Below, in pieces: positions 1-64,000 of a DNA stretch of 64,000 nucleotides (within the stretch, counting starts at the first letter, position 1; each line of letters begins with the position of its first letter). Source of the DNA: Candidatus Melainabacteria bacterium SSGW_16. GTDB taxonomy: Bacteria; Cyanobacteriota; Vampirovibrionia; 2-02-FULL-35-15. Under the pieces are notes generated by a model. The model did no database searches. It was not told where the DNA came from and saw only the letters and a program-made list of their open reading frames with translations. The position numbers were made by a program, and so were the translations under genes. The DNA is taken from positions 62,001 through 126,000 of the forward strand of contig DUDS01000021.1 in the NCBI GenBank assembly GCA_004769085.1. Reading direction: 5' to 3'.

Positions 1-1044
1 AATGAAAATCTTGTAGTTTCTTCAAAATTCCATGAGATGAAAGTTATTGCAGACAGGCCACTAAAAGGCGGGCTGAAAAATGAGAAGGCAATAAATACTA
101 CTGGTTTCACCTTTACACCATTAGATCAATCACTAAAAGAAACCAAAAATCTTATGGAGAAAAATAGTCAGTTCCCTCCAAAACCATCTGTAGAAGAAAA
201 ACAAATCACATCACTCAAGAGAGAAAAGGGAACAGATTCAAAAATTTGCATTTTTATTCCCTGTTTTAATGCAACTGTTACCCTGCCAAAAGTCCTCGAA
301 AGAATACCTGCAAGCATTAAGGACAAAGTCCAGGAGATATTTATTGTAGACAACAACAGCGTTGATTATACTTATTTGCTTGCAGTTGGTTACAGAGAAC
401 ATTCAGATATAAAAAATTTAAAGATCCTAAAAAATCTAAGCAATTTTGGTTACGGTGGCAGCCAAAAGCTTGCGTATTCTTATGCAATTAAACAAGGATA
501 CGATATGGTGGTTATGCTTCATGGTGATGCACAATATGCCCCTGAAAAGCTTCCTGTAATGATTGAAGCAATGGAAAAAGACAAATCAATTGATTTACTG
601 TTCGGTTCAAGGATGACAGGGGATCCGCTTAAGGGGGGAATGCCTCTTCACAGATATCTGGGTAATATCGCACTAACATTCATTCAGAACCTGCTTCTTG
701 GAACCCATATTAGTGAATTTCACTCAGGGTACAGAATATTCAGAACAAGGGCGTTAAAAGAAGTTCCATTTCATCTCTGCAACAATGATTATCACTTTGA
801 TACTGAAATTATAATTTTATTTATAAAAAATAAATTTAAAATAAGAGAAGTACCAATTGATACCCATTATGGCGATGAAAAATGCTATGTAAATATATGG
901 AAATATGGTCTTCGTGTCCTGCTTACAACTTTTTGCTTTTTCCTAAATCAGAAAGGAATCAGAAAATATGAACTTTACAAAGACGGGCTTAAAGCAGACA
1001 CTGACAAAATTCTAAAAGAACTAAAGACAGAGATTATTCCTTAA
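1..1044 (+). CDS. Family 2 glycosyltransferase, polyprenyl-phosphate-sugar synthase type (5' end probably outside window)
   Basis: Likely transfers a sugar from a nucleotide donor, at the cytoplasmic side of the membrane, in surface glycan synthesis. Numbering from the ATG at 37, the GT-A core starts near residue 69 (KICIFIPCFNA) and shows VDNNS (104-108), GYGGSQ (138-143), the metal-binding-type HGDAQY (162-167) and HSGYRIFR (229-236), as in dolichol-phosphate-mannose synthase-like GT2 enzymes. There is no C-terminal membrane segment. The frame is open back to base 1 and the ATG at 37 has no ribosome binding site, so the gene probably begins upstream; the 68 residues before the core look like a low-complexity extension. 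The 3' end overlaps the convergent rfbC-like gene by 11 bp. The sugar is unknown. Confidence 0.85.
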   Translation, partial: NENLVVSSKFHEMKVIADRPLKGGLKNEKAINTTGFTFTPLDQSLKETKNLMEKNSQFPPKPSVEEKQITSLKREKGTDSKICIFIPCFNATVTLPKVLERIPASIKDKVQEIFIVDNNSVDYTYLLAVGYREHSDIKNLKILKNLSNFGYGGSQKLAYSYAIKQGYDMVVMLHGDAQYAPEKLPVMIEAMEKDKSIDLLFGSRMTGDPLKGGMPLHRYLGNIALTFIQNLLLGTHISEFHSGYRIFRTRALKEVPFHLCNNDYHFDTEIIILFIKNKFKIREVPIDTHYGDEKCYVNIWKYGLRVLLTTFCFFLNQKGIRKYELYKDGLKADTDKILKELKTEIIP

Positions 1045-1573
1045 AACTAGAGAAATTCTTGTCTTTTTCTGAAATAATAATTTCACTTTCATTCATATTT
1101 GGCCATTTCACACCAAAAACAGGATCATTCCATCTTATTCCTGTATAGCTTTTTGGGTTATAAAACTGGGAAATGAAATAAAGAATCTCAGTATTGTCCT
1201 CTAGTGTCTGATACCCATGAGCAAAGCCTTCAGGTATATAAATCATTTTTTGGGTTTTTTCTGTAATCTCTATACCAAACCATTTTTTATAAGTTGGTGA
1301 ACCAGGACGCAAATCAACTATTACATCATAAATTGCACCTTTTATACATAAAATTAATTTTGCCTCTTCATGTGGGGGAAGCTGATAATGCATTCCACGA
1401 AGTGTCCATTTTTTCTTACTTAAAGCAATACTTGACTGTGCAAGGTTTGGATTTAATCCATGTGCTTTCAGTTCATTCTGGCACCATACACGTGCAAAAA
1501 ACCCTCTCTCATCTGTATTAGGCTCCTGCTCAATTACAAACGCGCCTTTTAAACTTGTTTCAGTAAATTTCAT
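1034..1573 (-). CDS. rfbC: RmlC-like sugar 3,5-epimerase (cupin)
   Basis: Epimerises C3 and/or C5 of a nucleotide-linked 4-keto-6-deoxyhexose. The 179-residue length and motifs fit the dTDP-4-dehydrorhamnose 3,5-epimerase family: DERGFF (21-26), RGMHYQ with the catalytic-type His62, PEGFAHGY (114-121) and the general-acid-type Tyr138 in QFYNP. Its ATG overlaps the stop of the CDP-glucose dehydratase gene (ATGA), so it is the third gene of an rfbF-rfbG-rfbC operon. The other two enzymes make CDP-linked intermediates, so the natural substrate is probably CDP-4-keto-6-deoxyglucose rather than the dTDP sugar. The family is clear; the substrate is inferred from neighbours. Confidence 0.88.
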   Translation of the reverse strand: MKFTETSLKGAFVIEQEPNTDERGFFARVWCQNELKAHGLNPNLAQSSIALSKKKWTLRGMHYQLPPHEEAKLILCIKGAIYDVIVDLRPGSPTYKKWFGIEITEKTQKMIYIPEGFAHGYQTLEDNTEILYFISQFYNPKSYTGIRWNDPVFGVKWPNMNESEIIISEKDKNFSSFKE

Positions 1574-2679
1574 ATATTCAGAAGATTGCCTGACTTTTGT
1601 GTTAATTCTTTTTCATACTCTCTTATCTGGGACATGGTGACTTCCTGCATATTCTTACCTTCTTTATAGGCTTTGTACCAATCTACTGTTTTGTTCATAG
1701 TTATGTCAATATTCCACACAGGATCCCAGCCAAGTTCTTTTCTTGCTTTTGTGCTATCAAGCATGAGACATTTCGTTTCATGCCATTCATTACTTTCTTT
1801 AATTGTCATTTTTATTTTTTCTTTCCATAATTCAGAAAATTTTTCAAAAATCCAGATTACAGATTTTATATCTTCCTTACCAGGTCCAAAATTCCATGCT
1901 TCTGAAAATTTATCACCTGAAGACCAGAGTTTTTCTGCTAAAAGAATATAGCCGCTTAAAGGCTCAAGCACATGCTGCCAGGGTCTCACTGCATTTGGAT
2001 TACGAATAATAAGGGGAGAGGAATCAAAAATCGATCTGACAATATCAGGGATTAAACGATCCGACGACCAGTCTCCTCCTCCAATCACATTCCCTGCTCT
2101 TGCTGAAGCCAGATATAAATTTTTATTCAGAAGTGCATGTGATCCAAAAAACGAGGCTCTGTATGCAGATGTAACAATCTCTGCACATGCTTTGCTTGAA
2201 GAATAAGTATCATGTCCACCGAGAGATTCATCTTCTTTATATCCTGTATCCTTTTCTTTATTTTCATAACATTTGTCAGAAGTAACATTTACAATAACTT
2301 TAATCCCTCCCTGATGTCTTATAGCTTCAAGCAAATTTACAGTACCCATTACATTTGTTTCAAATGTTTCTCTCGGCTCTAAATAAGATCTGTGAACAAG
2401 CGACTGAGCTGCCATATGAAAAACAATTTCAGGCTTGTGCTCTTTCAAGGTTCTTTTTAAATGATCAAAATCATTAACATTCCCTTCTATTGAAATAATA
2501 TTGTCTTTTACATTTGCAATTTCAAACAGATTAATTTTCGTGGGAGGAGGGAGTGAATACCCAACAACATCAGCGCCAAGACTTTTAAGCCAGGTAACAA
2601 GCCATGAGCCTTTAAAGCCTGTGTGTCCTGTGATTAATACTTTTTTCTTTTTCCAGAAATTCAAGCTGATTTTTACCAT
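1570..2679 (-). CDS. rfbG: CDP-glucose 4,6-dehydratase
   Basis: Converts CDP-glucose to CDP-4-keto-6-deoxyglucose with bound NAD. It is a short-chain dehydrogenase/reductase fold protein with the Rossmann motif TGHTGFKGSW near the N-terminus, VTSDKCYEN at about 132-140 and the YSSSK catalytic Tyr/Lys pair at about 159-163. GHTGFKGSW with SDKCYEN is typical of RfbG rather than RmlB. I chose the ATG at 2679, which overlaps the rfbF stop by 7 bp (ATGGTAA) and is preceded by GGAAAG; an in-frame GTG at 2709 would add ten residues and overlap rfbF much further. Translation is probably coupled to rfbF, which supplies its substrate. Confidence 0.93.
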   Translation of the reverse strand: MVKISLNFWKKKKVLITGHTGFKGSWLVTWLKSLGADVVGYSLPPPTKINLFEIANVKDNIISIEGNVNDFDHLKRTLKEHKPEIVFHMAAQSLVHRSYLEPRETFETNVMGTVNLLEAIRHQGGIKVIVNVTSDKCYENKEKDTGYKEDESLGGHDTYSSSKACAEIVTSAYRASFFGSHALLNKNLYLASARAGNVIGGGDWSSDRLIPDIVRSIFDSSPLIIRNPNAVRPWQHVLEPLSGYILLAEKLWSSGDKFSEAWNFGPGKEDIKSVIWIFEKFSELWKEKIKMTIKESNEWHETKCLMLDSTKARKELGWDPVWNIDITMNKTVDWYKAYKEGKNMQEVTMSQIREYEKELTQKSGNLLNI

Positions 2680-3440
2680 ACTTTCCACGGGGCTTTTCCG
2701 TTCTGCCACATTTCTTCAAGCATATTTTTATCTCGCAATGTATCCATAGGGTGCCAAAAACCATAGTGTTTATAAGCTGAAAGTTGTTCATCAGATGCAA
2801 GATTTTCAAGAGGGTCTCTCTCCCAACTGGTCATGTCATTAGAAATATAATCAATGGCTTTTGGTTCAAGGACAAAAAAACCACCATTAATCCATCCTCC
2901 ATCCCCCTGCGGCTTCTCAATAAATTTTGTAACTTTATCACCTGCAATATTCATATAGCCGTACCTTCCGGGAGGCTGTGCTGCAGTAATGGTTGCAGTT
3001 CTTTTTTGCTCTTTGTGAAACGTGACCAGTGTAGAAATATTAATATCACTTAGTCCATCACCATAAGTAAAACAAAAAGTTTCATCCCCAATATAGTCCT
3101 TTACTCTTTTTAATCTTCCTCCTGTTGCTGTATCTTCTCCAGTATCAATTAATGTAACCCTCCAGGGTTCAGCATTATATTCATGAACATCTACATTTCC
3201 ATTTTTTATATCAAAAGTAACATTTGAAGTAACCATAAAATAGTTTGCAAAATATTGTTTAATCATAAAAGACTTATAACCACAGCAAATAATAAAATCA
3301 TTGATTCCATGAGCTGAGTAAATTTTCATTATGTGCCAGAGGATTGGCTTATGACCTATTTCAATCATTGGTTTAGGCTTAAGGTAAGTTTCCTCACTTA
3401 ACCTTGTCCCCAGTCCGCCTGCTAATATCACTGCTTTCAT
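2673..3440 (-). CDS. rfbF: Glucose-1-phosphate cytidylyltransferase
   Basis: Makes CDP-glucose from glucose 1-phosphate and CTP. The nucleotidyltransferase signature LAGGLGTRLSEET (6-18) is followed by KPKPM (21-25) and by YGDGLSD near the middle, which supplies the metal-binding Asp. The 255-residue length and the GHKPILWHIMK segment match RfbF closely. It is the first gene of the leftward operon rfbF-rfbG-rfbC. The upstream gap of about 350 bp contains several inverted repeats and presumably the promoter. Confidence 0.93.
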   Translation of the reverse strand: MKAVILAGGLGTRLSEETYLKPKPMIEIGHKPILWHIMKIYSAHGINDFIICCGYKSFMIKQYFANYFMVTSNVTFDIKNGNVDVHEYNAEPWRVTLIDTGEDTATGGRLKRVKDYIGDETFCFTYGDGLSDINISTLVTFHKEQKRTATITAAQPPGRYGYMNIAGDKVTKFIEKPQGDGGWINGGFFVLEPKAIDYISNDMTSWERDPLENLASDEQLSAYKHYGFWHPMDTLRDKNMLEEMWQNGKAPWKVW

Positions 3441-3796
3441 AAATGCTCAAAACCTTATCTACTTATATGTTATTCCCTTATGGATAAATAGTCATCAGCA
3501 ATTATCTTGCATGTTTATATATAACGCAACATAAATGCTAACGCATATTATGTTGCTATTTTATGGCGGGTCATAAGCGACGCTCAGTTTTGTCGGTAGA
3601 CAAAACTTCGCTTGTACAATTACTTAGATCGTTGCGTATAGGAGACACAAAATTACAAAACAAACGGACATCTATGAATAATCTACAGAACTTTCACAAA
3701 AGCGAAATCCATACCCTTAGCGTAGCGTTGGAGGCGCCAAGCCCACCAAGCGAAGCGCGGGTATGGGTTGAGCATAAAAAGTGAAAGTTCTATATT
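3441..3796. other. Intergenic region with three nested or adjacent inverted repeats
   Basis: This stretch has no convincing gene. It contains three perfect-arm inverted repeats: GCAACATAA/TTATGTTGC (3526-3534 and 3548-3556), AGTTTTGTC/GACAAAACT (3586-3594 and 3599-3607), and a long fold-back listed separately at 3687-3791. A 73-codon open frame at 3563-3784 runs through the repeats and resembles no protein, so I do not call it a gene. Confidence 0.6.
3687..3791. repeat. Long GC-rich fold-back element A
   Basis: The outer arms AGAACTTTCAC (3687-3697) and GTGAAAGTTCT (3781-3791) are exact inverted repeats. Inner arms CCATACCC (3709-3716) and GGGTATGG (3759-3766) extend the stem. The core is far richer in G+C than its surroundings. 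It begins 5 bp past the stop codon of the 741-residue membrane gene, so its transcript could form a strong 3' hairpin. Fold-back element B at 22776-22884 has the same plan. Confidence 0.7.
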
Positions 3797-6022
3797 TCAG
3801 CCAGCTTTTTTCACCCCAAGAATTTCACCTGAAAAACTAGGAGAAAAAGATCCCAGGATTTTATTCTCACCAAAAAGTATATCCTCAGGTTTTGTATAGT
3901 GAAAATCTATTCTACAATTCAATACTTCTTTCCCATCAAGTCTAATATCAAGAGTATTTTTTAATGCATCAAGTGACTCAAGATAACGATAAGATTTGTC
4001 TCTGTCTCCAGTTCTTTCAGTCAGAACATTTTTATATTCATTAAAATCAGCAGGGAAATAAAACGATCCTATAGATATTCTTAAATCATAAATATGTTCA
4101 GGGTCAATTTTCACTGCTCCGCTTATCTCACCCGGCGATCCTATGTGATCAATACCAAATAATGCTTTATCCTCTGACAAATATTTTACATAAATAACAT
4201 CACCTGCTCCTGGCGAACCAGTCGTAATCAGTGGTTCTCTTGCACCAACTTCAGGTTTAAATTTAATTTTCATGGTTACTGGTCCGCTAAATATTTTTTT
4301 ATCATCTCTTATCAGATCCCAATTTTTACCATTAAACCAGAAAATTGTTTCCCCGCTATCAGGACTAAAAAGATCACCTATTACAGGTTTTAAGGAGGGA
4401 ACTTTATCTGATGTAAAACCAATTATGCCTGCTTGGTAATGAGACTTCTCTCTCTCTGAATAAACTTTAATAAGATCAAATCCATATGCAATACCCTTAA
4501 CAGGAGTATCAAAAAACGATTCAAGTTTTTTATAAACTACTGTATTCCCCCACTTCATTCTCCCACTCCAGCTATTAATTCCAAGGGCAATACCAAATAA
4601 AACACAATAGATGCCAAGTGCTAATCCAATCATTCTCAAAATGCGTTTTGCATTTAATTGTGGAGGAAAAACTGAATCAAAATAAAACCATACAAGTATT
4701 GAAGCAAGAATCATAGGAGTTGCAGCCGGCATGGCATATCTGAGGGCAGGGGAAGGGAATCCTGATACATAAACTAAAAGCAAAAACGCAGATAAAAAAA
4801 GTACTATAAACTGAAAAAAAGGAAATGTTGGTTTGTTTTTAAACTCTTCTCCTCCACAGATATATTTTGCTGAAAAGTACAACATTGGGGAAAAAAGCAT
4901 TAGTAAAATAAAAGGAATCCCTGGTATTACTCCAACCGTGGGAAGATAATTAATCATTTGCTTGTAATTAGGAAATGAGGGACAAGTCCCATTCATCCGG
5001 AGATACGGAAAGTTTAGACTAATTACTGGCATATAAAAAAAGTAAGCGTAAAGTCCAAGTAAAACGATTTGTGTATCAAATAAAGGGTGATGATACATAT
5101 CAAACGGTGACATTTGATATTTAAGTCCAAATTCAAAAGGATTATCAAAGCGGAAATAATTATATATTGCCTGGCAAAATAGAAAAAAACCAAAAGGGAG
5201 TATAAGTGCTAAAGACATATCTCGTACATAGTTTTTATCCTGGAGATTGGTTCGAAAAGTTTTATATAAGATGATCGGTAAAACAATTGCAACAAGTATT
5301 AAAAACTGCCTGCAACCAAATGCAAGTCCTAAAAAAATACTTCCAAGCAAAAATACATAAACAGGGGGTTTATTTTCAGATAAAGCTCTTATAAACCAAT
5401 AATATGCTCCTGTCAGGAAAAATACTCCGTTTAACTCTGAAACCTCATAATGAAATGGCATTAAAAGAAAATAAGTTGTATAGCTTCCAAAACCAGCAAT
5501 CAGCATTGAAAGAATAACCATCCATTGAGGTACTTCAGGAAAGAGTTTTTGTTTTAAATAAATAATAATAATGGTTGCCCACAAAAAAATCCCACAGGTA
5601 AGAATACAGCCGGCAAAATAGTTTGAGAGGTGGCTTCCTGTTATAAACTTGTAAGGTGCATATAAAAATAAAACAGGTACTACCCCATGATATAGGTAGT
5701 ATCTGCCTTTATACAACGAAAGATCTCTTTCTCTATATGGTTCATTAGTCGCTGGATCATATGGATTTGACAGTGCTAAAAGTGAAGGATGCGGAGAAAG
5801 AGGAAGATAAGTATGTCCTGAAAGAAAAGCATCTGCAAGCATTTCATATTGATTTGTTGTAGGCTCATTTCCTCGTTCAAACCTGAAGCTTCCTGCTGTA
5901 GCCACCCAGAAATAAAATAAAAGTACAAATAAAACTGTTAATAAAACAGGTAGCTTGTTCAGGATAGAATTAACATAGTCATTATAAAAGTCTTTTTGGG
6001 ATAAGGTTTTTGAAAGTGGCAT
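3797..6022 (-). CDS. Polytopic GT-C-like membrane protein with C-terminal extracytoplasmic domain
   Basis: I do not recognise a named family. The first ~530 residues are strongly hydrophobic with about ten or more membrane segments, in the style of GT-C glycosyltransferases that use polyprenyl-phosphate sugars. After the first membrane segment there is a long polar loop with GHTYLPLSPHP, PYDPATN and GRYYLYHG. The C-terminal ~199 residues (543-741) form a soluble domain (GETIFWFNGKNW, SGPVTMKIKF, VIYVKYLS) that recurs as most of the next gene upstream (6042-6953). The N-terminal part is a paralogue of 7028-8560. The domain ends with strands resembling a LamG/concanavalin-like sandwich, which is an inference from pattern only. 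The gene follows 6042-6953 by 19 bp, so they are probably one operon. The function is likely sugar transfer outside the membrane. Confidence 0.75.
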   Translation of the reverse strand: MPLSKTLSQKDFYNDYVNSILNKLPVLLTVLFVLLFYFWVATAGSFRFERGNEPTTNQYEMLADAFLSGHTYLPLSPHPSLLALSNPYDPATNEPYRERDLSLYKGRYYLYHGVVPVLFLYAPYKFITGSHLSNYFAGCILTCGIFLWATIIIIYLKQKLFPEVPQWMVILSMLIAGFGSYTTYFLLMPFHYEVSELNGVFFLTGAYYWFIRALSENKPPVYVFLLGSIFLGLAFGCRQFLILVAIVLPIILYKTFRTNLQDKNYVRDMSLALILPFGFFLFCQAIYNYFRFDNPFEFGLKYQMSPFDMYHHPLFDTQIVLLGLYAYFFYMPVISLNFPYLRMNGTCPSFPNYKQMINYLPTVGVIPGIPFILLMLFSPMLYFSAKYICGGEEFKNKPTFPFFQFIVLFLSAFLLLVYVSGFPSPALRYAMPAATPMILASILVWFYFDSVFPPQLNAKRILRMIGLALGIYCVLFGIALGINSWSGRMKWGNTVVYKKLESFFDTPVKGIAYGFDLIKVYSEREKSHYQAGIIGFTSDKVPSLKPVIGDLFSPDSGETIFWFNGKNWDLIRDDKKIFSGPVTMKIKFKPEVGAREPLITTGSPGAGDVIYVKYLSEDKALFGIDHIGSPGEISGAVKIDPEHIYDLRISIGSFYFPADFNEYKNVLTERTGDRDKSYRYLESLDALKNTLDIRLDGKEVLNCRIDFHYTKPEDILFGENKILGSFSPSFSGEILGVKKAG

Positions 6023-6041
6023 TATTATATACTTTTAAAAA

Positions 6042-6953
6042 TTATATTCTTACGCCAACGCGCCTTGCTTCAAGTATCTGTCCATTAAATTGCGGACCGC
6101 ACACACCACAATCAACCTGATTTTTACCTAAAATGACTTGCTCAGGTTTTGTAGGATGAAATCCTGTAGATCTATCAAGCAATATCACTCCATCTGCTTT
6201 TACAATTACATTTCTACTTAAAGTACCTAAGTCAGTACCAGGATAAAAAGAACCAAAACTCACCTCAAAAACATATATTCGATCTGGATCTATCTCAAAT
6301 GGATTCCCGGGGAAACCTTCCACACCCCAATGGTCATAGCATATCTGCGCTGTCATAGCAGATAAATATTTCACATACACAGTATCTCCTAAACCCGGTA
6401 TACCTGTACAAACCAATGGCTCTGATTCACCCGGACGAGGATTAAATTTTATTTTCATTGTTATAGGTCCGGAATATTTTTTGTTTTGATCCTTTACCAG
6501 GTTCCAGTTTTTGCCATCAAACCAGAAAATTGTTTCATCATTATCAGGACTCCAAAGCTGCCCAGTAAGAGGCTTTAAAGGAAGTGAATCAGAATTATCA
6601 ATTCTAAGTGTTTCAAGTGGTGACACACCTTTTGTAATAATAGTGGCTGCATCAGAAGTGCCTTTTAAACCAGCCAGCATTTCATCATATGCTTTATTAT
6701 CAAACTTCAGGGATGTAAAAATCGCAACGAGAACCAGTACTCCTAAAAATATTGGAAATGCAAGGTTAAATTTGTTTTTTTTCACTGAAAATCTCATTAG
6801 TCCCCAAAAATAAACAAGTATAAAAATTAAAAAAGTACAACCAAGCAATAAAGGAATTTTTTCTGCAGAGTAAAGAAGATATGAGTTAAAAAAGAAAAGG
6901 ATTGAAACTCCAATTACTAATGCAAAAATAAGAATTAATAAAAACTGGATCAT
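6042..6953 (-). CDS. Membrane-anchored copy of the extracytoplasmic domain
   Basis: About three hydrophobic segments occupy residues 1-85, followed by a linker and a soluble domain from residue 125 to the end. By hand alignment, 48 of its first 80 positions are identical to the C-terminal domain of the 741-residue protein (for example ETIFWF.GKNW, SGP.TMKIKF, YVKYLS). It lacks an insertion of about 20 residues present in that protein. It sits between two GT-C-like genes, one with the domain (3797-6022) and one without (7028-8560). It may therefore supply the domain in trans to the shorter enzyme; that is inference. The domain function is unknown; carbohydrate binding is plausible. Confidence 0.72.
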   Translation of the reverse strand: MIQFLLILIFALVIGVSILFFFNSYLLYSAEKIPLLLGCTFLIFILVYFWGLMRFSVKKNKFNLAFPIFLGVLVLVAIFTSLKFDNKAYDEMLAGLKGTSDAATIITKGVSPLETLRIDNSDSLPLKPLTGQLWSPDNDETIFWFDGKNWNLVKDQNKKYSGPITMKIKFNPRPGESEPLVCTGIPGLGDTVYVKYLSAMTAQICYDHWGVEGFPGNPFEIDPDRIYVFEVSFGSFYPGTDLGTLSRNVIVKADGVILLDRSTGFHPTKPEQVILGKNQVDCGVCGPQFNGQILEARRVGVRI

Positions 6954-7027
6954 GATTTAAGTCTTGTATATCCTCACAATAAATAAAACATCTTTATACT
7001 ACAACATCCGTTTTAATCAGGGAACAT

Positions 7028-8560
7028 TTACATAATTAACTTATAAATAATAAAAGATATAGGTCTGGTAGCTCCTGACAGTTTTATAAACTGTCTTGGG
7101 TTTCTTGTTCTTATCCCTCCATGCTCCCCTTGGAAAGCAAATGCTGTACAAAAAATTATACTTGTAGTCATAAGTACTGCTCCTATCTGGGTCAGAAAAA
7201 GCCTTGCTATTGATGTTTTCTGAAATAAGGAATCACAGTAAAACCATAGAAATAATGACAGAAGAATAAACAAAGCAGCAAAATCCGCCATATATCTAAC
7301 CATTATTGCTCCCCACAAGCTCAATACAAGAAATATAGGAACTGCAGAAAAAAATAAAACCCAGAATTCAATACCAGGAACCGTGATTTCTAACTTTTTA
7401 TTTGGATTAGAAAAATATTTGACAGCTAAATTAATCAGAAAGATAATTGGTGAAAGAAAAATCATGGTAAGAAAAGGAATAAGCCATATAATTCCTACTA
7501 ATTTATCAATATGTCCTGCATAGTAATAGTCAGGCACATTTAAAAAATCGGGAAAGTCAGGCCCTGTTGGATAAATAAAAGGGAAAAGAGTACTTATTTC
7601 AAAATCATGAAATAAAAACAGGTAAATATTTGGGAGTAAGTTATCAATTGACATTTCATTAGGAATCGTATGACCACAGAGCTGATAAGTTGTACCAAAT
7701 TCAAATGGAGTATCAAATCTGACATAGTTATAATACCCAAGACCAATAATACAAAGAACAAATGGAACTACTAAAAAAATTATTTGACTTATCCTTTTAT
7801 TCAAGTTAATTTCAGAATTAAGAAATGTTCTAATTACTACAAATAAAATCAAAATCATACTTGCAAAAATAAAATAAGGTCTTGCACCAACAGCCAACCC
7901 AAGAAATAAACTGCTTAAAAAATATAAAATCCATTTAAATGATTTTTTTAAAAAGGATAAAGATAAAAAATAGATCCCGCCCATGAGAAAACAAAAACCA
8001 CTTGAAATTGCCACTTCATAAAACATCGGTCTTTCCATAAGCCAGGATGTCATATTTCCTACTGCAAGAAGAATTATAGAAAGATAAAAAAGAAATGAAG
8101 GAAAGTTATTGAAGTATTTATTCCTTATATGAATCAATAATAACAGTGAGAAAACAAAACCAAGAAAAGAAAAAAGAAAAACAGCAAAATTATCCGGCAA
8201 TCCCTTCCCTGCTAAGAGCATATAAGGAATATAAAGGGTCAGTGCTGGTGTTATTCCAAAGTATAAGTAATATCTTCCATTATAAAAAGAAAGATCATGA
8301 ATATTTCCATAAATCCTATAATCAAAGTTTGCTACAGGATCATAAGGATCATCTAATGCTAAAAATTCTGGGTTAGGATAAATCGGAAGATAGGTATGTC
8401 CTCTAATCAGTGAATATGAAAGTAAATTATAGTACCCTTTGTAACCAGAATTAAAATTAAAGGATCCCTTACAGGAAGTAGCTATCCAGGCATAAAAGAA
8501 AAATATCAAAGCAACTATAACCGGGATAACAATAATACTGAAGCTTTTACCATTTTTCAT
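7028..8560 (-). CDS. Polytopic GT-C-like membrane protein lacking the C-terminal domain
   Basis: This 510-residue protein is mostly hydrophobic, with about ten to twelve membrane segments. Its first polar loop carries GHTYLPIYPNP, PYDPVAN, LSFYNGRYYLYFG and a following hydrophobic PYMLLAG, matching the N-terminal part of the 741-residue protein encoded at 3797-6022. It stops where the soluble domain of that protein would start; I see no frameshift there, so the shorter form looks genuine. It is followed by the separately encoded domain protein at 6042-6953. It is probably a membrane glycosyltransferase of the surface glycan cluster, but no substrate can be named. Confidence 0.72.
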   Translation of the reverse strand: MKNGKSFSIIVIPVIVALIFFFYAWIATSCKGSFNFNSGYKGYYNLLSYSLIRGHTYLPIYPNPEFLALDDPYDPVANFDYRIYGNIHDLSFYNGRYYLYFGITPALTLYIPYMLLAGKGLPDNFAVFLFSFLGFVFSLLLLIHIRNKYFNNFPSFLFYLSIILLAVGNMTSWLMERPMFYEVAISSGFCFLMGGIYFLSLSFLKKSFKWILYFLSSLFLGLAVGARPYFIFASMILILFVVIRTFLNSEINLNKRISQIIFLVVPFVLCIIGLGYYNYVRFDTPFEFGTTYQLCGHTIPNEMSIDNLLPNIYLFLFHDFEISTLFPFIYPTGPDFPDFLNVPDYYYAGHIDKLVGIIWLIPFLTMIFLSPIIFLINLAVKYFSNPNKKLEITVPGIEFWVLFFSAVPIFLVLSLWGAIMVRYMADFAALFILLSLFLWFYCDSLFQKTSIARLFLTQIGAVLMTTSIIFCTAFAFQGEHGGIRTRNPRQFIKLSGATRPISFIIYKLIM

Positions 8561-8573
8561 TCCAGAATAACTA

Positions 8574-9494
8574 TTACCATAAAATCAGCTTAAAGTTACT
8601 ATATATAATAGTTCCACACAAAACAAGCCACGCTAAAACACATAAAAATAAATGTCTATCTGATAAAAGTATTTTTGTAGGATCTCCTGTGCTCCCTTTA
8701 TCATTTACCACATAAAGATACCTAAAAAGCCCATATATAATAAATGGAATTGTATAAATCATTGCGTCTGTTCCGTATCTGCCTGTTACATAATCAGAAG
8801 TTGCATAAAGGCTATAAGTAATAATTATCATTGCAGCAAGAATTACAATCATTTGATCAATTGTTCTCATGCAGTATGATTTCAGCACAATCCTGTGGTT
8901 TTTTATACTCTCATCTGCAGTTAGTAAATCAGCTCTTCTTTTACCGACAGCAAGAAACAGCGCAATAGCCAAAGTCATGATAATTATCCATTTTGATGGT
9001 GGTACAGTACATGCATAAATACCGGCTATTATTCTAAGCAAAAAGCCTATAGCAATACAAAAAATGTCAAGAAGAACAATGTTTTTAAAATACATTGAGT
9101 AAAAAATGTTCAGCACGATAAATGAAACAATCACTATGCCCACCTGATTTGAATGCCAGAATCCCATTATTACAGCTACAGATGCAAATAAAATCATGAT
9201 CAATCCTGCTGTATTTGTACTTATTTTTTTTGCAGCAAGCGGCCTGTCTTTTTTTTCAGGATGTCTGCGATCAAACTCAATATCTGACAAATCATTCAGG
9301 ATATAAATACTTCCCGATGCAAAACAAAAAGCTATAAAAACTATTATTCCTGCAATAAGTAATTTAAAATCTGTTAACTTATCTCCAAAAAGAAAAGGAA
9401 TAAATACAAAGCCATTTTTTATCCATTGACGTGGTCTTACAAGTTTTACAATTGCAAGAAATTGATTAGAGGTGCTTTTTATGAGAATAAACAT
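8574..9494 (-). CDS. UbiA-family prenyltransferase, decaprenyl-phosphate phosphoribosyltransferase type
   Basis: This integral membrane enzyme of the UbiA superfamily has about eight or nine hydrophobic segments. The first Asp-rich motif is NDLSDIEFD (67-75), followed by RRHPEKK and RPLAA (84-88). That combination is characteristic of 5-phosphoribosyl-1-pyrophosphate:decaprenyl-phosphate transferases of the Rv3806c type rather than quinone or haem prenyltransferases. Such enzymes make a polyprenyl-phosphate pentose donor for surface glycans, which fits the GT-C-like genes just downstream. The gene lies 10 bp after the heptose kinase gene. The exact acceptor and sugar remain inferred. Confidence 0.8.
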   Translation of the reverse strand: MFILIKSTSNQFLAIVKLVRPRQWIKNGFVFIPFLFGDKLTDFKLLIAGIIVFIAFCFASGSIYILNDLSDIEFDRRHPEKKDRPLAAKKISTNTAGLIMILFASVAVIMGFWHSNQVGIVIVSFIVLNIFYSMYFKNIVLLDIFCIAIGFLLRIIAGIYACTVPPSKWIIIMTLAIALFLAVGKRRADLLTADESIKNHRIVLKSYCMRTIDQMIVILAAMIIITYSLYATSDYVTGRYGTDAMIYTIPFIIYGLFRYLYVVNDKGSTGDPTKILLSDRHLFLCVLAWLVLCGTIIYSNFKLILW

Positions 9495-9504
9495 ATCTAT
9501 GTGG

Positions 9505-10578
9505 TTATTTTTCAGTTACTGCCTTCTCAAGTCCTGCCGCCATTTTCATTTCGCGCTGGAGGGATTGCCTTCTGTTAAATACATTCACCATTACTTTTGA
9601 GCCATCGAAGTCAAAACGAAACCGCATTCTTCTTAAACCACAACCTAACATAGCTTTTGTAAGCTTTGCTTGTTTTTCTTTTGGACAGTAAAAGAACATG
9701 AATCCACCACCGCCTGCACCAAGGATCTTCCCTCCAATAGCACCATTTTTTATTCCTACCTCGTACACTTCATCAATAAAACTATTTGAGATTTTATTCG
9801 ACAATTTTTTCTTTGTCTTCCAGTGTAAATCCATGAGCTTTCCAAACTCTTCAAGATTACCTGATGTTATTGCTTGTACTGTTTTATATCCTAGCTCTTT
9901 TATAAAATGAAGACTATCAAGCACTTCTCTGTGAGTATTTGAGCTTTTGTCCTGTGCTGCCTTGCTCTGTTCTTTCAATATTTCTGACGTTGATCTGCTT
10001 GTGTGAGTATAGTAAATCATTAGTGAACTTTCAAGCTCATCGATAATATCTTCAGATATAGATGGTCTTTCAACCTTCACAACACCATTATTTTCTATAT
10101 TTAAAGCAGTAAAGCCACCGAAAGTTGCTGTGTATTGATCCTGCTTCCCGACAGGATGTTTTAAAACATTTATTTCTATAAAGCATGCTTCCTCAGCAAG
10201 TTCTTGTCTTCCAACTGGTGCACATTTATATGAATGCAATGCATTTAAAAGCCCTACCAGATAACATCCTGATGATCCAAGCCCTGTACCAGCAGGAATA
10301 TCAGCCATTGATTGGATTTCAACAGAATCTTTTATACCCATAAGCTTAAGCGCTTCTCTTGCCAGATCATGCTGAACATCATCTACATTAGTTACTTCTT
10401 CATATTTTGAATATTTTATTCTTATTAAATCATCTACTATAGGTGTATTGAGATTTATATACATGTACTTATCTATCGTTACTGAAAAAACAAAACCACC
10501 ATACTGACTGTAATACGAGGGTAAATCAGTTCCACCTCCACCTAAGGTAATTCTGAATGGTGTTCTAGTTATAATCAT
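9505..10578 (-). CDS. hddA: GHMP kinase, D-glycero-D-manno-heptose 7-phosphate kinase type
   Basis: This GHMP-family kinase is expected to phosphorylate the anomeric carbon of heptose 7-phosphate in the GDP-heptose pathway. Motifs are the N-terminal RTPFRITLGGGGTDLP (5-20), the ATP loop PAGTGLGSSGCY (95-106) and the C-terminal GKILGAGGGGFMFF. It has the usual length for HddA and a good ribosome binding site (GGAAGG, 8 bp before the ATG). The nucleotidyltransferase gene lies just upstream, and gmhA and gmhB occur at 14.6-15.9 kb, which supports a heptose role over fucose or other GHMP sugar kinases. Confidence 0.85.
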   Translation of the reverse strand: MIITRTPFRITLGGGGTDLPSYYSQYGGFVFSVTIDKYMYINLNTPIVDDLIRIKYSKYEEVTNVDDVQHDLAREALKLMGIKDSVEIQSMADIPAGTGLGSSGCYLVGLLNALHSYKCAPVGRQELAEEACFIEINVLKHPVGKQDQYTATFGGFTALNIENNGVVKVERPSISEDIIDELESSLMIYYTHTSRSTSEILKEQSKAAQDKSSNTHREVLDSLHFIKELGYKTVQAITSGNLEEFGKLMDLHWKTKKKLSNKISNSFIDEVYEVGIKNGAIGGKILGAGGGGFMFFYCPKEKQAKLTKAMLGCGLRRMRFRFDFDGSKVMVNVFNRRQSLQREMKMAAGLEKAVTEK

Positions 10579-10600
10579 TTTTTCTGCCTTCCAGAAATAA

Positions 10601-11314
10601 TCAATTTTGCAATTTTTTTGTTACAAGCTCTGCCTGCTTTAACGCATCTATGTCATCAATTGCAATTACAAAACTTTTTGTAACATAACCCTTCAGAACA
10701 TGTCCTGTTTTAATCAGACTTGGAAAAATATCTTTCCCAAAATCTGAAAACTGCCCTTCTGGAATCATGTCAAGAATTCCAGGTTCTAAGACATAAACTC
10801 CAGCATTTACATACCCACTAGTATCATTTTTTTGACCTTCTATGAAGGAATTTATCTTATTATGTTGATCCATTGTTACAACACCGCCTGCAATTCCTGA
10901 ATTTAATGAAATTTTAGGGTCAAAAAGTGCAATTGTTGCAAAAGAATTCCCAGAGGTATGAAAATTATACATGTCAGTAAGGTTTATATCAGTAAAATTA
11001 TCACCATAAATTACAAAAAAAGGTTTGTTGTTCCAGAATTTTTCAATGTTTTTAACAGCACCGCTTGTACCAAGTAATTTACTTTCAAGAGAATAAGAAA
11101 TATTTACTCCCCATTTGCTGCCATTTTGAAAATAGTTTTTTATTACATCAGGAAGGTAATGGAGATTTATATAAATGTCAGTGACCCCATATTTTTTCAG
11201 AAGCAGAATATTATGCTCAAGGATAGGTTTCCCGTTAATTTCAAACATTGGTTTTGGAATCTCTTTAGAACCCAGTCTTTGACCAATGCCTGCTGCAAGA
11301 ACAATTGCCTTCAT
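10601..11314 (-). CDS. hddC: Sugar-1-phosphate nucleotidyltransferase, probably heptose-1-phosphate guanylyltransferase
   Basis: Activates a sugar 1-phosphate with a nucleoside triphosphate. It has the signature LAAGIGQRLG with KPMFEINGKP, and YGDNFTDI carries the metal-binding Asp. The length (~237 residues) and its place directly before hddA make D-glycero-alpha-D-manno-heptose 1-phosphate guanylyltransferase the best guess, although the nucleotide cannot be read from sequence. I chose the ATG at 11314, whose ATGA overlaps the stop of the epimerase gene; a TTG at 11320 is possible and would add two residues. It is part of a leftward operon starting at 12432. Confidence 0.8.
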   Translation of the reverse strand: MKAIVLAAGIGQRLGSKEIPKPMFEINGKPILEHNILLLKKYGVTDIYINLHYLPDVIKNYFQNGSKWGVNISYSLESKLLGTSGAVKNIEKFWNNKPFFVIYGDNFTDINLTDMYNFHTSGNSFATIALFDPKISLNSGIAGGVVTMDQHNKINSFIEGQKNDTSGYVNAGVYVLEPGILDMIPEGQFSDFGKDIFPSLIKTGHVLKGYVTKSFVIAIDDIDALKQAELVTKKLQN

Positions 11315-12432
11315 AAACAACCAGCTTTTTTAAGAACATTTTGTTCTTTCATTATTCTTTCAACCTCTTCATATCTGTCTTTTACATCTGGTTGTTTATG
11401 TACCCACTCTACATAGTCCCTGAAAATATCTTCAAGTGTACGTTTGTTTTTCCATCCAAGTTTTTTTAATTTTTCACTAGTTGAAACAGTGTGCCTTGTA
11501 TCACCAAATCTGTAGTATCCTAGAATCAGTGGTTCAACTTTTTTGTTCAGAACTTTGATTAGGATATTTGTATAGTCAATTAATTTTATCCCCTCTATTC
11601 CGCCAACATTTAAAGCACCATAATCAGCACCACTGTTTTCAAATGCAGTCACGTTTGCTTCTGCTACATCAAGAACATGCAAATAGTCTCTTAGCTGATT
11701 ACCATCTTCATAAATTACAGGTGGTTTGTCATTTATAAGTCTCAGTGTAAATATCCTGCAGACCCCTGAATATGCATTAAAGAAAGAATTCCTTGGTCCC
11801 TGCACTATTGAATATCTCATTGAAACTGTAGGTATTGAATATCTTCTGCCAAGCTTACCAGCCAATCTTTCAAGACACTCTTTTGATATTCCATATGCAG
11901 TAAAAGGATTTATTACAGCTTCATCAATAAGCACTGGTTCAAGATAGTTAGTGCAACCTTTAAAAGCGCAATGCATTTCCCAGTCAGATTTATCTAACTG
12001 TTCCCTGCTTCTTGGCTCAGGATATTGCATGCCATGAACTTTACACTGGTACTTACCTTCACCATAAACTGACTGGGAAGAAGCAAGAACTATCTTTTTT
12101 ATATCTAATTTCTTTTCAACAATGATCTCAAATATTAGTGCTGTACTATATGAATTCGTTTTAATAAAATTACTGAAATCAGTCATGTAGTCCTGATATG
12201 CAGCAAGATGAAATATACCATTAACGTCGGACATTGCTTTTTCAAGTATTGATTTATCTGAAACGTCTCCTTGGATAAATTCAACCTCAGGACTTAAATA
12301 CTCTGGTTTGCCATATGGATGAACCCTTGGCTGTAATATATCAAGAACCTTTACTCCATAACCCTTAGAAAGCAATAAATCCACCGTATGTGAACCAATA
12401 AATCCTGCACCACCTGTAACTAATACTTTCAT
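11311..12432 (-). CDS. NAD-dependent sugar epimerase with zinc-binding insert (dTDP-L-rhamnose 4-epimerase type)
   Basis: This extended short-chain dehydrogenase begins with GGAGFIGSH (7-15) and has the catalytic pair Tyr180/Lys184 in YGISK. Between the Rossmann core and the catalytic Tyr lies an insert with Cys130, His133, Cys155 and Cys160, spaced like a zinc site. The same insert after YGEG is known in WbiB-type dTDP-L-rhamnose 4-epimerases. It is the first gene of the leftward run epimerase-hddC-hddA-UbiA-GT-C genes, with 4-bp overlap to hddC. It probably makes a nucleotide-sugar building block for the same polymer. The substrate is uncertain. Confidence 0.82.
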   Translation of the reverse strand: MKVLVTGGAGFIGSHTVDLLLSKGYGVKVLDILQPRVHPYGKPEYLSPEVEFIQGDVSDKSILEKAMSDVNGIFHLAAYQDYMTDFSNFIKTNSYSTALIFEIIVEKKLDIKKIVLASSQSVYGEGKYQCKVHGMQYPEPRSREQLDKSDWEMHCAFKGCTNYLEPVLIDEAVINPFTAYGISKECLERLAGKLGRRYSIPTVSMRYSIVQGPRNSFFNAYSGVCRIFTLRLINDKPPVIYEDGNQLRDYLHVLDVAEANVTAFENSGADYGALNVGGIEGIKLIDYTNILIKVLNKKVEPLILGYYRFGDTRHTVSTSEKLKKLGWKNKRTLEDIFRDYVEWVHKQPDVKDRYEEVERIMKEQNVLKKAGCL

Positions 12433-12550
12433 TTTTTCGTCACTATATATGCTAAGGACACAAAGCTATTATATATTGTTCTGATAAATAAAGAAAAATA
12501 GTTACTGCCTACCTGATGTAACATTTCTCCGCAAATTATCTATAGGGTAA

Positions 12551-12653
12551 GATTTTATCCGATTCATTCGGTAAAATCTGAATAACGTGACAAGAAGCCA
12601 TTCGTATGCACTTTGCAAAGCCTGACAAGCGAAGAATGAGCGAGGAAGGCGGT
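12551..12653 (+). repeat. Dispersed intergenic repeat, copy 1
   Basis: Homologous to copy 2 at 43367-43467. A hairpin (GATTTTATCCG/CGGTAAAATC, 12551-12578) with an ATTCATT-type loop is followed by 29 nt of weaker similarity and then by a 46-nt block (12608-12653), identical to copy 2 except for one inserted T. The block contains CTTTGCAAAG and ends GAGCGAGGAAGGCGGT. It lies between divergent genes and abuts the TTG start at 12663, so its purine-rich end may act as that gene's ribosome binding site. Confidence 0.75.
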
Positions 12654-12662
12654 TAAAGAAAA

Positions 12663-14450
12663 TTGAGCAGTTTTTTTCTGATTGAAACATTAAAAAGACC
12701 TTTGTCAGCACCTTTTTTACTGATTGTACATTTTATTTTGCTCGTAACAATTATTTTTAGACTAAGCAAAGAAATTTATAAAACCCAGATTAACCAATTG
12801 AAAAATCTGGCAAATGAAGAGAAGCAAAAAAAATTAAAAATTATTTTTATAGCTGTTATTGTTTATATTCTTAGTGCATTCCCTCTTTTTTATAAAATGG
12901 TAGAAATGCCTCCAAGTGGACATGAAGACGATACAAAAGCTGTTATCGGAGCATTCACGATTAAAAAACTTGGATATGATTCTCTTGGGAAAATACTTCC
13001 ATATTGGCCTCAGTTCCAGCTTAAATATCATGGGGAAGTGGTTTATTCAGAAGGGATGAGAGCTACACCTCTTTATCTGCAGGTTTTTACCCAGCTTATT
13101 GCTCCACCTGGATATTTCTCATTAAGACTTGAAACTACATTATTAATTTTCTTTGCATCCCTTGTAATTGTTTATATTTTTTATCTTTTAACTGAAGAAA
13201 TTACTGCTTCTTTTTTTTGTGGGGCACTCTTTAATTTACTTCCCTGGTCAATAATGCTTACCAAGGTTTCATCTGATTACTCCTGTTATTGTTTCATTGC
13301 TTCATGCCTGATTTTAAGCTTCTTGTACATGATTAAATATAAAAATCTTGTTGGTTTTTTACTTTATTTGACTTCTTTATCAGTTACATTTTTTTGCTAT
13401 GCAGCTGGTCTGCTTCTCGCAGGACTGTGTACAACAATAATTCCATTTATAATTGCAAGGAATAAAGAACATAAAAAACTTGGTATAGCACTTTTTATTT
13501 CAGGACTGTTAGTTCTTGGGCTTTTATTTGATAATTTTCATAATGAAGAGGGATTTAAATGGAATATCAGTAGAGCAGAGCATGCACAGGGGATCAAAGG
13601 AATCCAGAGTTTTAATTTTAATGAGCTTGCAAATACTTTTATTAAAAAAGCCAATCTTTACACTGCTAACTATTTAAGCTTTCTTCTTCCACAGTTTTTA
13701 TTTATGACGGGCGACAGTAACCTCAGGCATAATTCTGGCTTTGGCGGACAGTTGCATATTACTCTCTTTATTGCTTTTTACCTTGGGCTTTTTTATCTGA
13801 TTGAACATGGGCTAAAAGATTTTAAATTTAAATTGCTTTTGATTTATCTTCTAATATCAATAATACCTGCTGGAATATGCGAGGAGGGTTCATTAAATAT
13901 ACTCACAAAGCTTCCAACACATGCTATACGAGCTGCCTGTATTCTCCCTCCAATAGCAATTACATGCATGCTTGGGCTAATAGTGATTTTTAAAAAAAAT
14001 AAATCTCTATTTGCTGTTTATCTTATCGCTATTCTAATTAACACATACTATTTCTATGTTGATTTTCACACTATGTATCCAAAAAGACTTGGTAATTCAT
14101 GGGTAAATGATCAGGGTATGCAGTCTATATCGAGAAAAGCAGTTGATATAATCTTAAAAAATCCTGAAAAGAAACTTTTCGTAAATGCTTCCCTGCTTAC
14201 AATCCCTTTCTACAACCTAGATAGAGTTACACCAAAAGATATATTTTTTGGTACAGGGATACTTACAAATACTTACGATTATAATAGAAGAGGTTTTGCA
14301 GATATTAATGCTGGTGATCTAATTGCAGTTCAGGAACCTTTTAATTATTCAAATTTAGATAAAGCTTTTAAATATATATTGAGAATAAGAAATCCTTATC
14401 TCCCAAACAATGAATATGGAGCAAGTCTTCTGGAAATAGTTAATAAATAG
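12663..14450 (+). CDS. GT-C/ArnT-like polytopic membrane glycosyltransferase
   Basis: This 595-residue protein has about eleven hydrophobic segments and a C-terminal extracytoplasmic tail. The first large loop contains HEDD followed by TKAVIGAF, reminiscent of the acidic catalytic loop of ArnT/PMT-family enzymes that use polyprenyl-phosphate sugars. I see no clear PMT signature beyond that. The start is a TTG at 12663; an in-frame stop nine bases upstream excludes an earlier start, and the next possible starts would remove the first membrane segment. The ribosome binding site appears to be GAGGAAGGCGG at the end of the adjacent repeat. It diverges from the epimerase operon. Confidence 0.7.
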   Translation: MSSFFLIETLKRPLSAPFLLIVHFILLVTIIFRLSKEIYKTQINQLKNLANEEKQKKLKIIFIAVIVYILSAFPLFYKMVEMPPSGHEDDTKAVIGAFTIKKLGYDSLGKILPYWPQFQLKYHGEVVYSEGMRATPLYLQVFTQLIAPPGYFSLRLETTLLIFFASLVIVYIFYLLTEEITASFFCGALFNLLPWSIMLTKVSSDYSCYCFIASCLILSFLYMIKYKNLVGFLLYLTSLSVTFFCYAAGLLLAGLCTTIIPFIIARNKEHKKLGIALFISGLLVLGLLFDNFHNEEGFKWNISRAEHAQGIKGIQSFNFNELANTFIKKANLYTANYLSFLLPQFLFMTGDSNLRHNSGFGGQLHITLFIAFYLGLFYLIEHGLKDFKFKLLLIYLLISIIPAGICEEGSLNILTKLPTHAIRAACILPPIAITCMLGLIVIFKKNKSLFAVYLIAILINTYYFYVDFHTMYPKRLGNSWVNDQGMQSISRKAVDIILKNPEKKLFVNASLLTIPFYNLDRVTPKDIFFGTGILTNTYDYNRRGFADINAGDLIAVQEPFNYSNLDKAFKYILRIRNPYLPNNEYGASLLEIVNK

Positions 14451-14633
14451 TGTAATATCTATACGGCAAACACATACTCCTGATATTAGATTTAATCTAT
14501 CCATAGGGTTATTTGAAACAGTATTACAATTATTAATATCACTTTAGAAAATAGAGCTGATTTGGGTATATGACTCTTAAATAACAGGAACATAAATCAA
14601 AAAGAAAAATCAATTTAAAAGTAGGGAAGAATC

Positions 14634-15251
14634 ATGGAATATATAAAAAAATATCTTGAACAAACATCAAAAATTGCATCGATGCTCGATCAAAATGCAA
14701 TAGCCAAAGCAGTAAAAATTCTAAAAGACGTTCGCGATAACAAAGGCCGCCTCTTTGTGCTTGGCGTAGGAGGAAGCGCCGGAAATGCATCACATGCTGT
14801 AAATGATTTCAGAAAAATTGCAGGAATAGAAGCATATGCACCTACCGATAATGTCTCAGAATTAACTGCCAGGATAAACGATGATGGGTGGAACTCGGTT
14901 TTTAAAAACTGGCTCAGAGTAAGCAATCTGAATTCGAACGATGTTCTGCTCGTTTTTTCTGTAGGTGGTGGGAGTCTTGAAAAAAATATAAGTGTAAATC
15001 TTGTAACGGCAGAACAATATGCAAAAGAAATCGGGGCAAAAATCATAGGCATTGTAAGCAGAGATGGTGGATATACAAAAAATATTTCTGATTGCTGTAT
15101 TTTAATCCCTGTCTTAAGCCCTGAAACAGTAACCCCACATGCAGAAGAATTTCAGGCAATAGTATGGCATTTACTTGTTTCACACCCTGATCTTCAGATG
15201 AATGAAATGAAGTGGGAAAGCGAAGTAAAAACAGTAAAAAGCCATGCTTAA
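14634..15251 (+). CDS. gmhA: SIS-domain phosphoheptose isomerase
   Basis: Isomerises sedoheptulose 7-phosphate to D-glycero-D-manno-heptose 7-phosphate, the first heptose-specific step. The SIS phosphosugar-binding segment GVGGSAGNASHAVNDF (45-59) and the later VTPHAEEFQAIVWH with the catalytic-type His and Glu fit GmhA. The length of 205 residues is normal. It starts an operon with gmhB (2-bp gap) and transaldolase, all heptose-supply functions. The 180-bp gap upstream shows nothing distinctive beyond the ribosome binding site GTAGGGAAG. Confidence 0.9.
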   Translation: MEYIKKYLEQTSKIASMLDQNAIAKAVKILKDVRDNKGRLFVLGVGGSAGNASHAVNDFRKIAGIEAYAPTDNVSELTARINDDGWNSVFKNWLRVSNLNSNDVLLVFSVGGGSLEKNISVNLVTAEQYAKEIGAKIIGIVSRDGGYTKNISDCCILIPVLSPETVTPHAEEFQAIVWHLLVSHPDLQMNEMKWESEVKTVKSHA

Positions 15252-15253
15252 AT

Positions 15254-15889
15254 ATGAAAAACTATTCTGGCGCAAATAAAAATAAAATAAACAAAGCAGT
15301 ATTTTTGGACAGGGATGGTGTAATAAATTACCCGGTTTTTAATTCCAGAACAAATGAATACGAAGCACCTCATAAAAAAGAAGATCTTAAACTTTTTCCG
15401 GAAGTAATAGAAGCATTGAAAAGCCTTCTTGAAATGAGTTACAGGCTTTTCCTTGTATCAAATCAGCCTGATTATGCAAAAGGCAAAACATCTATGGAAA
15501 ATCTTTACGAGGTTCATAAGAGATTAAAGGAACTTTTTGAAAAAAATAACATTTCCTTTACAGAATATTATTATTGTTATCATCACCCACAGGGAATAAT
15601 CACTGAATATTCATTCAAATGCCAGTGCAGGAAACCTGGAAACTTATTTTTAAAACAAGCAGAATCAAAATATGGTTTAAATATGTCAAATTCGTGGATG
15701 GTAGGTGACAGGGACGCTGACATAAACTGTGGACAGTCTGCTGGAGTAAAAACCATACTTATAAAACAACCTTACTCTGATGGAAAAACAGGCCAAAGTA
15801 ATCCGGAATTCAGTGCCAATAGCCTTAAAGACGCAGTTGAAATTATAAAGAGTACACTTAATAACAGGGGAAAAAATGTCACATCTTAA
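15254..15889 (+). CDS. gmhB: D-glycero-D-manno-heptose 1,7-bisphosphate phosphatase
   Basis: This HAD-superfamily phosphatase removes the 7-phosphate from heptose bisphosphate. The HAD nucleophile motif FLDRDGV lies at about 17-23, SNQP follows, and a zinc-loop pattern CYHHPQG and CQCRKP (C-x-H and C-x-C) is typical of GmhB. MVGDRDADI carries the late acidic residues. I chose the ATG at 15254, two bases after the gmhA stop; a GTG at 15212 would overlap gmhA by 40 bp. No clear ribosome binding site is seen, so translation is probably coupled to gmhA. Confidence 0.9.
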   Translation: MKNYSGANKNKINKAVFLDRDGVINYPVFNSRTNEYEAPHKKEDLKLFPEVIEALKSLLEMSYRLFLVSNQPDYAKGKTSMENLYEVHKRLKELFEKNNISFTEYYYCYHHPQGIITEYSFKCQCRKPGNLFLKQAESKYGLNMSNSWMVGDRDADINCGQSAGVKTILIKQPYSDGKTGQSNPEFSANSLKDAVEIIKSTLNNRGKNVTS

Positions 15890-16595
15890 GGACTTAAAAA
15901 TAAAAATATTTGCAGATGGTGCTGATATAAAAACAATGGTTGAGCAATATAAAAGCGGAACCATACAAGGATTCACTACAAATCCCACGCTAATGCAGAA
16001 AAACGGAATAGCTGAATATGAGGCATTTGCAAAAGAAGTTCTTAAAAATATACCTGACAAACCAATTTCATTTGAAGTGTTCTCAGACGAATTTAGTGAT
16101 ATGGAAAGACAGGCGAAGAAAATCTCTTCATGGGGGAAAAATATTAATGTAAAAATCCCGATAACTAATACAAAAGGTGAATCTTCAATACCATTAATTA
16201 AAAAACTTTCAGGAGACGGGCTTTCATTAAATATCACTGCAATTCTTACACTTGATCAGGTCCGGGCAGTAAAAGAAGTTCTGAATCCAAACGTCTACAG
16301 TATAGTTTCTGTATTTGCTGGAAGAATTGCAGATACTGGCAGAGACCCAGTTCCTTATATGATTGAAGCTTCAAGAATTTTAAAGCCCTTACTTCCAAAT
16401 GCAGAACTTCTCTGGGCAAGTTCTAGGGAACTCCTGAACATTTTTCAGGCAGAAGCATCAAATTGCCAGATTATAACCGTAACCCCGGATATTATTAAAA
16501 AACTTGGAAGTATAAATAAGGATCTCGGTGAATTATCACTTGATACAGTAAAAATGTTTTATCAGGATGCTCATAAAGCTGGTTTTAAACTTTAA
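15876..16595 (+). CDS. tal: Transaldolase
   Basis: Transfers a three-carbon dihydroxyacetone unit between sugar phosphates, interconverting sedoheptulose 7-phosphate and fructose 6-phosphate. The N-terminal FADGADIKTMVEQY and GFTTNPTLMQK, the NVKIP segment with the Schiff-base-type Lys, and WASSRELLNIFQA fit the class-I transaldolase family. At 239 residues it is of the short type. It overlaps gmhB by 14 bp. Its place in the heptose operon suggests it supplies or balances sedoheptulose 7-phosphate for GmhA, which is an inference from context. Confidence 0.87.
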   Translation: MSHLKDLKIKIFADGADIKTMVEQYKSGTIQGFTTNPTLMQKNGIAEYEAFAKEVLKNIPDKPISFEVFSDEFSDMERQAKKISSWGKNINVKIPITNTKGESSIPLIKKLSGDGLSLNITAILTLDQVRAVKEVLNPNVYSIVSVFAGRIADTGRDPVPYMIEASRILKPLLPNAELLWASSRELLNIFQAEASNCQIITVTPDIIKKLGSINKDLGELSLDTVKMFYQDAHKAGFKL

Positions 16596-16619
16596 CTCGG
16601 ATTTATAGTCCTATAACAT

Positions 16620-18356
16620 ATGACTCTTCTTTTAATGATTCTTACAACACTCCTGATTTTTATATGTATTAAATACAAAGATTACTTCTGGACCAAAATT
16701 TATCCAGTCTTTAAATACATAAAAATAAAATTATTAAACAACAAAAAAGCTATTTTATTTTTTACAGCAATTGTTTTTATTGCACATGGATTTCTCGCTT
16801 TTTCAATACTTGGCGAAGAAGAGGTAAGAATCACAGCCCCTGACGAAGAGCATTTTATTATTGCAGCTAACGATCTTTTCACACGCATTATGTCTAAAGA
16901 TCAAAAAAGTATTTTAGATTTTGGTCTGGCATTCGGCTATGGTTATATTTTCTGGCTTATATGTGCAGTTATAGTTGGACCTCTGAAGTTTATAGGATTT
17001 TCTGCACAGATATTTGTGGGGAGACTTATCTGTCTTATATTTTTTTCAATCACATTATTCTTTGTCTATAAAATAATTTCCTTATATCAAAGGAAAGAGC
17101 TTGCATTGTTAGGAGCATTCTCAGTCCTGCTGCTTCCTCCTTTTGCTTTTTTTGGAAAAATCTTCAGTGTTGAGTATTTATCATGTTCATCCATAATGTG
17201 CTTTCTTTATTATCTGCTTAGCGATAAAGGATTGTTTAAAAAGCGGTTTTATTTTGCAGTCTTTATTCTTGGAATTGCAATTGGACTTAAGCTAAACGCT
17301 GTGTTTTGCCTGGTATCACTTCCAATATATTTAATTTCATACAGGCAAAGAAATATTAAAAACATGCTGCTAATTCTAGCTACAATGACTATTTGCATTA
17401 TTATCGGATTTCTTTTTTCAAATTTTGCAATCATCTTTTCTGATAGTGCCAGAAAAATCCTGACTGAATTAATACCAAGACCTCTTGACTTTAATACTTC
17501 GATGTTCAAGCTCGCACAGTGGTATTACATAGATTCATTTACGTGGGATGATATTCCTCTTTTAGGAATACATGAGGGCTTAGGAAGAAGATTTGGGGAA
17601 ACAATATTCACTGTATACATCCTAATAGCAATAATTACAAACATAAGACAAAAGAATCGATTGACAGCTATTTTTATATTGCTATCTGTTTTTTTTACAT
17701 TTGTGTTTGGAATTGGGACAAGATGCTATTTCCTTCATACCTGGTATATGTTTCCTGCATTCTTAGTAATTTTAATCACACCATTTTTGATAAGTTTCAA
17801 AAACCAGAATGTGAATACTGCTCTTATTCTTATATTTTCAACACTGCTCTCAATATCAAATATACCTAAAATAGCTCAAATCTATAATCACAAATTAATA
17901 CAAATAAAAACAATTAAAAAGAAAAAAGAGAGCACAAAACTGCTTGAAAGCTTTTTCTCAAATGTTGAACCCGGAAAGGTTATTGTCTCCACTGAAGCGG
18001 TTCTTATAGGCGACAGACTTAGCCTGGGGAAAAAAGGATTAAGTCATCTTATAGTATATAAAGATTTAGAAACACATTATGCCCTTTATGATTTTTCTCC
18101 CGACTTCTTCAAAAAGTATCCTGATACTGAATACATAATCTACGAAAAAAATACCGGTATATTAAAGGAATTTTCAGACTATAAACTACCATCTAAATAT
18201 GACTGGTATTTCCCTACAAATCACCCGGCAAGACCTGAAGCAAAAGCCCATTGGAAACATCTTCTTACAGATGGAATTGCTATAGACGGAGTGAAATATC
18301 GTTTTACACCGGTATTTGAAACTGAAACTGAAATAGTTTATAAAAAACTTGAGTAA
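16620..18356 (+). CDS. GT-C/ArnT-like polytopic membrane protein
   Basis: This 578-residue protein has about ten or eleven hydrophobic segments and a C-terminal soluble tail of about 170 residues. The first extracytoplasmic loop contains APDEEHFIIAANDL; an acidic pair at this place is the usual catalytic feature of GT-C enzymes such as ArnT. It follows the gmhA-gmhB-tal operon by 25 bp and precedes ugd. The gene most likely encodes a membrane glycosyltransferase using a polyprenyl-phosphate sugar. I cannot assign a donor or acceptor. Confidence 0.7.
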   Translation: MTLLLMILTTLLIFICIKYKDYFWTKIYPVFKYIKIKLLNNKKAILFFTAIVFIAHGFLAFSILGEEEVRITAPDEEHFIIAANDLFTRIMSKDQKSILDFGLAFGYGYIFWLICAVIVGPLKFIGFSAQIFVGRLICLIFFSITLFFVYKIISLYQRKELALLGAFSVLLLPPFAFFGKIFSVEYLSCSSIMCFLYYLLSDKGLFKKRFYFAVFILGIAIGLKLNAVFCLVSLPIYLISYRQRNIKNMLLILATMTICIIIGFLFSNFAIIFSDSARKILTELIPRPLDFNTSMFKLAQWYYIDSFTWDDIPLLGIHEGLGRRFGETIFTVYILIAIITNIRQKNRLTAIFILLSVFFTFVFGIGTRCYFLHTWYMFPAFLVILITPFLISFKNQNVNTALILIFSTLLSISNIPKIAQIYNHKLIQIKTIKKKKESTKLLESFFSNVEPGKVIVSTEAVLIGDRLSLGKKGLSHLIVYKDLETHYALYDFSPDFFKKYPDTEYIIYEKNTGILKEFSDYKLPSKYDWYFPTNHPARPEAKAHWKHLLTDGIAIDGVKYRFTPVFETETEIVYKKLE

Positions 18357-18400
18357 ATCATGTTATATTATAATTTTCTTAAAACGTTCAGGAGACCATT

Positions 18401-19744
18401 ATGAATATTACAGTTGTTGGTTTGGGCTATGTAGGATTGGTAACTGCCGCATGTCTTGCAGAGCTTGGTCACACAGTTCAGGGAATTGATACTGATCCTA
18501 AAAGAGTTGAAATGCTAAGAGAAGGCCAGATGCCAATTTATGAACCCGGACTTCGTGAACTGGTAACCAAAAACAATATGGAAGGAAGGCTTACATTTAC
18601 TGATAAATATAATGAGGATGTTGAACATTCATTGCTTGTTTTTCTTGCAGTTGGTACTCCTACAGGAGATGATGGAGCACCGGATATCAGCGCAGTTTAT
18701 AAATCACTGGACTCCATAATTCCGTTTGTAAAGAGTTATAAGGTATTCATACTTAAATCAACTGTACCTGTTGGAACAAATAATGAAATAAAAAAATATT
18801 TGAGTAAAAAATTAAAAACAGATTTTGATGTTGCATCAAATCCTGAATTCCTAAAGGAAGGGACTGCAGTTCAGGATTTCATGAAACCAGACAGAATTGT
18901 AATCGGGACTGAAAGTGTAAAGGTTGCAGAAATAATGAAAGATTTATACTCTCACTTTATGAGGAATAATCACCCTATTCTGATTATGGACCCTGTATCA
19001 GCCGAACTTGTAAAATATGCCAGCAATTTAATGCTTGCTTTGAAGGTTTCATTTATTAATGAACTTGCAATTTTATGTGATGTGATCGGAGCTGATATAC
19101 GAAGGGTAAGAGAAGGAATTACTCATGATCCAAGGATTGGCTCACAGTTTTTATACCCTTCAATTGGTTTTGGTGGTTCATGTCTTCCAAAGGATGTAAA
19201 AGCACTTGAATACTGCTCAAAAGAAACATCTGCAGGTTTACTAATCCCTGAAACCATCCTGAATGTAAATGAAAGACAATTTAAATGGTTTACAGATAAA
19301 ATTAAAACTCATTATAATTCACTTAAAGACAAAACATTTGCTGTGTGGGGAGTTAGTTTCAAGGCAGGAACAGATGACATAAGAGAATCCCCGGGAATAA
19401 AAGTTGTTGAGGAACTGGCAAAGCAGGGTGCAAAGTTAAGGCTTTATGATCCAATTGCATTAAAAAATGCCAGAAAATATTTTTATGAGACTCCTTACAA
19501 AGACAAAATAACCTATACCTCAAGCGAAATGGAATCTGTTAAGGGATCAGATGCACTTATAGTTTGTACTGAATGGTTACAGTTCAGGAGCCCTGATTTT
19601 GAGAAATTAGGCTCTGAACTGAAAGATAAAATCATTTTTGACGGAAGAAATCTATATGATCCGGAAAAGCTGAAATTATATGGTTTAGCCCATGTAGGGG
19701 TAGGAATTACTACAATAAAAGCAAAGGCAAAAGTAAATAGTTAA
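18401..19744 (+). CDS. ugd: UDP-glucose 6-dehydrogenase
   Basis: Oxidises UDP-glucose to UDP-glucuronate in two NAD-dependent steps. The protein starts with the Rossmann motif VVGLGYVGLVTA, continues with NPEFLKEGTAVQDF and ends its catalytic section with GFGGSCLPKD, which carries the nucleophilic Cys. The length of 447 residues is typical. A good ribosome binding site (CAGGAGA) precedes the ATG, and TATAAT at 18369-18374 could be a promoter element. UDP-glucuronate is a common precursor of acidic surface polymers, consistent with the island to the left. Confidence 0.95.
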   Translation: MNITVVGLGYVGLVTAACLAELGHTVQGIDTDPKRVEMLREGQMPIYEPGLRELVTKNNMEGRLTFTDKYNEDVEHSLLVFLAVGTPTGDDGAPDISAVYKSLDSIIPFVKSYKVFILKSTVPVGTNNEIKKYLSKKLKTDFDVASNPEFLKEGTAVQDFMKPDRIVIGTESVKVAEIMKDLYSHFMRNNHPILIMDPVSAELVKYASNLMLALKVSFINELAILCDVIGADIRRVREGITHDPRIGSQFLYPSIGFGGSCLPKDVKALEYCSKETSAGLLIPETILNVNERQFKWFTDKIKTHYNSLKDKTFAVWGVSFKAGTDDIRESPGIKVVEELAKQGAKLRLYDPIALKNARKYFYETPYKDKITYTSSEMESVKGSDALIVCTEWLQFRSPDFEKLGSELKDKIIFDGRNLYDPEKLKLYGLAHVGVGITTIKAKAKVNS

Positions 19745-19779
19745 AAGCAGCAGGTTGTTGTAAGATATATATAATAACC

Positions 19780-20442
19780 ATGACACAAACTGCAAGACTT
19801 ACTTTTCAGGAAGAATTGGTGAAATTACATTCACTCGTTGTTGAACTTGCTGAAAAAGTAAAAATTAATGGTGAGCTATTACTCGAGTTTCTAACAAATA
19901 AAGATAATGTCAATGAATTATTTTTAAAAATAAAAACAAAAGACAGAGAAATTGATAAAGCCAGATGGGAAGTACATGACTTTGGGGATCAATTAATTGT
20001 TTTACAACAACCTGTAGCAAAGGATTTCAGACAGATAATTACTTCTATTCAGGTCACAGATAATCTTGAAAGAATTGGCGACCACTTTAAAAAAACAGCG
20101 AGGCTTCTCGAGAAAATAAGCCTTTCAGATATTGAAGTACCTCAGGAAATACTAAACATGGCAAAGCTCGGTATAAAAATGCTTACAGAATCAACAAATG
20201 CCTACAGCCAGATAGTCAAAGGAGAAACAAATGAAATAGCAGAACTGGATGATCAAGTTGATATCCTCTACAAACAAACAATTGCCAAAATAACAAACCT
20301 AATTAAACATGCCCCGGAAGAAAAAATTGACAGTATTTCAAAACTGTTTTTTATTGCCCAGAGTTTTGAAAGAGCTGCGGATCACGCTGCAAAAATTGCA
20401 CAGCTTGTAAATTATGCAGCTACAGGCATAAGACACAAATAA
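19780..20442 (+). CDS. phoU: Phosphate-signalling protein PhoU
   Basis: This cytoplasmic all-helical protein normally links the Pst phosphate transporter to the PhoR/PhoB system. It shows two PhoU repeats, each with the metal-binding-type motif: DNLERIGDHFKK near residue 100 and QSFERAADHAAKIA near 195. The length of 220 residues is normal. No pst or pho two-component genes lie beside it; it follows ugd by 35 bp. A TATAAT-like sequence only 5 bp before the ATG would imply a leaderless transcript, so I do not call it a promoter. Confidence 0.93.
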   Translation: MTQTARLTFQEELVKLHSLVVELAEKVKINGELLLEFLTNKDNVNELFLKIKTKDREIDKARWEVHDFGDQLIVLQQPVAKDFRQIITSIQVTDNLERIGDHFKKTARLLEKISLSDIEVPQEILNMAKLGIKMLTESTNAYSQIVKGETNEIAELDDQVDILYKQTIAKITNLIKHAPEEKIDSISKLFFIAQSFERAADHAAKIAQLVNYAATGIRHK

Positions 20443-20454
20443 TAATTAAAAATA

Positions 20455-21426
20455 CTACTGATTAATCCTTACCTTCTCTATTTTTATTACTTCATCATCT
20501 GCTTTTACCAAAACTCCAATATTTCCTCTGCTTACTGATAAGGGCAGATTACATAATCTGCTTATGCCGTCAGTACCTTTTTCATAAAGCCACTGATGAC
20601 AATGACCTGATGTAACAAGCACTGGTTTACCTGTTTTCTGTACATGATGATTTAAAATCCCGCCTTCTTCTAAAAGCCACGTTTGTGCAGGTATTCCTTC
20701 TCCTATTGCCTGAAAATACCAGGGGAGAACCCGAAAAGGAGCATGGTGAGTAAAAACAAGAACAGGAACATTTTTTTTACAGGATGAAAGCGCCTGCTCC
20801 ATAAATGTGTAGTTAAAATCATCAGGGAATTTAAACTCTCCGGGAGGAACAGAGTTTAAACCAATTACTAAACAATTCTGAATCTTAAAACTAAAATTTC
20901 CGTAATCATCCCTGGATGGTTCATAGTCAGTATCTGCAACCTCTTTAACTCTATCCCAGGCATTATTATTTACAAATGAGAGATCATCCAATGTTTCATA
21001 GATATCATCTTTATGTAACCCATCAGAATTCCCTGGAAGAAAAAGAACAGGGAGCCCAACATTATCAATCAAATCTCTGCCGGCATGAAGAACATCTTCT
21101 TGCCTAACCCTGTCTCTTCCTGGTGTGGTTCTTGAAAGATCAAAGAAATCACCATTAAATACAGCAAAATCTGCACCTGTTCGACTAAATGAATCCGCAA
21201 TTCTCAATTTTGAAGCTGAAAACTCTTCAACTCCAACGTGAGGTTTTAGATTAGCTTCCCTACTGGTTATCTTTTCATAGGCTGGCACAAGCAATTTATG
21301 TGCAGCAAACTGGAAAGGACCACTTCTGGTAATTTTTTGTTTAAAGCTAAAAGTTGATCTGTCAGCCTCTGGCTTTGGGTATGAACTCCTCAAATGTAAA
21401 TCTGAACTAACTACTATTTTTAACAC
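20455..21426 (-). CDS. Calcineurin-like metallophosphoesterase
   Basis: This cytoplasmic phosphoesterase has the dinuclear-metal motifs in order: SDLHLR (8-13), NGDFFD, LPGNSDG, FTHHAP and SGHCHQW. The GNSD block replaces the more common GNHD, so the usual His of that motif is a Ser here, though the preceding Asn is kept. A substrate cannot be named; relatives act on cyclic nucleotides, nucleotides or phosphoproteins. The gene is convergent with phoU (12 bp between stops) and stands alone on its strand. Confidence 0.82.
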   Translation of the reverse strand: MLKIVVSSDLHLRSSYPKPEADRSTFSFKQKITRSGPFQFAAHKLLVPAYEKITSREANLKPHVGVEEFSASKLRIADSFSRTGADFAVFNGDFFDLSRTTPGRDRVRQEDVLHAGRDLIDNVGLPVLFLPGNSDGLHKDDIYETLDDLSFVNNNAWDRVKEVADTDYEPSRDDYGNFSFKIQNCLVIGLNSVPPGEFKFPDDFNYTFMEQALSSCKKNVPVLVFTHHAPFRVLPWYFQAIGEGIPAQTWLLEEGGILNHHVQKTGKPVLVTSGHCHQWLYEKGTDGISRLCNLPLSVSRGNIGVLVKADDEVIKIEKVRINQ

Positions 21427-21723
21427 TACCTAATCTCCTGAAAATTTCATATCGTTTACAAGTCGCTTCTATAGTAACCTGCTCACAAAGAGCTTTTGAA
21501 GCAGTAACATTAAGAAAAAATAAAATCTTTGATTAAATATTTTTAATTAAATAGGATCAGGACTTACGTAAATTATTCAAGATTTAATGATGATGGCTAA
21601 TCGTTATGTCAGATGCTACAAAGCCATTTACACAAAACTTGAAATGAGGGTTACCCTAGGTTAAAAGTATTCGGAGAGAGGGTAATAATTTATTAAGTCC
21701 AATTCTTACCTTAGGGAGAAATT
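21427..21723. other. Intergenic region upstream of a small secreted-protein gene
   Basis: No gene is supported. The stretch contains GGACTTACGTAA (21560-21571), similar to end sequences of some insertion sequences, and a 23-codon frame at 21593 that I cannot relate to any protein. It might be the relic of a mobile element, but no transposase or paired terminal repeat is visible. A ribosome binding site TTAGGGAGAA ends the region. Confidence 0.35.
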
Positions 21724-22158
21724 ATGAAAAATTTGTTTTTATTAGTTTGTATGTTTGTATTATTTAGTTCAAATACTTTTGCTCAAGACCTAGAAACAGC
21801 TGATCCCACTACGGGCCTGCCTGTATTGTCAGAGCCTCCAGAAGACTCAAGCTTTGTCTTTTTTGCAGATGAAAAACCTCACATCCCTCTAGACTGGTTT
21901 AAGGTTCGGATAGAAGGTGACAAGAAAATTATATATCTTGAGGCAGGAGTAGCAGGAAATAAAGACAAAGTGGAAAGGACGGTGCCAAATGTTCCTTATA
22001 GGCTTTGGTCACGCCCTGACAAGGACATAGTCGTCGTCGTTAAAGATGATGAAACCTTAAAGAAAAATTTCAATGGGGAGATTATTAGCGGCACAGAGGT
22101 AACCAATTTCACTTTTACTTGGAACCCCCTTCTTAAGAGGTGGTTATCTGTGAGGTAG
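21724..22158 (+). CDS. Small secreted protein of unknown function
   Basis: The first ~20 residues form a clear Sec signal peptide (positive MKN, hydrophobic core, cleavage after NTFA). The mature part of about 124 residues is acidic, with PTTGLPVLSEPPEDSS, VFFADEKPHIPLDWFKV and a C-terminal TFTWNPLLKRW. It has no cysteines after the signal and no domain I recognise. The ribosome binding site (AGGGAGA, 5 bp before ATG) is good. Base composition and codon choice look somewhat less AT-rich than the neighbours, which together with the odd upstream sequence hints at recent acquisition. Confidence 0.7.
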   Translation: MKNLFLLVCMFVLFSSNTFAQDLETADPTTGLPVLSEPPEDSSFVFFADEKPHIPLDWFKVRIEGDKKIIYLEAGVAGNKDKVERTVPNVPYRLWSRPDKDIVVVVKDDETLKKNFNGEIISGTEVTNFTFTWNPLLKRWLSVR

Positions 22159-22194
22159 GCTTACTACAAGTCTATGCAAAGCTAGCAAGGCAAA

Positions 22195-22671
22195 TTATGA
22201 GTGAGCCAGCTGAGTAGGAACAGGATTAAGCACTTCTTTAGGTTCTTCCTTTAAAACCTTCTTGGTATCAAATTTGTGAATAATTCTGTGAATCAGAAAA
22301 TATGTTGAAAACTTTCTGTTTGGGTTAAAAAACTGATCACATAAAAAGTGTGCTAGTAGTGAAACTGTAATGCCAACTCTCCATGGAGTAAGTGAAGGAT
22401 CTAATGTGAGCAGAAAATAAATAAGTATAAGTTCATAAGAATGCAATGGTACATAAAGCTTTCCACTTATATGTTCATGATGCGCAGCATTTACTTTTTT
22501 CCAGTCCCATTTTTTTCCATGCGCATAAATGTAATCAATTACATGATCAAGATCTATTAATGTACCTACAAGAAAACTAGCTATAGCAGGGCCAATCTCA
22601 CCATAGCTAACATATGTAATAAGCCCAATTGCTGCTGAAACTACTATGTGGCCAGATGTACGCATATTCAA
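22195..22671 (-). CDS. YdjM/DUF457-like membrane-bound metal-dependent hydrolase
   Basis: This small integral membrane protein has about four hydrophobic segments. It shows the acidic/histidine patterns of the YdjM-type putative metal-dependent hydrolases: an early GHIVVSAAIG, then LIDLDHVIDY, NAAHHEHISGK and VPLHSYELIL. The real function of this family is poorly known. The start may be the TTG at 22671 (AAGGG 7 bp upstream) or the ATG at 22665; I list the longer form. It is convergent with the secreted-protein gene. Confidence 0.65.
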   Translation of the reverse strand: MNMRTSGHIVVSAAIGLITYVSYGEIGPAIASFLVGTLIDLDHVIDYIYAHGKKWDWKKVNAAHHEHISGKLYVPLHSYELILIYFLLTLDPSLTPWRVGITVSLLAHFLCDQFFNPNRKFSTYFLIHRIIHKFDTKKVLKEEPKEVLNPVPTQLAHS

Positions 22672-22775
22672 TATTTACCCTTTTATACTAAATTATCAAC
22701 AAATTTAGTTAAGCTACTATTAAAAAATGGAACAGTAGTTTACAAATAAATGTCTACACTATGGTGTATTAAATG

Positions 22776-22884
22776 TGCAAAAAGCACGGCGGAGCATTTA
22801 TTCCCTGAATGCCCGACGGGGACCCGCTAGTTCTTGGGCGGAGTGGTTGAAGGGAAAAATGCGGAGCGCAAGATGCTTTTTGCA
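22776..22884. repeat. Long GC-rich fold-back element B
   Basis: The outer arms TGCAAAAAGCA (22776-22786) and TGCTTTTTGCA (22874-22884) are exact inverted repeats. Inner arms GCATTTATTCCCT (22794-22806) and AGGGAAAAATGC (22851-22862) pair with one bulge. The core is GC-rich (GGACCCGC at 22820-22827, CTTGGGCGGA at 22833-22842), unlike the surrounding DNA. It resembles element A at 3687-3791 in size and plan. It ends 20 bp before the ispF start, so it would lie in the ispF leader if transcribed. Confidence 0.7.
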
Positions 22885-22904
22885 GGTATGAAAGTAAAAT
22901 TAAC

Positions 22905-23378
22905 ATGCGAATAGGTATAGGATACGATCTTCACAAGCTGACAGCAGACAGAAAATTAATCATTGGTGGCGTGGAAATCCCTCATACAAAGGGGCTTCTA
23001 GGGCATACAGATGCAGATGTTTTAATACATGCAGTTATAGATGCTTTGCTTGGAGCGACTGGACAGGGCGATATAGGTACTCAGTTTCCGGACAATGATC
23101 AGAAGTGGAAAAATGCTGACAGTATGAAACTACTTGAAATCATTTATAAAAACAACATAAAAGGAAAAGGATTTAAAATTACAAATATTGATTCAACAAT
23201 AATTGCTGAAGAACCAAAATTAAAACCTTATGTATCAGACATGAAAAAAAAGATTTCACACATTCTGGAATTTACTGATATATCACAAATTAATATTAAA
23301 TCAAAAACAAATGAAGGAATGGATTCAACAGGACAAAAGAATGCAATTGCAGCCTGGGCAGTTGTATTAGTCAGCTAG
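22905..23378 (+). CDS. ispF: 2-C-methyl-D-erythritol 2,4-cyclodiphosphate synthase
   Basis: Catalyses the cyclisation step of the non-mevalonate isoprenoid pathway. The N-terminus GIGYDLHKL carries the metal-binding Asp/His, and GHTDADVLIHA and the C-terminal KTNEGMDSTGQKNAIAA are hallmark segments. The length of 157 residues is normal. It overlaps the convergent dnaX gene by 12 bp. dxr of the same pathway lies at 25968-27134 on the other strand but is not in the same operon. Confidence 0.95.
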   Translation: MRIGIGYDLHKLTADRKLIIGGVEIPHTKGLLGHTDADVLIHAVIDALLGATGQGDIGTQFPDNDQKWKNADSMKLLEIIYKNNIKGKGFKITNIDSTIIAEEPKLKPYVSDMKKKISHILEFTDISQINIKSKTNEGMDSTGQKNAIAAWAVVLVS

Positions 23379-25022
23379 TTTAATTTCCTTAGCACCAAGT
23401 AAATCTGTCAGTGTTTTTGAAAGTTCATCTGTACTTTCTGGAGTATTGTTTAATATTTTTGAGGCTGGAATAACAGATTCATCACTATTTGAAGCGGGCG
23501 GAATTACAGATTTTTTTCCCGGCACAACAGCAAATTTTATGAGTTTAAAATCCCTGCCAGTTGCTGATTTTGCAGCTTTAAGAATGATTTCTTTTCTTTT
23601 AGTATCATCTTTCAGTCTGGGTAAAAACATATTTTTTGAGATCCCTATTTCAAGAAAATCATTGTCAACTGAAATTAAATGACTTTCTGATTGTGTAAGA
23701 AGTGTTTTTGTTGGATTACTTTCAACAAGATTTACAATTTTATTCCACAGTGAATCAAGTCCTATTTCCGGCTCCTTCTTAGCGAGAGGTTCCTTATCCA
23801 CATCTTCAGAATAAGAATCGGTTTTTGGAGATTCTTTTTCTTTTATGGAAATAACCGGTTGAACTGTTTGCTCATTTCCTGACTTCTTTTCAAGTTTTTC
23901 AATTCTTTCTTTAAGCTCTGAAAGAGAGACAAGAAAATCTTCATCCATAATAGTTATAATTTCAACTAAAAACTGTAGTTCCTGACTCAATGCAAAACGA
24001 AGTTTAGACTGGGATTCATTAAGCCTGTCAATAATTTTAATTAAATGCCCATGGTTGACTTTATTTAGAATATTTAAATCACATCCTATTTCCTGAGATA
24101 AAGATTTTTTAAAGACCGGATCAAGTTTTGCTTTTGTAAGATCTAAAAAAAGCTCTCCCAGACATTTAAAAAGTTCGCTTATATCTTTTCCACTTTTTAT
24201 AAAATTTTCAGCTAAATCAATAGCTTTTTTTCTGTCATAATTTAAAACTGCTTCTGCTAAAGAGAATAAAGATGTTCTATCCACAGTACCAAACAATTCA
24301 AATACTTCTTTTGAATCAATTGGTTTATTTTCCTGTTGCAAAACACTGATTTGATCAAGAAAGGATATTGCATCTCTTAAACAACCGTTTGCTCTTTTTG
24401 AAATAAAATCAATTACACTTTCTTCAATGCTAATCTTTTCACTCTTTGAAATGTTTTTTACCCTTTCTATAAGCTCAGAATTGGAAACCGGCTTAAAATC
24501 AAGTTTCTGACACCTGCTGATTACAGTAGGAATTACTTTATATTCTTCTGTCGTTGCAAGGATAAAAATTACATTATTAGGAGGCTCTTCAAGTGTCTTT
24601 AAAAGAGCATTAAATGCATGATCAGTAAGCATATGAACTTCATCTATGATATAGATTTTGTACCTAGACCCAAATGTGCCAAGATTCACCCTGTTTATTA
24701 AATCTTCTACATCTTCAACTTTTCTTCTGCTTGCAGCATCAATTTCAATTACATCAAGGGAATTTCCATTCGTAACTGATGTACAGCTAACACATTTACC
24801 GCATGGATCAGCTGTAATTCCTTTTTCACAGTTTAATGATTTTGCAAGTATTCTTGCTGTAGATGTTTTCCCTGTTCCTTTTGGACCACAAAATAAATAA
24901 GCATGAACAATTTTATTGTGGGTGATTGCATTTAAAAGTGTTCTTTTTACTACTTCCTGGCCAACAAGCTCAGAAAGCTTTTGAGGACGATATTTGAGAT
25001 ATAAAGGCTGGTATTGTTGCAT
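23367..25022 (-). CDS. dnaX: DNA polymerase III subunit gamma/tau
   Basis: Clamp-loader ATPase of the replisome. It shows Walker A GPKGTGKTSTARIL (48-61), a zinc module with C-x8-C-x2-C-x2-C spacing (CEKG..., CGKCVSC), Walker B IIDEVHML and the sensor-type LATTEEYKV. After the AAA+ and helical domains comes a linker rich in charged residues and a C-terminal tau-like domain, for a total of 551 residues. I did not find an obvious frameshift product. It stands alone on its strand. Confidence 0.93.
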   Translation of the reverse strand: MQQYQPLYLKYRPQKLSELVGQEVVKRTLLNAITHNKIVHAYLFCGPKGTGKTSTARILAKSLNCEKGITADPCGKCVSCTSVTNGNSLDVIEIDAASRRKVEDVEDLINRVNLGTFGSRYKIYIIDEVHMLTDHAFNALLKTLEEPPNNVIFILATTEEYKVIPTVISRCQKLDFKPVSNSELIERVKNISKSEKISIEESVIDFISKRANGCLRDAISFLDQISVLQQENKPIDSKEVFELFGTVDRTSLFSLAEAVLNYDRKKAIDLAENFIKSGKDISELFKCLGELFLDLTKAKLDPVFKKSLSQEIGCDLNILNKVNHGHLIKIIDRLNESQSKLRFALSQELQFLVEIITIMDEDFLVSLSELKERIEKLEKKSGNEQTVQPVISIKEKESPKTDSYSEDVDKEPLAKKEPEIGLDSLWNKIVNLVESNPTKTLLTQSESHLISVDNDFLEIGISKNMFLPRLKDDTKRKEIILKAAKSATGRDFKLIKFAVVPGKKSVIPPASNSDESVIPASKILNNTPESTDELSKTLTDLLGAKEIKLAD

Positions 25023-25185
25023 ATTGGTTAATTATATAGTGTTCAAACTTTTATATTGAAGGCAAACCTTATGTTTTTAGAAAAGTAGCTTTATTTTAAG
25101 ATTAGTTAGAATAGTACCAGGTTGTACGATATGTTATACGATACATTAGATATAAATGTTTTAACCAGAATAATGGAGCTTAAAA

Positions 25186-25365
25186 ATGAAAGACAAGAAT
25201 AAAATCAAGAATGAGTATATTAACGATGAAGATCTAAAAAGATACATTAATTTGTCACCAGAAAAAAAATTAGAATACCTTGACGAGATGAATCAATTTC
25301 TTAATGAAGCAATGCCTACCGAAAATAAGAAAATTGCAAAAAAATTAAGAGAAGAAGGATTTTGA
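25186..25365 (+). CDS. Small acidic/basic helical protein, antitoxin-like
   Basis: A 59-codon gene with ribosome binding site GGAG seven bases before the ATG and a TGA stop. The product is highly charged and starts MKDKNKIKNEYINDEDL. Its central RYINLSPEKKLEYLDEMNQ and final KLREEGF resemble a widespread family of small proteins often found beside nucleotidyltransferase-type or other toxin genes. No toxin partner is present here, so it may be an orphan. It is convergent with pth, 10 bp away. Confidence 0.6.
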   Translation: MKDKNKIKNEYINDEDLKRYINLSPEKKLEYLDEMNQFLNEAMPTENKKIAKKLREEGF

Positions 25366-25375
25366 CAATATTTAA

Positions 25376-25987
25376 CTATTTTTTTGCCAGATCTAATCCA
25401 TTATACTTATTCATTGCTTCACCAGCACCCTTTAAAATAATTGTTTCAAGTGCATTAATTGAACATTCAACTACTGACTGCAGTAATTCTTTTTCAGCTG
25501 GTGAGAATTTATTTAAAACATAATCTGCTCTTTTATCTCCTCCAGGATCAGGACCAATTCCTACTCTTAATCTTGTAAATTCTTCATTGCCTCCAAGCTG
25601 TTGTATTATCGATTCAATTCCATGATGCCCTGCTGAACTACAGTTAAAAGAAACTCTCACCTTTCCAAGATCCAGCGCAACTTCATCATGCACTACTATC
25701 AGATTTTTTGGTTCAAGCTTAAACCAGCTAAGCATTTTCTGAACTGCACTACCAGAAGTATTCATAAAGGTTGTAGGCCAGCATAAAACCAGATCATGTT
25801 CTTCATCTTTTATCTTTGTTTTCTCTCTGCCATACCAGCATGACAAACTGTCTTTTTGTTTGCCTACTATTTTATATTTCTCTCCAAAAGCATCAAGTAC
25901 AGCAAAGCCTATATTGTGTCGGGTATTTTCATACTCAACCCCTGGATTTCCTAAACCAACGATTAGATTAGATTGCACTTGTATCAA
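25376..25987 (-). CDS. pth: Peptidyl-tRNA hydrolase
   Basis: Cleaves peptidyl-tRNA released from stalled ribosomes. The motifs are LIVGLGNPGVEYENTRHNIG (8-27, with the catalytic His), TFMNTSGSAV, VVHDEVALDLGKVRV and SAGHHGIESI. The length of 203 residues is usual. It overlaps the end of dxr by 20 bp and is the last gene of a valS-dxr-pth operon. The normal K/R in the DDLDLP region is altered to DEVALDLG but the active-site Asp is kept. Confidence 0.94.
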   Translation of the reverse strand: MIQVQSNLIVGLGNPGVEYENTRHNIGFAVLDAFGEKYKIVGKQKDSLSCWYGREKTKIKDEEHDLVLCWPTTFMNTSGSAVQKMLSWFKLEPKNLIVVHDEVALDLGKVRVSFNCSSAGHHGIESIIQQLGGNEEFTRLRVGIGPDPGGDKRADYVLNKFSPAEKELLQSVVECSINALETIILKGAGEAMNKYNGLDLAKK

Positions 25988-27134
25988 ATACTTCTATTGT
26001 CTTTTTTCTTACTTCAGAATCAATACTAAGAATCTCTTCCAGAGATTTTGGTTCTGTAGGGCTATGCGCATCGAGAGATTTTGAGATTATTTTCTCAATA
26101 TCACCAAAGGAAATTTTTCCCTTAAGAAATAAATCAACTGCTATTTCATTGCTTGCATTTAAAACAACAGGATAACTTTCCCCTTTTTCTGCTACTTCAT
26201 AAGCAAGTTTCAAACAGGGAAATTTTTTATAATCAGGTTTTTCAAACTCAAGTTTCTGTACACTTAATAAATCACAAAATAAATTAAATGGCAACTGTCT
26301 TTTCTCAGGATAAAACAAAGAATATTGAATTGGCAGCTTCATATCAGTAGCGCCAAGCTGGGCAATAATATTTCCATCTATAAACTCAACAGCACTGTGC
26401 ATAATGCTCTGTGGATGAATAAAAACATTAATTAAATTACAGGAAAAATCAAACAAATGCATTGCTTCTATAATTTCAAGTCCTTTATTCATTAGTGTAG
26501 CTGAATCAATTGTAATTTTTGGTCCCATTACCCATGTAGGGTGCTTTAAAGCTTGTTCTTTAGTAGCATTTTTTATTTCATCTGCCGTCCATGTTCTGAA
26601 AGGACCGCCAGATGCTGTAAGAATTACTTTTCTTACCTTATCTTTTGATATTCCATTTATGCACTGGTGTATAGCTGCATGCTCACTATCAAGAGGTATA
26701 ATTTCCCCTTTATGTTTTTTAATAAGATCCTGAATTAATCCACCGGCTATTACAAGTGTTTCTTTATTTGCAAATGCAACTCTTTTCCCGTGAGAAAGAG
26801 CAGATATAGTAGGTTTTAAACCTACTGATCCCACAAGCCCGTTTACAACAATGTCACATGAACATGATGAAATAAACTCCAGCCCGATATCATTCCAGAA
26901 TATTTCTACTGATGGATTTTTTAAAAGGGCTTTTAATTCCTGAGCCAGAAATGCATCTTTCACTGAAATAAATCTTGGCTGAAATTCTTTTATCTGTTCA
27001 GTTAAAAGCTGAATGTTATTTCCTGCTGCAAGACCAATAACTTCAAAGTCATCCCTAAACGCAGATATGACATCAAGAGTCTGTCTGCCTATTGAACCTG
27101 TGGAACCAAGTACTGCAACTTTTTTTCGTTTCAT
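25968..27134 (-). CDS. dxr: 1-deoxy-D-xylulose 5-phosphate reductoisomerase
   Basis: Second step of the non-mevalonate isoprenoid pathway, NADPH-dependent. It starts with VAVLGSTGSIGRQTLDVI (6-23), has NGLVGSVGLKPT and FANKETLVIAGG, the metal-binding PLDSEHAAIHQC, LTASGGPFR and WVMGPKITIDSATLMNKGLE. The length of 388 residues is normal. Its ATG overlaps the valS stop by 4 bp (ATGA), giving a coupled valS-dxr-pth operon. Confidence 0.96.
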   Translation of the reverse strand: MKRKKVAVLGSTGSIGRQTLDVISAFRDDFEVIGLAAGNNIQLLTEQIKEFQPRFISVKDAFLAQELKALLKNPSVEIFWNDIGLEFISSCSCDIVVNGLVGSVGLKPTISALSHGKRVAFANKETLVIAGGLIQDLIKKHKGEIIPLDSEHAAIHQCINGISKDKVRKVILTASGGPFRTWTADEIKNATKEQALKHPTWVMGPKITIDSATLMNKGLEIIEAMHLFDFSCNLINVFIHPQSIMHSAVEFIDGNIIAQLGATDMKLPIQYSLFYPEKRQLPFNLFCDLLSVQKLEFEKPDYKKFPCLKLAYEVAEKGESYPVVLNASNEIAVDLFLKGKISFGDIEKIISKSLDAHSPTEPKSLEEILSIDSEVRKKTIEVFDTSAI

Positions 27135-29866
27135 TTTAAAAGTCCGATTTGTTCTTCTATCGTTTTTATCTGATTTTCAAGTTCAAGCACCCTTGCTTTT
27201 ACTTCGTTTATTTTATCCTGAGCAGCATTGTTAATAAAGTTTGTATTGTTAAGTTTTGCTTTTTGAGATTCCATATCTTTTTCAAACTGAATTTTCTTTT
27301 TATTCAAACTGCTTAACATATTGTCAAGGTCAACTAGACCTGATAAGGGAATAAGAATTCTTGTATTCAAAACAAGAGCACCTGTGGATGGTTTAATAGG
27401 TTTAAAATCACCCAAGATAGACACTTTGGATTTTGTGAGCCCTTCAATATATGACACAGAACTTTCAAGTGCATTTTTGTCAAAATCATGCTTGGTAAAA
27501 AGTTTAACTTCCATTTCTTTTGTCCAGGGAATTCCTAATACCTGTCTTTGGTTTCTTATTTCTCTTGTTGTATCAATTACATGCGAAAATCCTTTTGCAA
27601 TTCTAGGATTTTCAATAAAATTTTTGTCTGATTTAGGGTAATTTGCACATGAAACAAATTGTGCTTTATCTCCCAGCGGTAACGAGTGCCATATTTCTTC
27701 AGTAATAAACGGCATAATGGGGCTTAGTGCCCTCGTTATTCCGCTAATGACAGAAATTAATATTTTCTGAGTTTGTTCTTTTAAATCCGGATTATCAAGT
27801 TGTTTTTTTGCAATCTCAATATACCAGTCACAAAAATCATCCCATATAAATTTATAAATAAATTTTGCCATGTCTGAATATTCTTTTCTTTCAAAAAAAA
27901 TGGGCTGAAAGTCAATCATAGTAGTATATTGATACAGTATCCAATGATCAGCAATTGTAAGCTTTTCCCTGTTTAATTCACTCAGGTTGCCAGAATAAAG
28001 TTTGTCTTGTTCAAGATTCTGCATGACAAACCTGACTGCATTCCATAGTTTATTTGCAAATCTTCTATACTGCTCTAAAGTATCTGATTCCCATTTCCCA
28101 TCTTTATCTTTTCTTCCTGAGAAACGAACATCCTGATTTCCTGTAACTCCAAGACTAAAATACCAGAACCTGTTTGCATCTGCTCCATATTTATCTATCA
28201 TCTCGAGCGGATCTATTGCATTTCCTTTTGATTTGGACATTCTTTTTCCATCTGGTGTCTGAATTACAGGATGAATCAACACTTCTTTAAATGGAATTTG
28301 TTTTGTAAATTCCAGACTCATAAAAACCATTCTTGAAACCCACAGGTTTATTATTTCTCTTGCAGTTGCAAGAACACTTGTAGGATAAAAAGCTTTAAAA
28401 TGATCACTCTCCTGAGTCCATCCCAGTGTTACAAAAGGCCATAAAGACGAGCTAAACCAGGTATCAAGCACATCAGGATCCTGAGTATAGTTCTCTATAT
28501 CTTTTGGGGGTTCTTCTTCAACATATATTTCATTTGTATTTTTTTTATACCAGACAGGAATCTGGTGTCCCCACCAGATTTGTCTGCTTATGCACCAATC
28601 CTTTATATTCTTTAACCAGTTTTTATAATGCTCAGCATATCTGCCTGGGGTGAATTTTATATGTCCATCCTCAACAGCTTTAATTGCAGATTCTGAAAGA
28701 GAATGATTTTTATCATTCATTTTTACATACCACTGCCACGAAAGATAAGGCTCTATGACTGTCCCACAGCGATCGTGTTTACTTGAGCCTTGTTCATATT
28801 CAATAATATTTTTAAGCAGTCCAAGCTCTTCAAGCATTTTTACCGTAGCTTCTCTAGCCTGAAATCTTTCAAGTCCATTAATTTCTTTTGGAATTCCTAT
28901 ATTATCCTTATCCTGAATTTTTGCAGATGTAGTCATGATTTCAGGATACGGTGAAAAATGAGTTCCAAGTTTTTCTATCAGATCTTTGTTTCTCTCATAT
29001 ATTTCATAATCCACTGCATCATGAGCAGGAGTTACTTTCAAGCACCCGGTTCCAAAATCAAGTTCTATTGCCTCATCACCTATTACAGGGATTTGTTTGT
29101 TTATAAGTGGAAGAAAAACTTTATTGCCAATCAATTTTTTATATCTTCCATCATCTGGATTTACTGCTACTGCAATATCTCCAAACATAGTTTCAGGTCT
29201 GGATGTTGCTACAATCAATCCGCCTTTTGAAATATCATTTAAATCAAATGGATAAAGTATATGATAAAGTTTGGCTTTGGTTTCTTCAGTTTCAACTTCA
29301 AGATCACTAATACTGGTGAGACACTTCGGACACCAGTTAACTATTCTTTTCCCTCTGTATATAAGTTTCTTTTTATATAAATCTACAAATACTTTTCTTA
29401 TTGCTTTTGTATAATTTTCATCCATTGTAAAAACCAGGCGATCATAGTCCATAAAACAGCCTAATTTTTTCATCTGTTCAATAATTTCATTCCCGTGTTT
29501 TTCTTTCCACTTCCAGATTCTTTTTAAAAACTCTTCTCTTCCAAGGTCATATCTTTTTTTCTTTTCTGTTTTTGATATTTCTTTTTCAACTACAACCTGT
29601 GTGCCTATTCCTGCATGATCCGTGCCACCCTGCCAGAGAACATTGCAGCCGTTCATTTTGTGATATCTGATTAAAACATCCTGAATGGTATCTCCAAAAG
29701 CATGTCCTATATGAAGACTGCCTGTAACATTTGGAGGAGGAAGAGCAATTGAAAAATATTTTTTGTCTTTAACTGCTTCTGATTTAAAGAGCTTCTTTTC
29801 AAGCCAGATTTTCAGCCACTTTTCTTCAACTTCTTTTGGGTTATACGCTTTGGAAAGTTCTGTCAT
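27131..29866 (-). CDS. valS: Valyl-tRNA synthetase
   Basis: Charges tRNA-Val. It is a class I synthetase with PPPNVTGSLHIGHAFGD (HIGH motif), GGTDHAGIGTQ, ATSRPETMFGD in the editing domain, the KMSKSKGNAIDP motif and a C-terminal coiled coil of about 65 residues (after LSSLNKKKIQFEKD). The length of 911 residues fits. A four-Cys zinc pattern appears as WCPKC but not elsewhere. It leads the operon valS-dxr-pth and is divergent from the small gene at 29905. Confidence 0.96.
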   Translation of the reverse strand: MTELSKAYNPKEVEEKWLKIWLEKKLFKSEAVKDKKYFSIALPPPNVTGSLHIGHAFGDTIQDVLIRYHKMNGCNVLWQGGTDHAGIGTQVVVEKEISKTEKKKRYDLGREEFLKRIWKWKEKHGNEIIEQMKKLGCFMDYDRLVFTMDENYTKAIRKVFVDLYKKKLIYRGKRIVNWCPKCLTSISDLEVETEETKAKLYHILYPFDLNDISKGGLIVATSRPETMFGDIAVAVNPDDGRYKKLIGNKVFLPLINKQIPVIGDEAIELDFGTGCLKVTPAHDAVDYEIYERNKDLIEKLGTHFSPYPEIMTTSAKIQDKDNIGIPKEINGLERFQAREATVKMLEELGLLKNIIEYEQGSSKHDRCGTVIEPYLSWQWYVKMNDKNHSLSESAIKAVEDGHIKFTPGRYAEHYKNWLKNIKDWCISRQIWWGHQIPVWYKKNTNEIYVEEEPPKDIENYTQDPDVLDTWFSSSLWPFVTLGWTQESDHFKAFYPTSVLATAREIINLWVSRMVFMSLEFTKQIPFKEVLIHPVIQTPDGKRMSKSKGNAIDPLEMIDKYGADANRFWYFSLGVTGNQDVRFSGRKDKDGKWESDTLEQYRRFANKLWNAVRFVMQNLEQDKLYSGNLSELNREKLTIADHWILYQYTTMIDFQPIFFERKEYSDMAKFIYKFIWDDFCDWYIEIAKKQLDNPDLKEQTQKILISVISGITRALSPIMPFITEEIWHSLPLGDKAQFVSCANYPKSDKNFIENPRIAKGFSHVIDTTREIRNQRQVLGIPWTKEMEVKLFTKHDFDKNALESSVSYIEGLTKSKVSILGDFKPIKPSTGALVLNTRILIPLSGLVDLDNMLSSLNKKKIQFEKDMESQKAKLNNTNFINNAAQDKINEVKARVLELENQIKTIEEQIGLLK

Positions 29867-29904
29867 AATTTATATGATAGCTGATTTTGAGTTAATATAA
29901 GTAC

Positions 29905-30228
29905 ATGCTAAATATCAGTACTAATTTTAGATTTATTTCAGATGCTTATCTGCGCTATCGAAAAGTAGAACCAGAAAAGATAGCTAAAACATTAGAAGCC
30001 CTTGATCAACTTGATGTAAAACAGCTTCCAAAACCAGGTTCTGAAAAACAAATATTTGCTAACTCAAACGAAGGAAGAGTTCTTATGAATTTAGGCACTG
30101 TAGCGTTAGGAGAATCTACAAGCACTGATGAAAGGCTGAGTTTAGGAAAATATTTGATTGAATTCTATTACAAAGATTTAAATGGAAATCTAAATCTTGC
30201 TGATGTGAGTGAAAACTTCATGTATTGA
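29905..30228 (+). CDS. Conserved-looking small protein of unknown function
   Basis: The 107-residue product is soluble and mildly acidic, with VEPEKIAKTLEALDQLDVKQ followed by NSNEGRVLMNLGTVALGE and a C-terminal LGKYLIEFYYKDLNGN. I recognise no domain. The sequence has normal coding bias for this genome but only a weak ribosome binding site. It lies between valS (divergent) and cutA and is followed at once by a hairpin that may terminate it. Confidence 0.6.
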   Translation: MLNISTNFRFISDAYLRYRKVEPEKIAKTLEALDQLDVKQLPKPGSEKQIFANSNEGRVLMNLGTVALGESTSTDERLSLGKYLIEFYYKDLNGNLNLADVSENFMY

Positions 30229-30230
30229 TG

Positions 30231-30260
30231 GCTTGTTCAAGGAGCGAGGACTTAACAAGC
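30231..30260 (+). terminator. Possible terminator hairpin after the 107-residue gene
   Basis: GCTTGTTcAAG (30231-30241) pairs with CTTAACAAGC (30251-30260), giving a ten-pair stem with one bulged C and a GAGCGAGGA loop, followed by TTCTTTACT. The T-run is weak, so termination is uncertain. The loop sequence GAGCGAGGA also occurs in the dispersed repeat at 12551-12653 and 43367-43467. Confidence 0.4.
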
Positions 30261-30312
30261 TTCTTTACTATAGTTTTTGTGCTAATATTTATCCTTATAC
30301 GAGGTATAAACA

Positions 30313-30654
30313 ATGTCAGACGATAAAGATCCTGTTGTAGTTTTTGTAACCACAAAAGATGTCACTGAAGCTGAAAAAATTGCAGGTGAGTTGGTGAAGG
30401 ATGGTTATGCTGCATGTGTGAATATAATTAACAAGGTCAGATCAGTTTACCGCTGGCAGGGAGAAATATGCAGAGATACTGAAGCCTTATGTGTAATTAA
30501 AACAGTAAAAGGTAATTTTGAGGCATTAAAAGACAAAGTTAAATCAATGCACAGTTATACAGTACCAGAAGTAATCGGACTTCCAATCGATATGGGATCT
30601 GACAAATATTTAAAATGGCTTGCAAAAGAGTCAAAAATCTTAAGCAAAGTATAA
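30313..30654 (+). CDS. cutA: Divalent cation tolerance protein CutA
   Basis: A small trimeric cytoplasmic protein of the CutA1 family linked to copper and other divalent metal tolerance. The conserved patterns are VFVTTKDVTEAEKIA, LVKDGYAACVNII, VRSVYRWQGEI, LCVIKTVKGNF and the C-terminal SYTVPEVIGLPI. The length of 113 residues is usual. The ribosome binding site is ACGAGGT eight bases before the ATG. It is likely a single-gene unit. Confidence 0.93.
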   Translation: MSDDKDPVVVFVTTKDVTEAEKIAGELVKDGYAACVNIINKVRSVYRWQGEICRDTEALCVIKTVKGNFEALKDKVKSMHSYTVPEVIGLPIDMGSDKYLKWLAKESKILSKV

Positions 30655-30758
30655 AACTGTTCTGGACATAAAAACAAAATCAATATAGAATTGACCCTAA
30701 TTCAAAATTATGTTTATCTTTACAGGGTTAATTAAATAAATATTAGCTTAGGAGCCTC

Positions 30759-32348
30759 TTGAACATACAGTTAAATGCAGCACTCCACTGCTACCAACCA
30801 TTTAGAGATCTTTATGATGTTACTTATATCCCTTTAAAAAAAAGATTCAATGGTTCTGTTCATCCCAGAAGATTAATTCCAGAGCCAAATGGAACCCCTG
30901 CAGAAGACTGGAATATTAACAAAATTACACCTGAATGCTATAGACCACTTGCTAATGGAGGAGTATTTCAAAGGTTAGTATTTAACTTTGGTCCAACACT
31001 ACTTAAGGATTTATGGATTCATGCTCCGGATGTTTATAACAAAATAATAGAAAGTGAAAAAATAAGCACAGATAGATTTGGCGGTCATAGCAATGCTCTG
31101 GCTCAAGCATCTCCAAACCACGCAATATTACCTCTTGCAAAAAAAGAGGATAAATTAGTACACATTAAATGGGCAATTGCTGAATATGAAATGCATTATA
31201 AAAAACGTCCTGAGGGTGTTTGGCTACCAGAAACTGCAGTAGATGAAGAGACTCTGGCAATGCTTGCAGATGAAGGAATTAAATATGTCATTCTTGCGCC
31301 AAAACAAGCAAAACAATTTAGAAAAATTAGTGAGGATCACTGGCAGGATGCTGAATGGGAAGGAAGAAGAATCGATCCAAGCATTGCATATAAAATTCAT
31401 TTTGAAGATAAAAAATTTAAGAGAAAAAATATAAATGTATTTTTCTATGATGGTGATTTTTCAGGAAACATTGGATATCCTAATGAGCATACAAAATGGA
31501 TCTATGACAGTAGTGAAAATTTTCTGCACCGATGGCTGGCTGCAAAAGGTAACTTTAAGCATTTTGGAGTAGATGTAGAAACTTTTGGTCACCATCAGAA
31601 AGGTAAAGCAGAGCTGCTCTCAGGAGCAGTTCAATTAATTGATAACAAGCAAAATGGAGATTGGCAAGGAGCACAATTCATTAATTATGGTTTGTTCCTT
31701 GAAAAGAATCCTCCTGAAATGGAAGTACAAATTTATAATAATTCCTCCTGGAGTTGTGACTTAGAACTAAACAGATGGGGGCAGACTGTAAGAGAAGAAA
31801 AAGAACATAATGGTTACAGATGGCTTGAGGATCGATATACTTTACATGGAATTACTAACTGGCATCCTCAATGGAGAGTTCAGCTTAGAAATGCACTTGA
31901 AGATTTAAACATAAGATTAAAGCTCATCTATGAAAGATCTGCACCAAAACATTTAAAAGATCCGGAACAAGCTGCTTTAGATTATGGCTCTGTAGTTTCA
32001 AATGCAAAGTCTTTTCATGAGTTTTTTGAAATTCATAAAACTCGAAATGCTGATATTGAAAAAGCATATATGTTACTTGAAATGAAGAAATTTATGAAGT
32101 ATATGTTTACCAGCTGCGGTTGGTTTCACGAATATGTAGACAGAATTGAGCCTTTTACAAATTTCCTTTGTGCAAACAGTGCTATAAGAATAGCTGAAGA
32201 ATTTGCCCCTGATGCAGGAATAGAAAAGGATTTCCTGAATAGGCTATCAAATGATATGGCAAGGATATGTTTAAAGGCAAAAGAGGTTAACACTCACCGA
32301 ATAAAAGAATTTGGTTCATCAGAATTACGGCATGAAATAGCAGCTTAA
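30759..32348 (+). CDS. Glycoside hydrolase family 57 protein
   Basis: Acts on alpha-glucans in the cytoplasm, probably as an amylase or glucan-modifying enzyme. GH57 features are HCYQPF (10-15), FNFGPTLL, GGHSNALAQA and WLPETAVD with the family nucleophile Glu158, followed by the VDVETFGHH region and a DUF3536-like tail. The start is a TTG with a strong ribosome binding site (TTAGGAGCC). It is the first of four rightward alpha-glucan genes. The precise activity cannot be read from sequence because GH57 includes branching enzymes, amylases and glucanotransferases. Confidence 0.85.
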   Translation: MNIQLNAALHCYQPFRDLYDVTYIPLKKRFNGSVHPRRLIPEPNGTPAEDWNINKITPECYRPLANGGVFQRLVFNFGPTLLKDLWIHAPDVYNKIIESEKISTDRFGGHSNALAQASPNHAILPLAKKEDKLVHIKWAIAEYEMHYKKRPEGVWLPETAVDEETLAMLADEGIKYVILAPKQAKQFRKISEDHWQDAEWEGRRIDPSIAYKIHFEDKKFKRKNINVFFYDGDFSGNIGYPNEHTKWIYDSSENFLHRWLAAKGNFKHFGVDVETFGHHQKGKAELLSGAVQLIDNKQNGDWQGAQFINYGLFLEKNPPEMEVQIYNNSSWSCDLELNRWGQTVREEKEHNGYRWLEDRYTLHGITNWHPQWRVQLRNALEDLNIRLKLIYERSAPKHLKDPEQAALDYGSVVSNAKSFHEFFEIHKTRNADIEKAYMLLEMKKFMKYMFTSCGWFHEYVDRIEPFTNFLCANSAIRIAEEFAPDAGIEKDFLNRLSNDMARICLKAKEVNTHRIKEFGSSELRHEIAA

Positions 32349-32489
32349 AGCTTATTTTTTCACTTAATGGCCATTTAATTAAATAAATCTTATGTATCTG
32401 GTTATAGACATAAGCCTAACTATTTTATAAAATTAGACATATTTTGATTATTATAATTAATTAAATACTTAAACAACGAGGTTTACAGT

Positions 32490-34118
32490 ATGCGAGCAAC
32501 CGCTGCATCAGGAATTGGACAAAGAGAAAAAATCACTACATTGGCAGATGTTGTGAGTAGATTCTCTCAAAAGACCAAATCTTTCAGACCTCCTATCAGA
32601 ACTCCCCTGCCACCTACATCATTTAGACCTTCAGATCTTTTAGCTGACAGGTTTGATGGTGATTATTCAAGGATAGTTAAAACAACCGACAGAACCCCAA
32701 CTCTTGATGAGTTGAAAACAGTAGCAAGTAAAATTAACTTAAGATTTGATGATTATATAGGAGCAAGACCAGCCTCAGGAAGTGTAAATGGTGTTGCTCT
32801 TAGTAAAGTTGGAAATTATGAAAGATCCTGGTACAGAGATATGGCTCTCTTGGCTGATAGCATGTTTGAAATTGGACTGGATCAGGAAGGAACTGATATA
32901 TTATTCCGGATTTTTAAGTTCTCTAATTCTCCCGAGCAGAGAGAACGTTTTTACGATAATTTCGTAGCTGCTGGCAGAGAAACTTCCTGGAATAGATATC
33001 AAATGCAAAACACAGGAATTTTTCACCCGCATATTGTTGGAATGCGAAATGATAGTGGAGATCTAAAAACCAGTCATCGTGAGTGGGGTCATGCACAAAT
33101 TGATGGAACCGCACTTTCATTACAGGTTTTATTCTACTGGGCTAATAAAGGAAGAATTAATGTATTAGATTTTAATGAAAAGCTAAGTGCTGTTGATTAT
33201 TCAGATTACCCACCTAACAAATCAGGTTCCAAGGAAAACTTCAATAAACATGAATCTATCATGGTCTTGATGTTAAAGTTTTTATCCTATATAAATGCCC
33301 CTCATCAAAATGACTTTGCAGCCTGGGAAGAATTCAGGCATCCAAAAAGGCTTTCAATTGCTGCAGCTACTACTGCCTGTGCTATTGAAGCAAAAGAACA
33401 TTTTGTAAGAGCTAACTGGAACCCAAAAGATACTTTAAATGTAGCTGAAGACTATACATCTCCTGTCTTCTATAATGATTTAAACAGATTAATTGATGCT
33501 GGCACATGGGTAATGGAAAATAGAATTCCAACTGACGGTATTAACCCGGCTAGAGAAAGTGATTACCAGGTAGGAGATGGATCTTCTTGCTGGGTTCTTG
33601 GGACATTATATAAAACACTTTCTTTATCAATGAATCAGCAACAAGGTTTAATTAATGCTGTTAATACTTTAATAAGAGAGTGGGGAATGGCTAGGTATGA
33701 AAATGATCCATTTCTTGGTTCAGGTTATTTGAGAAATGGTAGCCATAGCTTAATGGCATCTAATAGGATTCCTGGTAGAGAAGCAACATGGCCATTACTT
33801 AGTGCTTATTATGCAAAATATAATTTTGATAGGTTTGCAAAAGGTGGTTATATAAATACTGAATTATTGGCTCGCGGCATTAGCCATGCAAATAGTGTTT
33901 TTTCTCAAGTTACAGTACCAACTAAAGTTCATCATCATATATATGGAGAGGCAGATGTTGAAGGCGGATATCTTCCAGAAGCAAATTCATTTGACCCAGA
34001 AGATCAATCCTCAGTAAGACCAACAGCACATGCATCACCATTAATCTGGACCGAAGCAGCCACAATGAGCATGATGGCATCATATTTAAATGCATTAGGA
34101 TATGAAAGAAAAAAATAA
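32490..34118 (+). CDS. GH15-like glucoamylase-type protein
   Basis: The 542-residue protein has the alternating aromatic and helical patterns of the (alpha/alpha)6 barrel of glucoamylase and phosphorylase-kinase-alpha proteins. SWYRDMAL (113-120) matches the Trp-x-Arg-Asp block and PLIWTEA (517-523) the C-terminal P-L-x-W-x-x-A block near the catalytic Glu. REWGHAQIDGTAL is the central substrate-loop region. There is no signal peptide, so it would act on internal glucan. The ribosome binding site is ACGAGGT. A short inverted repeat (32389-32395/32408-32414) lies upstream, within the operon gap. Confidence 0.75.
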   Translation: MRATAASGIGQREKITTLADVVSRFSQKTKSFRPPIRTPLPPTSFRPSDLLADRFDGDYSRIVKTTDRTPTLDELKTVASKINLRFDDYIGARPASGSVNGVALSKVGNYERSWYRDMALLADSMFEIGLDQEGTDILFRIFKFSNSPEQRERFYDNFVAAGRETSWNRYQMQNTGIFHPHIVGMRNDSGDLKTSHREWGHAQIDGTALSLQVLFYWANKGRINVLDFNEKLSAVDYSDYPPNKSGSKENFNKHESIMVLMLKFLSYINAPHQNDFAAWEEFRHPKRLSIAAATTACAIEAKEHFVRANWNPKDTLNVAEDYTSPVFYNDLNRLIDAGTWVMENRIPTDGINPARESDYQVGDGSSCWVLGTLYKTLSLSMNQQQGLINAVNTLIREWGMARYENDPFLGSGYLRNGSHSLMASNRIPGREATWPLLSAYYAKYNFDRFAKGGYINTELLARGISHANSVFSQVTVPTKVHHHIYGEADVEGGYLPEANSFDPEDQSSVRPTAHASPLIWTEAATMSMMASYLNALGYERKK

Positions 34119-34285
34119 TTTCCTATTGTATTAATAATTACAGCTGCACTTAAATATTTTTTAATCTACCTTTCATAGACATTAATTTGTAATTCACAGT
34201 AGCATTAACTTAATTTTGTAAAACCATCTAGAATTAGTTCAACTTTCTTATTTAAGAAAAATAAATCAACAAGACAGAGGGCAAA

Positions 34286-36208
34286 ATGGTAACCAAACTT
34301 ACACAGGTTAGAAATTATCCTCAATTATTAGGAACATTAAGTGCACCTGCGTGGAGACAGTTTGGTACTGAAAGATTTGCAGGTATAGTTGCACCTATTT
34401 CTTATATTTGGACACAACAAAGTGTAGGTCACGGAGAAATTTCTGATGAAATTGAGCTTTTACAATTTTGTAAACAAGCAGGAATAAAAGCAACAATGGC
34501 CTTGCCTAACAATCCAATAGGCTATGGTGCAAGTCCATATGGAGCAGGTGATCCACAGGCATTTGAACCAATGATTGTAGCTCCAACAGTAATTGAAGAT
34601 GATGGAATTAATGCAAAAGACTACGATGGAAAAATAGAAGCCCTGAGAAAAAGATTCCCTTGCGGCACTGGAAAAATTAACTATGCAGTAAGACCAGAAA
34701 AGCTTGATCTCCTTTGGGAAATGTTTAAAAGCTTAAAAGGTCATGAGTCCCCGCAGTTCAGAGAATTTGTTAAAGAATTCAGAGATAAATGGCTAAGAGA
34801 TTACCTCCTATACACAGTAATAAAAGAACAACATAATGATGAAGTAAAAAATTGGAAAAGATGGCATGATCCAAAACTAAGAGATCATGATGAAGCATCT
34901 CTAAATAAATTTGAGAGAGAACACTCAGAAAGAATAACATTTTATGCATGGCTACAATGGCAAGCACACATGCAAAAAAGAAAAGTAAAAGCATTTGCCG
35001 ATCAAATTGGAAGAAAAGTGATTGGCGATCTACAGATTTTCCCATCCAGTGACAGTACAGGACCATGGGCTCATAGATCTTTATTTAAGATGAACGTAGT
35101 AGCTGGAGCACCTCGTGATCCGTATGCAGATAAAGGACAAAGATGGGACTCTCATCCTTATGACAGAGAAGCCTTACAGTCTAGTGAAGGAAGAAGATAT
35201 ATTGGGAACCAACAGCAATGGTTTAGCATGCATTATCACGGCAGAAGATATGATCACTCCATAGGTGGTCCAAGAGCTTGGGAAATTCCTTTTAATGCAA
35301 ATATAGAAGATCAAGGACTCCCAGGAGCATATTTCCCAGAACCAGCTTTAAGAAGACAAGCAGGCTGGGATTTCTTTAAATTATTTCTTGATTCTGCACC
35401 AGAACTTGCTCCATTTTTTGAAGATCTTGGGAAATTACCAACTTTACAAGAAGATTTATTTGAGTGGGATCAATTTTGTGCTGAATTAGGTGCACTTGGC
35501 ATGGATGTAGCCTTCTGGAAAAAAAATTGGGACAAAGGTGGAGATAACTTTACTCATCCAAATGAATATAGAGAACTATCCATGTCGACATTCGGTCCAC
35601 ATGATATGGAAGTAGCAGATGCTTATTATGAAAGGGTTTTAGGAACTGTTGATAGAGAGTTATTTATGCGAGCTTGCAATGAAACCGGCATAAACTATAA
35701 TGCTGCAGTTAATTTATTATTTGATACAGATAAGTCATTCCCGACAAGATTAAGATGGAAAGATACTATAGATGATCATGATCTTACAAAAAGAAAATTA
35801 ATTCGAATCTTAAATGCAAATAGGGTTGGAGATAGAAAGCTAACCACAGATGAAAAAAAGAATTTTGATTATATGCGCACAAGTACTTATAGAGAACAAA
35901 ATGCTCTTTGTAATTTAATGGGAGTATCTGGTGATGCTCCAGAAACAGTTACATCAGATTTCGTTGATGGAATGCTCAGGTTTACAGCAAATGCAAGTTC
36001 CATGGCAAATTTTGAACTGATGCCACTTCATTTGAAGCTTTCTCCAACTACCTATGGAGCTAAGAGACCAAGGTTTAATATCCCAGGAACCCCAGATGGA
36101 AACTGGGAAGAAGGATCTCCAAAATCAATGGAACAACTACAACAAGATCAGGACCTGATTATGAAGCTAAGAGATATTTACACAAGCTCTGGCAGGTTTA
36201 CGGAATAA
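34286..36208 (+). CDS. malQ: Divergent GH77 4-alpha-glucanotransferase
   Basis: Transfers maltosyl or longer units between alpha-1,4-glucans. The family landmarks are recognisable but altered: GDLQIF (248-252), WAH (261-263), KGQRWDSHPYD, YDHSIGGPRAWEIP with nucleophile-type Asp323 in place of the usual RIDHFRG, FFEDLG with acid/base-type Glu379, and GPHD (437-440). The Arg before the nucleophile Asp is replaced by Tyr. At 640 residues it is longer than simple amylomaltases because of a charged segment near 150-215. It lies 8 bp before the TreZ-like gene, so the two are co-transcribed. Confidence 0.75.
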   Translation: MVTKLTQVRNYPQLLGTLSAPAWRQFGTERFAGIVAPISYIWTQQSVGHGEISDEIELLQFCKQAGIKATMALPNNPIGYGASPYGAGDPQAFEPMIVAPTVIEDDGINAKDYDGKIEALRKRFPCGTGKINYAVRPEKLDLLWEMFKSLKGHESPQFREFVKEFRDKWLRDYLLYTVIKEQHNDEVKNWKRWHDPKLRDHDEASLNKFEREHSERITFYAWLQWQAHMQKRKVKAFADQIGRKVIGDLQIFPSSDSTGPWAHRSLFKMNVVAGAPRDPYADKGQRWDSHPYDREALQSSEGRRYIGNQQQWFSMHYHGRRYDHSIGGPRAWEIPFNANIEDQGLPGAYFPEPALRRQAGWDFFKLFLDSAPELAPFFEDLGKLPTLQEDLFEWDQFCAELGALGMDVAFWKKNWDKGGDNFTHPNEYRELSMSTFGPHDMEVADAYYERVLGTVDRELFMRACNETGINYNAAVNLLFDTDKSFPTRLRWKDTIDDHDLTKRKLIRILNANRVGDRKLTTDEKKNFDYMRTSTYREQNALCNLMGVSGDAPETVTSDFVDGMLRFTANASSMANFELMPLHLKLSPTTYGAKRPRFNIPGTPDGNWEEGSPKSMEQLQQDQDLIMKLRDIYTSSGRFTE

Positions 36209-36216
36209 TTTAACCA

Positions 36217-38202
36217 ATGTCAATCTTTACATTATCCCTAGGTGCAAATTTTAATTCTAGTAAGGGTTCTACTGCCTTCAAGGTCTGGGCTCCAGAGAGA
36301 AAGCTAGCTATTGTTCAGGGAGATAAAGTAACTGAAATGGAAAGTGCTGATGGTGGATATCAGGTCAAAGAGCTATCCAGTATATCTCCTGGTGAAAAAT
36401 ATTCTCTCAGAATAGCTGACGGAAAACTTCTTCCTGATCCTGTTTCAAGGTTTTTGCCTGACGGTTTAGATGGTCAAACAGAAATCATAGATCCTAGTAG
36501 TTTTGAGTGGACAGACCAGAACTGGAAAGGAATAGATAAAGAAAATCTCATTTTATATGAACTTCATGTTGGCACATTTAATTCAAGGGGCGGAGAAAAA
36601 TATGTAGGGGATTATGATTCTGTAATAAAAAAAGGCATGTACCTTAAAGTGCTTGGTACACCATGTGTTCAGCTAATGCCATTAGGACAATTCCCCGGAA
36701 GATATGGCTGGGGATATGATGGAATCAATTTATACGCACCTCAAAATTCTTACGGAAGACCAGAGCAATTAAAAGATCTAATTAATGTACTTCATAATGA
36801 AGGAATTGCTATTTCTCTAGATTTGGTTTATAACCACGTAGGACCCGGTGGTGATAATTACCTCGAGCCATTTGGACCATATCTTACCAACAAATATAAA
36901 ACACCCTGGGGTAAAACTTTTAAATTTGATGAAGAAGACAGTAAAGCAATCCGTGATCATATTATTTCAAATGCACTTTACTGGATAACTGAATATCACA
37001 TAGATGTAATCAGGCTAGATTCTGTTGATAATATTTTTGACAGTAGTAACAAACACATTATGGTTGAGATTAAAGAAGAAATTAAAAAACTTGCTCTTGC
37101 TTTAGGTAGAAAAGTAGTTATCCTGGATGAAAGCGATAAAAACGAAAGAAAAAATATAAGTCCAAACGGCTATGATCATGATGCTGTATGGGCTTTTGAT
37201 TTTGAAAGAGCGCTTCACAGAACATTAACTCATCCAAATGAAACAGAAGAAGCCGGCTGGTATGGAGATTTTAATGTACCTCAGGATTTAGCAAAAGCAC
37301 TTGTAAGCACTCCTTTTGTGCTTGACGGGACAAGACATTCCAGATATAGGGAAAGAAAAGGAGAAAATCCAAGACACGGTGAAAGTGCTAAAGGACTTTC
37401 TGGATCTTCTTTTGTAGTATCTGGTCAAAACCATGATGTTATTGGGAACAGACCGGATGCAAAACGATTAACACATTTAGTACACAAAGATCTTTTAAAA
37501 GTTGCTGCAGCATGTAATCTCTTATCCAGATATATCCCTCTAATATCTATGGGAGAGGAGTTTGGAGCAAGTACACCATTTCATTTTTTTACAGACCACA
37601 CTGATCCTCTTTTTAGAGATGGTGTAAGAAATGGAAGAAGACATGGAGCAAAAGAATTTGGCTGGCTGAATTGGGAAAGCATGCCAGATCCAAATGATCC
37701 TGCCTGTTTTGAAGAATCAAAACTTGACTGGGGAGATTTAAAGAAAAACAAAGGATTATTTAACTGGTACCATGATTTAATTGCATTCAGGCTGGATAAT
37801 CTGGTACCGGAAGTATTTGATCCAAAAAATGTTAAGCCTGTTAAATATAATGCAAATACTAAGTGGATTGCAGTTGAATATGAAATCAGAGGTAAAAGAA
37901 TTGGTATTATTCATGGATTTTCAAATAAGGAAGAATCAGTAGCAAGTAAACCTTTTGGGAACTCTACTTTTCAAATTGCATTATGCTCCAGCGATGAGAG
38001 ATATGAAGGAAGTACAAAATTAAAAGGACAAACATTACCGGAGTACTTTACACTCCCGCCCAGAACAACTATTGTTGGCTGGCTGGCTAATGCCAAACCT
38101 GAAGAAACTGTGGCACAAGATCATGCCACATTCACAAATGAGTCAGAGACAACAGCTGATGATAAAAGTTTAATTCCTCAAACAGCAGCACTTAGTCATT
38201 AG
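36217..38202 (+). CDS. treZ: GH13 maltooligosyltrehalose trehalohydrolase type
   Basis: Probably releases trehalose from maltooligosyl-trehalose, or acts as a related branching-type GH13 enzyme. An N-terminal beta-sandwich (VWAPERKLA) precedes the barrel with YELHVGTF, PGRYGWGYDG, NLYAPQNSYG, LDLVYNHVGP, IRLDSV (nucleophile Asp268), ILDES (acid/base Glu305) and SGQNHDVIGNR (Asp407). GWGYDG..LYAPQNSYG is highly characteristic of TreZ. No treY is in the window, so the trehalose role needs a partner elsewhere. The C-terminal ~30 residues are a low-complexity tail. It overlaps the convergent next gene by 11 bp. Confidence 0.85.
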   Translation: MSIFTLSLGANFNSSKGSTAFKVWAPERKLAIVQGDKVTEMESADGGYQVKELSSISPGEKYSLRIADGKLLPDPVSRFLPDGLDGQTEIIDPSSFEWTDQNWKGIDKENLILYELHVGTFNSRGGEKYVGDYDSVIKKGMYLKVLGTPCVQLMPLGQFPGRYGWGYDGINLYAPQNSYGRPEQLKDLINVLHNEGIAISLDLVYNHVGPGGDNYLEPFGPYLTNKYKTPWGKTFKFDEEDSKAIRDHIISNALYWITEYHIDVIRLDSVDNIFDSSNKHIMVEIKEEIKKLALALGRKVVILDESDKNERKNISPNGYDHDAVWAFDFERALHRTLTHPNETEEAGWYGDFNVPQDLAKALVSTPFVLDGTRHSRYRERKGENPRHGESAKGLSGSSFVVSGQNHDVIGNRPDAKRLTHLVHKDLLKVAAACNLLSRYIPLISMGEEFGASTPFHFFTDHTDPLFRDGVRNGRRHGAKEFGWLNWESMPDPNDPACFEESKLDWGDLKKNKGLFNWYHDLIAFRLDNLVPEVFDPKNVKPVKYNANTKWIAVEYEIRGKRIGIIHGFSNKEESVASKPFGNSTFQIALCSSDERYEGSTKLKGQTLPEYFTLPPRTTIVGWLANAKPEETVAQDHATFTNESETTADDKSLIPQTAALSH

Positions 38203-39358
38203 TCAAAACCTCACCTTTTTCAGGATCTAATTCATATAGTTTTTTAATAGTATTTTTATCTCTGGTAGAGAATTTTAGTTCTTTTACTTCCCCTTCAAAC
38301 ATAAGATCATCAGGATTTGGACTAAATCCCCAGAGTCCAAGAGCATGACCGGTTTCACGTGCTGCAATAATTTTAAGTTTGTTTATTTGTTCATCAGGAC
38401 TGAGTTTTGAAAGAGGTTCAAGTGGTATTGCAATCTGTGACTGAAAATATATAAAAGGACTTATCATTATTACCCCAAGCACCCGAAAATTCTTTTTATC
38501 CCTGATTATAGGAAAACTCTGCGCATCTATCTCAGCTGCCACAGGATTACTTGGATCACCTTTTATCTTAAATCTGGACGGGAAAATTACTTTAATCTGG
38601 GCACTCTCAATAAGTTCTTTTTCCTTTTTCTCTTTTTCTTTTCCATTTAATTTCTCAAGTACAGAATTATCAATTACTTTTAATTCAATATTTGAAAGAA
38701 TCTCTCCCCATATATTTGCACCCTCAAGAAATGCTTTTTGAAATTCATCTCGGTAGTTTGGAATACCTTTTGCAGGATAAAAATAAATCTTTATCGGGTT
38801 ACTTAGATTCCATCTGACATAGTGTTCTTTCCCCTGGTGTTTTGTTTTTATCAGATTAAAATAATCACTTCCTGTCAGGGATTCTTCTCCATGTCTTAAG
38901 AGGTGAGTTAGATATTTAACCGTTTCTATAACACTATTTCTGTCAGGAGCTTGTTTTGGAGCGAGTTGAAGATATTTGTTATATGCTTTAAGAGATTTTG
39001 AATATTCTTTTATGCTGTCATATGCCTGACCAAGTCCTAAATACACAACCCAAAGCTTTGGATCAATTTTTACAGCTTCATTCCAGAGACTAATTGCTTT
39101 ATCAGTGTTTTTTAATTCCCATTCTTTTACGGCCTCATTAAACTTTAAAATTGCTTCCTTCTTATAGTGCTTTTCAGATACCTCAAGTGGGAGTTCACTC
39201 CTATGTTCTGCTTTGGTCAAACTAGCCATTTCAGGGTTGTTTTGTATATTGATATTTGAAATGAGATTTTTATTAACTGCACATGCAAATGGTGCCGAAA
39301 CTAATAAAAACCAAAGAGTTATAAGGAAATAGCTAAGAATTAACCCAAAGGATTTCAT
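38192..39358 (-). CDS. Exported TPR protein with degenerate matrixin-like domain
   Basis: A signal peptide or N-terminal anchor (MKSFGLILSYFLITLWFLL, cleavage near FACA) is followed by two or three TPR-like helices (about 60-150), a charged linker and a matrixin-type domain at the C-terminus. In real matrixins the zinc site is HExxHxxGxxH. Here the stretch reads RETGHALGLWG (334-344): the first His is Arg334 and the third is Gly344, while Glu335 and His338 remain, and the following NPDDLM is normal. It is therefore probably not an active metalloprotease and may bind peptides or serve structurally. It is convergent with treZ. Confidence 0.75.
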   Translation of the reverse strand: MKSFGLILSYFLITLWFLLVSAPFACAVNKNLISNINIQNNPEMASLTKAEHRSELPLEVSEKHYKKEAILKFNEAVKEWELKNTDKAISLWNEAVKIDPKLWVVYLGLGQAYDSIKEYSKSLKAYNKYLQLAPKQAPDRNSVIETVKYLTHLLRHGEESLTGSDYFNLIKTKHQGKEHYVRWNLSNPIKIYFYPAKGIPNYRDEFQKAFLEGANIWGEILSNIELKVIDNSVLEKLNGKEKEKKEKELIESAQIKVIFPSRFKIKGDPSNPVAAEIDAQSFPIIRDKKNFRVLGVIMISPFIYFQSQIAIPLEPLSKLSPDEQINKLKIIAARETGHALGLWGFSPNPDDLMFEGEVKELKFSTRDKNTIKKLYELDPEKGEVLTND

Positions 39359-39480
39359 GCTAATATATGTATTTATACAATCCTCTCTATCTGTTTATAT
39401 TTCTTTACATGAGATATATTGGTTATTAACAAACCAAATCAAGTATATCGCAAAATAATTCCAGGCAAAGCTTTAAAAAT

Positions 39481-40269
39481 ATGGATGCCATTGTAAGAAC
39501 ACAAAATGAAACTACAACACAGGTTACACAGCCAACTGATCAACAGCTTGTCGAAAGAGAACCAAAAACAAAGGTATTAATTGTTGATGATGAAACCACT
39601 ATCAGAAGAATTCTTGAAACAAGACTAAAATTATCAGGCTACCAGGTAGATCTTGCAATTGACGGCGAAGAAGCTATTGAAAAATTTAATACCTGCCACC
39701 CTGACATTGTAATTCTGGATATCATGCTTCCAAAAGTTGATGGGTTTTCAGTATGTAAGGAGATCAGATCGTATTCAGAAGTCCCTGTAATTATTCTCAG
39801 CGCAATTACTGACGTATCAGAAAGAATAAAAGGGCTTGAAATGGGTGCAGATGATTATGTGACAAAACCATTCAGCCCGAATGAACTTGAAGCAAGAATC
39901 AGGGCAGTCCTGAGAAGAGTTACAGACAGGCCTATGGAACAGACTTCAGGACACTCAAATAATGTAATCGTCATAGGAAATCTGAAAATTGATACTAGCA
40001 AAAGACAAGTTTATAAAAACAATGAAAGAATCCGCCTTACCGGGATGGAATTTAATCTGCTTGAATTGCTTGTGAGTAATTCAGGAAAACCATATTCAAG
40101 AGCAGAAATATTACAACAGGTCTGGTCATACCCTGCAGATCACAGAATTGATACCCGTGTAGTCGATGTACACATAAGCAGGCTTCGATCAAAACTAGAA
40201 GAAGATCCTGCAAACCCTGAACTAATTCTGACTTCTCGTGGTACCGGATACATGTTTCAGAAGATTTAG
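39481..40269 (+). CDS. rpaB: OmpR-family response regulator, RpaB/Ycf27 type
   Basis: A two-component regulator with a receiver domain (about 30-150) and winged-helix DNA-binding domain (about 165-262). Receiver residues are DD (36-37), phospho-acceptor Asp80 and the Lys of VTKPFSP. The helix-turn-helix region IRLTGMEFNLLELLVSNSG and the end VVDVHISRLRSKLEEDP with TSRGTGYMFQKI closely resemble cyanobacterial RpaB, which controls light-stress genes and high-light-repressed promoters. The first ~28 residues are a polar extension. No histidine kinase is adjacent. The ribosome binding site is weak. Confidence 0.88.
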   Translation: MDAIVRTQNETTTQVTQPTDQQLVEREPKTKVLIVDDETTIRRILETRLKLSGYQVDLAIDGEEAIEKFNTCHPDIVILDIMLPKVDGFSVCKEIRSYSEVPVIILSAITDVSERIKGLEMGADDYVTKPFSPNELEARIRAVLRRVTDRPMEQTSGHSNNVIVIGNLKIDTSKRQVYKNNERIRLTGMEFNLLELLVSNSGKPYSRAEILQQVWSYPADHRIDTRVVDVHISRLRSKLEEDPANPELILTSRGTGYMFQKI

Positions 40270-40306
40270 TCCCTGAAAAAAGCATTTGCGCTATTATATT
40301 TGTGTC

Positions 40307-41695
40307 ATGGCAAACACTAAAAAGCTGTGGTCAGGCAGATTCAGCAAAGGCGCGGCAAAGCTACTGGATGAATTCAACTCAAGTCTTGGATTTGATAAAA
40401 GGCTATATAAAGAAGATGTTGAATGTTCCATGGCTTATGCGTTGGCCCTTCTAAGTGCCAGAATTATCAGTCAAAAAGAAGCATCAAAAATAACAAATGG
40501 ACTTAAAAGAATAAAATCTCAGATTGATTCAAAAGGTGAAAAATGGTTTTTAGAAAATAAAGGCGAGGATATTCACACAGTTATTGAAAACAAACTCATA
40601 AACCTTATAGGAGAAACAGGGAAAAAACTCCACACCGGAAGAAGCAGAAATGATCAGGTAGTAACCGATGTAAGACTCTGGTTTAAAAAAGAATTGAAAG
40701 AAATTATAGTTCTTACAGAAATTCTAAGAAACACATTTATAAAAATTGCAAAAAAACACTATAAAACAGTTATGCCTGGTTATACACATCTTCAGCAGGC
40801 ACAGCCTGTAACTCTGGGGCATCACTTGCTTGCATATGAACAAAAACTTTCAAGAGATCTTGAAAGACTAAATGAATGTCTGAACAGGACAGACATACTT
40901 ACTCTTGGTTCAGGAGCACTGGCTGGCTCAGGATTCCCCATAAACAGAAATCTCCTTGCAAAAAAACTTGGATTTAAAAAAATATCAGAAAACAGTATTG
41001 ATGCAGTATCAGACAGGGACTTTATTGCTGAAGGCTTGTTTTCAATTGCATTATTAAATATTCATTTAAGCCAGTGGGCTGAAGAAATGATTCTGTGGAG
41101 CACGGAAGAATTTGGCTTTATAGAAATTTCTGATGCATATGCCACAGGCTCAAGCATGATGCCACAGAAGAAAAATCCTGATATACCAGAGCTGGTCCGT
41201 GGTAAAACCGGAAGACTAGTTGGAAATCTTACTGCCATGCTAAATATTCTGAAAGGACTCCCTCTTGCATATAACAAAGACCTTCAGGAAGATAAGGAAC
41301 TTGTTCTTGATTCTGTTGATAATATAAAAATTGTTCTTAAAATTTCAAATGAGTTCTTACAAAATATTGTTTTTAATAAAGATAGAATGCTTATTTCTGT
41401 TTCAAACAGCTTTAGTAATGCAACAGAGGCAGCAGATTACCTTACAAAAAAAGGAGTACCATTCAGAATCGCACATGGAGTTACAGGAAAAGCAGTATTG
41501 TATTGCATTAAAAATAAAAAGCTTTTAAAAGATTTAACCCAAAATGAGTGGAAGAAGTTTCATAATTTGTTTGGTAATGATATTATTGAAAAAATAAAAG
41601 CAAATGGGTGTTTAAACTCAAGGAAAATACACGGTGGCACTGCATCTGAGCAGGTATTAAAAGCAGCAAACCGTGCAAAGAAAAAAAGGTTTTGA
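40307..41695 (+). CDS. argH: Argininosuccinate lyase
   Basis: Final step of arginine synthesis, splitting argininosuccinate to arginine and fumarate. It shows LWSGRFS at the start, HTGRSRNDQV, TPGYTHLQQAQP-like PGYTHLQQAQP and the superfamily signature GSSMMPQKKNPD. I chose the ATG at 40307, the usual start (MANTKKLWSG); an in-frame TTG at 40286 would add seven residues. It is followed with a 4-bp overlap by a nucleotidyltransferase gene. The rpaB gene ends 37 bp upstream. Confidence 0.95.
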   Translation: MANTKKLWSGRFSKGAAKLLDEFNSSLGFDKRLYKEDVECSMAYALALLSARIISQKEASKITNGLKRIKSQIDSKGEKWFLENKGEDIHTVIENKLINLIGETGKKLHTGRSRNDQVVTDVRLWFKKELKEIIVLTEILRNTFIKIAKKHYKTVMPGYTHLQQAQPVTLGHHLLAYEQKLSRDLERLNECLNRTDILTLGSGALAGSGFPINRNLLAKKLGFKKISENSIDAVSDRDFIAEGLFSIALLNIHLSQWAEEMILWSTEEFGFIEISDAYATGSSMMPQKKNPDIPELVRGKTGRLVGNLTAMLNILKGLPLAYNKDLQEDKELVLDSVDNIKIVLKISNEFLQNIVFNKDRMLISVSNSFSNATEAADYLTKKGVPFRIAHGVTGKAVLYCIKNKKLLKDLTQNEWKKFHNLFGNDIIEKIKANGCLNSRKIHGGTASEQVLKAANRAKKKRF

Positions 41696-42792
41696 ATAGT
41701 AAAGCTCACAATCAGGCAATGATCCTTGCAGCAGGAGTAGGTTCCAGGCTCGATCCGCTTACATCACAACTCCCAAAGCCACTTTGTCCTATTTTAGGAA
41801 AACCTGTTATGGAACACATTATAAACCTGTGCAGAATCCATGGTTTTACAGAACTTGCAGCAAATACAAATGTAATGGGAGATAAAATTTCAGAGTACTT
41901 TAAGGATGCAAAAAAGAATTTCGGCGTAACTTTAAATCTTGTTTATGAACCAAAGTTGACAGGTGTTGCAGGTGGAATAAGAAGCTGTAGGAAATATCTG
42001 ACAGATGATGTAATTCTTATAATAATGGGTGATGCCCTTACAGATGTAAACCTGACTGCGCTTTATGAAGCACATATAAAAGGAAACTGTCCAGTAACAA
42101 TAGGCTTAAAAGATGTAGAAGATACTTCCCAGTATGGTGTAGCTGTAGTTGATAAAAATAACATTGTTACGTATTTTCAGGAAAAACCAAAATCACATGA
42201 AGCAAAAAGTAATCTCGCAAATACAGGAATTTATTTCTTCAATCAAAGCATCCTGGATGAAATTCCATCTGAAACAGAAGCACCAAAGTTTGATGTTGCT
42301 ACTGACTTGTTTCAGAGACTAATGTCAAAGAAAATCCCAATGCAGGGAATAAACATTAATTCTTACTGGGCAGATATAGGTACACTGAAACAATATCTCC
42401 AAAGCATTAAGGATGTCCTTGAAGGAAGAGTAAAAATTCCTGTCCTCTGCAAAGCATCTGAACATGGATTTATTGAATCAGGTGCTATGATTGACCCTTC
42501 AGTAAAAATCCAGGGTAAAGTTTACATCGGGGAAAATGTAAAAATCGGACCAAATGTTGTTTTAAATGGTTCTGTTTGTATTGAAAAAAATTGCACAATT
42601 GGTGCTAATTCCTATATAAATAACTCAATAATATGGTCCAATTCAAAAATAGGGAAAAACGTAAAAATAATTAATGGCATTCTGGGAAATAACTGCACTG
42701 TCAGTGAAGGAACTGAAATAATTTCAAATTCTGTATGGGCTCCTGATACTGTAATAAAGGACGGTACAAAGCCAACAGTGTTAATAAAATAA
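41692..42792 (+). CDS. Sugar-phosphate nucleotidyltransferase with left-handed beta-helix domain
   Basis: Activates a hexose phosphate, probably mannose 1-phosphate or glucose 1-phosphate. The N-terminal Rossmann-like domain has ILAAGVGSRLDPLT, LPKPLCPILGKP, the MGDALTDVN metal site and EKPKSHEA. Residues from about 255 on form hexapeptide repeats (DPSVKIQGKVYIGENVKIG, NCTIGANSYI) of a left-handed beta-helix. The layout resembles GDP-mannose pyrophosphorylase-like proteins in Cyanobacteria. The start is a TTG overlapping the argH stop (TTGA), suggesting coupling. The substrate is not certain. Confidence 0.82.
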   Translation: MNSKAHNQAMILAAGVGSRLDPLTSQLPKPLCPILGKPVMEHIINLCRIHGFTELAANTNVMGDKISEYFKDAKKNFGVTLNLVYEPKLTGVAGGIRSCRKYLTDDVILIIMGDALTDVNLTALYEAHIKGNCPVTIGLKDVEDTSQYGVAVVDKNNIVTYFQEKPKSHEAKSNLANTGIYFFNQSILDEIPSETEAPKFDVATDLFQRLMSKKIPMQGININSYWADIGTLKQYLQSIKDVLEGRVKIPVLCKASEHGFIESGAMIDPSVKIQGKVYIGENVKIGPNVVLNGSVCIEKNCTIGANSYINNSIIWSNSKIGKNVKIINGILGNNCTVSEGTEIISNSVWAPDTVIKDGTKPTVLIK

Positions 42793-42816
42793 TTGTTAAG
42801 TTAAAAACAAAATCTG

Positions 42817-43314
42817 ATGTTTCTTATAGGTAAAATTGTTGGGACATTTGGAAATAAGGGTGAAGTAAAAATTACACCGCTAATATCACCTTCAGATTAT
42901 CTGCTTCTGGCTGATTCAATTTTTATTGAAGATGAAAATTGTCAGAAACAGGAGCTTAGAGTGCTTAAATCAAAAAAACATAAAAATATTTATGTATTTT
43001 TGCTTGAAGGAATAGATACTATGGATGTAGCAGAAAGCCTGTCTGGATTTTCAGCTTATATACCAAGTATTGAATTTAAGGAGTTACAAAAAAATGAGTA
43101 TTATTACCACGATCTTGTAGGAATGGAGGCATATACAGAATCTGGTGATTTAATAGGAAAAGTTGACCATATATTAAAAAGCGGGAATGACATACTTGTA
43201 ATTAAGGATGAATCCGGTAAAGAAATTATGGTGCCTTTTGCCGATGAACTGGTACCTGAGGTTAATTTAAAGGAAAAAACTATTACTGTAAATGCCATAG
43301 AAGGTTTAATATAA
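42817..43314 (+). CDS. rimM: Ribosome maturation factor RimM
   Basis: Assists assembly of the head of the small ribosomal subunit. It begins with IGKIVGTFGNKGEVKITP (4-21), the RimM N-terminal barrel, and has a PRC-barrel C-terminal half with YYYHDLVGMEAYTESGD, DILVIKDESGKEIMVPF and the final ITVNAIEGL. The length of 165 residues is normal. It follows the nucleotidyltransferase by 24 bp. The usual partners rpsP and trmD are not adjacent. Confidence 0.9.
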   Translation: MFLIGKIVGTFGNKGEVKITPLISPSDYLLLADSIFIEDENCQKQELRVLKSKKHKNIYVFLLEGIDTMDVAESLSGFSAYIPSIEFKELQKNEYYYHDLVGMEAYTESGDLIGKVDHILKSGNDILVIKDESGKEIMVPFADELVPEVNLKEKTITVNAIEGLI

Positions 43315-43366
43315 AGCAATTACTCAGCTACCACAATAATCTATTAGCAAGCAGTCAACATGGAAA

Positions 43367-43467
43367 GGTTTTGACGATTCATTCGTCAAAATCTGTATAA
43401 TATTAAAAGTGGCAGACCGTAAGCACTTTGCAAAGCCGACAAGCGAAGAATGAGCGAGGAAGGCGGT
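43367..43467 (+). repeat. Dispersed intergenic repeat, copy 2
   Basis: Hairpin GGTTTTGACG/CGTCAAAATC (43367-43376 and 43384-43393) with loop ATTCATT, then 29 nt with about 17 positions matching copy 1, then a 45-nt block (43423-43467) identical to 12608-12653 except for one missing T. It sits between rimM and trpF. The stem sequence differs from copy 1 while pairing is kept, which points to a conserved structure. Confidence 0.75.
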
Positions 43468-43539
43468 GAGTAATTACAATATAAAGCACAGGAAACCATA
43501 CACCTGTCCGGAACGACCTATTAACTGTATCTTTCATTT

Positions 43540-44181
43540 ATGCAAAACATAAGAATAAAAATATGCGGTATTACTTCTGTATATGATGCAAGGCTTGTTG
43601 CTGCATTTCCAATTCACGCAATAGGACTGAATTTTGTTAAAAGATCTCCCAGAAGAATAAATATAAGAACTGCAAGAGAAATTCTGGACAAGATGCCACC
43701 TATTGTAATTCCTATCCTTGTTTTTGAAGACGAAAAAATAAGCAAAGTAATGTACCTTTGTAATTCTCTTTCAGTAAGTGTTGTTCAGTTACATGGACTG
43801 GAAGCTGTTTCATATTGTCATGATTTAAAAAGATTCAACAAAGGTTTAAAAATAATAAAAGCACTCCCAACAAAAGAAGCGTCTGCATCACAGCTAAATG
43901 CATATAAAAGAGTTTGTGATGCATTTTTGCTTGACTCTTTTGACAGGAAAGATCAAATGGGTGGTACAGGAAGACCGTCAGACTGGGCAGTTGCACAGGA
44001 AATTGTTTCAAAATCAAAAGTGCCAATTATACTTGCGGGCGGGCTGAATCCATATAACGTAAACAGTGCAATTAAAAGAGTAAAGCCCTATGGAATAGAT
44101 GTAAACAGCGGCGTGGAAATTCGTACAGGAAAAAAAGATAGAAGTTTAATGGAAAAACTTTTTACTGAGTTGCAGTCATAA
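43540..44181 (+). CDS. trpF: Phosphoribosylanthranilate isomerase
   Basis: Amadori-type isomerisation step of tryptophan synthesis. Motifs are KICGITSVYDA with the catalytic Cys (8-18), GLNFVKRSPRRI, VVQLHGLE, FLLDSF with the catalytic Asp and the phosphate-binding IILAGGLNPYNV and IDVNSGVE. The TIM-barrel length of 213 residues is normal. No other trp genes are adjacent. It precedes alaS by 23 bp. Confidence 0.93.
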   Translation: MQNIRIKICGITSVYDARLVAAFPIHAIGLNFVKRSPRRINIRTAREILDKMPPIVIPILVFEDEKISKVMYLCNSLSVSVVQLHGLEAVSYCHDLKRFNKGLKIIKALPTKEASASQLNAYKRVCDAFLLDSFDRKDQMGGTGRPSDWAVAQEIVSKSKVPIILAGGLNPYNVNSAIKRVKPYGIDVNSGVEIRTGKKDRSLMEKLFTELQS

Positions 44182-44204
44182 AATTTAGCTATAATAACCC
44201 ACAT

Positions 44205-46907
44205 ATGAATCCTATGTCTTCACAAGAAATCCGTAACTCCTGGATTAATTATTTTACTAAAGAACACAATCACAAGCTTATAAAAAGTAGCTCATTGGTT
44301 CCTGACAATCCGACCCTGCTTCTTACAGGCGCAGGTATGGTACAGTTTGTGCCATATTTTCTTGGGTTAAAAGAATCTGAGTTTCTACGGGCTGTAACCA
44401 TACAAAAATGTGCTCGTGTCGGCGGGAAGGATTCAGATTTAGAAAATATCGGGAGAACGACAAGGCATCATACTTTTTTTGAAATGCTTGGTAATTTTAG
44501 CTTTGGTGATTACTTCAAAGCAGAGGTAATTCCATGGGCATGGCATTACGTAACAAAAATACTTTGTCTCTCTGAAGAAAAACTAACTGTATCTGTGTTT
44601 GAAGGAGACAAAATTACACCACCTGACAATGAAGCATATGGTATATGGAAAAAATTAGGGTTACCAGACAGTAAAATTAGAAAACTTCCCAGGAAAGAAG
44701 TTTTCTGGGGTCCGCCAGGACCTACAGGACCATGCGGACCATGTTCTGAGATTTATTTTGACAGAGGAACTGAATATGAAGGTGATGACAGAAATTTGGA
44801 AATCTGGAATCTCGTTTTTATGGAGCTTGAAAAAGATGAGGAAGGAAATTTTAAGCCATTAGCAAGAAAGAATATAGATACAGGTGCAGGTCTTGAAAGA
44901 ATTGCTCTTATCTTACAAAATAAAAAAAACACATTTGAAACAGATCTTTTAAAGCCTATACTTGATGCAACCTCTGAAATAACCAAAACACCTTATAACA
45001 AAGACAGCAAATCCAATCTAAGTCTGAAAATAATCACAGATCATATTCGGTGCATAAGTTTTCTTATTGCAGATGGCATAAGGCCTTCTAATCTTGGGCG
45101 TGGATATGTACTTAGGATGCTAATTAGAAGAGCTAGTAGGTTCGGATGGCTGCTTGGGAAAAAAGAACCATTTTTATATAATCTGCCAAAAATCGTAAGT
45201 GATAATTACTCCAAAACTTATCCTGAGCTTTCAAAAAATTTAAATGTAATTTCTGAAGTTACAAAACAAGAAGAAGAAAGATTTGCTGAGACTATTGAAA
45301 GAGGACTTGTTTATCTGGATAATCTTCTCTCCAAAGAAAGTAAATTAATAAGAGGTGAAGAAGCTTTTGATCTATACTCAACATATGGATTTCCACTTGA
45401 ATTAACAATTGATATTGCTAAAGAGAAATGCAAAACTGTTGATATTACTAGCTTCGAAGCCGCAAAAGAAAAACACTCGGAAGTATCCAGTGGAGAAATG
45501 TTTGATGTAAAACTTACGGAAGGGAAAATTTACGGTGAACTTTTAAAAGAACTTGGACAGACAAAATTCTTAGGCTATTCAGAAGAAAAATGTAATGCAA
45601 AAGTGCTTGCACTAATAAACACAAAAGGTGAAAGAGTAAATGAGCTTAAAGCTGGTGAAAAAGGTGAAGTAATCCTTAATGAAACTGTTTTTTATGCTGA
45701 ATCAGGCGGACAAGTAGGCGATACAGGTATTATCTCAGCACAGGATACTCAGTCCTCAGCACTTGTAATTGACACACAAAAACACGAAGGACTTTTTACG
45801 CATCATTTAATCATAAATTCAGGAACACTAAAATTAGGCGACAATGTTTTATGTGAAATTAACACAACTAAAAGATCACAGACGCGACATCATCATAGTG
45901 TTACCCACTTAATGCATTCAGCGCTTAGAAAAATATTAGGCAGTAGTCTCCAACAGGCAGGTTCAGAGGTGAGCCATGAAAGAACAAGATTTGATTTTAC
46001 TTTAGACAGAGCAGTAACAGAAGATGAAAAGAAAAGAATTGAAGAAATGGTAAATGACTGGATTAATAAAAAACTTCCTGTTGAAATTAAAGAAATGTCA
46101 TTTAACGATGCCATGAAGACAGGAGCATTAGCATTTTTTGGCGATAAATATGGGGATTTTGTCCGAGTTATCCAGATGGGTACAAATAATGAAATGGCAA
46201 GTGTTGAGTTGTGTGGCGGTACACATGTAAAAAACACAGGAGAAATTGGTTCCTTTAAAATAATTAAAGAAAGTTCAATAGCTGCAGGAACCAGAAGAAT
46301 TGAGGCTTTAGCAGGAGAGGTATTGAAGGAATATCTAGAAAAACAAAGAAAAGAAGAAGGAGAAAAATTAAAACAATCTAAAGAAGAAGATAGAAATTTT
46401 CAGGAAGAGTTTAACAAACTAGGACTAAATAAAGAATGGGAAGAATTATCAAAAAAATATACCGAGAACTACAAAGAAAAACACCATAAAGCCAGAGAGC
46501 TAATTGCAGGAAAAGTTGCATCACAAAATATTGAGAAATTAAAAGAGCAGGAATTAAAAGCACAAAAGCTACCAAATGGGATTGTTCTTTTCATGCCAAG
46601 ACCTGATAACTATACTCAAAATGCTGTTAAAACCTATCTTGAAAACAAGATCAAATCTGAAACCAGCTCAGTGTTTATCATTACTGACAAAAGTAATGAC
46701 CAAAAGCTTACATTTTTTGTTGGCGTCACAAAAGATCTAATCTTAAAAGGACTCAAAGCAAAAGATCTTGTAAATAAAATTGCTGAGGTCTGTGGTGGCA
46801 AAGGCGGCGGCAGAGATGATTTTGCACAGGCTGGCGGGAAAGATATTTCTAAGATTAATGATGCTCTACAACTAGGACAAAATCTGGTTGAAAGATTTAA
46901 GCCCTGA
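44205..46907 (+). CDS. alaS: Alanyl-tRNA synthetase
   Basis: Charges tRNA-Ala. It shows the class II core (VQFVPYFLGL, QKCARVGGKDSDL, RTTRHHTFFEMLGNFSFGDYF), the editing domain with TRHHHSVTHLMHSAL and the zinc-binding CGGTHVKNTGEIG, and a C-terminal DHHA1-type domain ending in GGKGGGRDDFAQAGG. The length of 900 residues is typical. The ATG at 44205 was chosen; a second ATG nine bases later is possible. It is convergent with marC (9 bp between stops). Confidence 0.96.
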   Translation: MNPMSSQEIRNSWINYFTKEHNHKLIKSSSLVPDNPTLLLTGAGMVQFVPYFLGLKESEFLRAVTIQKCARVGGKDSDLENIGRTTRHHTFFEMLGNFSFGDYFKAEVIPWAWHYVTKILCLSEEKLTVSVFEGDKITPPDNEAYGIWKKLGLPDSKIRKLPRKEVFWGPPGPTGPCGPCSEIYFDRGTEYEGDDRNLEIWNLVFMELEKDEEGNFKPLARKNIDTGAGLERIALILQNKKNTFETDLLKPILDATSEITKTPYNKDSKSNLSLKIITDHIRCISFLIADGIRPSNLGRGYVLRMLIRRASRFGWLLGKKEPFLYNLPKIVSDNYSKTYPELSKNLNVISEVTKQEEERFAETIERGLVYLDNLLSKESKLIRGEEAFDLYSTYGFPLELTIDIAKEKCKTVDITSFEAAKEKHSEVSSGEMFDVKLTEGKIYGELLKELGQTKFLGYSEEKCNAKVLALINTKGERVNELKAGEKGEVILNETVFYAESGGQVGDTGIISAQDTQSSALVIDTQKHEGLFTHHLIINSGTLKLGDNVLCEINTTKRSQTRHHHSVTHLMHSALRKILGSSLQQAGSEVSHERTRFDFTLDRAVTEDEKKRIEEMVNDWINKKLPVEIKEMSFNDAMKTGALAFFGDKYGDFVRVIQMGTNNEMASVELCGGTHVKNTGEIGSFKIIKESSIAAGTRRIEALAGEVLKEYLEKQRKEEGEKLKQSKEEDRNFQEEFNKLGLNKEWEELSKKYTENYKEKHHKARELIAGKVASQNIEKLKEQELKAQKLPNGIVLFMPRPDNYTQNAVKTYLENKIKSETSSVFIITDKSNDQKLTFFVGVTKDLILKGLKAKDLVNKIAEVCGGKGGGRDDFAQAGGKDISKINDALQLGQNLVERFKP

Positions 46908-46916
46908 ATTAACCCT

Positions 46917-47549
46917 TTAACCACGAAAAGCAACTTTTAATATAGGTGTGATTCCATTAACAATATACTGAACCCCAATACATAAAAGCACAAATCCCAT
47001 AATCCTGTTAAATGACATCATGGTGGTAGCTCCCATTTTCTGGGAAATAATATGTGCAAGTCTTAGAAAGATATAACAGACAAAAGAAACTAATACTATA
47101 ACAAGAAATATCACCAAATAATGACTAAAGGTTTTTGCATCACTTGTAAGACCGATAATAAGTGCAATTGAACCGGGTCCACTTAGAATAGGCATGGCTA
47201 GTGGTGAAAATGCAATGTCATCTTTTGATTCTGATTCTTGTTGCTCATTAGGAAGAAGTCTTTCTTTTTTCTGAAGCATTTCAACTGCACTTCCAATAAT
47301 CATCAGTCCGCCTGCAATACGAAGACCTTCAATTGAAATCCCGAAAAATTTCAGTATAAGACTGCCAGCGATAAAGAAAACAAGAAGTACCCCAAGAACA
47401 TAAATGCTTGACTGTTTTGCAATTGCAATTCTTCTCTCTGGTGAAAATCTTTCTGTAAGAGAGACAAAAACAGGAACAGCAACCAGTGGATCCACTATGG
47501 AAAACAGTGAAACAAATGAACCAATAAAAAATAAGAAAAATTCATTCAT
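46917..47549 (-). CDS. MarC/UPF0056 family inner-membrane protein
   Basis: A multi-spanning membrane protein of 210 residues with about six hydrophobic segments. SIVDPLVAVPVFVSLTERF near the N-terminus and SPLAMPILSGPGSIAL in the middle are the two internal repeat landmarks of the MarC family, whose function is not established. A charged cytoplasmic loop (KKERLLPNEQQESES) separates the halves. It is divergent from the methyltransferase gene, sharing an 84-bp promoter region. Confidence 0.87.
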   Translation of the reverse strand: MNEFFLFFIGSFVSLFSIVDPLVAVPVFVSLTERFSPERRIAIAKQSSIYVLGVLLVFFIAGSLILKFFGISIEGLRIAGGLMIIGSAVEMLQKKERLLPNEQQESESKDDIAFSPLAMPILSGPGSIALIIGLTSDAKTFSHYLVIFLVIVLVSFVCYIFLRLAHIISQKMGATTMMSFNRIMGFVLLCIGVQYIVNGITPILKVAFRG

Positions 47550-47633
47550 AATTAAGATACTCAGAAAATTAATTCTAACATTTGTTAATAATTAATTTAG
47601 AATTAACTCTGAATCATAGTTTAAAATGAAAAA

Positions 47634-48293
47634 ATGACTCATCGAATTCCTGAAAAAGAAATTATGGACTCAGCTCAAAATGCTCTTGCTTATGCAAGTG
47701 CAGACTTTACAGAAGTAAATCAAAACTTTGTAGACCATTTAGTAAAAGAGTATTCATCTTACTTAAAAGAAGTATTAGACCTTGGAACTGGTCCTGCTGA
47801 TATTCCAATTCAATTAGCTAAATCAATACCAAATATTTTTATAACAGCTGTTGACGGATCACCTGAAATGATTAAAATTGCAAAAGAAAAAGTACAATCA
47901 CAAGGCTTTTCAAACCAAATCAAGCTTCTGGAAGCTTACCTGCCCGGGCTGCCTTTCAGCCCCCATAGTTTTGATGCAATTATTTCAAATAGCTTATTGC
48001 ACCACCTGCCAAACCCAATGGTTCTTTGGGAAGAAATTAAGCTCTTAGCTAAAAGAAACTCAATAGTTTTTATAATGGACCTTTTACGGCCAAAGTCAAA
48101 AGAAATAGCAAAAAATATTGTAGAAACCTACTCAAAGGACGAGCACCCTATACTAAAAGAAGACTTTTATAATTCATTACTTGCTGCTTTTACTTTAGAT
48201 GAAGTAAACGAGCAGCTTAAATCCTCAGGACTTACAAACTTAAACGCAAAAATTATTAGTGATAGGCATTTGCTAATATCCGGGATTTTGTAA
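47634..48293 (+). CDS. Class I SAM-dependent methyltransferase
   Basis: The Rossmann core has motif I VLDLGTGPADIPIQLA (at about 45-60), the acidic end of strand 2 VDGSPEMIKIAKEKV and the later FDAIISNSLLHHLPNP, as in small-molecule methyltransferases of the Methyltransf_25/11 type. The length of 219 residues is usual. The substrate is not identifiable. It stands between divergent marC and a convergent exported phosphoesterase gene. Confidence 0.82.
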   Translation: MTHRIPEKEIMDSAQNALAYASADFTEVNQNFVDHLVKEYSSYLKEVLDLGTGPADIPIQLAKSIPNIFITAVDGSPEMIKIAKEKVQSQGFSNQIKLLEAYLPGLPFSPHSFDAIISNSLLHHLPNPMVLWEEIKLLAKRNSIVFIMDLLRPKSKEIAKNIVETYSKDEHPILKEDFYNSLLAAFTLDEVNEQLKSSGLTNLNAKIISDRHLLISGIL

Positions 48294-48316
48294 GAAAATT
48301 CTCAACAACAAAGGGA

Positions 48317-49288
48317 TTAATAAACCCTAAGCCTAATTATCTGCTCCTGGTCTTCTTTATTCCCTGCAGTTAATCTCCAGCTATCTGAACTGTTTTTGCT
48401 CTTGTTTCTTAGTTCTTCACCGTTAACTGAATGCCATTTGAAATTAAATGAAATGTGTTTTGGATCATCCTGTGTAATGATTACTTCTCTAAAAGCATTT
48501 GGGTACTGTACTACTGCAGGACAGCTGTTATGGATTTTGTTTTTTATCTTTGTAAGTCTGGCTGCATGATAATGTCCAGTAAAAACACCTAAAACATTTT
48601 TATAACTGTTAATTAAATCCAGCAGTTTGGTCCTGTCCGGTTCGAGGAAAAAATGTGTTTGACTTTTATATGGCTCAATCAGTGGGAAATGAAGTGCAAT
48701 TATTACATATTTGTCCTTATTTGCTTCAAGCTGCCCTTTCAACCACTCAAATTGTTCAGGGTCTTGAATTTGTCCATGGGGGGTAACTACAGCATCAGTA
48801 GTACCATCCAGGCAAATAAAAGTAAACTTATTATTTGGTGAAAAAGAATAATATGGCTTTTTATTTGTAAAACTTGTTGCATTTTTAAGTTTGTAAAAAT
48901 TTCTTATAAACCCATATTTCCCAAGACCCCCGCCAACGCTTACATCATGATTTCCCAGAAGTACATAAAACGGGTATTTTATTGATTTTGTAATTTCAAT
49001 AAACTTCTTTACAAGCTTTCTTTCAGGCACATCTACTAGGTCTCCGGTGCCAAGCACAAAATCCAGATCTTTTATTTCATTTATCTCATTTACTGCATCT
49101 TTTAAGAGCTTTTCTGAACTGCCTAGAAGCCTTACTGCATCATTTGCATAATTATGCTGCAGATGAATATCTGATATCTGTACAAAATGAAGAAGTGTTT
49201 TAGAGCTTTCAGCTCTAATAAAAAGAAAATAACCAGACAAACAGAATAAAATCAAACTAAAAAGTAAAAATAATTTTTTAGATTTCAT
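48317..49288 (-). CDS. Exported or membrane-anchored CpdA-like metallophosphoesterase
   Basis: Residues 1-25 form a signal peptide or anchor, and the calcineurin-like motifs follow: VQISDIHL, LGTGDLVD, LLGNHDVSVGGG, ALHFPLIEP and FTGHYHAAR. Together they are a complete dinuclear metal site. It resembles CpdA/ACP5-like phosphoesterases but acts outside the cytoplasm if the N-terminus is correct. I chose the ATG at 49288; a GTG at 49297 next to the superoxide dismutase stop would add three residues. It probably shares an operon with that gene. Confidence 0.82.
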   Translation of the reverse strand: MKSKKLFLLFSLILFCLSGYFLFIRAESSKTLLHFVQISDIHLQHNYANDAVRLLGSSEKLLKDAVNEINEIKDLDFVLGTGDLVDVPERKLVKKFIEITKSIKYPFYVLLGNHDVSVGGGLGKYGFIRNFYKLKNATSFTNKKPYYSFSPNNKFTFICLDGTTDAVVTPHGQIQDPEQFEWLKGQLEANKDKYVIIALHFPLIEPYKSQTHFFLEPDRTKLLDLINSYKNVLGVFTGHYHAARLTKIKNKIHNSCPAVVQYPNAFREVIITQDDPKHISFNFKWHSVNGEELRNKSKNSSDSWRLTAGNKEDQEQIIRLRVY

Positions 49289-49298
49289 ATTTAACACA

Positions 49299-50039
49299 CT
49301 AAGCAGTTACACTTTCACCAAATGGAATAGCTAAGGCAGATTCAAGCCTTTCTTCTACTGGTTTCCAGTTTAAATTAGCAACAAATGCATCAAGATATTT
49401 ACCTCTATCAGTTCCATAATCAATCATATATGCATGTTCATAAACATCCAGTACTAAAATGGGGTGAGTCATAACTGGAACATTCAGGTTATGTCTTTCA
49501 AGTCCATAAACACATATTTTTCCAGTTCTGTAGTTAAGAGCTGCCAGTGACCATCCATGAGATAGTTTACCAACTGCTTTAAGATGACCAACAAAATTTT
49601 GTACAGTACCAAAATCACGATCAATCATTTTCTTTAAGAGTTTTTGTGGCTCTTTATCAGTTGCGCCAAGGTTTGCGAAATAAAGTTCGTGCAAAACCGC
49701 CCCATTTAACATGCTGGTTTGATCCATGTGCCAGCCCCGGTAATTTATTGTGTCAGGTGAATCAATTTTAAAGTTCTTAATTCTTGTTTCAAGTTCATTT
49801 ATTTTTGTAATATAGCCCTCATATAATTTGAAGTGTGCCTTAAGCTGATTATCGCTTATATCTTTTAATGTACCTCCAAGAAGGTGATCAAACTTTTTAG
49901 CAACATACTGCTTCAATGGTAATTTCTCAGAAGGTTTCTCGGCTGCTTTTAAAGAATTTGAAGAAAGTACTGAAGCTGTAGTTAATAATCCTAACTTTAA
50001 GAAATTCCTTCTGTCTAAACCATTATTACCCTTGTTCAT
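49299..50039 (-). CDS. Tat-exported iron/manganese superoxide dismutase
   Basis: Converts superoxide to oxygen and hydrogen peroxide, here outside the cytoplasm. The N-terminus has a twin-arginine signal (LDRRNFLKLGLL, 8-19). The Fe/Mn-SOD fold follows with all four metal ligands: His69 (LKAHFKLYEGY), His117 (LNGAVLHELYF), Asp198 and His202 (LDVYEHAYMIDYG). A strong ribosome binding site (AAGGAGG) precedes the ATG. It is followed by the phosphoesterase gene. Export through Tat implies the metal is loaded before transport. Confidence 0.9.
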   Translation of the reverse strand: MNKGNNGLDRRNFLKLGLLTTASVLSSNSLKAAEKPSEKLPLKQYVAKKFDHLLGGTLKDISDNQLKAHFKLYEGYITKINELETRIKNFKIDSPDTINYRGWHMDQTSMLNGAVLHELYFANLGATDKEPQKLLKKMIDRDFGTVQNFVGHLKAVGKLSHGWSLAALNYRTGKICVYGLERHNLNVPVMTHPILVLDVYEHAYMIDYGTDRGKYLDAFVANLNWKPVEERLESALAIPFGESVTA

Positions 50040-50137
50040 TTTCTTTTCCTCCTTTTCGTTAACTGTAAAACATTATATTCTTATAAGCAGGTTTATAAAA
50101 TCAATACACTTTATAAAAGTAACTCAACTTACATAAT

Positions 50138-50220
50138 TGTCATTCTCGCGAAAGCGGGAATCCAGTCAAATTAAGCATTTGTCAGTTTTCTGGATTCCCT
50201 GGTCAAGCCAGGGAATGACA
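50138..50220. repeat. Palindromic intergenic repeat of the CGCGAAAGCGGGAATCC type
   Basis: Arms TGTCATTC (50138-50145) and GAATGACA (50213-50220) pair, as do GGGAATCCAG (50156-50165) and CTGGATTCCC (50190-50199). Each arm also has its own mini-hairpin (CTCGCGAAAGCGGG and CCCTGGTCAAGCCAGGG). Such sequences occur in many unrelated bacterial genomes as dispersed palindromes. It lies in the gap before purD. Confidence 0.75.
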
Positions 50221-50263
50221 TTTCCACAAAACTTTTACAGATCCGGGCGTTATAATTTGATTT

Positions 50264-51589
50264 ATGAATGTACTTGTAGTTGGCAGTGGCGGAAGAGAGC
50301 ATGCAATATGCTGGAAATTAAACCAGAGCTCACATGTCACACATATATTCTGTGCTCCTGGAAATGCAGGAATTGCAGAAATTGCTACATGTGTTCCTAT
50401 AAAACCAACAGATATAACTAAACTTGCAGAACTTGCAATTGCACAAAAAATTGATCTGACCATTGTAAGTATGGACGAACCATTATCTCTTGGAATAGTT
50501 GACCACTTTAAGGAAAAAAGACTAAGAATATTTGGTCCTACAAAAAATGCATCACAGCTTGAGTGGTCAAAATACTTTGCAAAAGAATTTATGCTCAGAC
50601 ATAGGATTCCTACTGCATCATATGCTTGTTTTGATCAGAGAGACTTTGCGCTGGCATATGCAAAATCTCAGGATCCGCCAATAGTTATAAAAGCAGACGG
50701 GCTTGCACTTGGAAAAGGCGTAACTGTTGCAAAATCACTTGAAGAAGCAAAAATAGCAATTCACGACTGCTTTGACGGTAAGCATGGACAAGCAGGACAA
50801 AAAGTTTTAATTGAAGAATTTATGAAAGGTCAGGAAGTTTCAATATTTGCAATTTCAGATGGTAAAGATGCTGCAATCCTTGTGCCTGCACAGGATTATA
50901 AAAGGCTTCTTGAGAACGATGAAGGACCAAATACAGGAGGAATGGGCGCATATGCACCAGTGCCATTTGTTAATATGCAGTTGCTTGGAAAAATAAAAGA
51001 AGAAATAATCATCCCAACAATAACAGGAATGGCTAGTGAAGGAATGTCTTATCAGGGAATCTTATACTGCGGACTTATGATTAATGAAAAAGGAGAACCA
51101 AAAGTAGTAGAGTTTAACAGTCGCTTTGGAGATCCAGAAGCACAGGTGGTATTACCTCTTCTGGATGAAGATTTATTTGAATTATGCTGGGCTGTAACAG
51201 AAGGCGATCTGGGAAAATTTAAGGAAGGTCTTCACAGACTGGATGGATCTGCACTTTGTGTTGTTATTGCTTCAAAAGGGTATCCAATAAATTATGAAAA
51301 AGGTATTCCAATTGACTTTTCCAGACTTAATGAACCTATTGAAGTTGTAAGCGGAAAAAATCCACAAACACTTGAATCAATTTTAAAAGCAAAAGGAATT
51401 ATTTTTCATGCAGGCACTGCCAGAGACTCAGACGGCAGACTTGTTTCAAATGGGGGAAGAGTACTTGGAGTAACAGCGGTATCAGATGGTCTTTTAGATG
51501 CACAGGTACTTGCATACAAACTATGTGAAAGAATAGATTTTGAAGGCAAAACCTACCGTAAAGATATTGGAGATAAAGGAATGGTTTAA
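50264..51589 (+). CDS. purD: Phosphoribosylamine-glycine ligase
   Basis: ATP-grasp enzyme of purine synthesis joining phosphoribosylamine and glycine. It starts VLVVGSGGREHAICWKL (3-19), then shows KADGLALGKGVTV, VLIEEFMKGQEVS, NTGGMGAYAPVP and KVVEFNSRFGDPEAQVVLP. The length of 441 residues is normal. It has a weak ribosome binding site and follows the palindromic repeat by 43 bp. It is convergent with the small gene at 51593. Confidence 0.95.
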   Translation: MNVLVVGSGGREHAICWKLNQSSHVTHIFCAPGNAGIAEIATCVPIKPTDITKLAELAIAQKIDLTIVSMDEPLSLGIVDHFKEKRLRIFGPTKNASQLEWSKYFAKEFMLRHRIPTASYACFDQRDFALAYAKSQDPPIVIKADGLALGKGVTVAKSLEEAKIAIHDCFDGKHGQAGQKVLIEEFMKGQEVSIFAISDGKDAAILVPAQDYKRLLENDEGPNTGGMGAYAPVPFVNMQLLGKIKEEIIIPTITGMASEGMSYQGILYCGLMINEKGEPKVVEFNSRFGDPEAQVVLPLLDEDLFELCWAVTEGDLGKFKEGLHRLDGSALCVVIASKGYPINYEKGIPIDFSRLNEPIEVVSGKNPQTLESILKAKGIIFHAGTARDSDGRLVSNGGRVLGVTAVSDGLLDAQVLAYKLCERIDFEGKTYRKDIGDKGMV

Positions 51590-51592
51590 ATT

Positions 51593-51961
51593 CTAAGTCC
51601 CTGGCGCAGTATTGCTCTGCTTAACTCGATTTTGATTATTTGCCTTTTCTTGTCCTTCCTGAGTACTAGCCTGACCCCTCATGTCGCTTATTTCACCTTC
51701 AAGCTGTGCAACAAGTGCATTTTGTTCATCTATACGACCCTGACCAACTGTAGGTCCTGAGGATCTTGGAGCACTTACTTCTGTTGACTGATTCCCACCA
51801 GTAACAGTTTGAGAAGAACCTGAGTTGCTTTTATCATCTGCTTTTTGTGATTCAAGATTATCTCGCCTCGATCTTGCACTCTCTAATTCGATTTGCTTTG
51901 CTTGCATACTATTTCCTGTTCCAAGCGATGCAAATATAGCCCCATCATTTAATATGAACAT
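51593..51961 (-). CDS. Small hydrophilic protein of unknown function behind structured leader 1
   Basis: The 122-residue product has no signal peptide or membrane segment. It is rich in Ser, Gln, Asn and Gly, with two predicted helical parts (MQAKQIELESARSRRDNLE and DEQNALVAQLEGEISDM) separated by a low-complexity linker. I recognise no family. A strong ribosome binding site AAGGAG sits seven bases before the ATG; CTCC just upstream could pair with it and hide it. It lies about 70 bp past terminator 1, and its expression probably depends on read-through. Confidence 0.65.
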   Translation of the reverse strand: MFILNDGAIFASLGTGNSMQAKQIELESARSRRDNLESQKADDKSNSGSSQTVTGGNQSTEVSAPRSSGPTVGQGRIDEQNALVAQLEGEISDMRGQASTQEGQEKANNQNRVKQSNTAPGT

Positions 51962-52030
51962 AGTTTTTCTCCTTATGGGAGCATATAATCACGTGGAAAC
52001 TAAAAGCAGGTTAAAATCCCATAAAACAAA

Positions 52031-52069
52031 GTAAAAAACCCCGTAGGAGCTCTCATACAGGGTTTTTAC
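52031..52069 (-). terminator. Rho-independent terminator 1, between leader 1 and its small gene
   Basis: On the minus strand an AAAACCCTGTA arm pairs with TACGGGGTTTT, the loop contains AGAGCTC, and the stem is followed by a T-run (GGGGTTTTTTAC). It lies downstream of the structured leader and upstream of the start codon at 51961, the layout of an attenuator. The loop word AGAGCTC recurs in terminator 2. Confidence 0.8.
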
Positions 52070-52082
52070 TTCCTTAAGTTCT

Positions 52083-52200
52083 CTAAAATGAATCCTAAGA
52101 TTCGACCTTTAGATTAATCAACAATATGCATGGCAGCTGGACCTAGATTTATTTTAATATACTGGACTTTTTGTCCACTCTTTAGGTGCTAATCATGCAT
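52083..52200 (-). promoter_or_regulatory. Structured RNA leader 1 (unassigned class)
   Basis: Read 5'-3' on the minus strand: a helix ATGCATG/CATGCAT (52194-52200 with 52126-52132) encloses the motif TTAGCACCTAAA (52181-52192) and a TGGAC-A5-GTCCA hairpin. Then comes a second element, CTAAA, unpaired GGTC, hairpin GAATC-TTAG-GATTC, and a pairing TTTAG (52083-52112). The 9-mer AGGTCGAAT and the TTAGCRCCT word are shared with leader 2. Their ACCT and AGGT parts could pair as a pseudoknot. It matches no riboswitch class I recognise. Confidence 0.6.
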
Positions 52201-52281
52201 AATTCCAGTAAACCATATTTGAATTAAATGGTGGTTAAAAAATTCTTTTGTAAAAAATTTTTTATTAAAATAAAAAATCTA

Positions 52282-52611
52282 TCAAACTAATGGGGGGGTT
52301 CCCTTTGTATTATTAAAATCGCCTCCAAGTAGATTTTTTAAATTATCAATTTTAAGTTCAAGAAATTCCTTTAATATTTTTTTGTCTTCAGTGTTGAATT
52401 CATTTGAAGCCCTAGTTACAGTTTCACCTTCGGACTGATTTACTTCTCCAGCAGCATTTCCCTGTCTCATAGAACTAAGCTGAAGCTCATATTCAGCAAG
52501 TTTATCCCCGATCAGTTTTTTAACATAGTCATTGTTAGAAAACTGGCCGGAATTAGTTTTGAGACCTGCAAAAGGCAAATCTCCACCAGAATTTACTCGC
52601 TGGCCGTCCAT
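52282..52611 (-). CDS. Small hydrophilic protein of unknown function behind structured leader 2
   Basis: The 109-residue product is soluble, without signal peptide. It is polar at the N-terminus (MDGQRVNSGGDLPFAG), with helical stretches VKKLIGDKLAEYELQLSSM and EDKKILKEFLELKIDNLKN, and a Pro-rich end coded partly by a run of seven C. I recognise no family and see no clear homology to the 122-residue neighbour beyond composition. The ribosome binding site GAAAGG is moderate. It starts about 90 bp past terminator 2. An AT-only hairpin at 52258-52277 just past the stop could end transcription. Confidence 0.62.
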   Translation of the reverse strand: MDGQRVNSGGDLPFAGLKTNSGQFSNNDYVKKLIGDKLAEYELQLSSMRQGNAAGEVNQSEGETVTRASNEFNTEDKKILKEFLELKIDNLKNLLGGDFNNTKGTPPLV

Positions 52612-52703
52612 TAGAGCCTTTCTTAACCCCTGGGATGTAGTTAACCCTAGAAAAATTAAAACTGGTTTAAACCCGTGTAATCTATCACATATATAGTGTA
52701 AAA

Positions 52704-52739
52704 AAATAACCCCCTGCGAGCTCTTGCAGGGGGTTATTT
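52704..52739 (-). terminator. Rho-independent terminator 2, between leader 2 and its small gene
   Basis: A perfect 14-bp stem (AAATAACCCCCTGC with GCAGGGGGTTATTT) has an eight-base loop containing GAGCTC. On the minus strand it runs into TTATTTTTTTAC, a good U-tract; on the plus strand the T-run is interrupted. It lies between leader 2 and the start codon at 52611, as terminator 1 does for its gene. Confidence 0.85.
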
Positions 52740-52755
52740 CCCTTTTAACTTTTAC

Positions 52756-52881
52756 CTAAATCCCCGAGAACCGGGAATTCGACCTAGTTTACCGCACCGA
52801 CTCTGTTAGTTGAACCACGCGGTTAATTTTTCCGCTCTTTTTGGGTCAAACCTGTTGCCCACATTTTGAGGCGCTAACAGA
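52756..52881 (-). promoter_or_regulatory. Structured RNA leader 2 (unassigned class)
   Basis: On the minus strand a helix TCTGTTAG/CTAACAGA (52874-52881 with 52802-52809) encloses CGCCTCAAA, a TGGG/CCCA hairpin and a GCGG/CCGC hairpin. Downstream is CTA, unpaired GGTC(G), hairpin AATTCCCG-GTTCT-CGGGGATT, and TAG (52756-52787). This has the same plan as the second element of leader 1, with a completely different inner stem, so pairing rather than sequence is kept. TTAGCGCCT (52869-52877) and AGGTCGAAT (52777-52785) are the shared words. Confidence 0.6.
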
Positions 52882-53030
52882 TCAGCTACTAATAGATTAC
52901 TCATATTTGAAGAAAATTTCAAGAACCTCAATCCCCCATATAAAAGGAATTATTTTTAATAATTGAAAGTGTGAGTCTTTGTATGGTTAAAACTAAATTA
53001 AAAAAAAGTTACACTTCTTGTTACTTCTTC

Positions 53031-53471
53031 TTAACCTCGGCCCGGCTTTGCTTTTGAAAAATAAGTCAGTAAATTTACCTGGGATCCGACATTATCCTTC
53101 CTTTTTACACTTACAGCTACTTCCTTTAGTCCTGTATCCTGAGAAACATCAGAAGGATAAACATTTGGGGCTTTGCCTGATTTGGGATCTATATATTTTA
53201 TTGTGATCCTTACTAGATAATCTTCTACAGCTTTTGTTGAACTCATGCCTTCAGGTCCGGGCAATGCATCAAGTTCAGAATTATAATATTCCAGTGCCCG
53301 GAGCCTCTCAAGTTCATTTTGTGCAAGATTAATTGCTTTATTCTGCATTTGAATCCTTACATTTTTCTGAATAATGTATGGAAACAATGCAACAATACCA
53401 GAAAGTGCAGTAGTAATAATTACCACACTTACCATCAATTCAATAAGTGATTGTCCGGATTGGTTACGCAT
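53031..53471 (-). CDS. Type IV pilin-like prepilin (PilV/GspI type)
   Basis: The N-terminus is a prepilin signal: a short basic leader, then G before QSLIELMVSVVIITTALSGI, with the usual Glu at position 5 of the mature protein and a long hydrophobic helix. The remaining ~110 residues are a small periplasmic head. It would be cleaved by prepilin peptidase and act as a minor pilin or pseudopilin. No other pilus genes are adjacent. It is the gene upstream of leader 2 on the same strand; no terminator is evident right after it. Confidence 0.82.
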   Translation of the reverse strand: MRNQSGQSLIELMVSVVIITTALSGIVALFPYIIQKNVRIQMQNKAINLAQNELERLRALEYYNSELDALPGPEGMSSTKAVEDYLVRITIKYIDPKSGKAPNVYPSDVSQDTGLKEVAVSVKRKDNVGSQVNLLTYFSKAKPGRG

Positions 53472-53543
53472 AGTTCAGATACTAACAGTTATACAACAAA
53501 TATTGAAATAAGAAAATGCTTGTATTTTTGTTATTCTATTGTT

Positions 53544-53960
53544 ATGAAAATAGAATTTACACATGTTGCTTTATTGGTTTCTGATGTTGATAAAACAGCT
53601 GACTTTTATTACAAATACTGTGGGTTAACAGTACTAAACAGAAGAATGGATCCAAATACAGGCTTCAGAGTTATCTGGCTTGGAACAAGTCTTAATTTTA
53701 TAATTGTAGCTTTTGAAGGAGAAAAGCAGCCTGTTCAATCACTTGCAAAACCACTTAGCCATCTTGGGTTTTCACTTGAATCCAGAGAAGAAGTTAATGA
53801 AATTGCTGATATTGCAAGAAAAGATGGAACTTTAAAATATGGTCCTGTATATTTTGACGCAGTAGTTGGTTATATTTGTGAAGTTCTTGATCCAGATGGA
53901 AATTCTGTTGAGTTTAGTTTTGGACAGGAACTCGGGAAAAATATTAAACTTTTGAGCTAA
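53544..53960 (+). CDS. Glyoxalase/VOC-superfamily protein
   Basis: A vicinal-oxygen-chelate protein of 138 residues with two beta-alpha-beta-beta-beta repeats: FTHVALLVSDVDKTADFYYKY with the metal-type His, and LSHLGFSLES through VLDPDGNSVEFSF with the metal-type Glu. The pattern fits lactoylglutathione lyase-like or dioxygenase-like members; the substrate is unknown. I chose the ATG at 53544 because the protein fold begins there; an upstream start at 53451 would add 31 unlike residues. It overlaps the yidC end by 17 bp. Confidence 0.83.
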   Translation: MKIEFTHVALLVSDVDKTADFYYKYCGLTVLNRRMDPNTGFRVIWLGTSLNFIIVAFEGEKQPVQSLAKPLSHLGFSLESREEVNEIADIARKDGTLKYGPVYFDAVVGYICEVLDPDGNSVEFSFGQELGKNIKLLS

Positions 53961-55107
53961 CCTTTTTCTCTGATTCTTTACTTTTTGCATCCTCTTTTTC
54001 AACCACAATAGGTTTTCTCATAACCATCCATGTCTGAACTATCTGAATAAATCCGCTTGCAACAAAATATAAAAGAACACCGGAAGGAACCGGAAAGAAC
54101 AAAGTCATTACACCAACCATAGGTGGCATCATTGTTTGCATCATTTTTTGCATTTCAGCCTGTTTTTCATCTGTAGGAGGTGGGGAATAACGAGATGTGA
54201 CCTTCCCTGAAAGCCAGATAGTAAGAGTAAAGAGAAAAACAAGAACGATAACATCAATATTTAATTTCCCTGTCTTTGGATCATAGGCACCTGTTTTCCC
54301 TAGCCCACGAATAAAGAGGAAGTCTTCGCTTTCTGAAACAGCAGGCAGAACTGCATTTAAAAATATTTTTCCGGGGTCTTTTGCTTTTATAGTAGAAGTA
54401 TTATCGGGGTTAATCTGAAGGGTGGCTATTGAATTTAAGTTTTTTGTTGTCTTATAAGTAGGATTATAATATGGTGTGTCAGTTATTTCCCATTTAACAT
54501 TGTCTGTAATCCCATTTAAATTCCCTTCAAGTTTCTGAACTTTATAATTTATTTCTTTTCCTGCAGGTATTCTGACTTCACCTGGATTTAAAACAAGTCT
54601 TCCTTTCTGACCTTTTTCACCAACATAAATAGTAGGATTTGATGAACCTTTTATTTCCTCTTTCAGTGACTCATTTGCATCAAGGACTTGTATTGGTACT
54701 GTTACTGCTACAGGTTTAAATGGCGCCCCATTAAAAGCCCAGAAAAGAGCAATCAATATAGGTAGCTGAAAAAGCATAGGGAAACATCCACCAAGAGGGT
54801 TTACCTTATTTTTCTGGTAAAACTCCATCATATCCTTCTGAAAATCTGCCTGAACTTCTTTTAACTTTGCAGGTCTGTCTTTATACCTGTCTTTATTCTG
54901 ATTAAATCTCTCCTGAAGTAGTTTTATTTTTGGCTGAAGAGCCTGCATTTTTTTCATCGATACGGTTTGTTGTTTGGTAAGAGGATAAAGAATTACCTTA
55001 ACAACAAGCGTCACAGCAATTATTGACCAGCCATAACTCCCAAGCAGTTTTTTAAAATACTCAAGAAGAGGAAGTATGAAATGATATGTGATTAAACCAA
55101 AATCCAT
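53944..55107 (-). CDS. yidC: Membrane protein insertase YidC, cyanobacterial type
   Basis: Inserts and folds membrane proteins. The N-terminal hydrophobic helix YGWSIIAVTLVVKVILYPLT is followed by a cytoplasmic coiled hairpin (MKKMQALQPKIKLLQERF, with the substrate-groove-type Lys/Arg) and later membrane segments, the last with VPSGVLLYFVASGFIQIVQ. Between early and late membrane segments (about 130-275) is an extra hydrophilic domain ending KIFLNAVLPAVSESEDFLFI and GLGKTGAYDPKTG. I recall the same kind of insertion in cyanobacterial YidC. It overlaps the yidD stop (TAATG). Confidence 0.9.
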   Translation of the reverse strand: MDFGLITYHFILPLLEYFKKLLGSYGWSIIAVTLVVKVILYPLTKQQTVSMKKMQALQPKIKLLQERFNQNKDRYKDRPAKLKEVQADFQKDMMEFYQKNKVNPLGGCFPMLFQLPILIALFWAFNGAPFKPVAVTVPIQVLDANESLKEEIKGSSNPTIYVGEKGQKGRLVLNPGEVRIPAGKEINYKVQKLEGNLNGITDNVKWEITDTPYYNPTYKTTKNLNSIATLQINPDNTSTIKAKDPGKIFLNAVLPAVSESEDFLFIRGLGKTGAYDPKTGKLNIDVIVLVFLFTLTIWLSGKVTSRYSPPPTDEKQAEMQKMMQTMMPPMVGVMTLFFPVPSGVLLYFVASGFIQIVQTWMVMRKPIVVEKEDAKSKESEKKVSSKV

Positions 55108-55415
55108 TATTTACACCCGGACTTTAGAGAACCACATGGAATTTCATCAATTCCTCCTTCAAAGAGGGGATTACACTTCAGGATTCTCTTTATTGACAAT
55201 AAAAAACCACAAAACAGGCCATGTACTTTAAATACATCTCTGACATAATCAGAACAGCTTGGATAAAATCTGCAATGAGAAAATAAAAAGATAGATCTTA
55301 AGGTTCTAGTTTTCTGCCATAACATAACAATAAAAGTAATTACAAAACAAAATGTAAAATAAACCTTTGTAAACAAGTAATTAATAACCTTAAGATAAAA
55401 ATTTATGACATTCAT
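55107..55415 (-). CDS. yidD: Membrane protein insertion efficiency factor YidD
   Basis: A small amphipathic membrane-associated protein that assists YidC. The signature CRFYPSCSDYVRDVF, HGLFCGFLLSIKRILKCNP and the following GGIDEIP are diagnostic. It has an unusually long hydrophobic N-terminal stretch (about 45 residues) before the signature. It lies between rnpA and yidC in the conserved rpmH-rnpA-yidD-yidC order. Confidence 0.93.
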   Translation of the reverse strand: MNVINFYLKVINYLFTKVYFTFCFVITFIVMLWQKTRTLRSIFLFSHCRFYPSCSDYVRDVFKVHGLFCGFLLSIKRILKCNPLFEGGIDEIPCGSLKSGCK

Positions 55416-55426
55416 AGTTTTGTTTA

Positions 55427-55819
55427 TTAGCTCGTTCTTAATTTATCAAGTTTAGTTATTAAAGCATTCATTGTTGATTTAATTCCCTGAAAAACTGCAT
55501 TTTTTATTGAAGGGTTTGCAATCCATATTAAAGCATTAATATGACTTGTTTTTTCAGCAGATATTTCCTTTCTCAATAATGTATAGGCTGCTTTCATTCT
55601 TCTTTTTATCAGATTTCTTTCAGTTGCTCTCTTATCTATTTTCGTACTAACAATAAAAGCAGCTTTAGGGAAACCGCTTTTCCCGTTTTTAAACCTGTTA
55701 ATATCCTTTCTTTGAAGAAAATAATAAAGCGTTATAAGCGGTGAAGATATTTTCTGCTTTTTTTTAAAAGCAATATTAAATATATACCTCTCTTTAAGTC
55801 TTTCAGCTTTAGGCAGCAT
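55427..55819 (-). CDS. rnpA: Ribonuclease P protein component
   Basis: The protein subunit of RNase P, which trims the 5' ends of tRNA precursors. The basic 130-residue protein has the initial LPKAERLKERYIFNIAFKKK and the conserved RNR-type motif in the form KRATERNLIKRRMKAAY. It starts 2 bp after the rpmH stop. Its partner RNA gene rnpB is not in this window. Confidence 0.93.
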   Translation of the reverse strand: MLPKAERLKERYIFNIAFKKKQKISSPLITLYYFLQRKDINRFKNGKSGFPKAAFIVSTKIDKRATERNLIKRRMKAAYTLLRKEISAEKTSHINALIWIANPSIKNAVFQGIKSTMNALITKLDKLRTS

Positions 55820-55821
55820 AA

Positions 55822-55962
55822 CTACCAGCTAGGTGCCAGTTTTTTTCTGCCTTTAAGTCTTCTTCTTTTTAAGACTTCTCTTCCAGCTTTAGTTTGCATT
55901 CTTGCCCTAAAACCACTTGTTTTTACTTTTTTTCTTCTTGATCCGCCTAGTGTTCTTTTCAT
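55822..55962 (-). CDS. rpmH: 50S ribosomal protein L34
   Basis: A 46-residue, strongly basic ribosomal protein, starting [20 protein letters not shown] and ending [16 protein letters not shown]-type starts with a following SGFRARM and [11 protein letters not shown] are the L34 pattern, and the TLGG form resembles the cyanobacterial one. It heads the rpmH-rnpA-yidD-yidC operon. A small inverted repeat CTATGT/ACATAG (55982-56001) lies in its upstream region. Confidence 0.96.
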
Positions 55963-56173
55963 ATTTTTACCTATCTCTTACCTATGTAATTTATAACATA
56001 GTCTGGCTGATATTTTTTGTTTTACAAATTATATCTTTTTAATTAAAAAATTTCTTCTACATTGCTATGAAAATCAAACAGCTAGGATTAAAGAACTTCA
56101 TGTTAAGCTCATTAGTCCATTTAAAAACAATTTATTAGCAATTAGAGATTTCTGATCATAAACATTTTTCAAC

Positions 56174-57574
56174 ATGAGCACTGAACTTGAAAATCTATGG
56201 CATGACATACAGGGCCTTCTTTCAAAAGAAATGAAAGGCCCGAGCTTTCAGACATGGATTAAGCCATCAAAACTAATAGAAGTCAATGATTCAGTGGCAG
56301 TTATTGCAGTTAAAAATGATTTTAATAAAAACTTCCTGAAGCAAAATTATATTGAAAAGATTTCAGGTGCAGTTGAAAGAAGAATTAAAAAGAAAATAAT
56401 TGTTGAGATTGTCGTGAAGGAAGATTTAAATATCGGTGAATTTGTTTCTTCTATTGCAATGCTTGAACCTAAAAAGCTGCAGGAAGAGCTAATAACAAAC
56501 AAAGAAACAAATAAGGAAAAACAAGGATATTTTGATCATACTTTTAGATATAAAAATAATTTGAATCCATCCTATACATTTGAAAATTTTGTTGTTGGTC
56601 CAAGCAATCTCTTCTGCCATGCGGCATGTCTTGCAGTGGCAGAATCACAGGGTGATATATATAATCCTCTGTTTATTTATGGTGGTGTAGGGCTTGGGAA
56701 AACACATCTTGTCCACGCAATTGCAAACTATATGCTTGACCAGAACAAAGGGCAGGTAAAATATTTAAGTTCAGAATCATTCACCAATGAACTTATTCAT
56801 TCAATAAAAAATGATGGTATGAATAAATTTAGGGAAAAATACAGACATGTAGATTTACTTATGATCGATGATATACAGTTTCTTGCAGGGAAGGAAGCTA
56901 CCCAGAATGAGTTTTTTCATACTTTTAATACACTAAAAGAAAGTGGGAAACAGGTTATTCTTACTGCAGACAGACCACCAAGTTCACTTTCATCAATTAC
57001 AGACAGACTTAAGAGTCGTTTCGAGGGCGGGTTAATTGCAGATATTCAGTTTCCTGATCTTGAAACAAGAATAGCAATTCTTCTTCTTAAGGCTGCACAA
57101 CTTAACATAAATCTCCGAATGGATGTAGCTGAATATATTGCAACAGTATTTTCAAACAACATAAGAGAGATTGAGGGAGCGCTTAAAAGAGTTTATGCTT
57201 ACCTGTCATTCACACAGGAAGAAATAAATTTAAATAATGTTCAAAGAGTTCTTTCTGGAGGAATATCCGGACAAAGCACAAAACCCTCTCCTGAAGCGAT
57301 TCTCAGGACAATTGCAAACTTTTATAACATAAGATATGAAGACTTGATAAGTCCAAAAAGATCATCTGATTTGACTCTGCCAAGACACATAGCAGTTTAT
57401 ATACTTCATGATTTTTATAATTACAGCTTCCCAAGAATTGGTGAACTTCTTTCAAATAGAACTCACAGCTCAGCTATATATGCCTATCAGCAGGTAAAGA
57501 AAAAACTCACTGATAACCCTGGTCTTTCAGAACAATTTGCTTCTTTAAGAGGTTTACTTGAAAGAAAAAAATGA
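56174..57574 (+). CDS. dnaA: Chromosomal replication initiator DnaA with divergent DNA-binding signature
   Basis: ATP-dependent initiator protein. Domain I occupies about 1-75, the AAA+ core has Walker A GGVGLGKT (170-177) and Walker B LLMIDDIQ (around 228-235), and the C-terminal domain has PRHIAVYILHDFYNYSFPRI. The normal signature GGRDHTTV reads LSNRTHSSA at about 426-434, so the conserved Asp and both Thr that contact the DnaA box are changed. The gene diverges from rpmH, and the 211-bp gap contains no consensus DnaA box that I can see. dnaN does not follow; an aldehyde dehydrogenase does. Confidence 0.93.
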   Translation: MSTELENLWHDIQGLLSKEMKGPSFQTWIKPSKLIEVNDSVAVIAVKNDFNKNFLKQNYIEKISGAVERRIKKKIIVEIVVKEDLNIGEFVSSIAMLEPKKLQEELITNKETNKEKQGYFDHTFRYKNNLNPSYTFENFVVGPSNLFCHAACLAVAESQGDIYNPLFIYGGVGLGKTHLVHAIANYMLDQNKGQVKYLSSESFTNELIHSIKNDGMNKFREKYRHVDLLMIDDIQFLAGKEATQNEFFHTFNTLKESGKQVILTADRPPSSLSSITDRLKSRFEGGLIADIQFPDLETRIAILLLKAAQLNINLRMDVAEYIATVFSNNIREIEGALKRVYAYLSFTQEEINLNNVQRVLSGGISGQSTKPSPEAILRTIANFYNIRYEDLISPKRSSDLTLPRHIAVYILHDFYNYSFPRIGELLSNRTHSSAIYAYQQVKKKLTDNPGLSEQFASLRGLLERKK

Positions 57575-57684
57575 AAGGTATGGACAATCTTTATCTTAAA
57601 TAAGAACTACAAGTTATTTGGCCTTATAATTTCTAAATAAAGGAAGTGCAAACTTGTTTTGCACTATAAAAAAGGAGAAATTTT

Positions 57685-59184
57685 ATGGCAACGAAGCAAT
57701 TAGAATTACACCAATCAGTAGTTAAGTTCTTAAGTAATGCCCCTAAAAAAATGTTAATTAACGGGCAGTTCGTCCAGAGTGTATCAGGAAAAACATTTGA
57801 AACAATAAATCCTGCAACAGGTGAGGTAATAACCAAAGTATATGAAGCAGATAAGGAAGATATTGAAAAAGCAGTAAAAGCAGCAAGAGTAGCTTTTGAA
57901 GGACCATGGAAAAAAGTCCCTCCAAACCAAAGACAAATGCTTTTATTAAAACTTGCAGATTTAATTGAAAAGAATGCGGAAGAACTTGCACAACTTGAAA
58001 CACTTGATAATGGAAAACCAATTAGAGAATCAAGAGCTGTAGATGTACCAGTAACAGCTGATCATTTCAGATATTATGCAGGCTGGGCTACAAAAATCCA
58101 CGGTGAAACCATTCCTGTTTCATGCGGAAATTTTCTTACCTACACACTTCGTGAACCTGTAGGTGTAGTTGGTCAGATTATTCCATGGAATTTTCCGCTT
58201 CTTATGGCAGCATGGAAAATTGCAGCAGCAGTTGCATGTGGTAATTGTGTTGTGCTGAAACCAGCAGAGCAAACACCACTTACAGCCCTGAGACTCGGTG
58301 AATTAATTATGGAAGCTGGTTTCCCTGCTGGAGTAATAAATATCTGCCCTGGATTTGGAGAAACAGCAGGTGCAGCACTTTCAGGTCACATGGACGTTGA
58401 TAAGGTTGCATTTACAGGAGAATACATAACAGGCAGAAAAATAATTCAGGCTTCAGCAGGAAATCTGAAGAGAGTTTCTCTGGAGTTAGGCGGTAAGGCA
58501 CCAAATATTGTCTTTGTAGATGGAGACATGGAAGCTGCAGTAAAAGGATGCATTGGTAGTGTGTTCTTTAATCAGGGGCAGGTATGCTGTGCAGGTACAA
58601 GGCTCTTTGTAGAAAATAAAATCTATGATGAGTTTATTTCTAAAGTCTCGGACAGGGCAGGAAAATTAACCCTTGGTCCAGGACTTTGCGAAGAAACACA
58701 AATGGGTCCACTTGTAAGCAGCGACCAGCTAAAACGGGTTACAGGATATCTGGAAACAGGTAAAAAAGAAGGTGCAAAACCAGTATGTGGCGGTGACAGA
58801 GCAACAGATGGTGATCTTCAAAAAGGTTATTTTGTAAAACCAACTGTATTTGCAAATGTCAACAATAAAATGAAAATTGCACAGGAAGAAATCTTCGGAC
58901 CTGTTGTAAGTGCAATTCCATTTAAAGATATTGAAGATGTTATAACGCAGGGAAATGACACCACATACGGACTTTCAGCAGGTATCTGGACAAAAGACAT
59001 AAAGAAAGCTCATGCAGTTGCAAAAGCAATTAAAGCAGGTACTGTCTGGATTAATTGCTATAACGTCTTTGATTCTGCAGCACCCTTTGGTGGTTACAAA
59101 CAAAGCGGCTTCGGACGAGAAGGCGGAATCCATGCACTTGAACTTTATACACAAATAAAGGCAGTATGGGTTAATTTGGATTAA
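57685..59184 (+). CDS. NAD(P)-dependent aldehyde dehydrogenase
   Basis: Oxidises an aldehyde to the acid. It has the class 1/2 ALDH features: NPATGEVI near 44, PWNFPLLMAAWKIA, VVLKPAEQTPLTAL, ELGGKAPNIVF with the catalytic Glu, and FNQGQVCCAGTRLF with the nucleophilic Cys. The FTGSTEVG-type loop reads FTGEYITGR. The length of 499 residues is typical. The substrate is not determined by sequence. It has a strong ribosome binding site (AAAGGAGAAA) and its own transcription unit. Confidence 0.92.
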   Translation: MATKQLELHQSVVKFLSNAPKKMLINGQFVQSVSGKTFETINPATGEVITKVYEADKEDIEKAVKAARVAFEGPWKKVPPNQRQMLLLKLADLIEKNAEELAQLETLDNGKPIRESRAVDVPVTADHFRYYAGWATKIHGETIPVSCGNFLTYTLREPVGVVGQIIPWNFPLLMAAWKIAAAVACGNCVVLKPAEQTPLTALRLGELIMEAGFPAGVINICPGFGETAGAALSGHMDVDKVAFTGEYITGRKIIQASAGNLKRVSLELGGKAPNIVFVDGDMEAAVKGCIGSVFFNQGQVCCAGTRLFVENKIYDEFISKVSDRAGKLTLGPGLCEETQMGPLVSSDQLKRVTGYLETGKKEGAKPVCGGDRATDGDLQKGYFVKPTVFANVNNKMKIAQEEIFGPVVSAIPFKDIEDVITQGNDTTYGLSAGIWTKDIKKAHAVAKAIKAGTVWINCYNVFDSAAPFGGYKQSGFGREGGIHALELYTQIKAVWVNLD

Positions 59185-59201
59185 TTGTTTAACAAAATCA
59201 A

Positions 59202-60047
59202 TTAAACGAAATTTTCAATCCCAGATAAAACATGCTTTGCTGCTTTATACCCAGCTTCAGTCAATTCATGGACCTGCCATTCTTTTAAATTAAAATCAAG
59301 TGATTTTATATTCCATACACCAGGATTAATTACAAATAAATTTCCTCGTTTGCCACAGCTTTTCTCAAAATCCCATCTTTTAATATCTTCCTGAACCCTG
59401 GCATAAGAACTTATTTCAAGCCCTTTAATGATTTTTGAAATCCTGCCTTCATTTTTTTCAAGCAGACCAGGATAACCAAGACTTACTGCGACTACAGGCA
59501 GTGATTTATCATTAAAATTAAAAAATATAGGGCAATTTTGCCAATGCCCACCATCAATATATGTGCAGTCATTAACAAAATGTTCCTTAAAAATCCCGCT
59601 TATTGCAGAGCTTGCTGTAATTGAGTTTTTCAGATCTGTGATTTCAAGCATATCAGTATAAATTGCTTTTACACTGCACAGAGGATTTTTAGTAGCCATT
59701 ATGTGGAGTTTATCCGTGGAATGAATTTGCTGAAGTTCAGCCTGGCTAAACTGTTTTTCAACCCACTCACCCAGTTTTATTGTTTTTGGCTCTATAAATA
59801 AAAACTCGAACTTATCAGGCACAAACCAAATAGGAAACAAAAGTCTATGAAGTTTTGTTTCTTTAAAAAGTCTGATTAGTTTATCAACTTCTCTTTTTAC
59901 AAAAATAAAAGGTGCGACTATTGCCCCACCTGAGACTGCTGCAATTTCATCAATTTCAATATTGTTCTCACACAGATATCTATAAACTCCCAAATGGGCA
60001 TATGATCTAACTCCGCCGCCTGAAAGTACAAGGTTACATTTTTGCAT
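59202..60047 (-). CDS. Patatin-like phospholipase
   Basis: A lipid acyl hydrolase of the patatin family with a Ser-Asp dyad. The oxyanion motif is SGGGVRSYAHLG (9-20), the nucleophile elbow is AVSGGAI (normally GxSxG, here AVSGG, with the first Gly replaced by Ala), and the catalytic-type Asp is in YIDGGHWQNCPI. The length of 281 residues is common. It may remodel membrane lipids or act on host or prey lipids; this cannot be told from sequence. It precedes yggU and murA on the other side in the same leftward set, being the last gene. Confidence 0.82.
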   Translation of the reverse strand: MQKCNLVLSGGGVRSYAHLGVYRYLCENNIEIDEIAAVSGGAIVAPFIFVKREVDKLIRLFKETKLHRLLFPIWFVPDKFEFLFIEPKTIKLGEWVEKQFSQAELQQIHSTDKLHIMATKNPLCSVKAIYTDMLEITDLKNSITASSAISGIFKEHFVNDCTYIDGGHWQNCPIFFNFNDKSLPVVAVSLGYPGLLEKNEGRISKIIKGLEISSYARVQEDIKRWDFEKSCGKRGNLFVINPGVWNIKSLDFNLKEWQVHELTEAGYKAAKHVLSGIENFV

Positions 60048-60051
60048 GTAA

Positions 60052-60339
60052 TTATTTTAAAACAATTTGTTCAATTTGCCTAATACTTATATTTTTAATC
60101 AATATTTTTTTTCTTTTCCCCGTATGTCCTGAAATAATCTCAATGTTTCTCTTAGGCACTTTTAACTTGTCAGAAAGAAACCTAGTTAATTCTTCATTTG
60201 CTGCATTATCTACAGGAGGTGATTTTAATTTAATTTTTAAGTAATCCCCGTAAAGACCAGAAATCTCTGTTCTTGAAGATTTTGGAATAACATAAACAGA
60301 TAAAATTATTAAACTGTCTTTTTGTTTAAAGAAGCTCAA
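60052..60339 (-). CDS. yggU: YggU/DUF167 family protein
   Basis: A small cytoplasmic protein of unknown function. It shows the family pattern VIPKSSRTEISGLYGDYLKI, KLKSPPVDNAANEELTRFL and the later IISGHTGKRKKILI. The length of 95 residues is normal. Its start overlaps the murA stop by 4 bp (60336-60339), so the two are probably translated together; it is followed after 4 bp by the patatin gene. Confidence 0.9.
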   Translation of the reverse strand: MSFFKQKDSLIILSVYVIPKSSRTEISGLYGDYLKIKLKSPPVDNAANEELTRFLSDKLKVPKRNIEIISGHTGKRKKILIKNISIRQIEQIVLK

Positions 60340-61664
60340 ATTTTCGGGGATTTTTCTTTTGACGGGCTTTCGGTTTCTTCACCTGCAACATCGACTGAAA
60401 TCGCTTTTGTTCTTATAATATCAGCTCCAAGTCCTTGTAATTTCTCATCCAGATGTTCATATCCACGATCTATATGAGTAAGTCCCGTAACCTCTGTTTT
60501 GCCTTCTGCAATAAGTCCTGCCACCACAAGAGCACCTGCTCCTCTTAAATCCTGACCGCGGACTTTTGTACCGCTTAATCTTTCAACACTGTTTATAACT
60601 GCAACATTGTTATTTACATTAATATCTGCACCCATTCTTACAAGCTCATTTACATGCCCAAATCTGTCCTCATAAATGTTTTCTTTTATAGTGCTTGTCC
60701 CATAACCTACTGAAAGAGGGACACTGATTATTGCCTGCATGTCGGTAGGAAATCCAGGATACCAGCCTGTGCTTATGTTTACTGCTTTAAATCTTCCTTT
60801 TATTTTTCCTTTTATTGTTTTTGAGTCAATCTTTTCAATAATTACACCACTCTCCTGCAATTTACTTACAGTAGCCTGAATATATTCATGTTCTACATTT
60901 CTTAAAACAATTTCACCGCCTGTTGAAACAGCAGCGATTAAATATGTACATGCTTCAAGTCTGTCACTTATCGGGGTAAATTCCGTAGAATGTAAATCTT
61001 TTGGTCTTACACCACTAATAACAATCTGGTGTGTTCCTGCACCCTGAATCTTTGCACCAATTGAATTAAGAAAATTTGAAAGATCAGCAATTTCAGGATC
61101 ACATGCAGCATTCTCAATAATGGTTTCACCATCTGCAAGAACGCTTGCCAGAATAATATTTTCAGTAGCACCATTACTTGGTAAATCAAGATATATTCTT
61201 GTACCTGTAAGCTTTGCTGCAGATGCAATCATATATCCCTGATCAAGATTTACTTTTGCACCAAGAGCTTTTAATCCTTTTTCATGTAAATCAAGTTTTC
61301 TTGCCCCAATCTGACAACCGCCTGGCATTGCAACTTTTGTTTCTTTAAATCTGCCAAGAAGTGCTCCTAAGACAATAAAAGAAGCTCTAAGTTTGTTTAC
61401 AAGTTCATGAGGTGCAAATGAACCCGAAATATCAGAACTGTCAATTTCAAGAATACTATCTTTAAATTTGACTTTAGCGCCAAGAAATTCAAGTACTTCA
61501 ACCATGCTAAACACATCAGCAAGGTTTGGTACATTTCTAATACAAACTGGTCCAGGAAAAAGCAGAGCTGCTGCCATTTGTTTTAAAACAGCATTCTTTG
61601 CACTGGCTATAGTTAATTCACCAGATATTCTTTTCCCACCAGTTATGACTAATTTTTCTTCCAT
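60336..61664 (-). CDS. murA: UDP-N-acetylglucosamine 1-carboxyvinyltransferase
   Basis: First committed step of peptidoglycan synthesis. The N-terminal ITGGKRISGELTIASAKNAV is the substrate-binding strand, the catalytic loop is MPGGCQIGARKLDLH with Cys117, and GATENIILA and HIDRGYEHLDEKLQGLGAD match the family. A Cys in this place makes the enzyme the fosfomycin-sensitive type in principle. The length of 442 residues is slightly above normal because of a polar C-terminal tail (EETESPSKEKSPKI). It leads the operon murA-yggU-patatin. Confidence 0.95.
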   Translation of the reverse strand: MEEKLVITGGKRISGELTIASAKNAVLKQMAAALLFPGPVCIRNVPNLADVFSMVEVLEFLGAKVKFKDSILEIDSSDISGSFAPHELVNKLRASFIVLGALLGRFKETKVAMPGGCQIGARKLDLHEKGLKALGAKVNLDQGYMIASAAKLTGTRIYLDLPSNGATENIILASVLADGETIIENAACDPEIADLSNFLNSIGAKIQGAGTHQIVISGVRPKDLHSTEFTPISDRLEACTYLIAAVSTGGEIVLRNVEHEYIQATVSKLQESGVIIEKIDSKTIKGKIKGRFKAVNISTGWYPGFPTDMQAIISVPLSVGYGTSTIKENIYEDRFGHVNELVRMGADINVNNNVAVINSVERLSGTKVRGQDLRGAGALVVAGLIAEGKTEVTGLTHIDRGYEHLDEKLQGLGADIIRTKAISVDVAGEETESPSKEKSPKI

Positions 61665-61792
61665 ATTCCTTAATTTTTATACCGCTAATCTTTCCATTTA
61701 TTGCACAAATGGCATTTTATCATTTTTCCTCTAAATTCAGACAGATTCTTTATACCCTCATTTTATAATGGTTTCGTAAAGGCAGGTGTCAT

Positions 61793-63427
61793 GTGTCATT
61801 CAAAGATCTAAGGTCATTCATAAGTAAACTCGAAGAATCAAATGAACTTGTTCGTATTAAAACTCAGGTCAGTCCCTATTTAGAAATTTCTGAAATAACG
61901 AACAGAATCTGTAAAGGGCCACAGGAAAAAAACAAAGCCCTTCTTTTTGAAAATGTCAGCGGATTTCAGATTCCTGTTTTGATTAACACTCTGGGGTCTT
62001 ATAAACGAATGAATCTTGCCCTGAGTACTAATTCATTTAAAGAGATTGGTGAAAGGATTGAAAAGTTCCTTGATAAAAAGGTTCCAGATAGCCTGTTTGG
62101 AAAATTAAGCATGCTGCCAAAACTAATTGAATTAGCTTCATTTCCTCCAAAGCTCATATCAAATGCCCTTTGCCAGGAAGTAGTAATTACTGACCCGAAA
62201 GAACCAATGCTAGATAAGCTGCCTATTATCACAGCATGGCCATCTGATGCAGCTCCTTTTATAACAATGACTGTAGTAGTAACAAAAGACCCACAGACAG
62301 GTATAAGAAACGTTGGAATGTACAGGCTGCAGAAACTAAATAACAACACTACCTGCATGCACTGGCATAAACATCATGATGGTGCACAAAACTATCAGGA
62401 AAAGGTAAAGCAGGAAATAAAACAAGATGAAAAGTCAGGATATCACCCTATTTATGATTCTTTGTGCAAAGAAACAAATCCAGATGACTCAGGCGAACAT
62501 TCTTCAGTTAAGGTTTTAAGCAGAACAGAAACTCATAACTCAGCACTTGGCACTTCCGCCCAAGTCGGACCCGCCTCTGGCGGGCAACACTTAAGAAAAA
62601 TGGAAGTAGCTGTTGTAATTGGGTGTGACCCTACAGTTATGTATTCTGCATCTAGTCCATTACCCCCAGGAGTTGATGAGTTTTTATTTGCAGGATTTTT
62701 AAGATCTTCACCAGTAGAACTTGTAAAGTGCAAAACTGTGGATCTTGAAGTCCCTGCTACAAGTGAAATTGTACTTGAAGGATATGTGGATCTGGATGAA
62801 CTTACAACAGAGGGTCCATTTGGAGATCACACTGGTTTTTACAGTCCTAGTGGCCTTTTCCCAAAATTTCATATTACAGCAATGACACACAGGAAAAATC
62901 CAGTTTACACCACAATTATTGTTGGTAAACCACCAATGGAAGATTGTTTCATGGGAAAAGCAACAGAGCAGATTTTCTTACCATTGATTAAAGTTATCCT
63001 GCCTGAAATTGTGGATCTAAATCTACCTCTTGAAGGAGTGTTTCATAATTGTGCAATTATTAGCATAAAGAAAAAATATCCTTATCATGGCAGGAAGGTA
63101 ATGAATGCAATCTGGGGATTTGGTCAGTTAATGTTTTCAAAATATGTAATTGTTGTGGATGATGATGTAGATGTGCATAATATTCCTGATGTAGCTTTCA
63201 GAGTTTTTGCACATACCGATCCAAAACGTGATTCTCTGTTCACAGAAGGTCCAACAGATATTCTGGACCATGCTTCTACTGTTATGTCCATATCAGGAAA
63301 AATGGGACTTGATGCAACACGAAAGTGGAAGTCAGAAGGACACAATCGTCAGTGGCCTGATGAAATGATAATGGACTCTGCTACCAAAGAGCTTGTTACA
63401 AAAAGGTGGAGTGAATACAGATTTTAA
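61793..63427 (+). CDS. ubiD: UbiD-family decarboxylase with in-frame insertion
   Basis: A prenylated-flavin-dependent non-oxidative decarboxylase of the UbiD family, possibly acting in quinone synthesis. Family regions are ITNRICKGP, AWPSDAAPFITM, NVGMYRLQ with the HWHKHHDG block, VVIGCDPTVMYSASSPLPPG, TEGPFGDHTGFYSP and a C-terminal MDSATKELV. Between YQE (201-203) and the VVIGCDP strand there are about 57 more residues than in E. coli UbiD, a polar stretch containing a GC-rich hairpin at DNA level. The start is GTG. A UbiX partner is not in the window. Confidence 0.85.
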   Translation: MSFKDLRSFISKLEESNELVRIKTQVSPYLEISEITNRICKGPQEKNKALLFENVSGFQIPVLINTLGSYKRMNLALSTNSFKEIGERIEKFLDKKVPDSLFGKLSMLPKLIELASFPPKLISNALCQEVVITDPKEPMLDKLPIITAWPSDAAPFITMTVVVTKDPQTGIRNVGMYRLQKLNNNTTCMHWHKHHDGAQNYQEKVKQEIKQDEKSGYHPIYDSLCKETNPDDSGEHSSVKVLSRTETHNSALGTSAQVGPASGGQHLRKMEVAVVIGCDPTVMYSASSPLPPGVDEFLFAGFLRSSPVELVKCKTVDLEVPATSEIVLEGYVDLDELTTEGPFGDHTGFYSPSGLFPKFHITAMTHRKNPVYTTIIVGKPPMEDCFMGKATEQIFLPLIKVILPEIVDLNLPLEGVFHNCAIISIKKKYPYHGRKVMNAIWGFGQLMFSKYVIVVDDDVDVHNIPDVAFRVFAHTDPKRDSLFTEGPTDILDHASTVMSISGKMGLDATRKWKSEGHNRQWPDEMIMDSATKELVTKRWSEYRF

Positions 63428-63449
63428 TAAAATATAGTACCCTTAAAAT

Positions 63450-64000
63450 ATGTACTTTATTTTTCATCCAATATCTTCAATAAATCATTTAATAGCTAGA
63501 CTTGTAACAGATCAGATTACTTTTATTATTTCAATTGTTTTTTTTATTTTTCTTTCACTAAACTACAAAAAAAGGTTCTGGGAAGATCTAGATAGATCCA
63601 TGTTTTACTGGACAGATGATGCAAAGCCAAGATTTTTAAAGAATTATGCTGAGGATCTTGCAATTTTTGGGAATGCAATCTTTCATATAGCATTTATGAT
63701 TGTTCTCTCAGTAATCTTTTTCATTGTAAAACACAGACTTTCTGTGGTTATTTCAATACTTTTTACTCTCATATTTTCATGGGGTTTAAACAGGTTAATA
63801 AAACTAATTTACAAAAGAACAAGACCTGAAACAATTGCAAGCAACATCAGAAAAAGAATGAGCTATTGTTTCCCCAGCGGGCATGTAATGGCAAGCATCC
63901 CAATATATTTTTTCAGTGCAGTGTTGCTTCAAAATATTATGGGGTTTTTACCTTGGTACATAATTGCATTTGTAATTTGTTATTTTGTTATAGCTTCAAG
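63450..64000 (+). CDS. PAP2-family phosphatase (3' end outside window)
   Basis: An integral membrane phosphatase of the type-2 phosphatidic acid phosphatase family, cut by the window end after 183 residues. It has about five hydrophobic segments so far and the motif order KLIYKRTRP (first lobe, KxxxxxxRP) and SYCFPSGHVMAS (second lobe, PSGH). A third motif with the catalytic His would lie beyond the window. It may act on undecaprenyl pyrophosphate or another lipid phosphate. It starts 23 bp after ubiD, in the same direction. Confidence 0.85.
   Translation, partial: MYFIFHPISSINHLIARLVTDQITFIISIVFFIFLSLNYKKRFWEDLDRSMFYWTDDAKPRFLKNYAEDLAIFGNAIFHIAFMIVLSVIFFIVKHRLSVVISILFTLIFSWGLNRLIKLIYKRTRPETIASNIRKRMSYCFPSGHVMASIPIYFFSAVLLQNIMGFLPWYIIAFVICYFVIAS

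Follow-up and report, generated by a model that had tools for sequence, protein, structure and literature searches.

A probable structured small RNA gene of a new family, lying between a pilin-like gene and purD in an order of uncultured cyanobacterial relatives

The window analysed here, a stretch of 64,000 nucleotides from Candidatus Melainabacteria bacterium SSGW_16, contains on its minus strand, within 52033-52889, two units of a new RNA family that is absent from Rfam and confined, in the genomes searched, to one order. These units are probably independent structured small RNA genes, and not riboswitches of the genes that follow them; structured small RNA genes as a kind are already known. 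The features assigned in and around the two units are as follows.

52894-52922, minus strand: conserved promoter predicted for RNA unit 2 (-35 TTGAAA 52922-52917, 17-nt spacer, -10 TAATCT 52899-52894)
52700-52889, minus strand: RNA unit 2, probable intact small-RNA gene, ~190 nt from predicted start to terminator end, with a counterpart in each of the order's 11 genomes
52796-52886, minus strand: P1, the helix that closes the three-way junction, pairing 52886-52874 with 52809-52796 and, in its inner part, 52872-52870 with 52816-52814
52819-52868, minus strand: conserved core, with P2 (52861-52855 / 52849-52842), J2/3, P3 (52835-52832 / 52822-52819) and loop AAAAAUUAA
52758-52785, minus strand: word AGGTCGAAT (52785-52777) and hairpin H2 (52780-52758); GGUCG kept in 13/15 units, hairpin stem changing
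52700-52743, minus strand: intrinsic terminator of unit 2, 18-bp stem, octaloop AAGAGCUC (52725-52718)
52282-52611, minus strand: small gene a, the neighbour after unit 2, encoding a putative protein of 109 aa without a family, low-complexity or coiled-coil-like
52033-52206, minus strand: RNA unit 1, a decayed paralogue recognised by its fold and without a covariance-model match
Parts of unit 1, minus strand: P1 (52200-52194 / 52132-52126), P2-like hairpin (52177-52163), AGGTCGAAT (52108-52100), terminator GAGCTC (52052-52047)
51593-51961, minus strand: small gene b, 122 aa, the neighbour after unit 1

The initial annotation had described two paralogous structured leaders, each ending in a terminator ahead of a small gene. 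All of its named words were found on the minus strand (TTAGCACCT and TTAGCGCCT); the 9-mer AGGTCGAAT is present in both units, GAGCTC lies in both terminator loops (52052-52047 and 52723-52718), and the small ORFs start 69 and 88 bp downstream of the terminators. The window has three GAGCTC sites where 8.7 would be expected, and two of the three are these loops. Both regions folded better than their shuffles (z -2.9 and -3.3). When unit 2 was used as a DNA query, most of the 10 remaining family genomes yielded relatives (E down to 1e-17), and in one of them, G007, both units are present with the order and synteny of the window; the paralogy and the structure are therefore real, and two paralogous structured RNAs with terminators are supported.

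The same annotation had staked its reading on covarying homologues in relatives, and these were found by covariance-model search. A model of the P2/P3 core of unit 2 (R1), which matches the window core at 52818-52868 with 55.7 bits, gave a strong match in every one of the 11 available genomes of the window's order. Each genome has one RNA locus and no further copies elsewhere, and in 11/11 the locus lies between a pilin-like N_methyl gene (Pfam) and purD. There are 15 units in the 11 genomes, two each in the window's own genome (G000), G001, G005 and G007 and one in each of the others. Outside the order and within the class, R1 gave weak matches only, in coding-like sequence or ordinary terminators; inspected singly, these matches (L027-L043) were rejected as coding-like or plain terminators without promoter, P1 or octaloop. 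A phylum sample of 386 genomes yielded nothing further except one weak class match already discounted. Among GTDB genomes, an exact core 20-mer was limited to five groundwater MAGs of Candidatus Melainabacteria and six Verrucomicrobia, the latter set aside as coincidence (one common unrelated flank, without P2), and it had no match in viral contigs. The Rfam 15 covariance models gave no match at gathering score in the window or in seven homologous loci, and chance-level matches only in permissive mode, in keeping with the initial annotation, which had matched the leaders to no riboswitch class known to it. A literature search found no relevant description of such an RNA.

The homologues examined share a common fold, in RNAs of ~170-190 bases across the family. 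It runs from P1 through a junction of variable length to P2, J2/3, P3 and one further base, and back to P1. P2 is UGGGCAA / UUGaCCCA with a bulge, J2/3 is mostly AAAGGAGA, P3 is GCGG-AAAAAUUAA-CCGC, and the single base after P3 is A, or G in the window. The copies are almost invariant in the junction and in the P3 loop, and 97.9% of P2/P3 cells are paired, with three pairs changed on both sides (0/500 shuffles). P1 differs fully in sequence between genomes with its pairing kept: native arms averaged -15.5 kcal/mol versus -10.2 kcal/mol for cross-genome chimeras, and 0/20000 permutations were as good. The full-length minimum-free-energy fold of G008 deviates, the common fold appearing there only with P3 constrained, and the unconstrained fold of G010 has a different P2. 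A 41-aa open frame (52806-52931) overlaps unit 2 in the window, but it is extremely unlikely that we are looking at a translated short ORF or the remains of a repeat and not at an RNA feature, given the covariation in P1, P2 and P3, the changes in loop length and the single locus per genome without extra copies.

Some details of the proposed architecture were revised by this fold. A pseudoknot between RCCU and AGGU(CGAAU) had been suggested for both leaders; covariation of AGGTCG with the 5' word is absent (2707/10000 shuffles), and the RCCU:AGGUCGAAU pairing was rejected as having the wrong partner, since RCCU pairs with another AGGU beside P3. The 5' word is part of P1, and its covariation is with the word that immediately follows P3 (0/10000 shuffles), the pairs across genomes being ACCU/AGGU, AACUU/AAGUU, UCCC/GGGG and CACU/AGUG. 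An alternative pairing of GGUCGA with UUGACC of P2 is possible in conserved copies and was discarded because GGUCG is unchanged where P2 diverges (G008, G010 and the second copy of G005, by inspection). The GGTC described as unpaired is indeed free in a number of genomes; G002-G004, G009 and G010 have a second GGUC that can close the hairpin with it. In addition, what is conserved in unit 2 is the three-way junction that the two words enclose, and half of this junction (P3) is missing from unit 1.

The ends of the units are conserved as well. All 11 primary copies carry a promoter of the form TTG[A/T].. - exactly 17 nt - TA...T, with its predicted start at P1; a generic sigma-70 consensus scan scored it below threshold and left it unlisted, and it was recognised by conservation only. 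A terminator is present in 15/15 units, with stems that differ and an octaloop that is NAGAGCUC in 14 of them and UAGAAUUC in one, its six bases being palindromic in every unit. The conserved structure is thus bounded, as an RNA gene would be, by its own promoter at the 5' end (11/11 primary copies) and its own 3' terminator (15/15 units). From the loop sequences, the palindrome suggests a possible kissing-loop contact. As a general terminator loop TAGAGCTC was rejected, 30 sampled other genomic loci being without a stem.

Unit 1 is a duplicate whose P3 has disappeared from the copies of the window and G005, and whose G007 copy (L007) is intact. In the window both P3 and J2/3 are gone and P1 is kept; here (G000_1) and in the second copy of G005 (G005_1) the core has decayed and the terminator has been retained. 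The primary promoter is absent from all four second copies, and those of the window (52201-52230), G001 and G007 share another upstream pattern, TTTAATT..CAxATATG....ACT. With this pattern in place of the primary promoter, expression of these second copies may require different conditions or may be lacking altogether. In the second RNA of G001 (L044 4920-5090) the changes in P2 (GGGUAAG/CUUAUCCC) and in P3 (GCGA/UCGC) are compensatory, and the GGUCG word is gone.

As all copies are syntenic, position alone cannot separate a gene from a leader. The initial annotation had seen the arrangement of a riboswitch or attenuator, in which the terminator would control the small gene behind it. Such a cis-acting leader would fit the three-way-junction shape with its fixed core, and it would account for two observations that appear, from the gene layout, to count against an RNA gene: a small ORF comes next, 63-270 nt downstream of a terminator, in 10/11 genomes, and RNA and ORF were apparently duplicated jointly in G000, G005 and G007. 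We nevertheless consider a leader unlikely. In G004, whose contig is unbroken across the RNA site (genome 86% complete), the RNA is entire, no small gene comes after it, and its terminator directly adjoins the 3' end of the convergent purD; the two tandem RNAs of G001 have no gene between them. The gap from terminator to gene is variable, the second small ORFs of G002, G006 and G008 are not preceded by another RNA copy, and G000_1 and G005_1 lost the core and kept the terminator. Furthermore, a purely thermodynamic test gave the 5' arm of the terminator no pairing advantage with its own upstream region over the upstream regions of other genomes (7738/10000 shuffles as good), and there is therefore no sign of an antiterminator covarying with the terminator. 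Taken together, these results favour an RNA gene over a leader, and control of the downstream genes by the units, as first proposed, was not borne out.

The small proteins encoded downstream have diverged beyond BLAST recognition, whereas the RNA core has a mean column identity of 81%. BLAST of proteins a and b against the ten other family genomes found no relative; gene a had no Pfam match and a weak PHROG match only, and gene b had no Pfam family and only weak sub-cut-off matches. One or two such fast-evolving small genes are seen at the RNA site in 10/11 genomes. Several of the proteins share a weak pattern, YVKxLLxxKxxELxxxLxxMR, and are otherwise low-complexity, and the second small gene starts MFIL or MFLL in the window, G002 and G007. 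CRP/FNR-type palindromes (CTGTGATCTACATCACAG; TTGTGATGAGCTTCACTA; AGTGACTTAGTTCACT) lie between the RNA terminator and gene a at L051 5254-5271, in G009 (L052) and in G010 (L053), which suggests that gene a may have its own regulated promoter in these genomes.

For an RNA gene, we infer that transcription would start from the unit's own sigma-70-type promoter, with P1 first and the strong terminator last, and would yield a compact RNA in which a linker of GGUCG and a hairpin joins the three-way junction core to a terminator hairpin with a palindromic octaloop. Conservation is concentrated in the core junction and loop, in GGUCG and in the octaloop; P1 and the terminator stem vary. Such a distribution appears easier to reconcile with a folded core that binds a protein or a different RNA than with a single long antisense seed. 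The partner of the core would probably be a protein or a different RNA, which would make the molecule trans-acting, and the palindromic loop could allow two molecules to kiss. A CsrA/RsmA-titrating RNA was considered and rejected, the GGA of J2/3 being missing by inspection in G001, G002, G004 and unit 2 of the window. A more specific proposal, a trans-acting dimer in which the junction is a receptor for a ligand or protein and the terminator loop a conserved kissing-dimer site, is speculative and, in our estimate, improbable; we know of no such receptor-plus-kissing-terminator design among bacterial small RNAs.

These data place a structured RNA in every available genome of an order of uncultured, non-photosynthetic relatives of cyanobacteria. 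A core this constrained usually means binding to a protein, a ligand or the ribosome, which makes it a good target for probing. They also illustrate that, when a single genome is read, a free-standing RNA next to small genes that evolve fast can be mistaken for a riboswitch.

Among known systems, terminator-controlled riboswitches and attenuators likewise place a terminator between a junction with a conserved core and a gene, but here there is no conserved downstream gene, one genome has none, and no antiterminator covaries. 6S RNA (RF00013) has the same size and, like the present RNA, about one copy per genome, and with the RNA's own promoter these likenesses could point to a highly divergent member of a known family (6S, tmRNA or a known riboswitch) missed by the models. 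That this is so we regard as very unlikely: no gathering-score match was obtained in the window or seven homologous loci, the RF00013 model included, permissive matches were at chance level, ARAGORN found no tmRNA in the window, and the three-way junction is unlike the long bubbled hairpin of 6S. Moreover, 6S candidates lie at other loci. One likely 6S gene is at G000:C1:23644-23825 (L085; 45.5 bits against a cut-off of 46.4), and candidates of 43-46 bits, just under the Rfam cut-off, occur in 5/11 genomes (L085; L084, L086-L088). Retroviral dimerisation-initiation (kissing) loops consist of one or two leading bases and a six-base palindrome that can be swapped for another palindrome. The octaloop likewise has leading base(s) and a palindrome, here changed from GAGCUC to GAAUUC; it differs in being the loop of a bacterial terminator, and its predicted dimerisation rests on one double change, of a kind that preserves a palindrome in ~7% of random cases. 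Intergenic bacterial small RNAs typically offer a single-stranded seed, in place of which the RNA described here has a near-invariant three-way junction, and it belongs to no recognisable family; it shares with them its own promoter at the 5' end, a length of ~170-190 nt, a Rho-independent terminator, synteny and paralogous copies.
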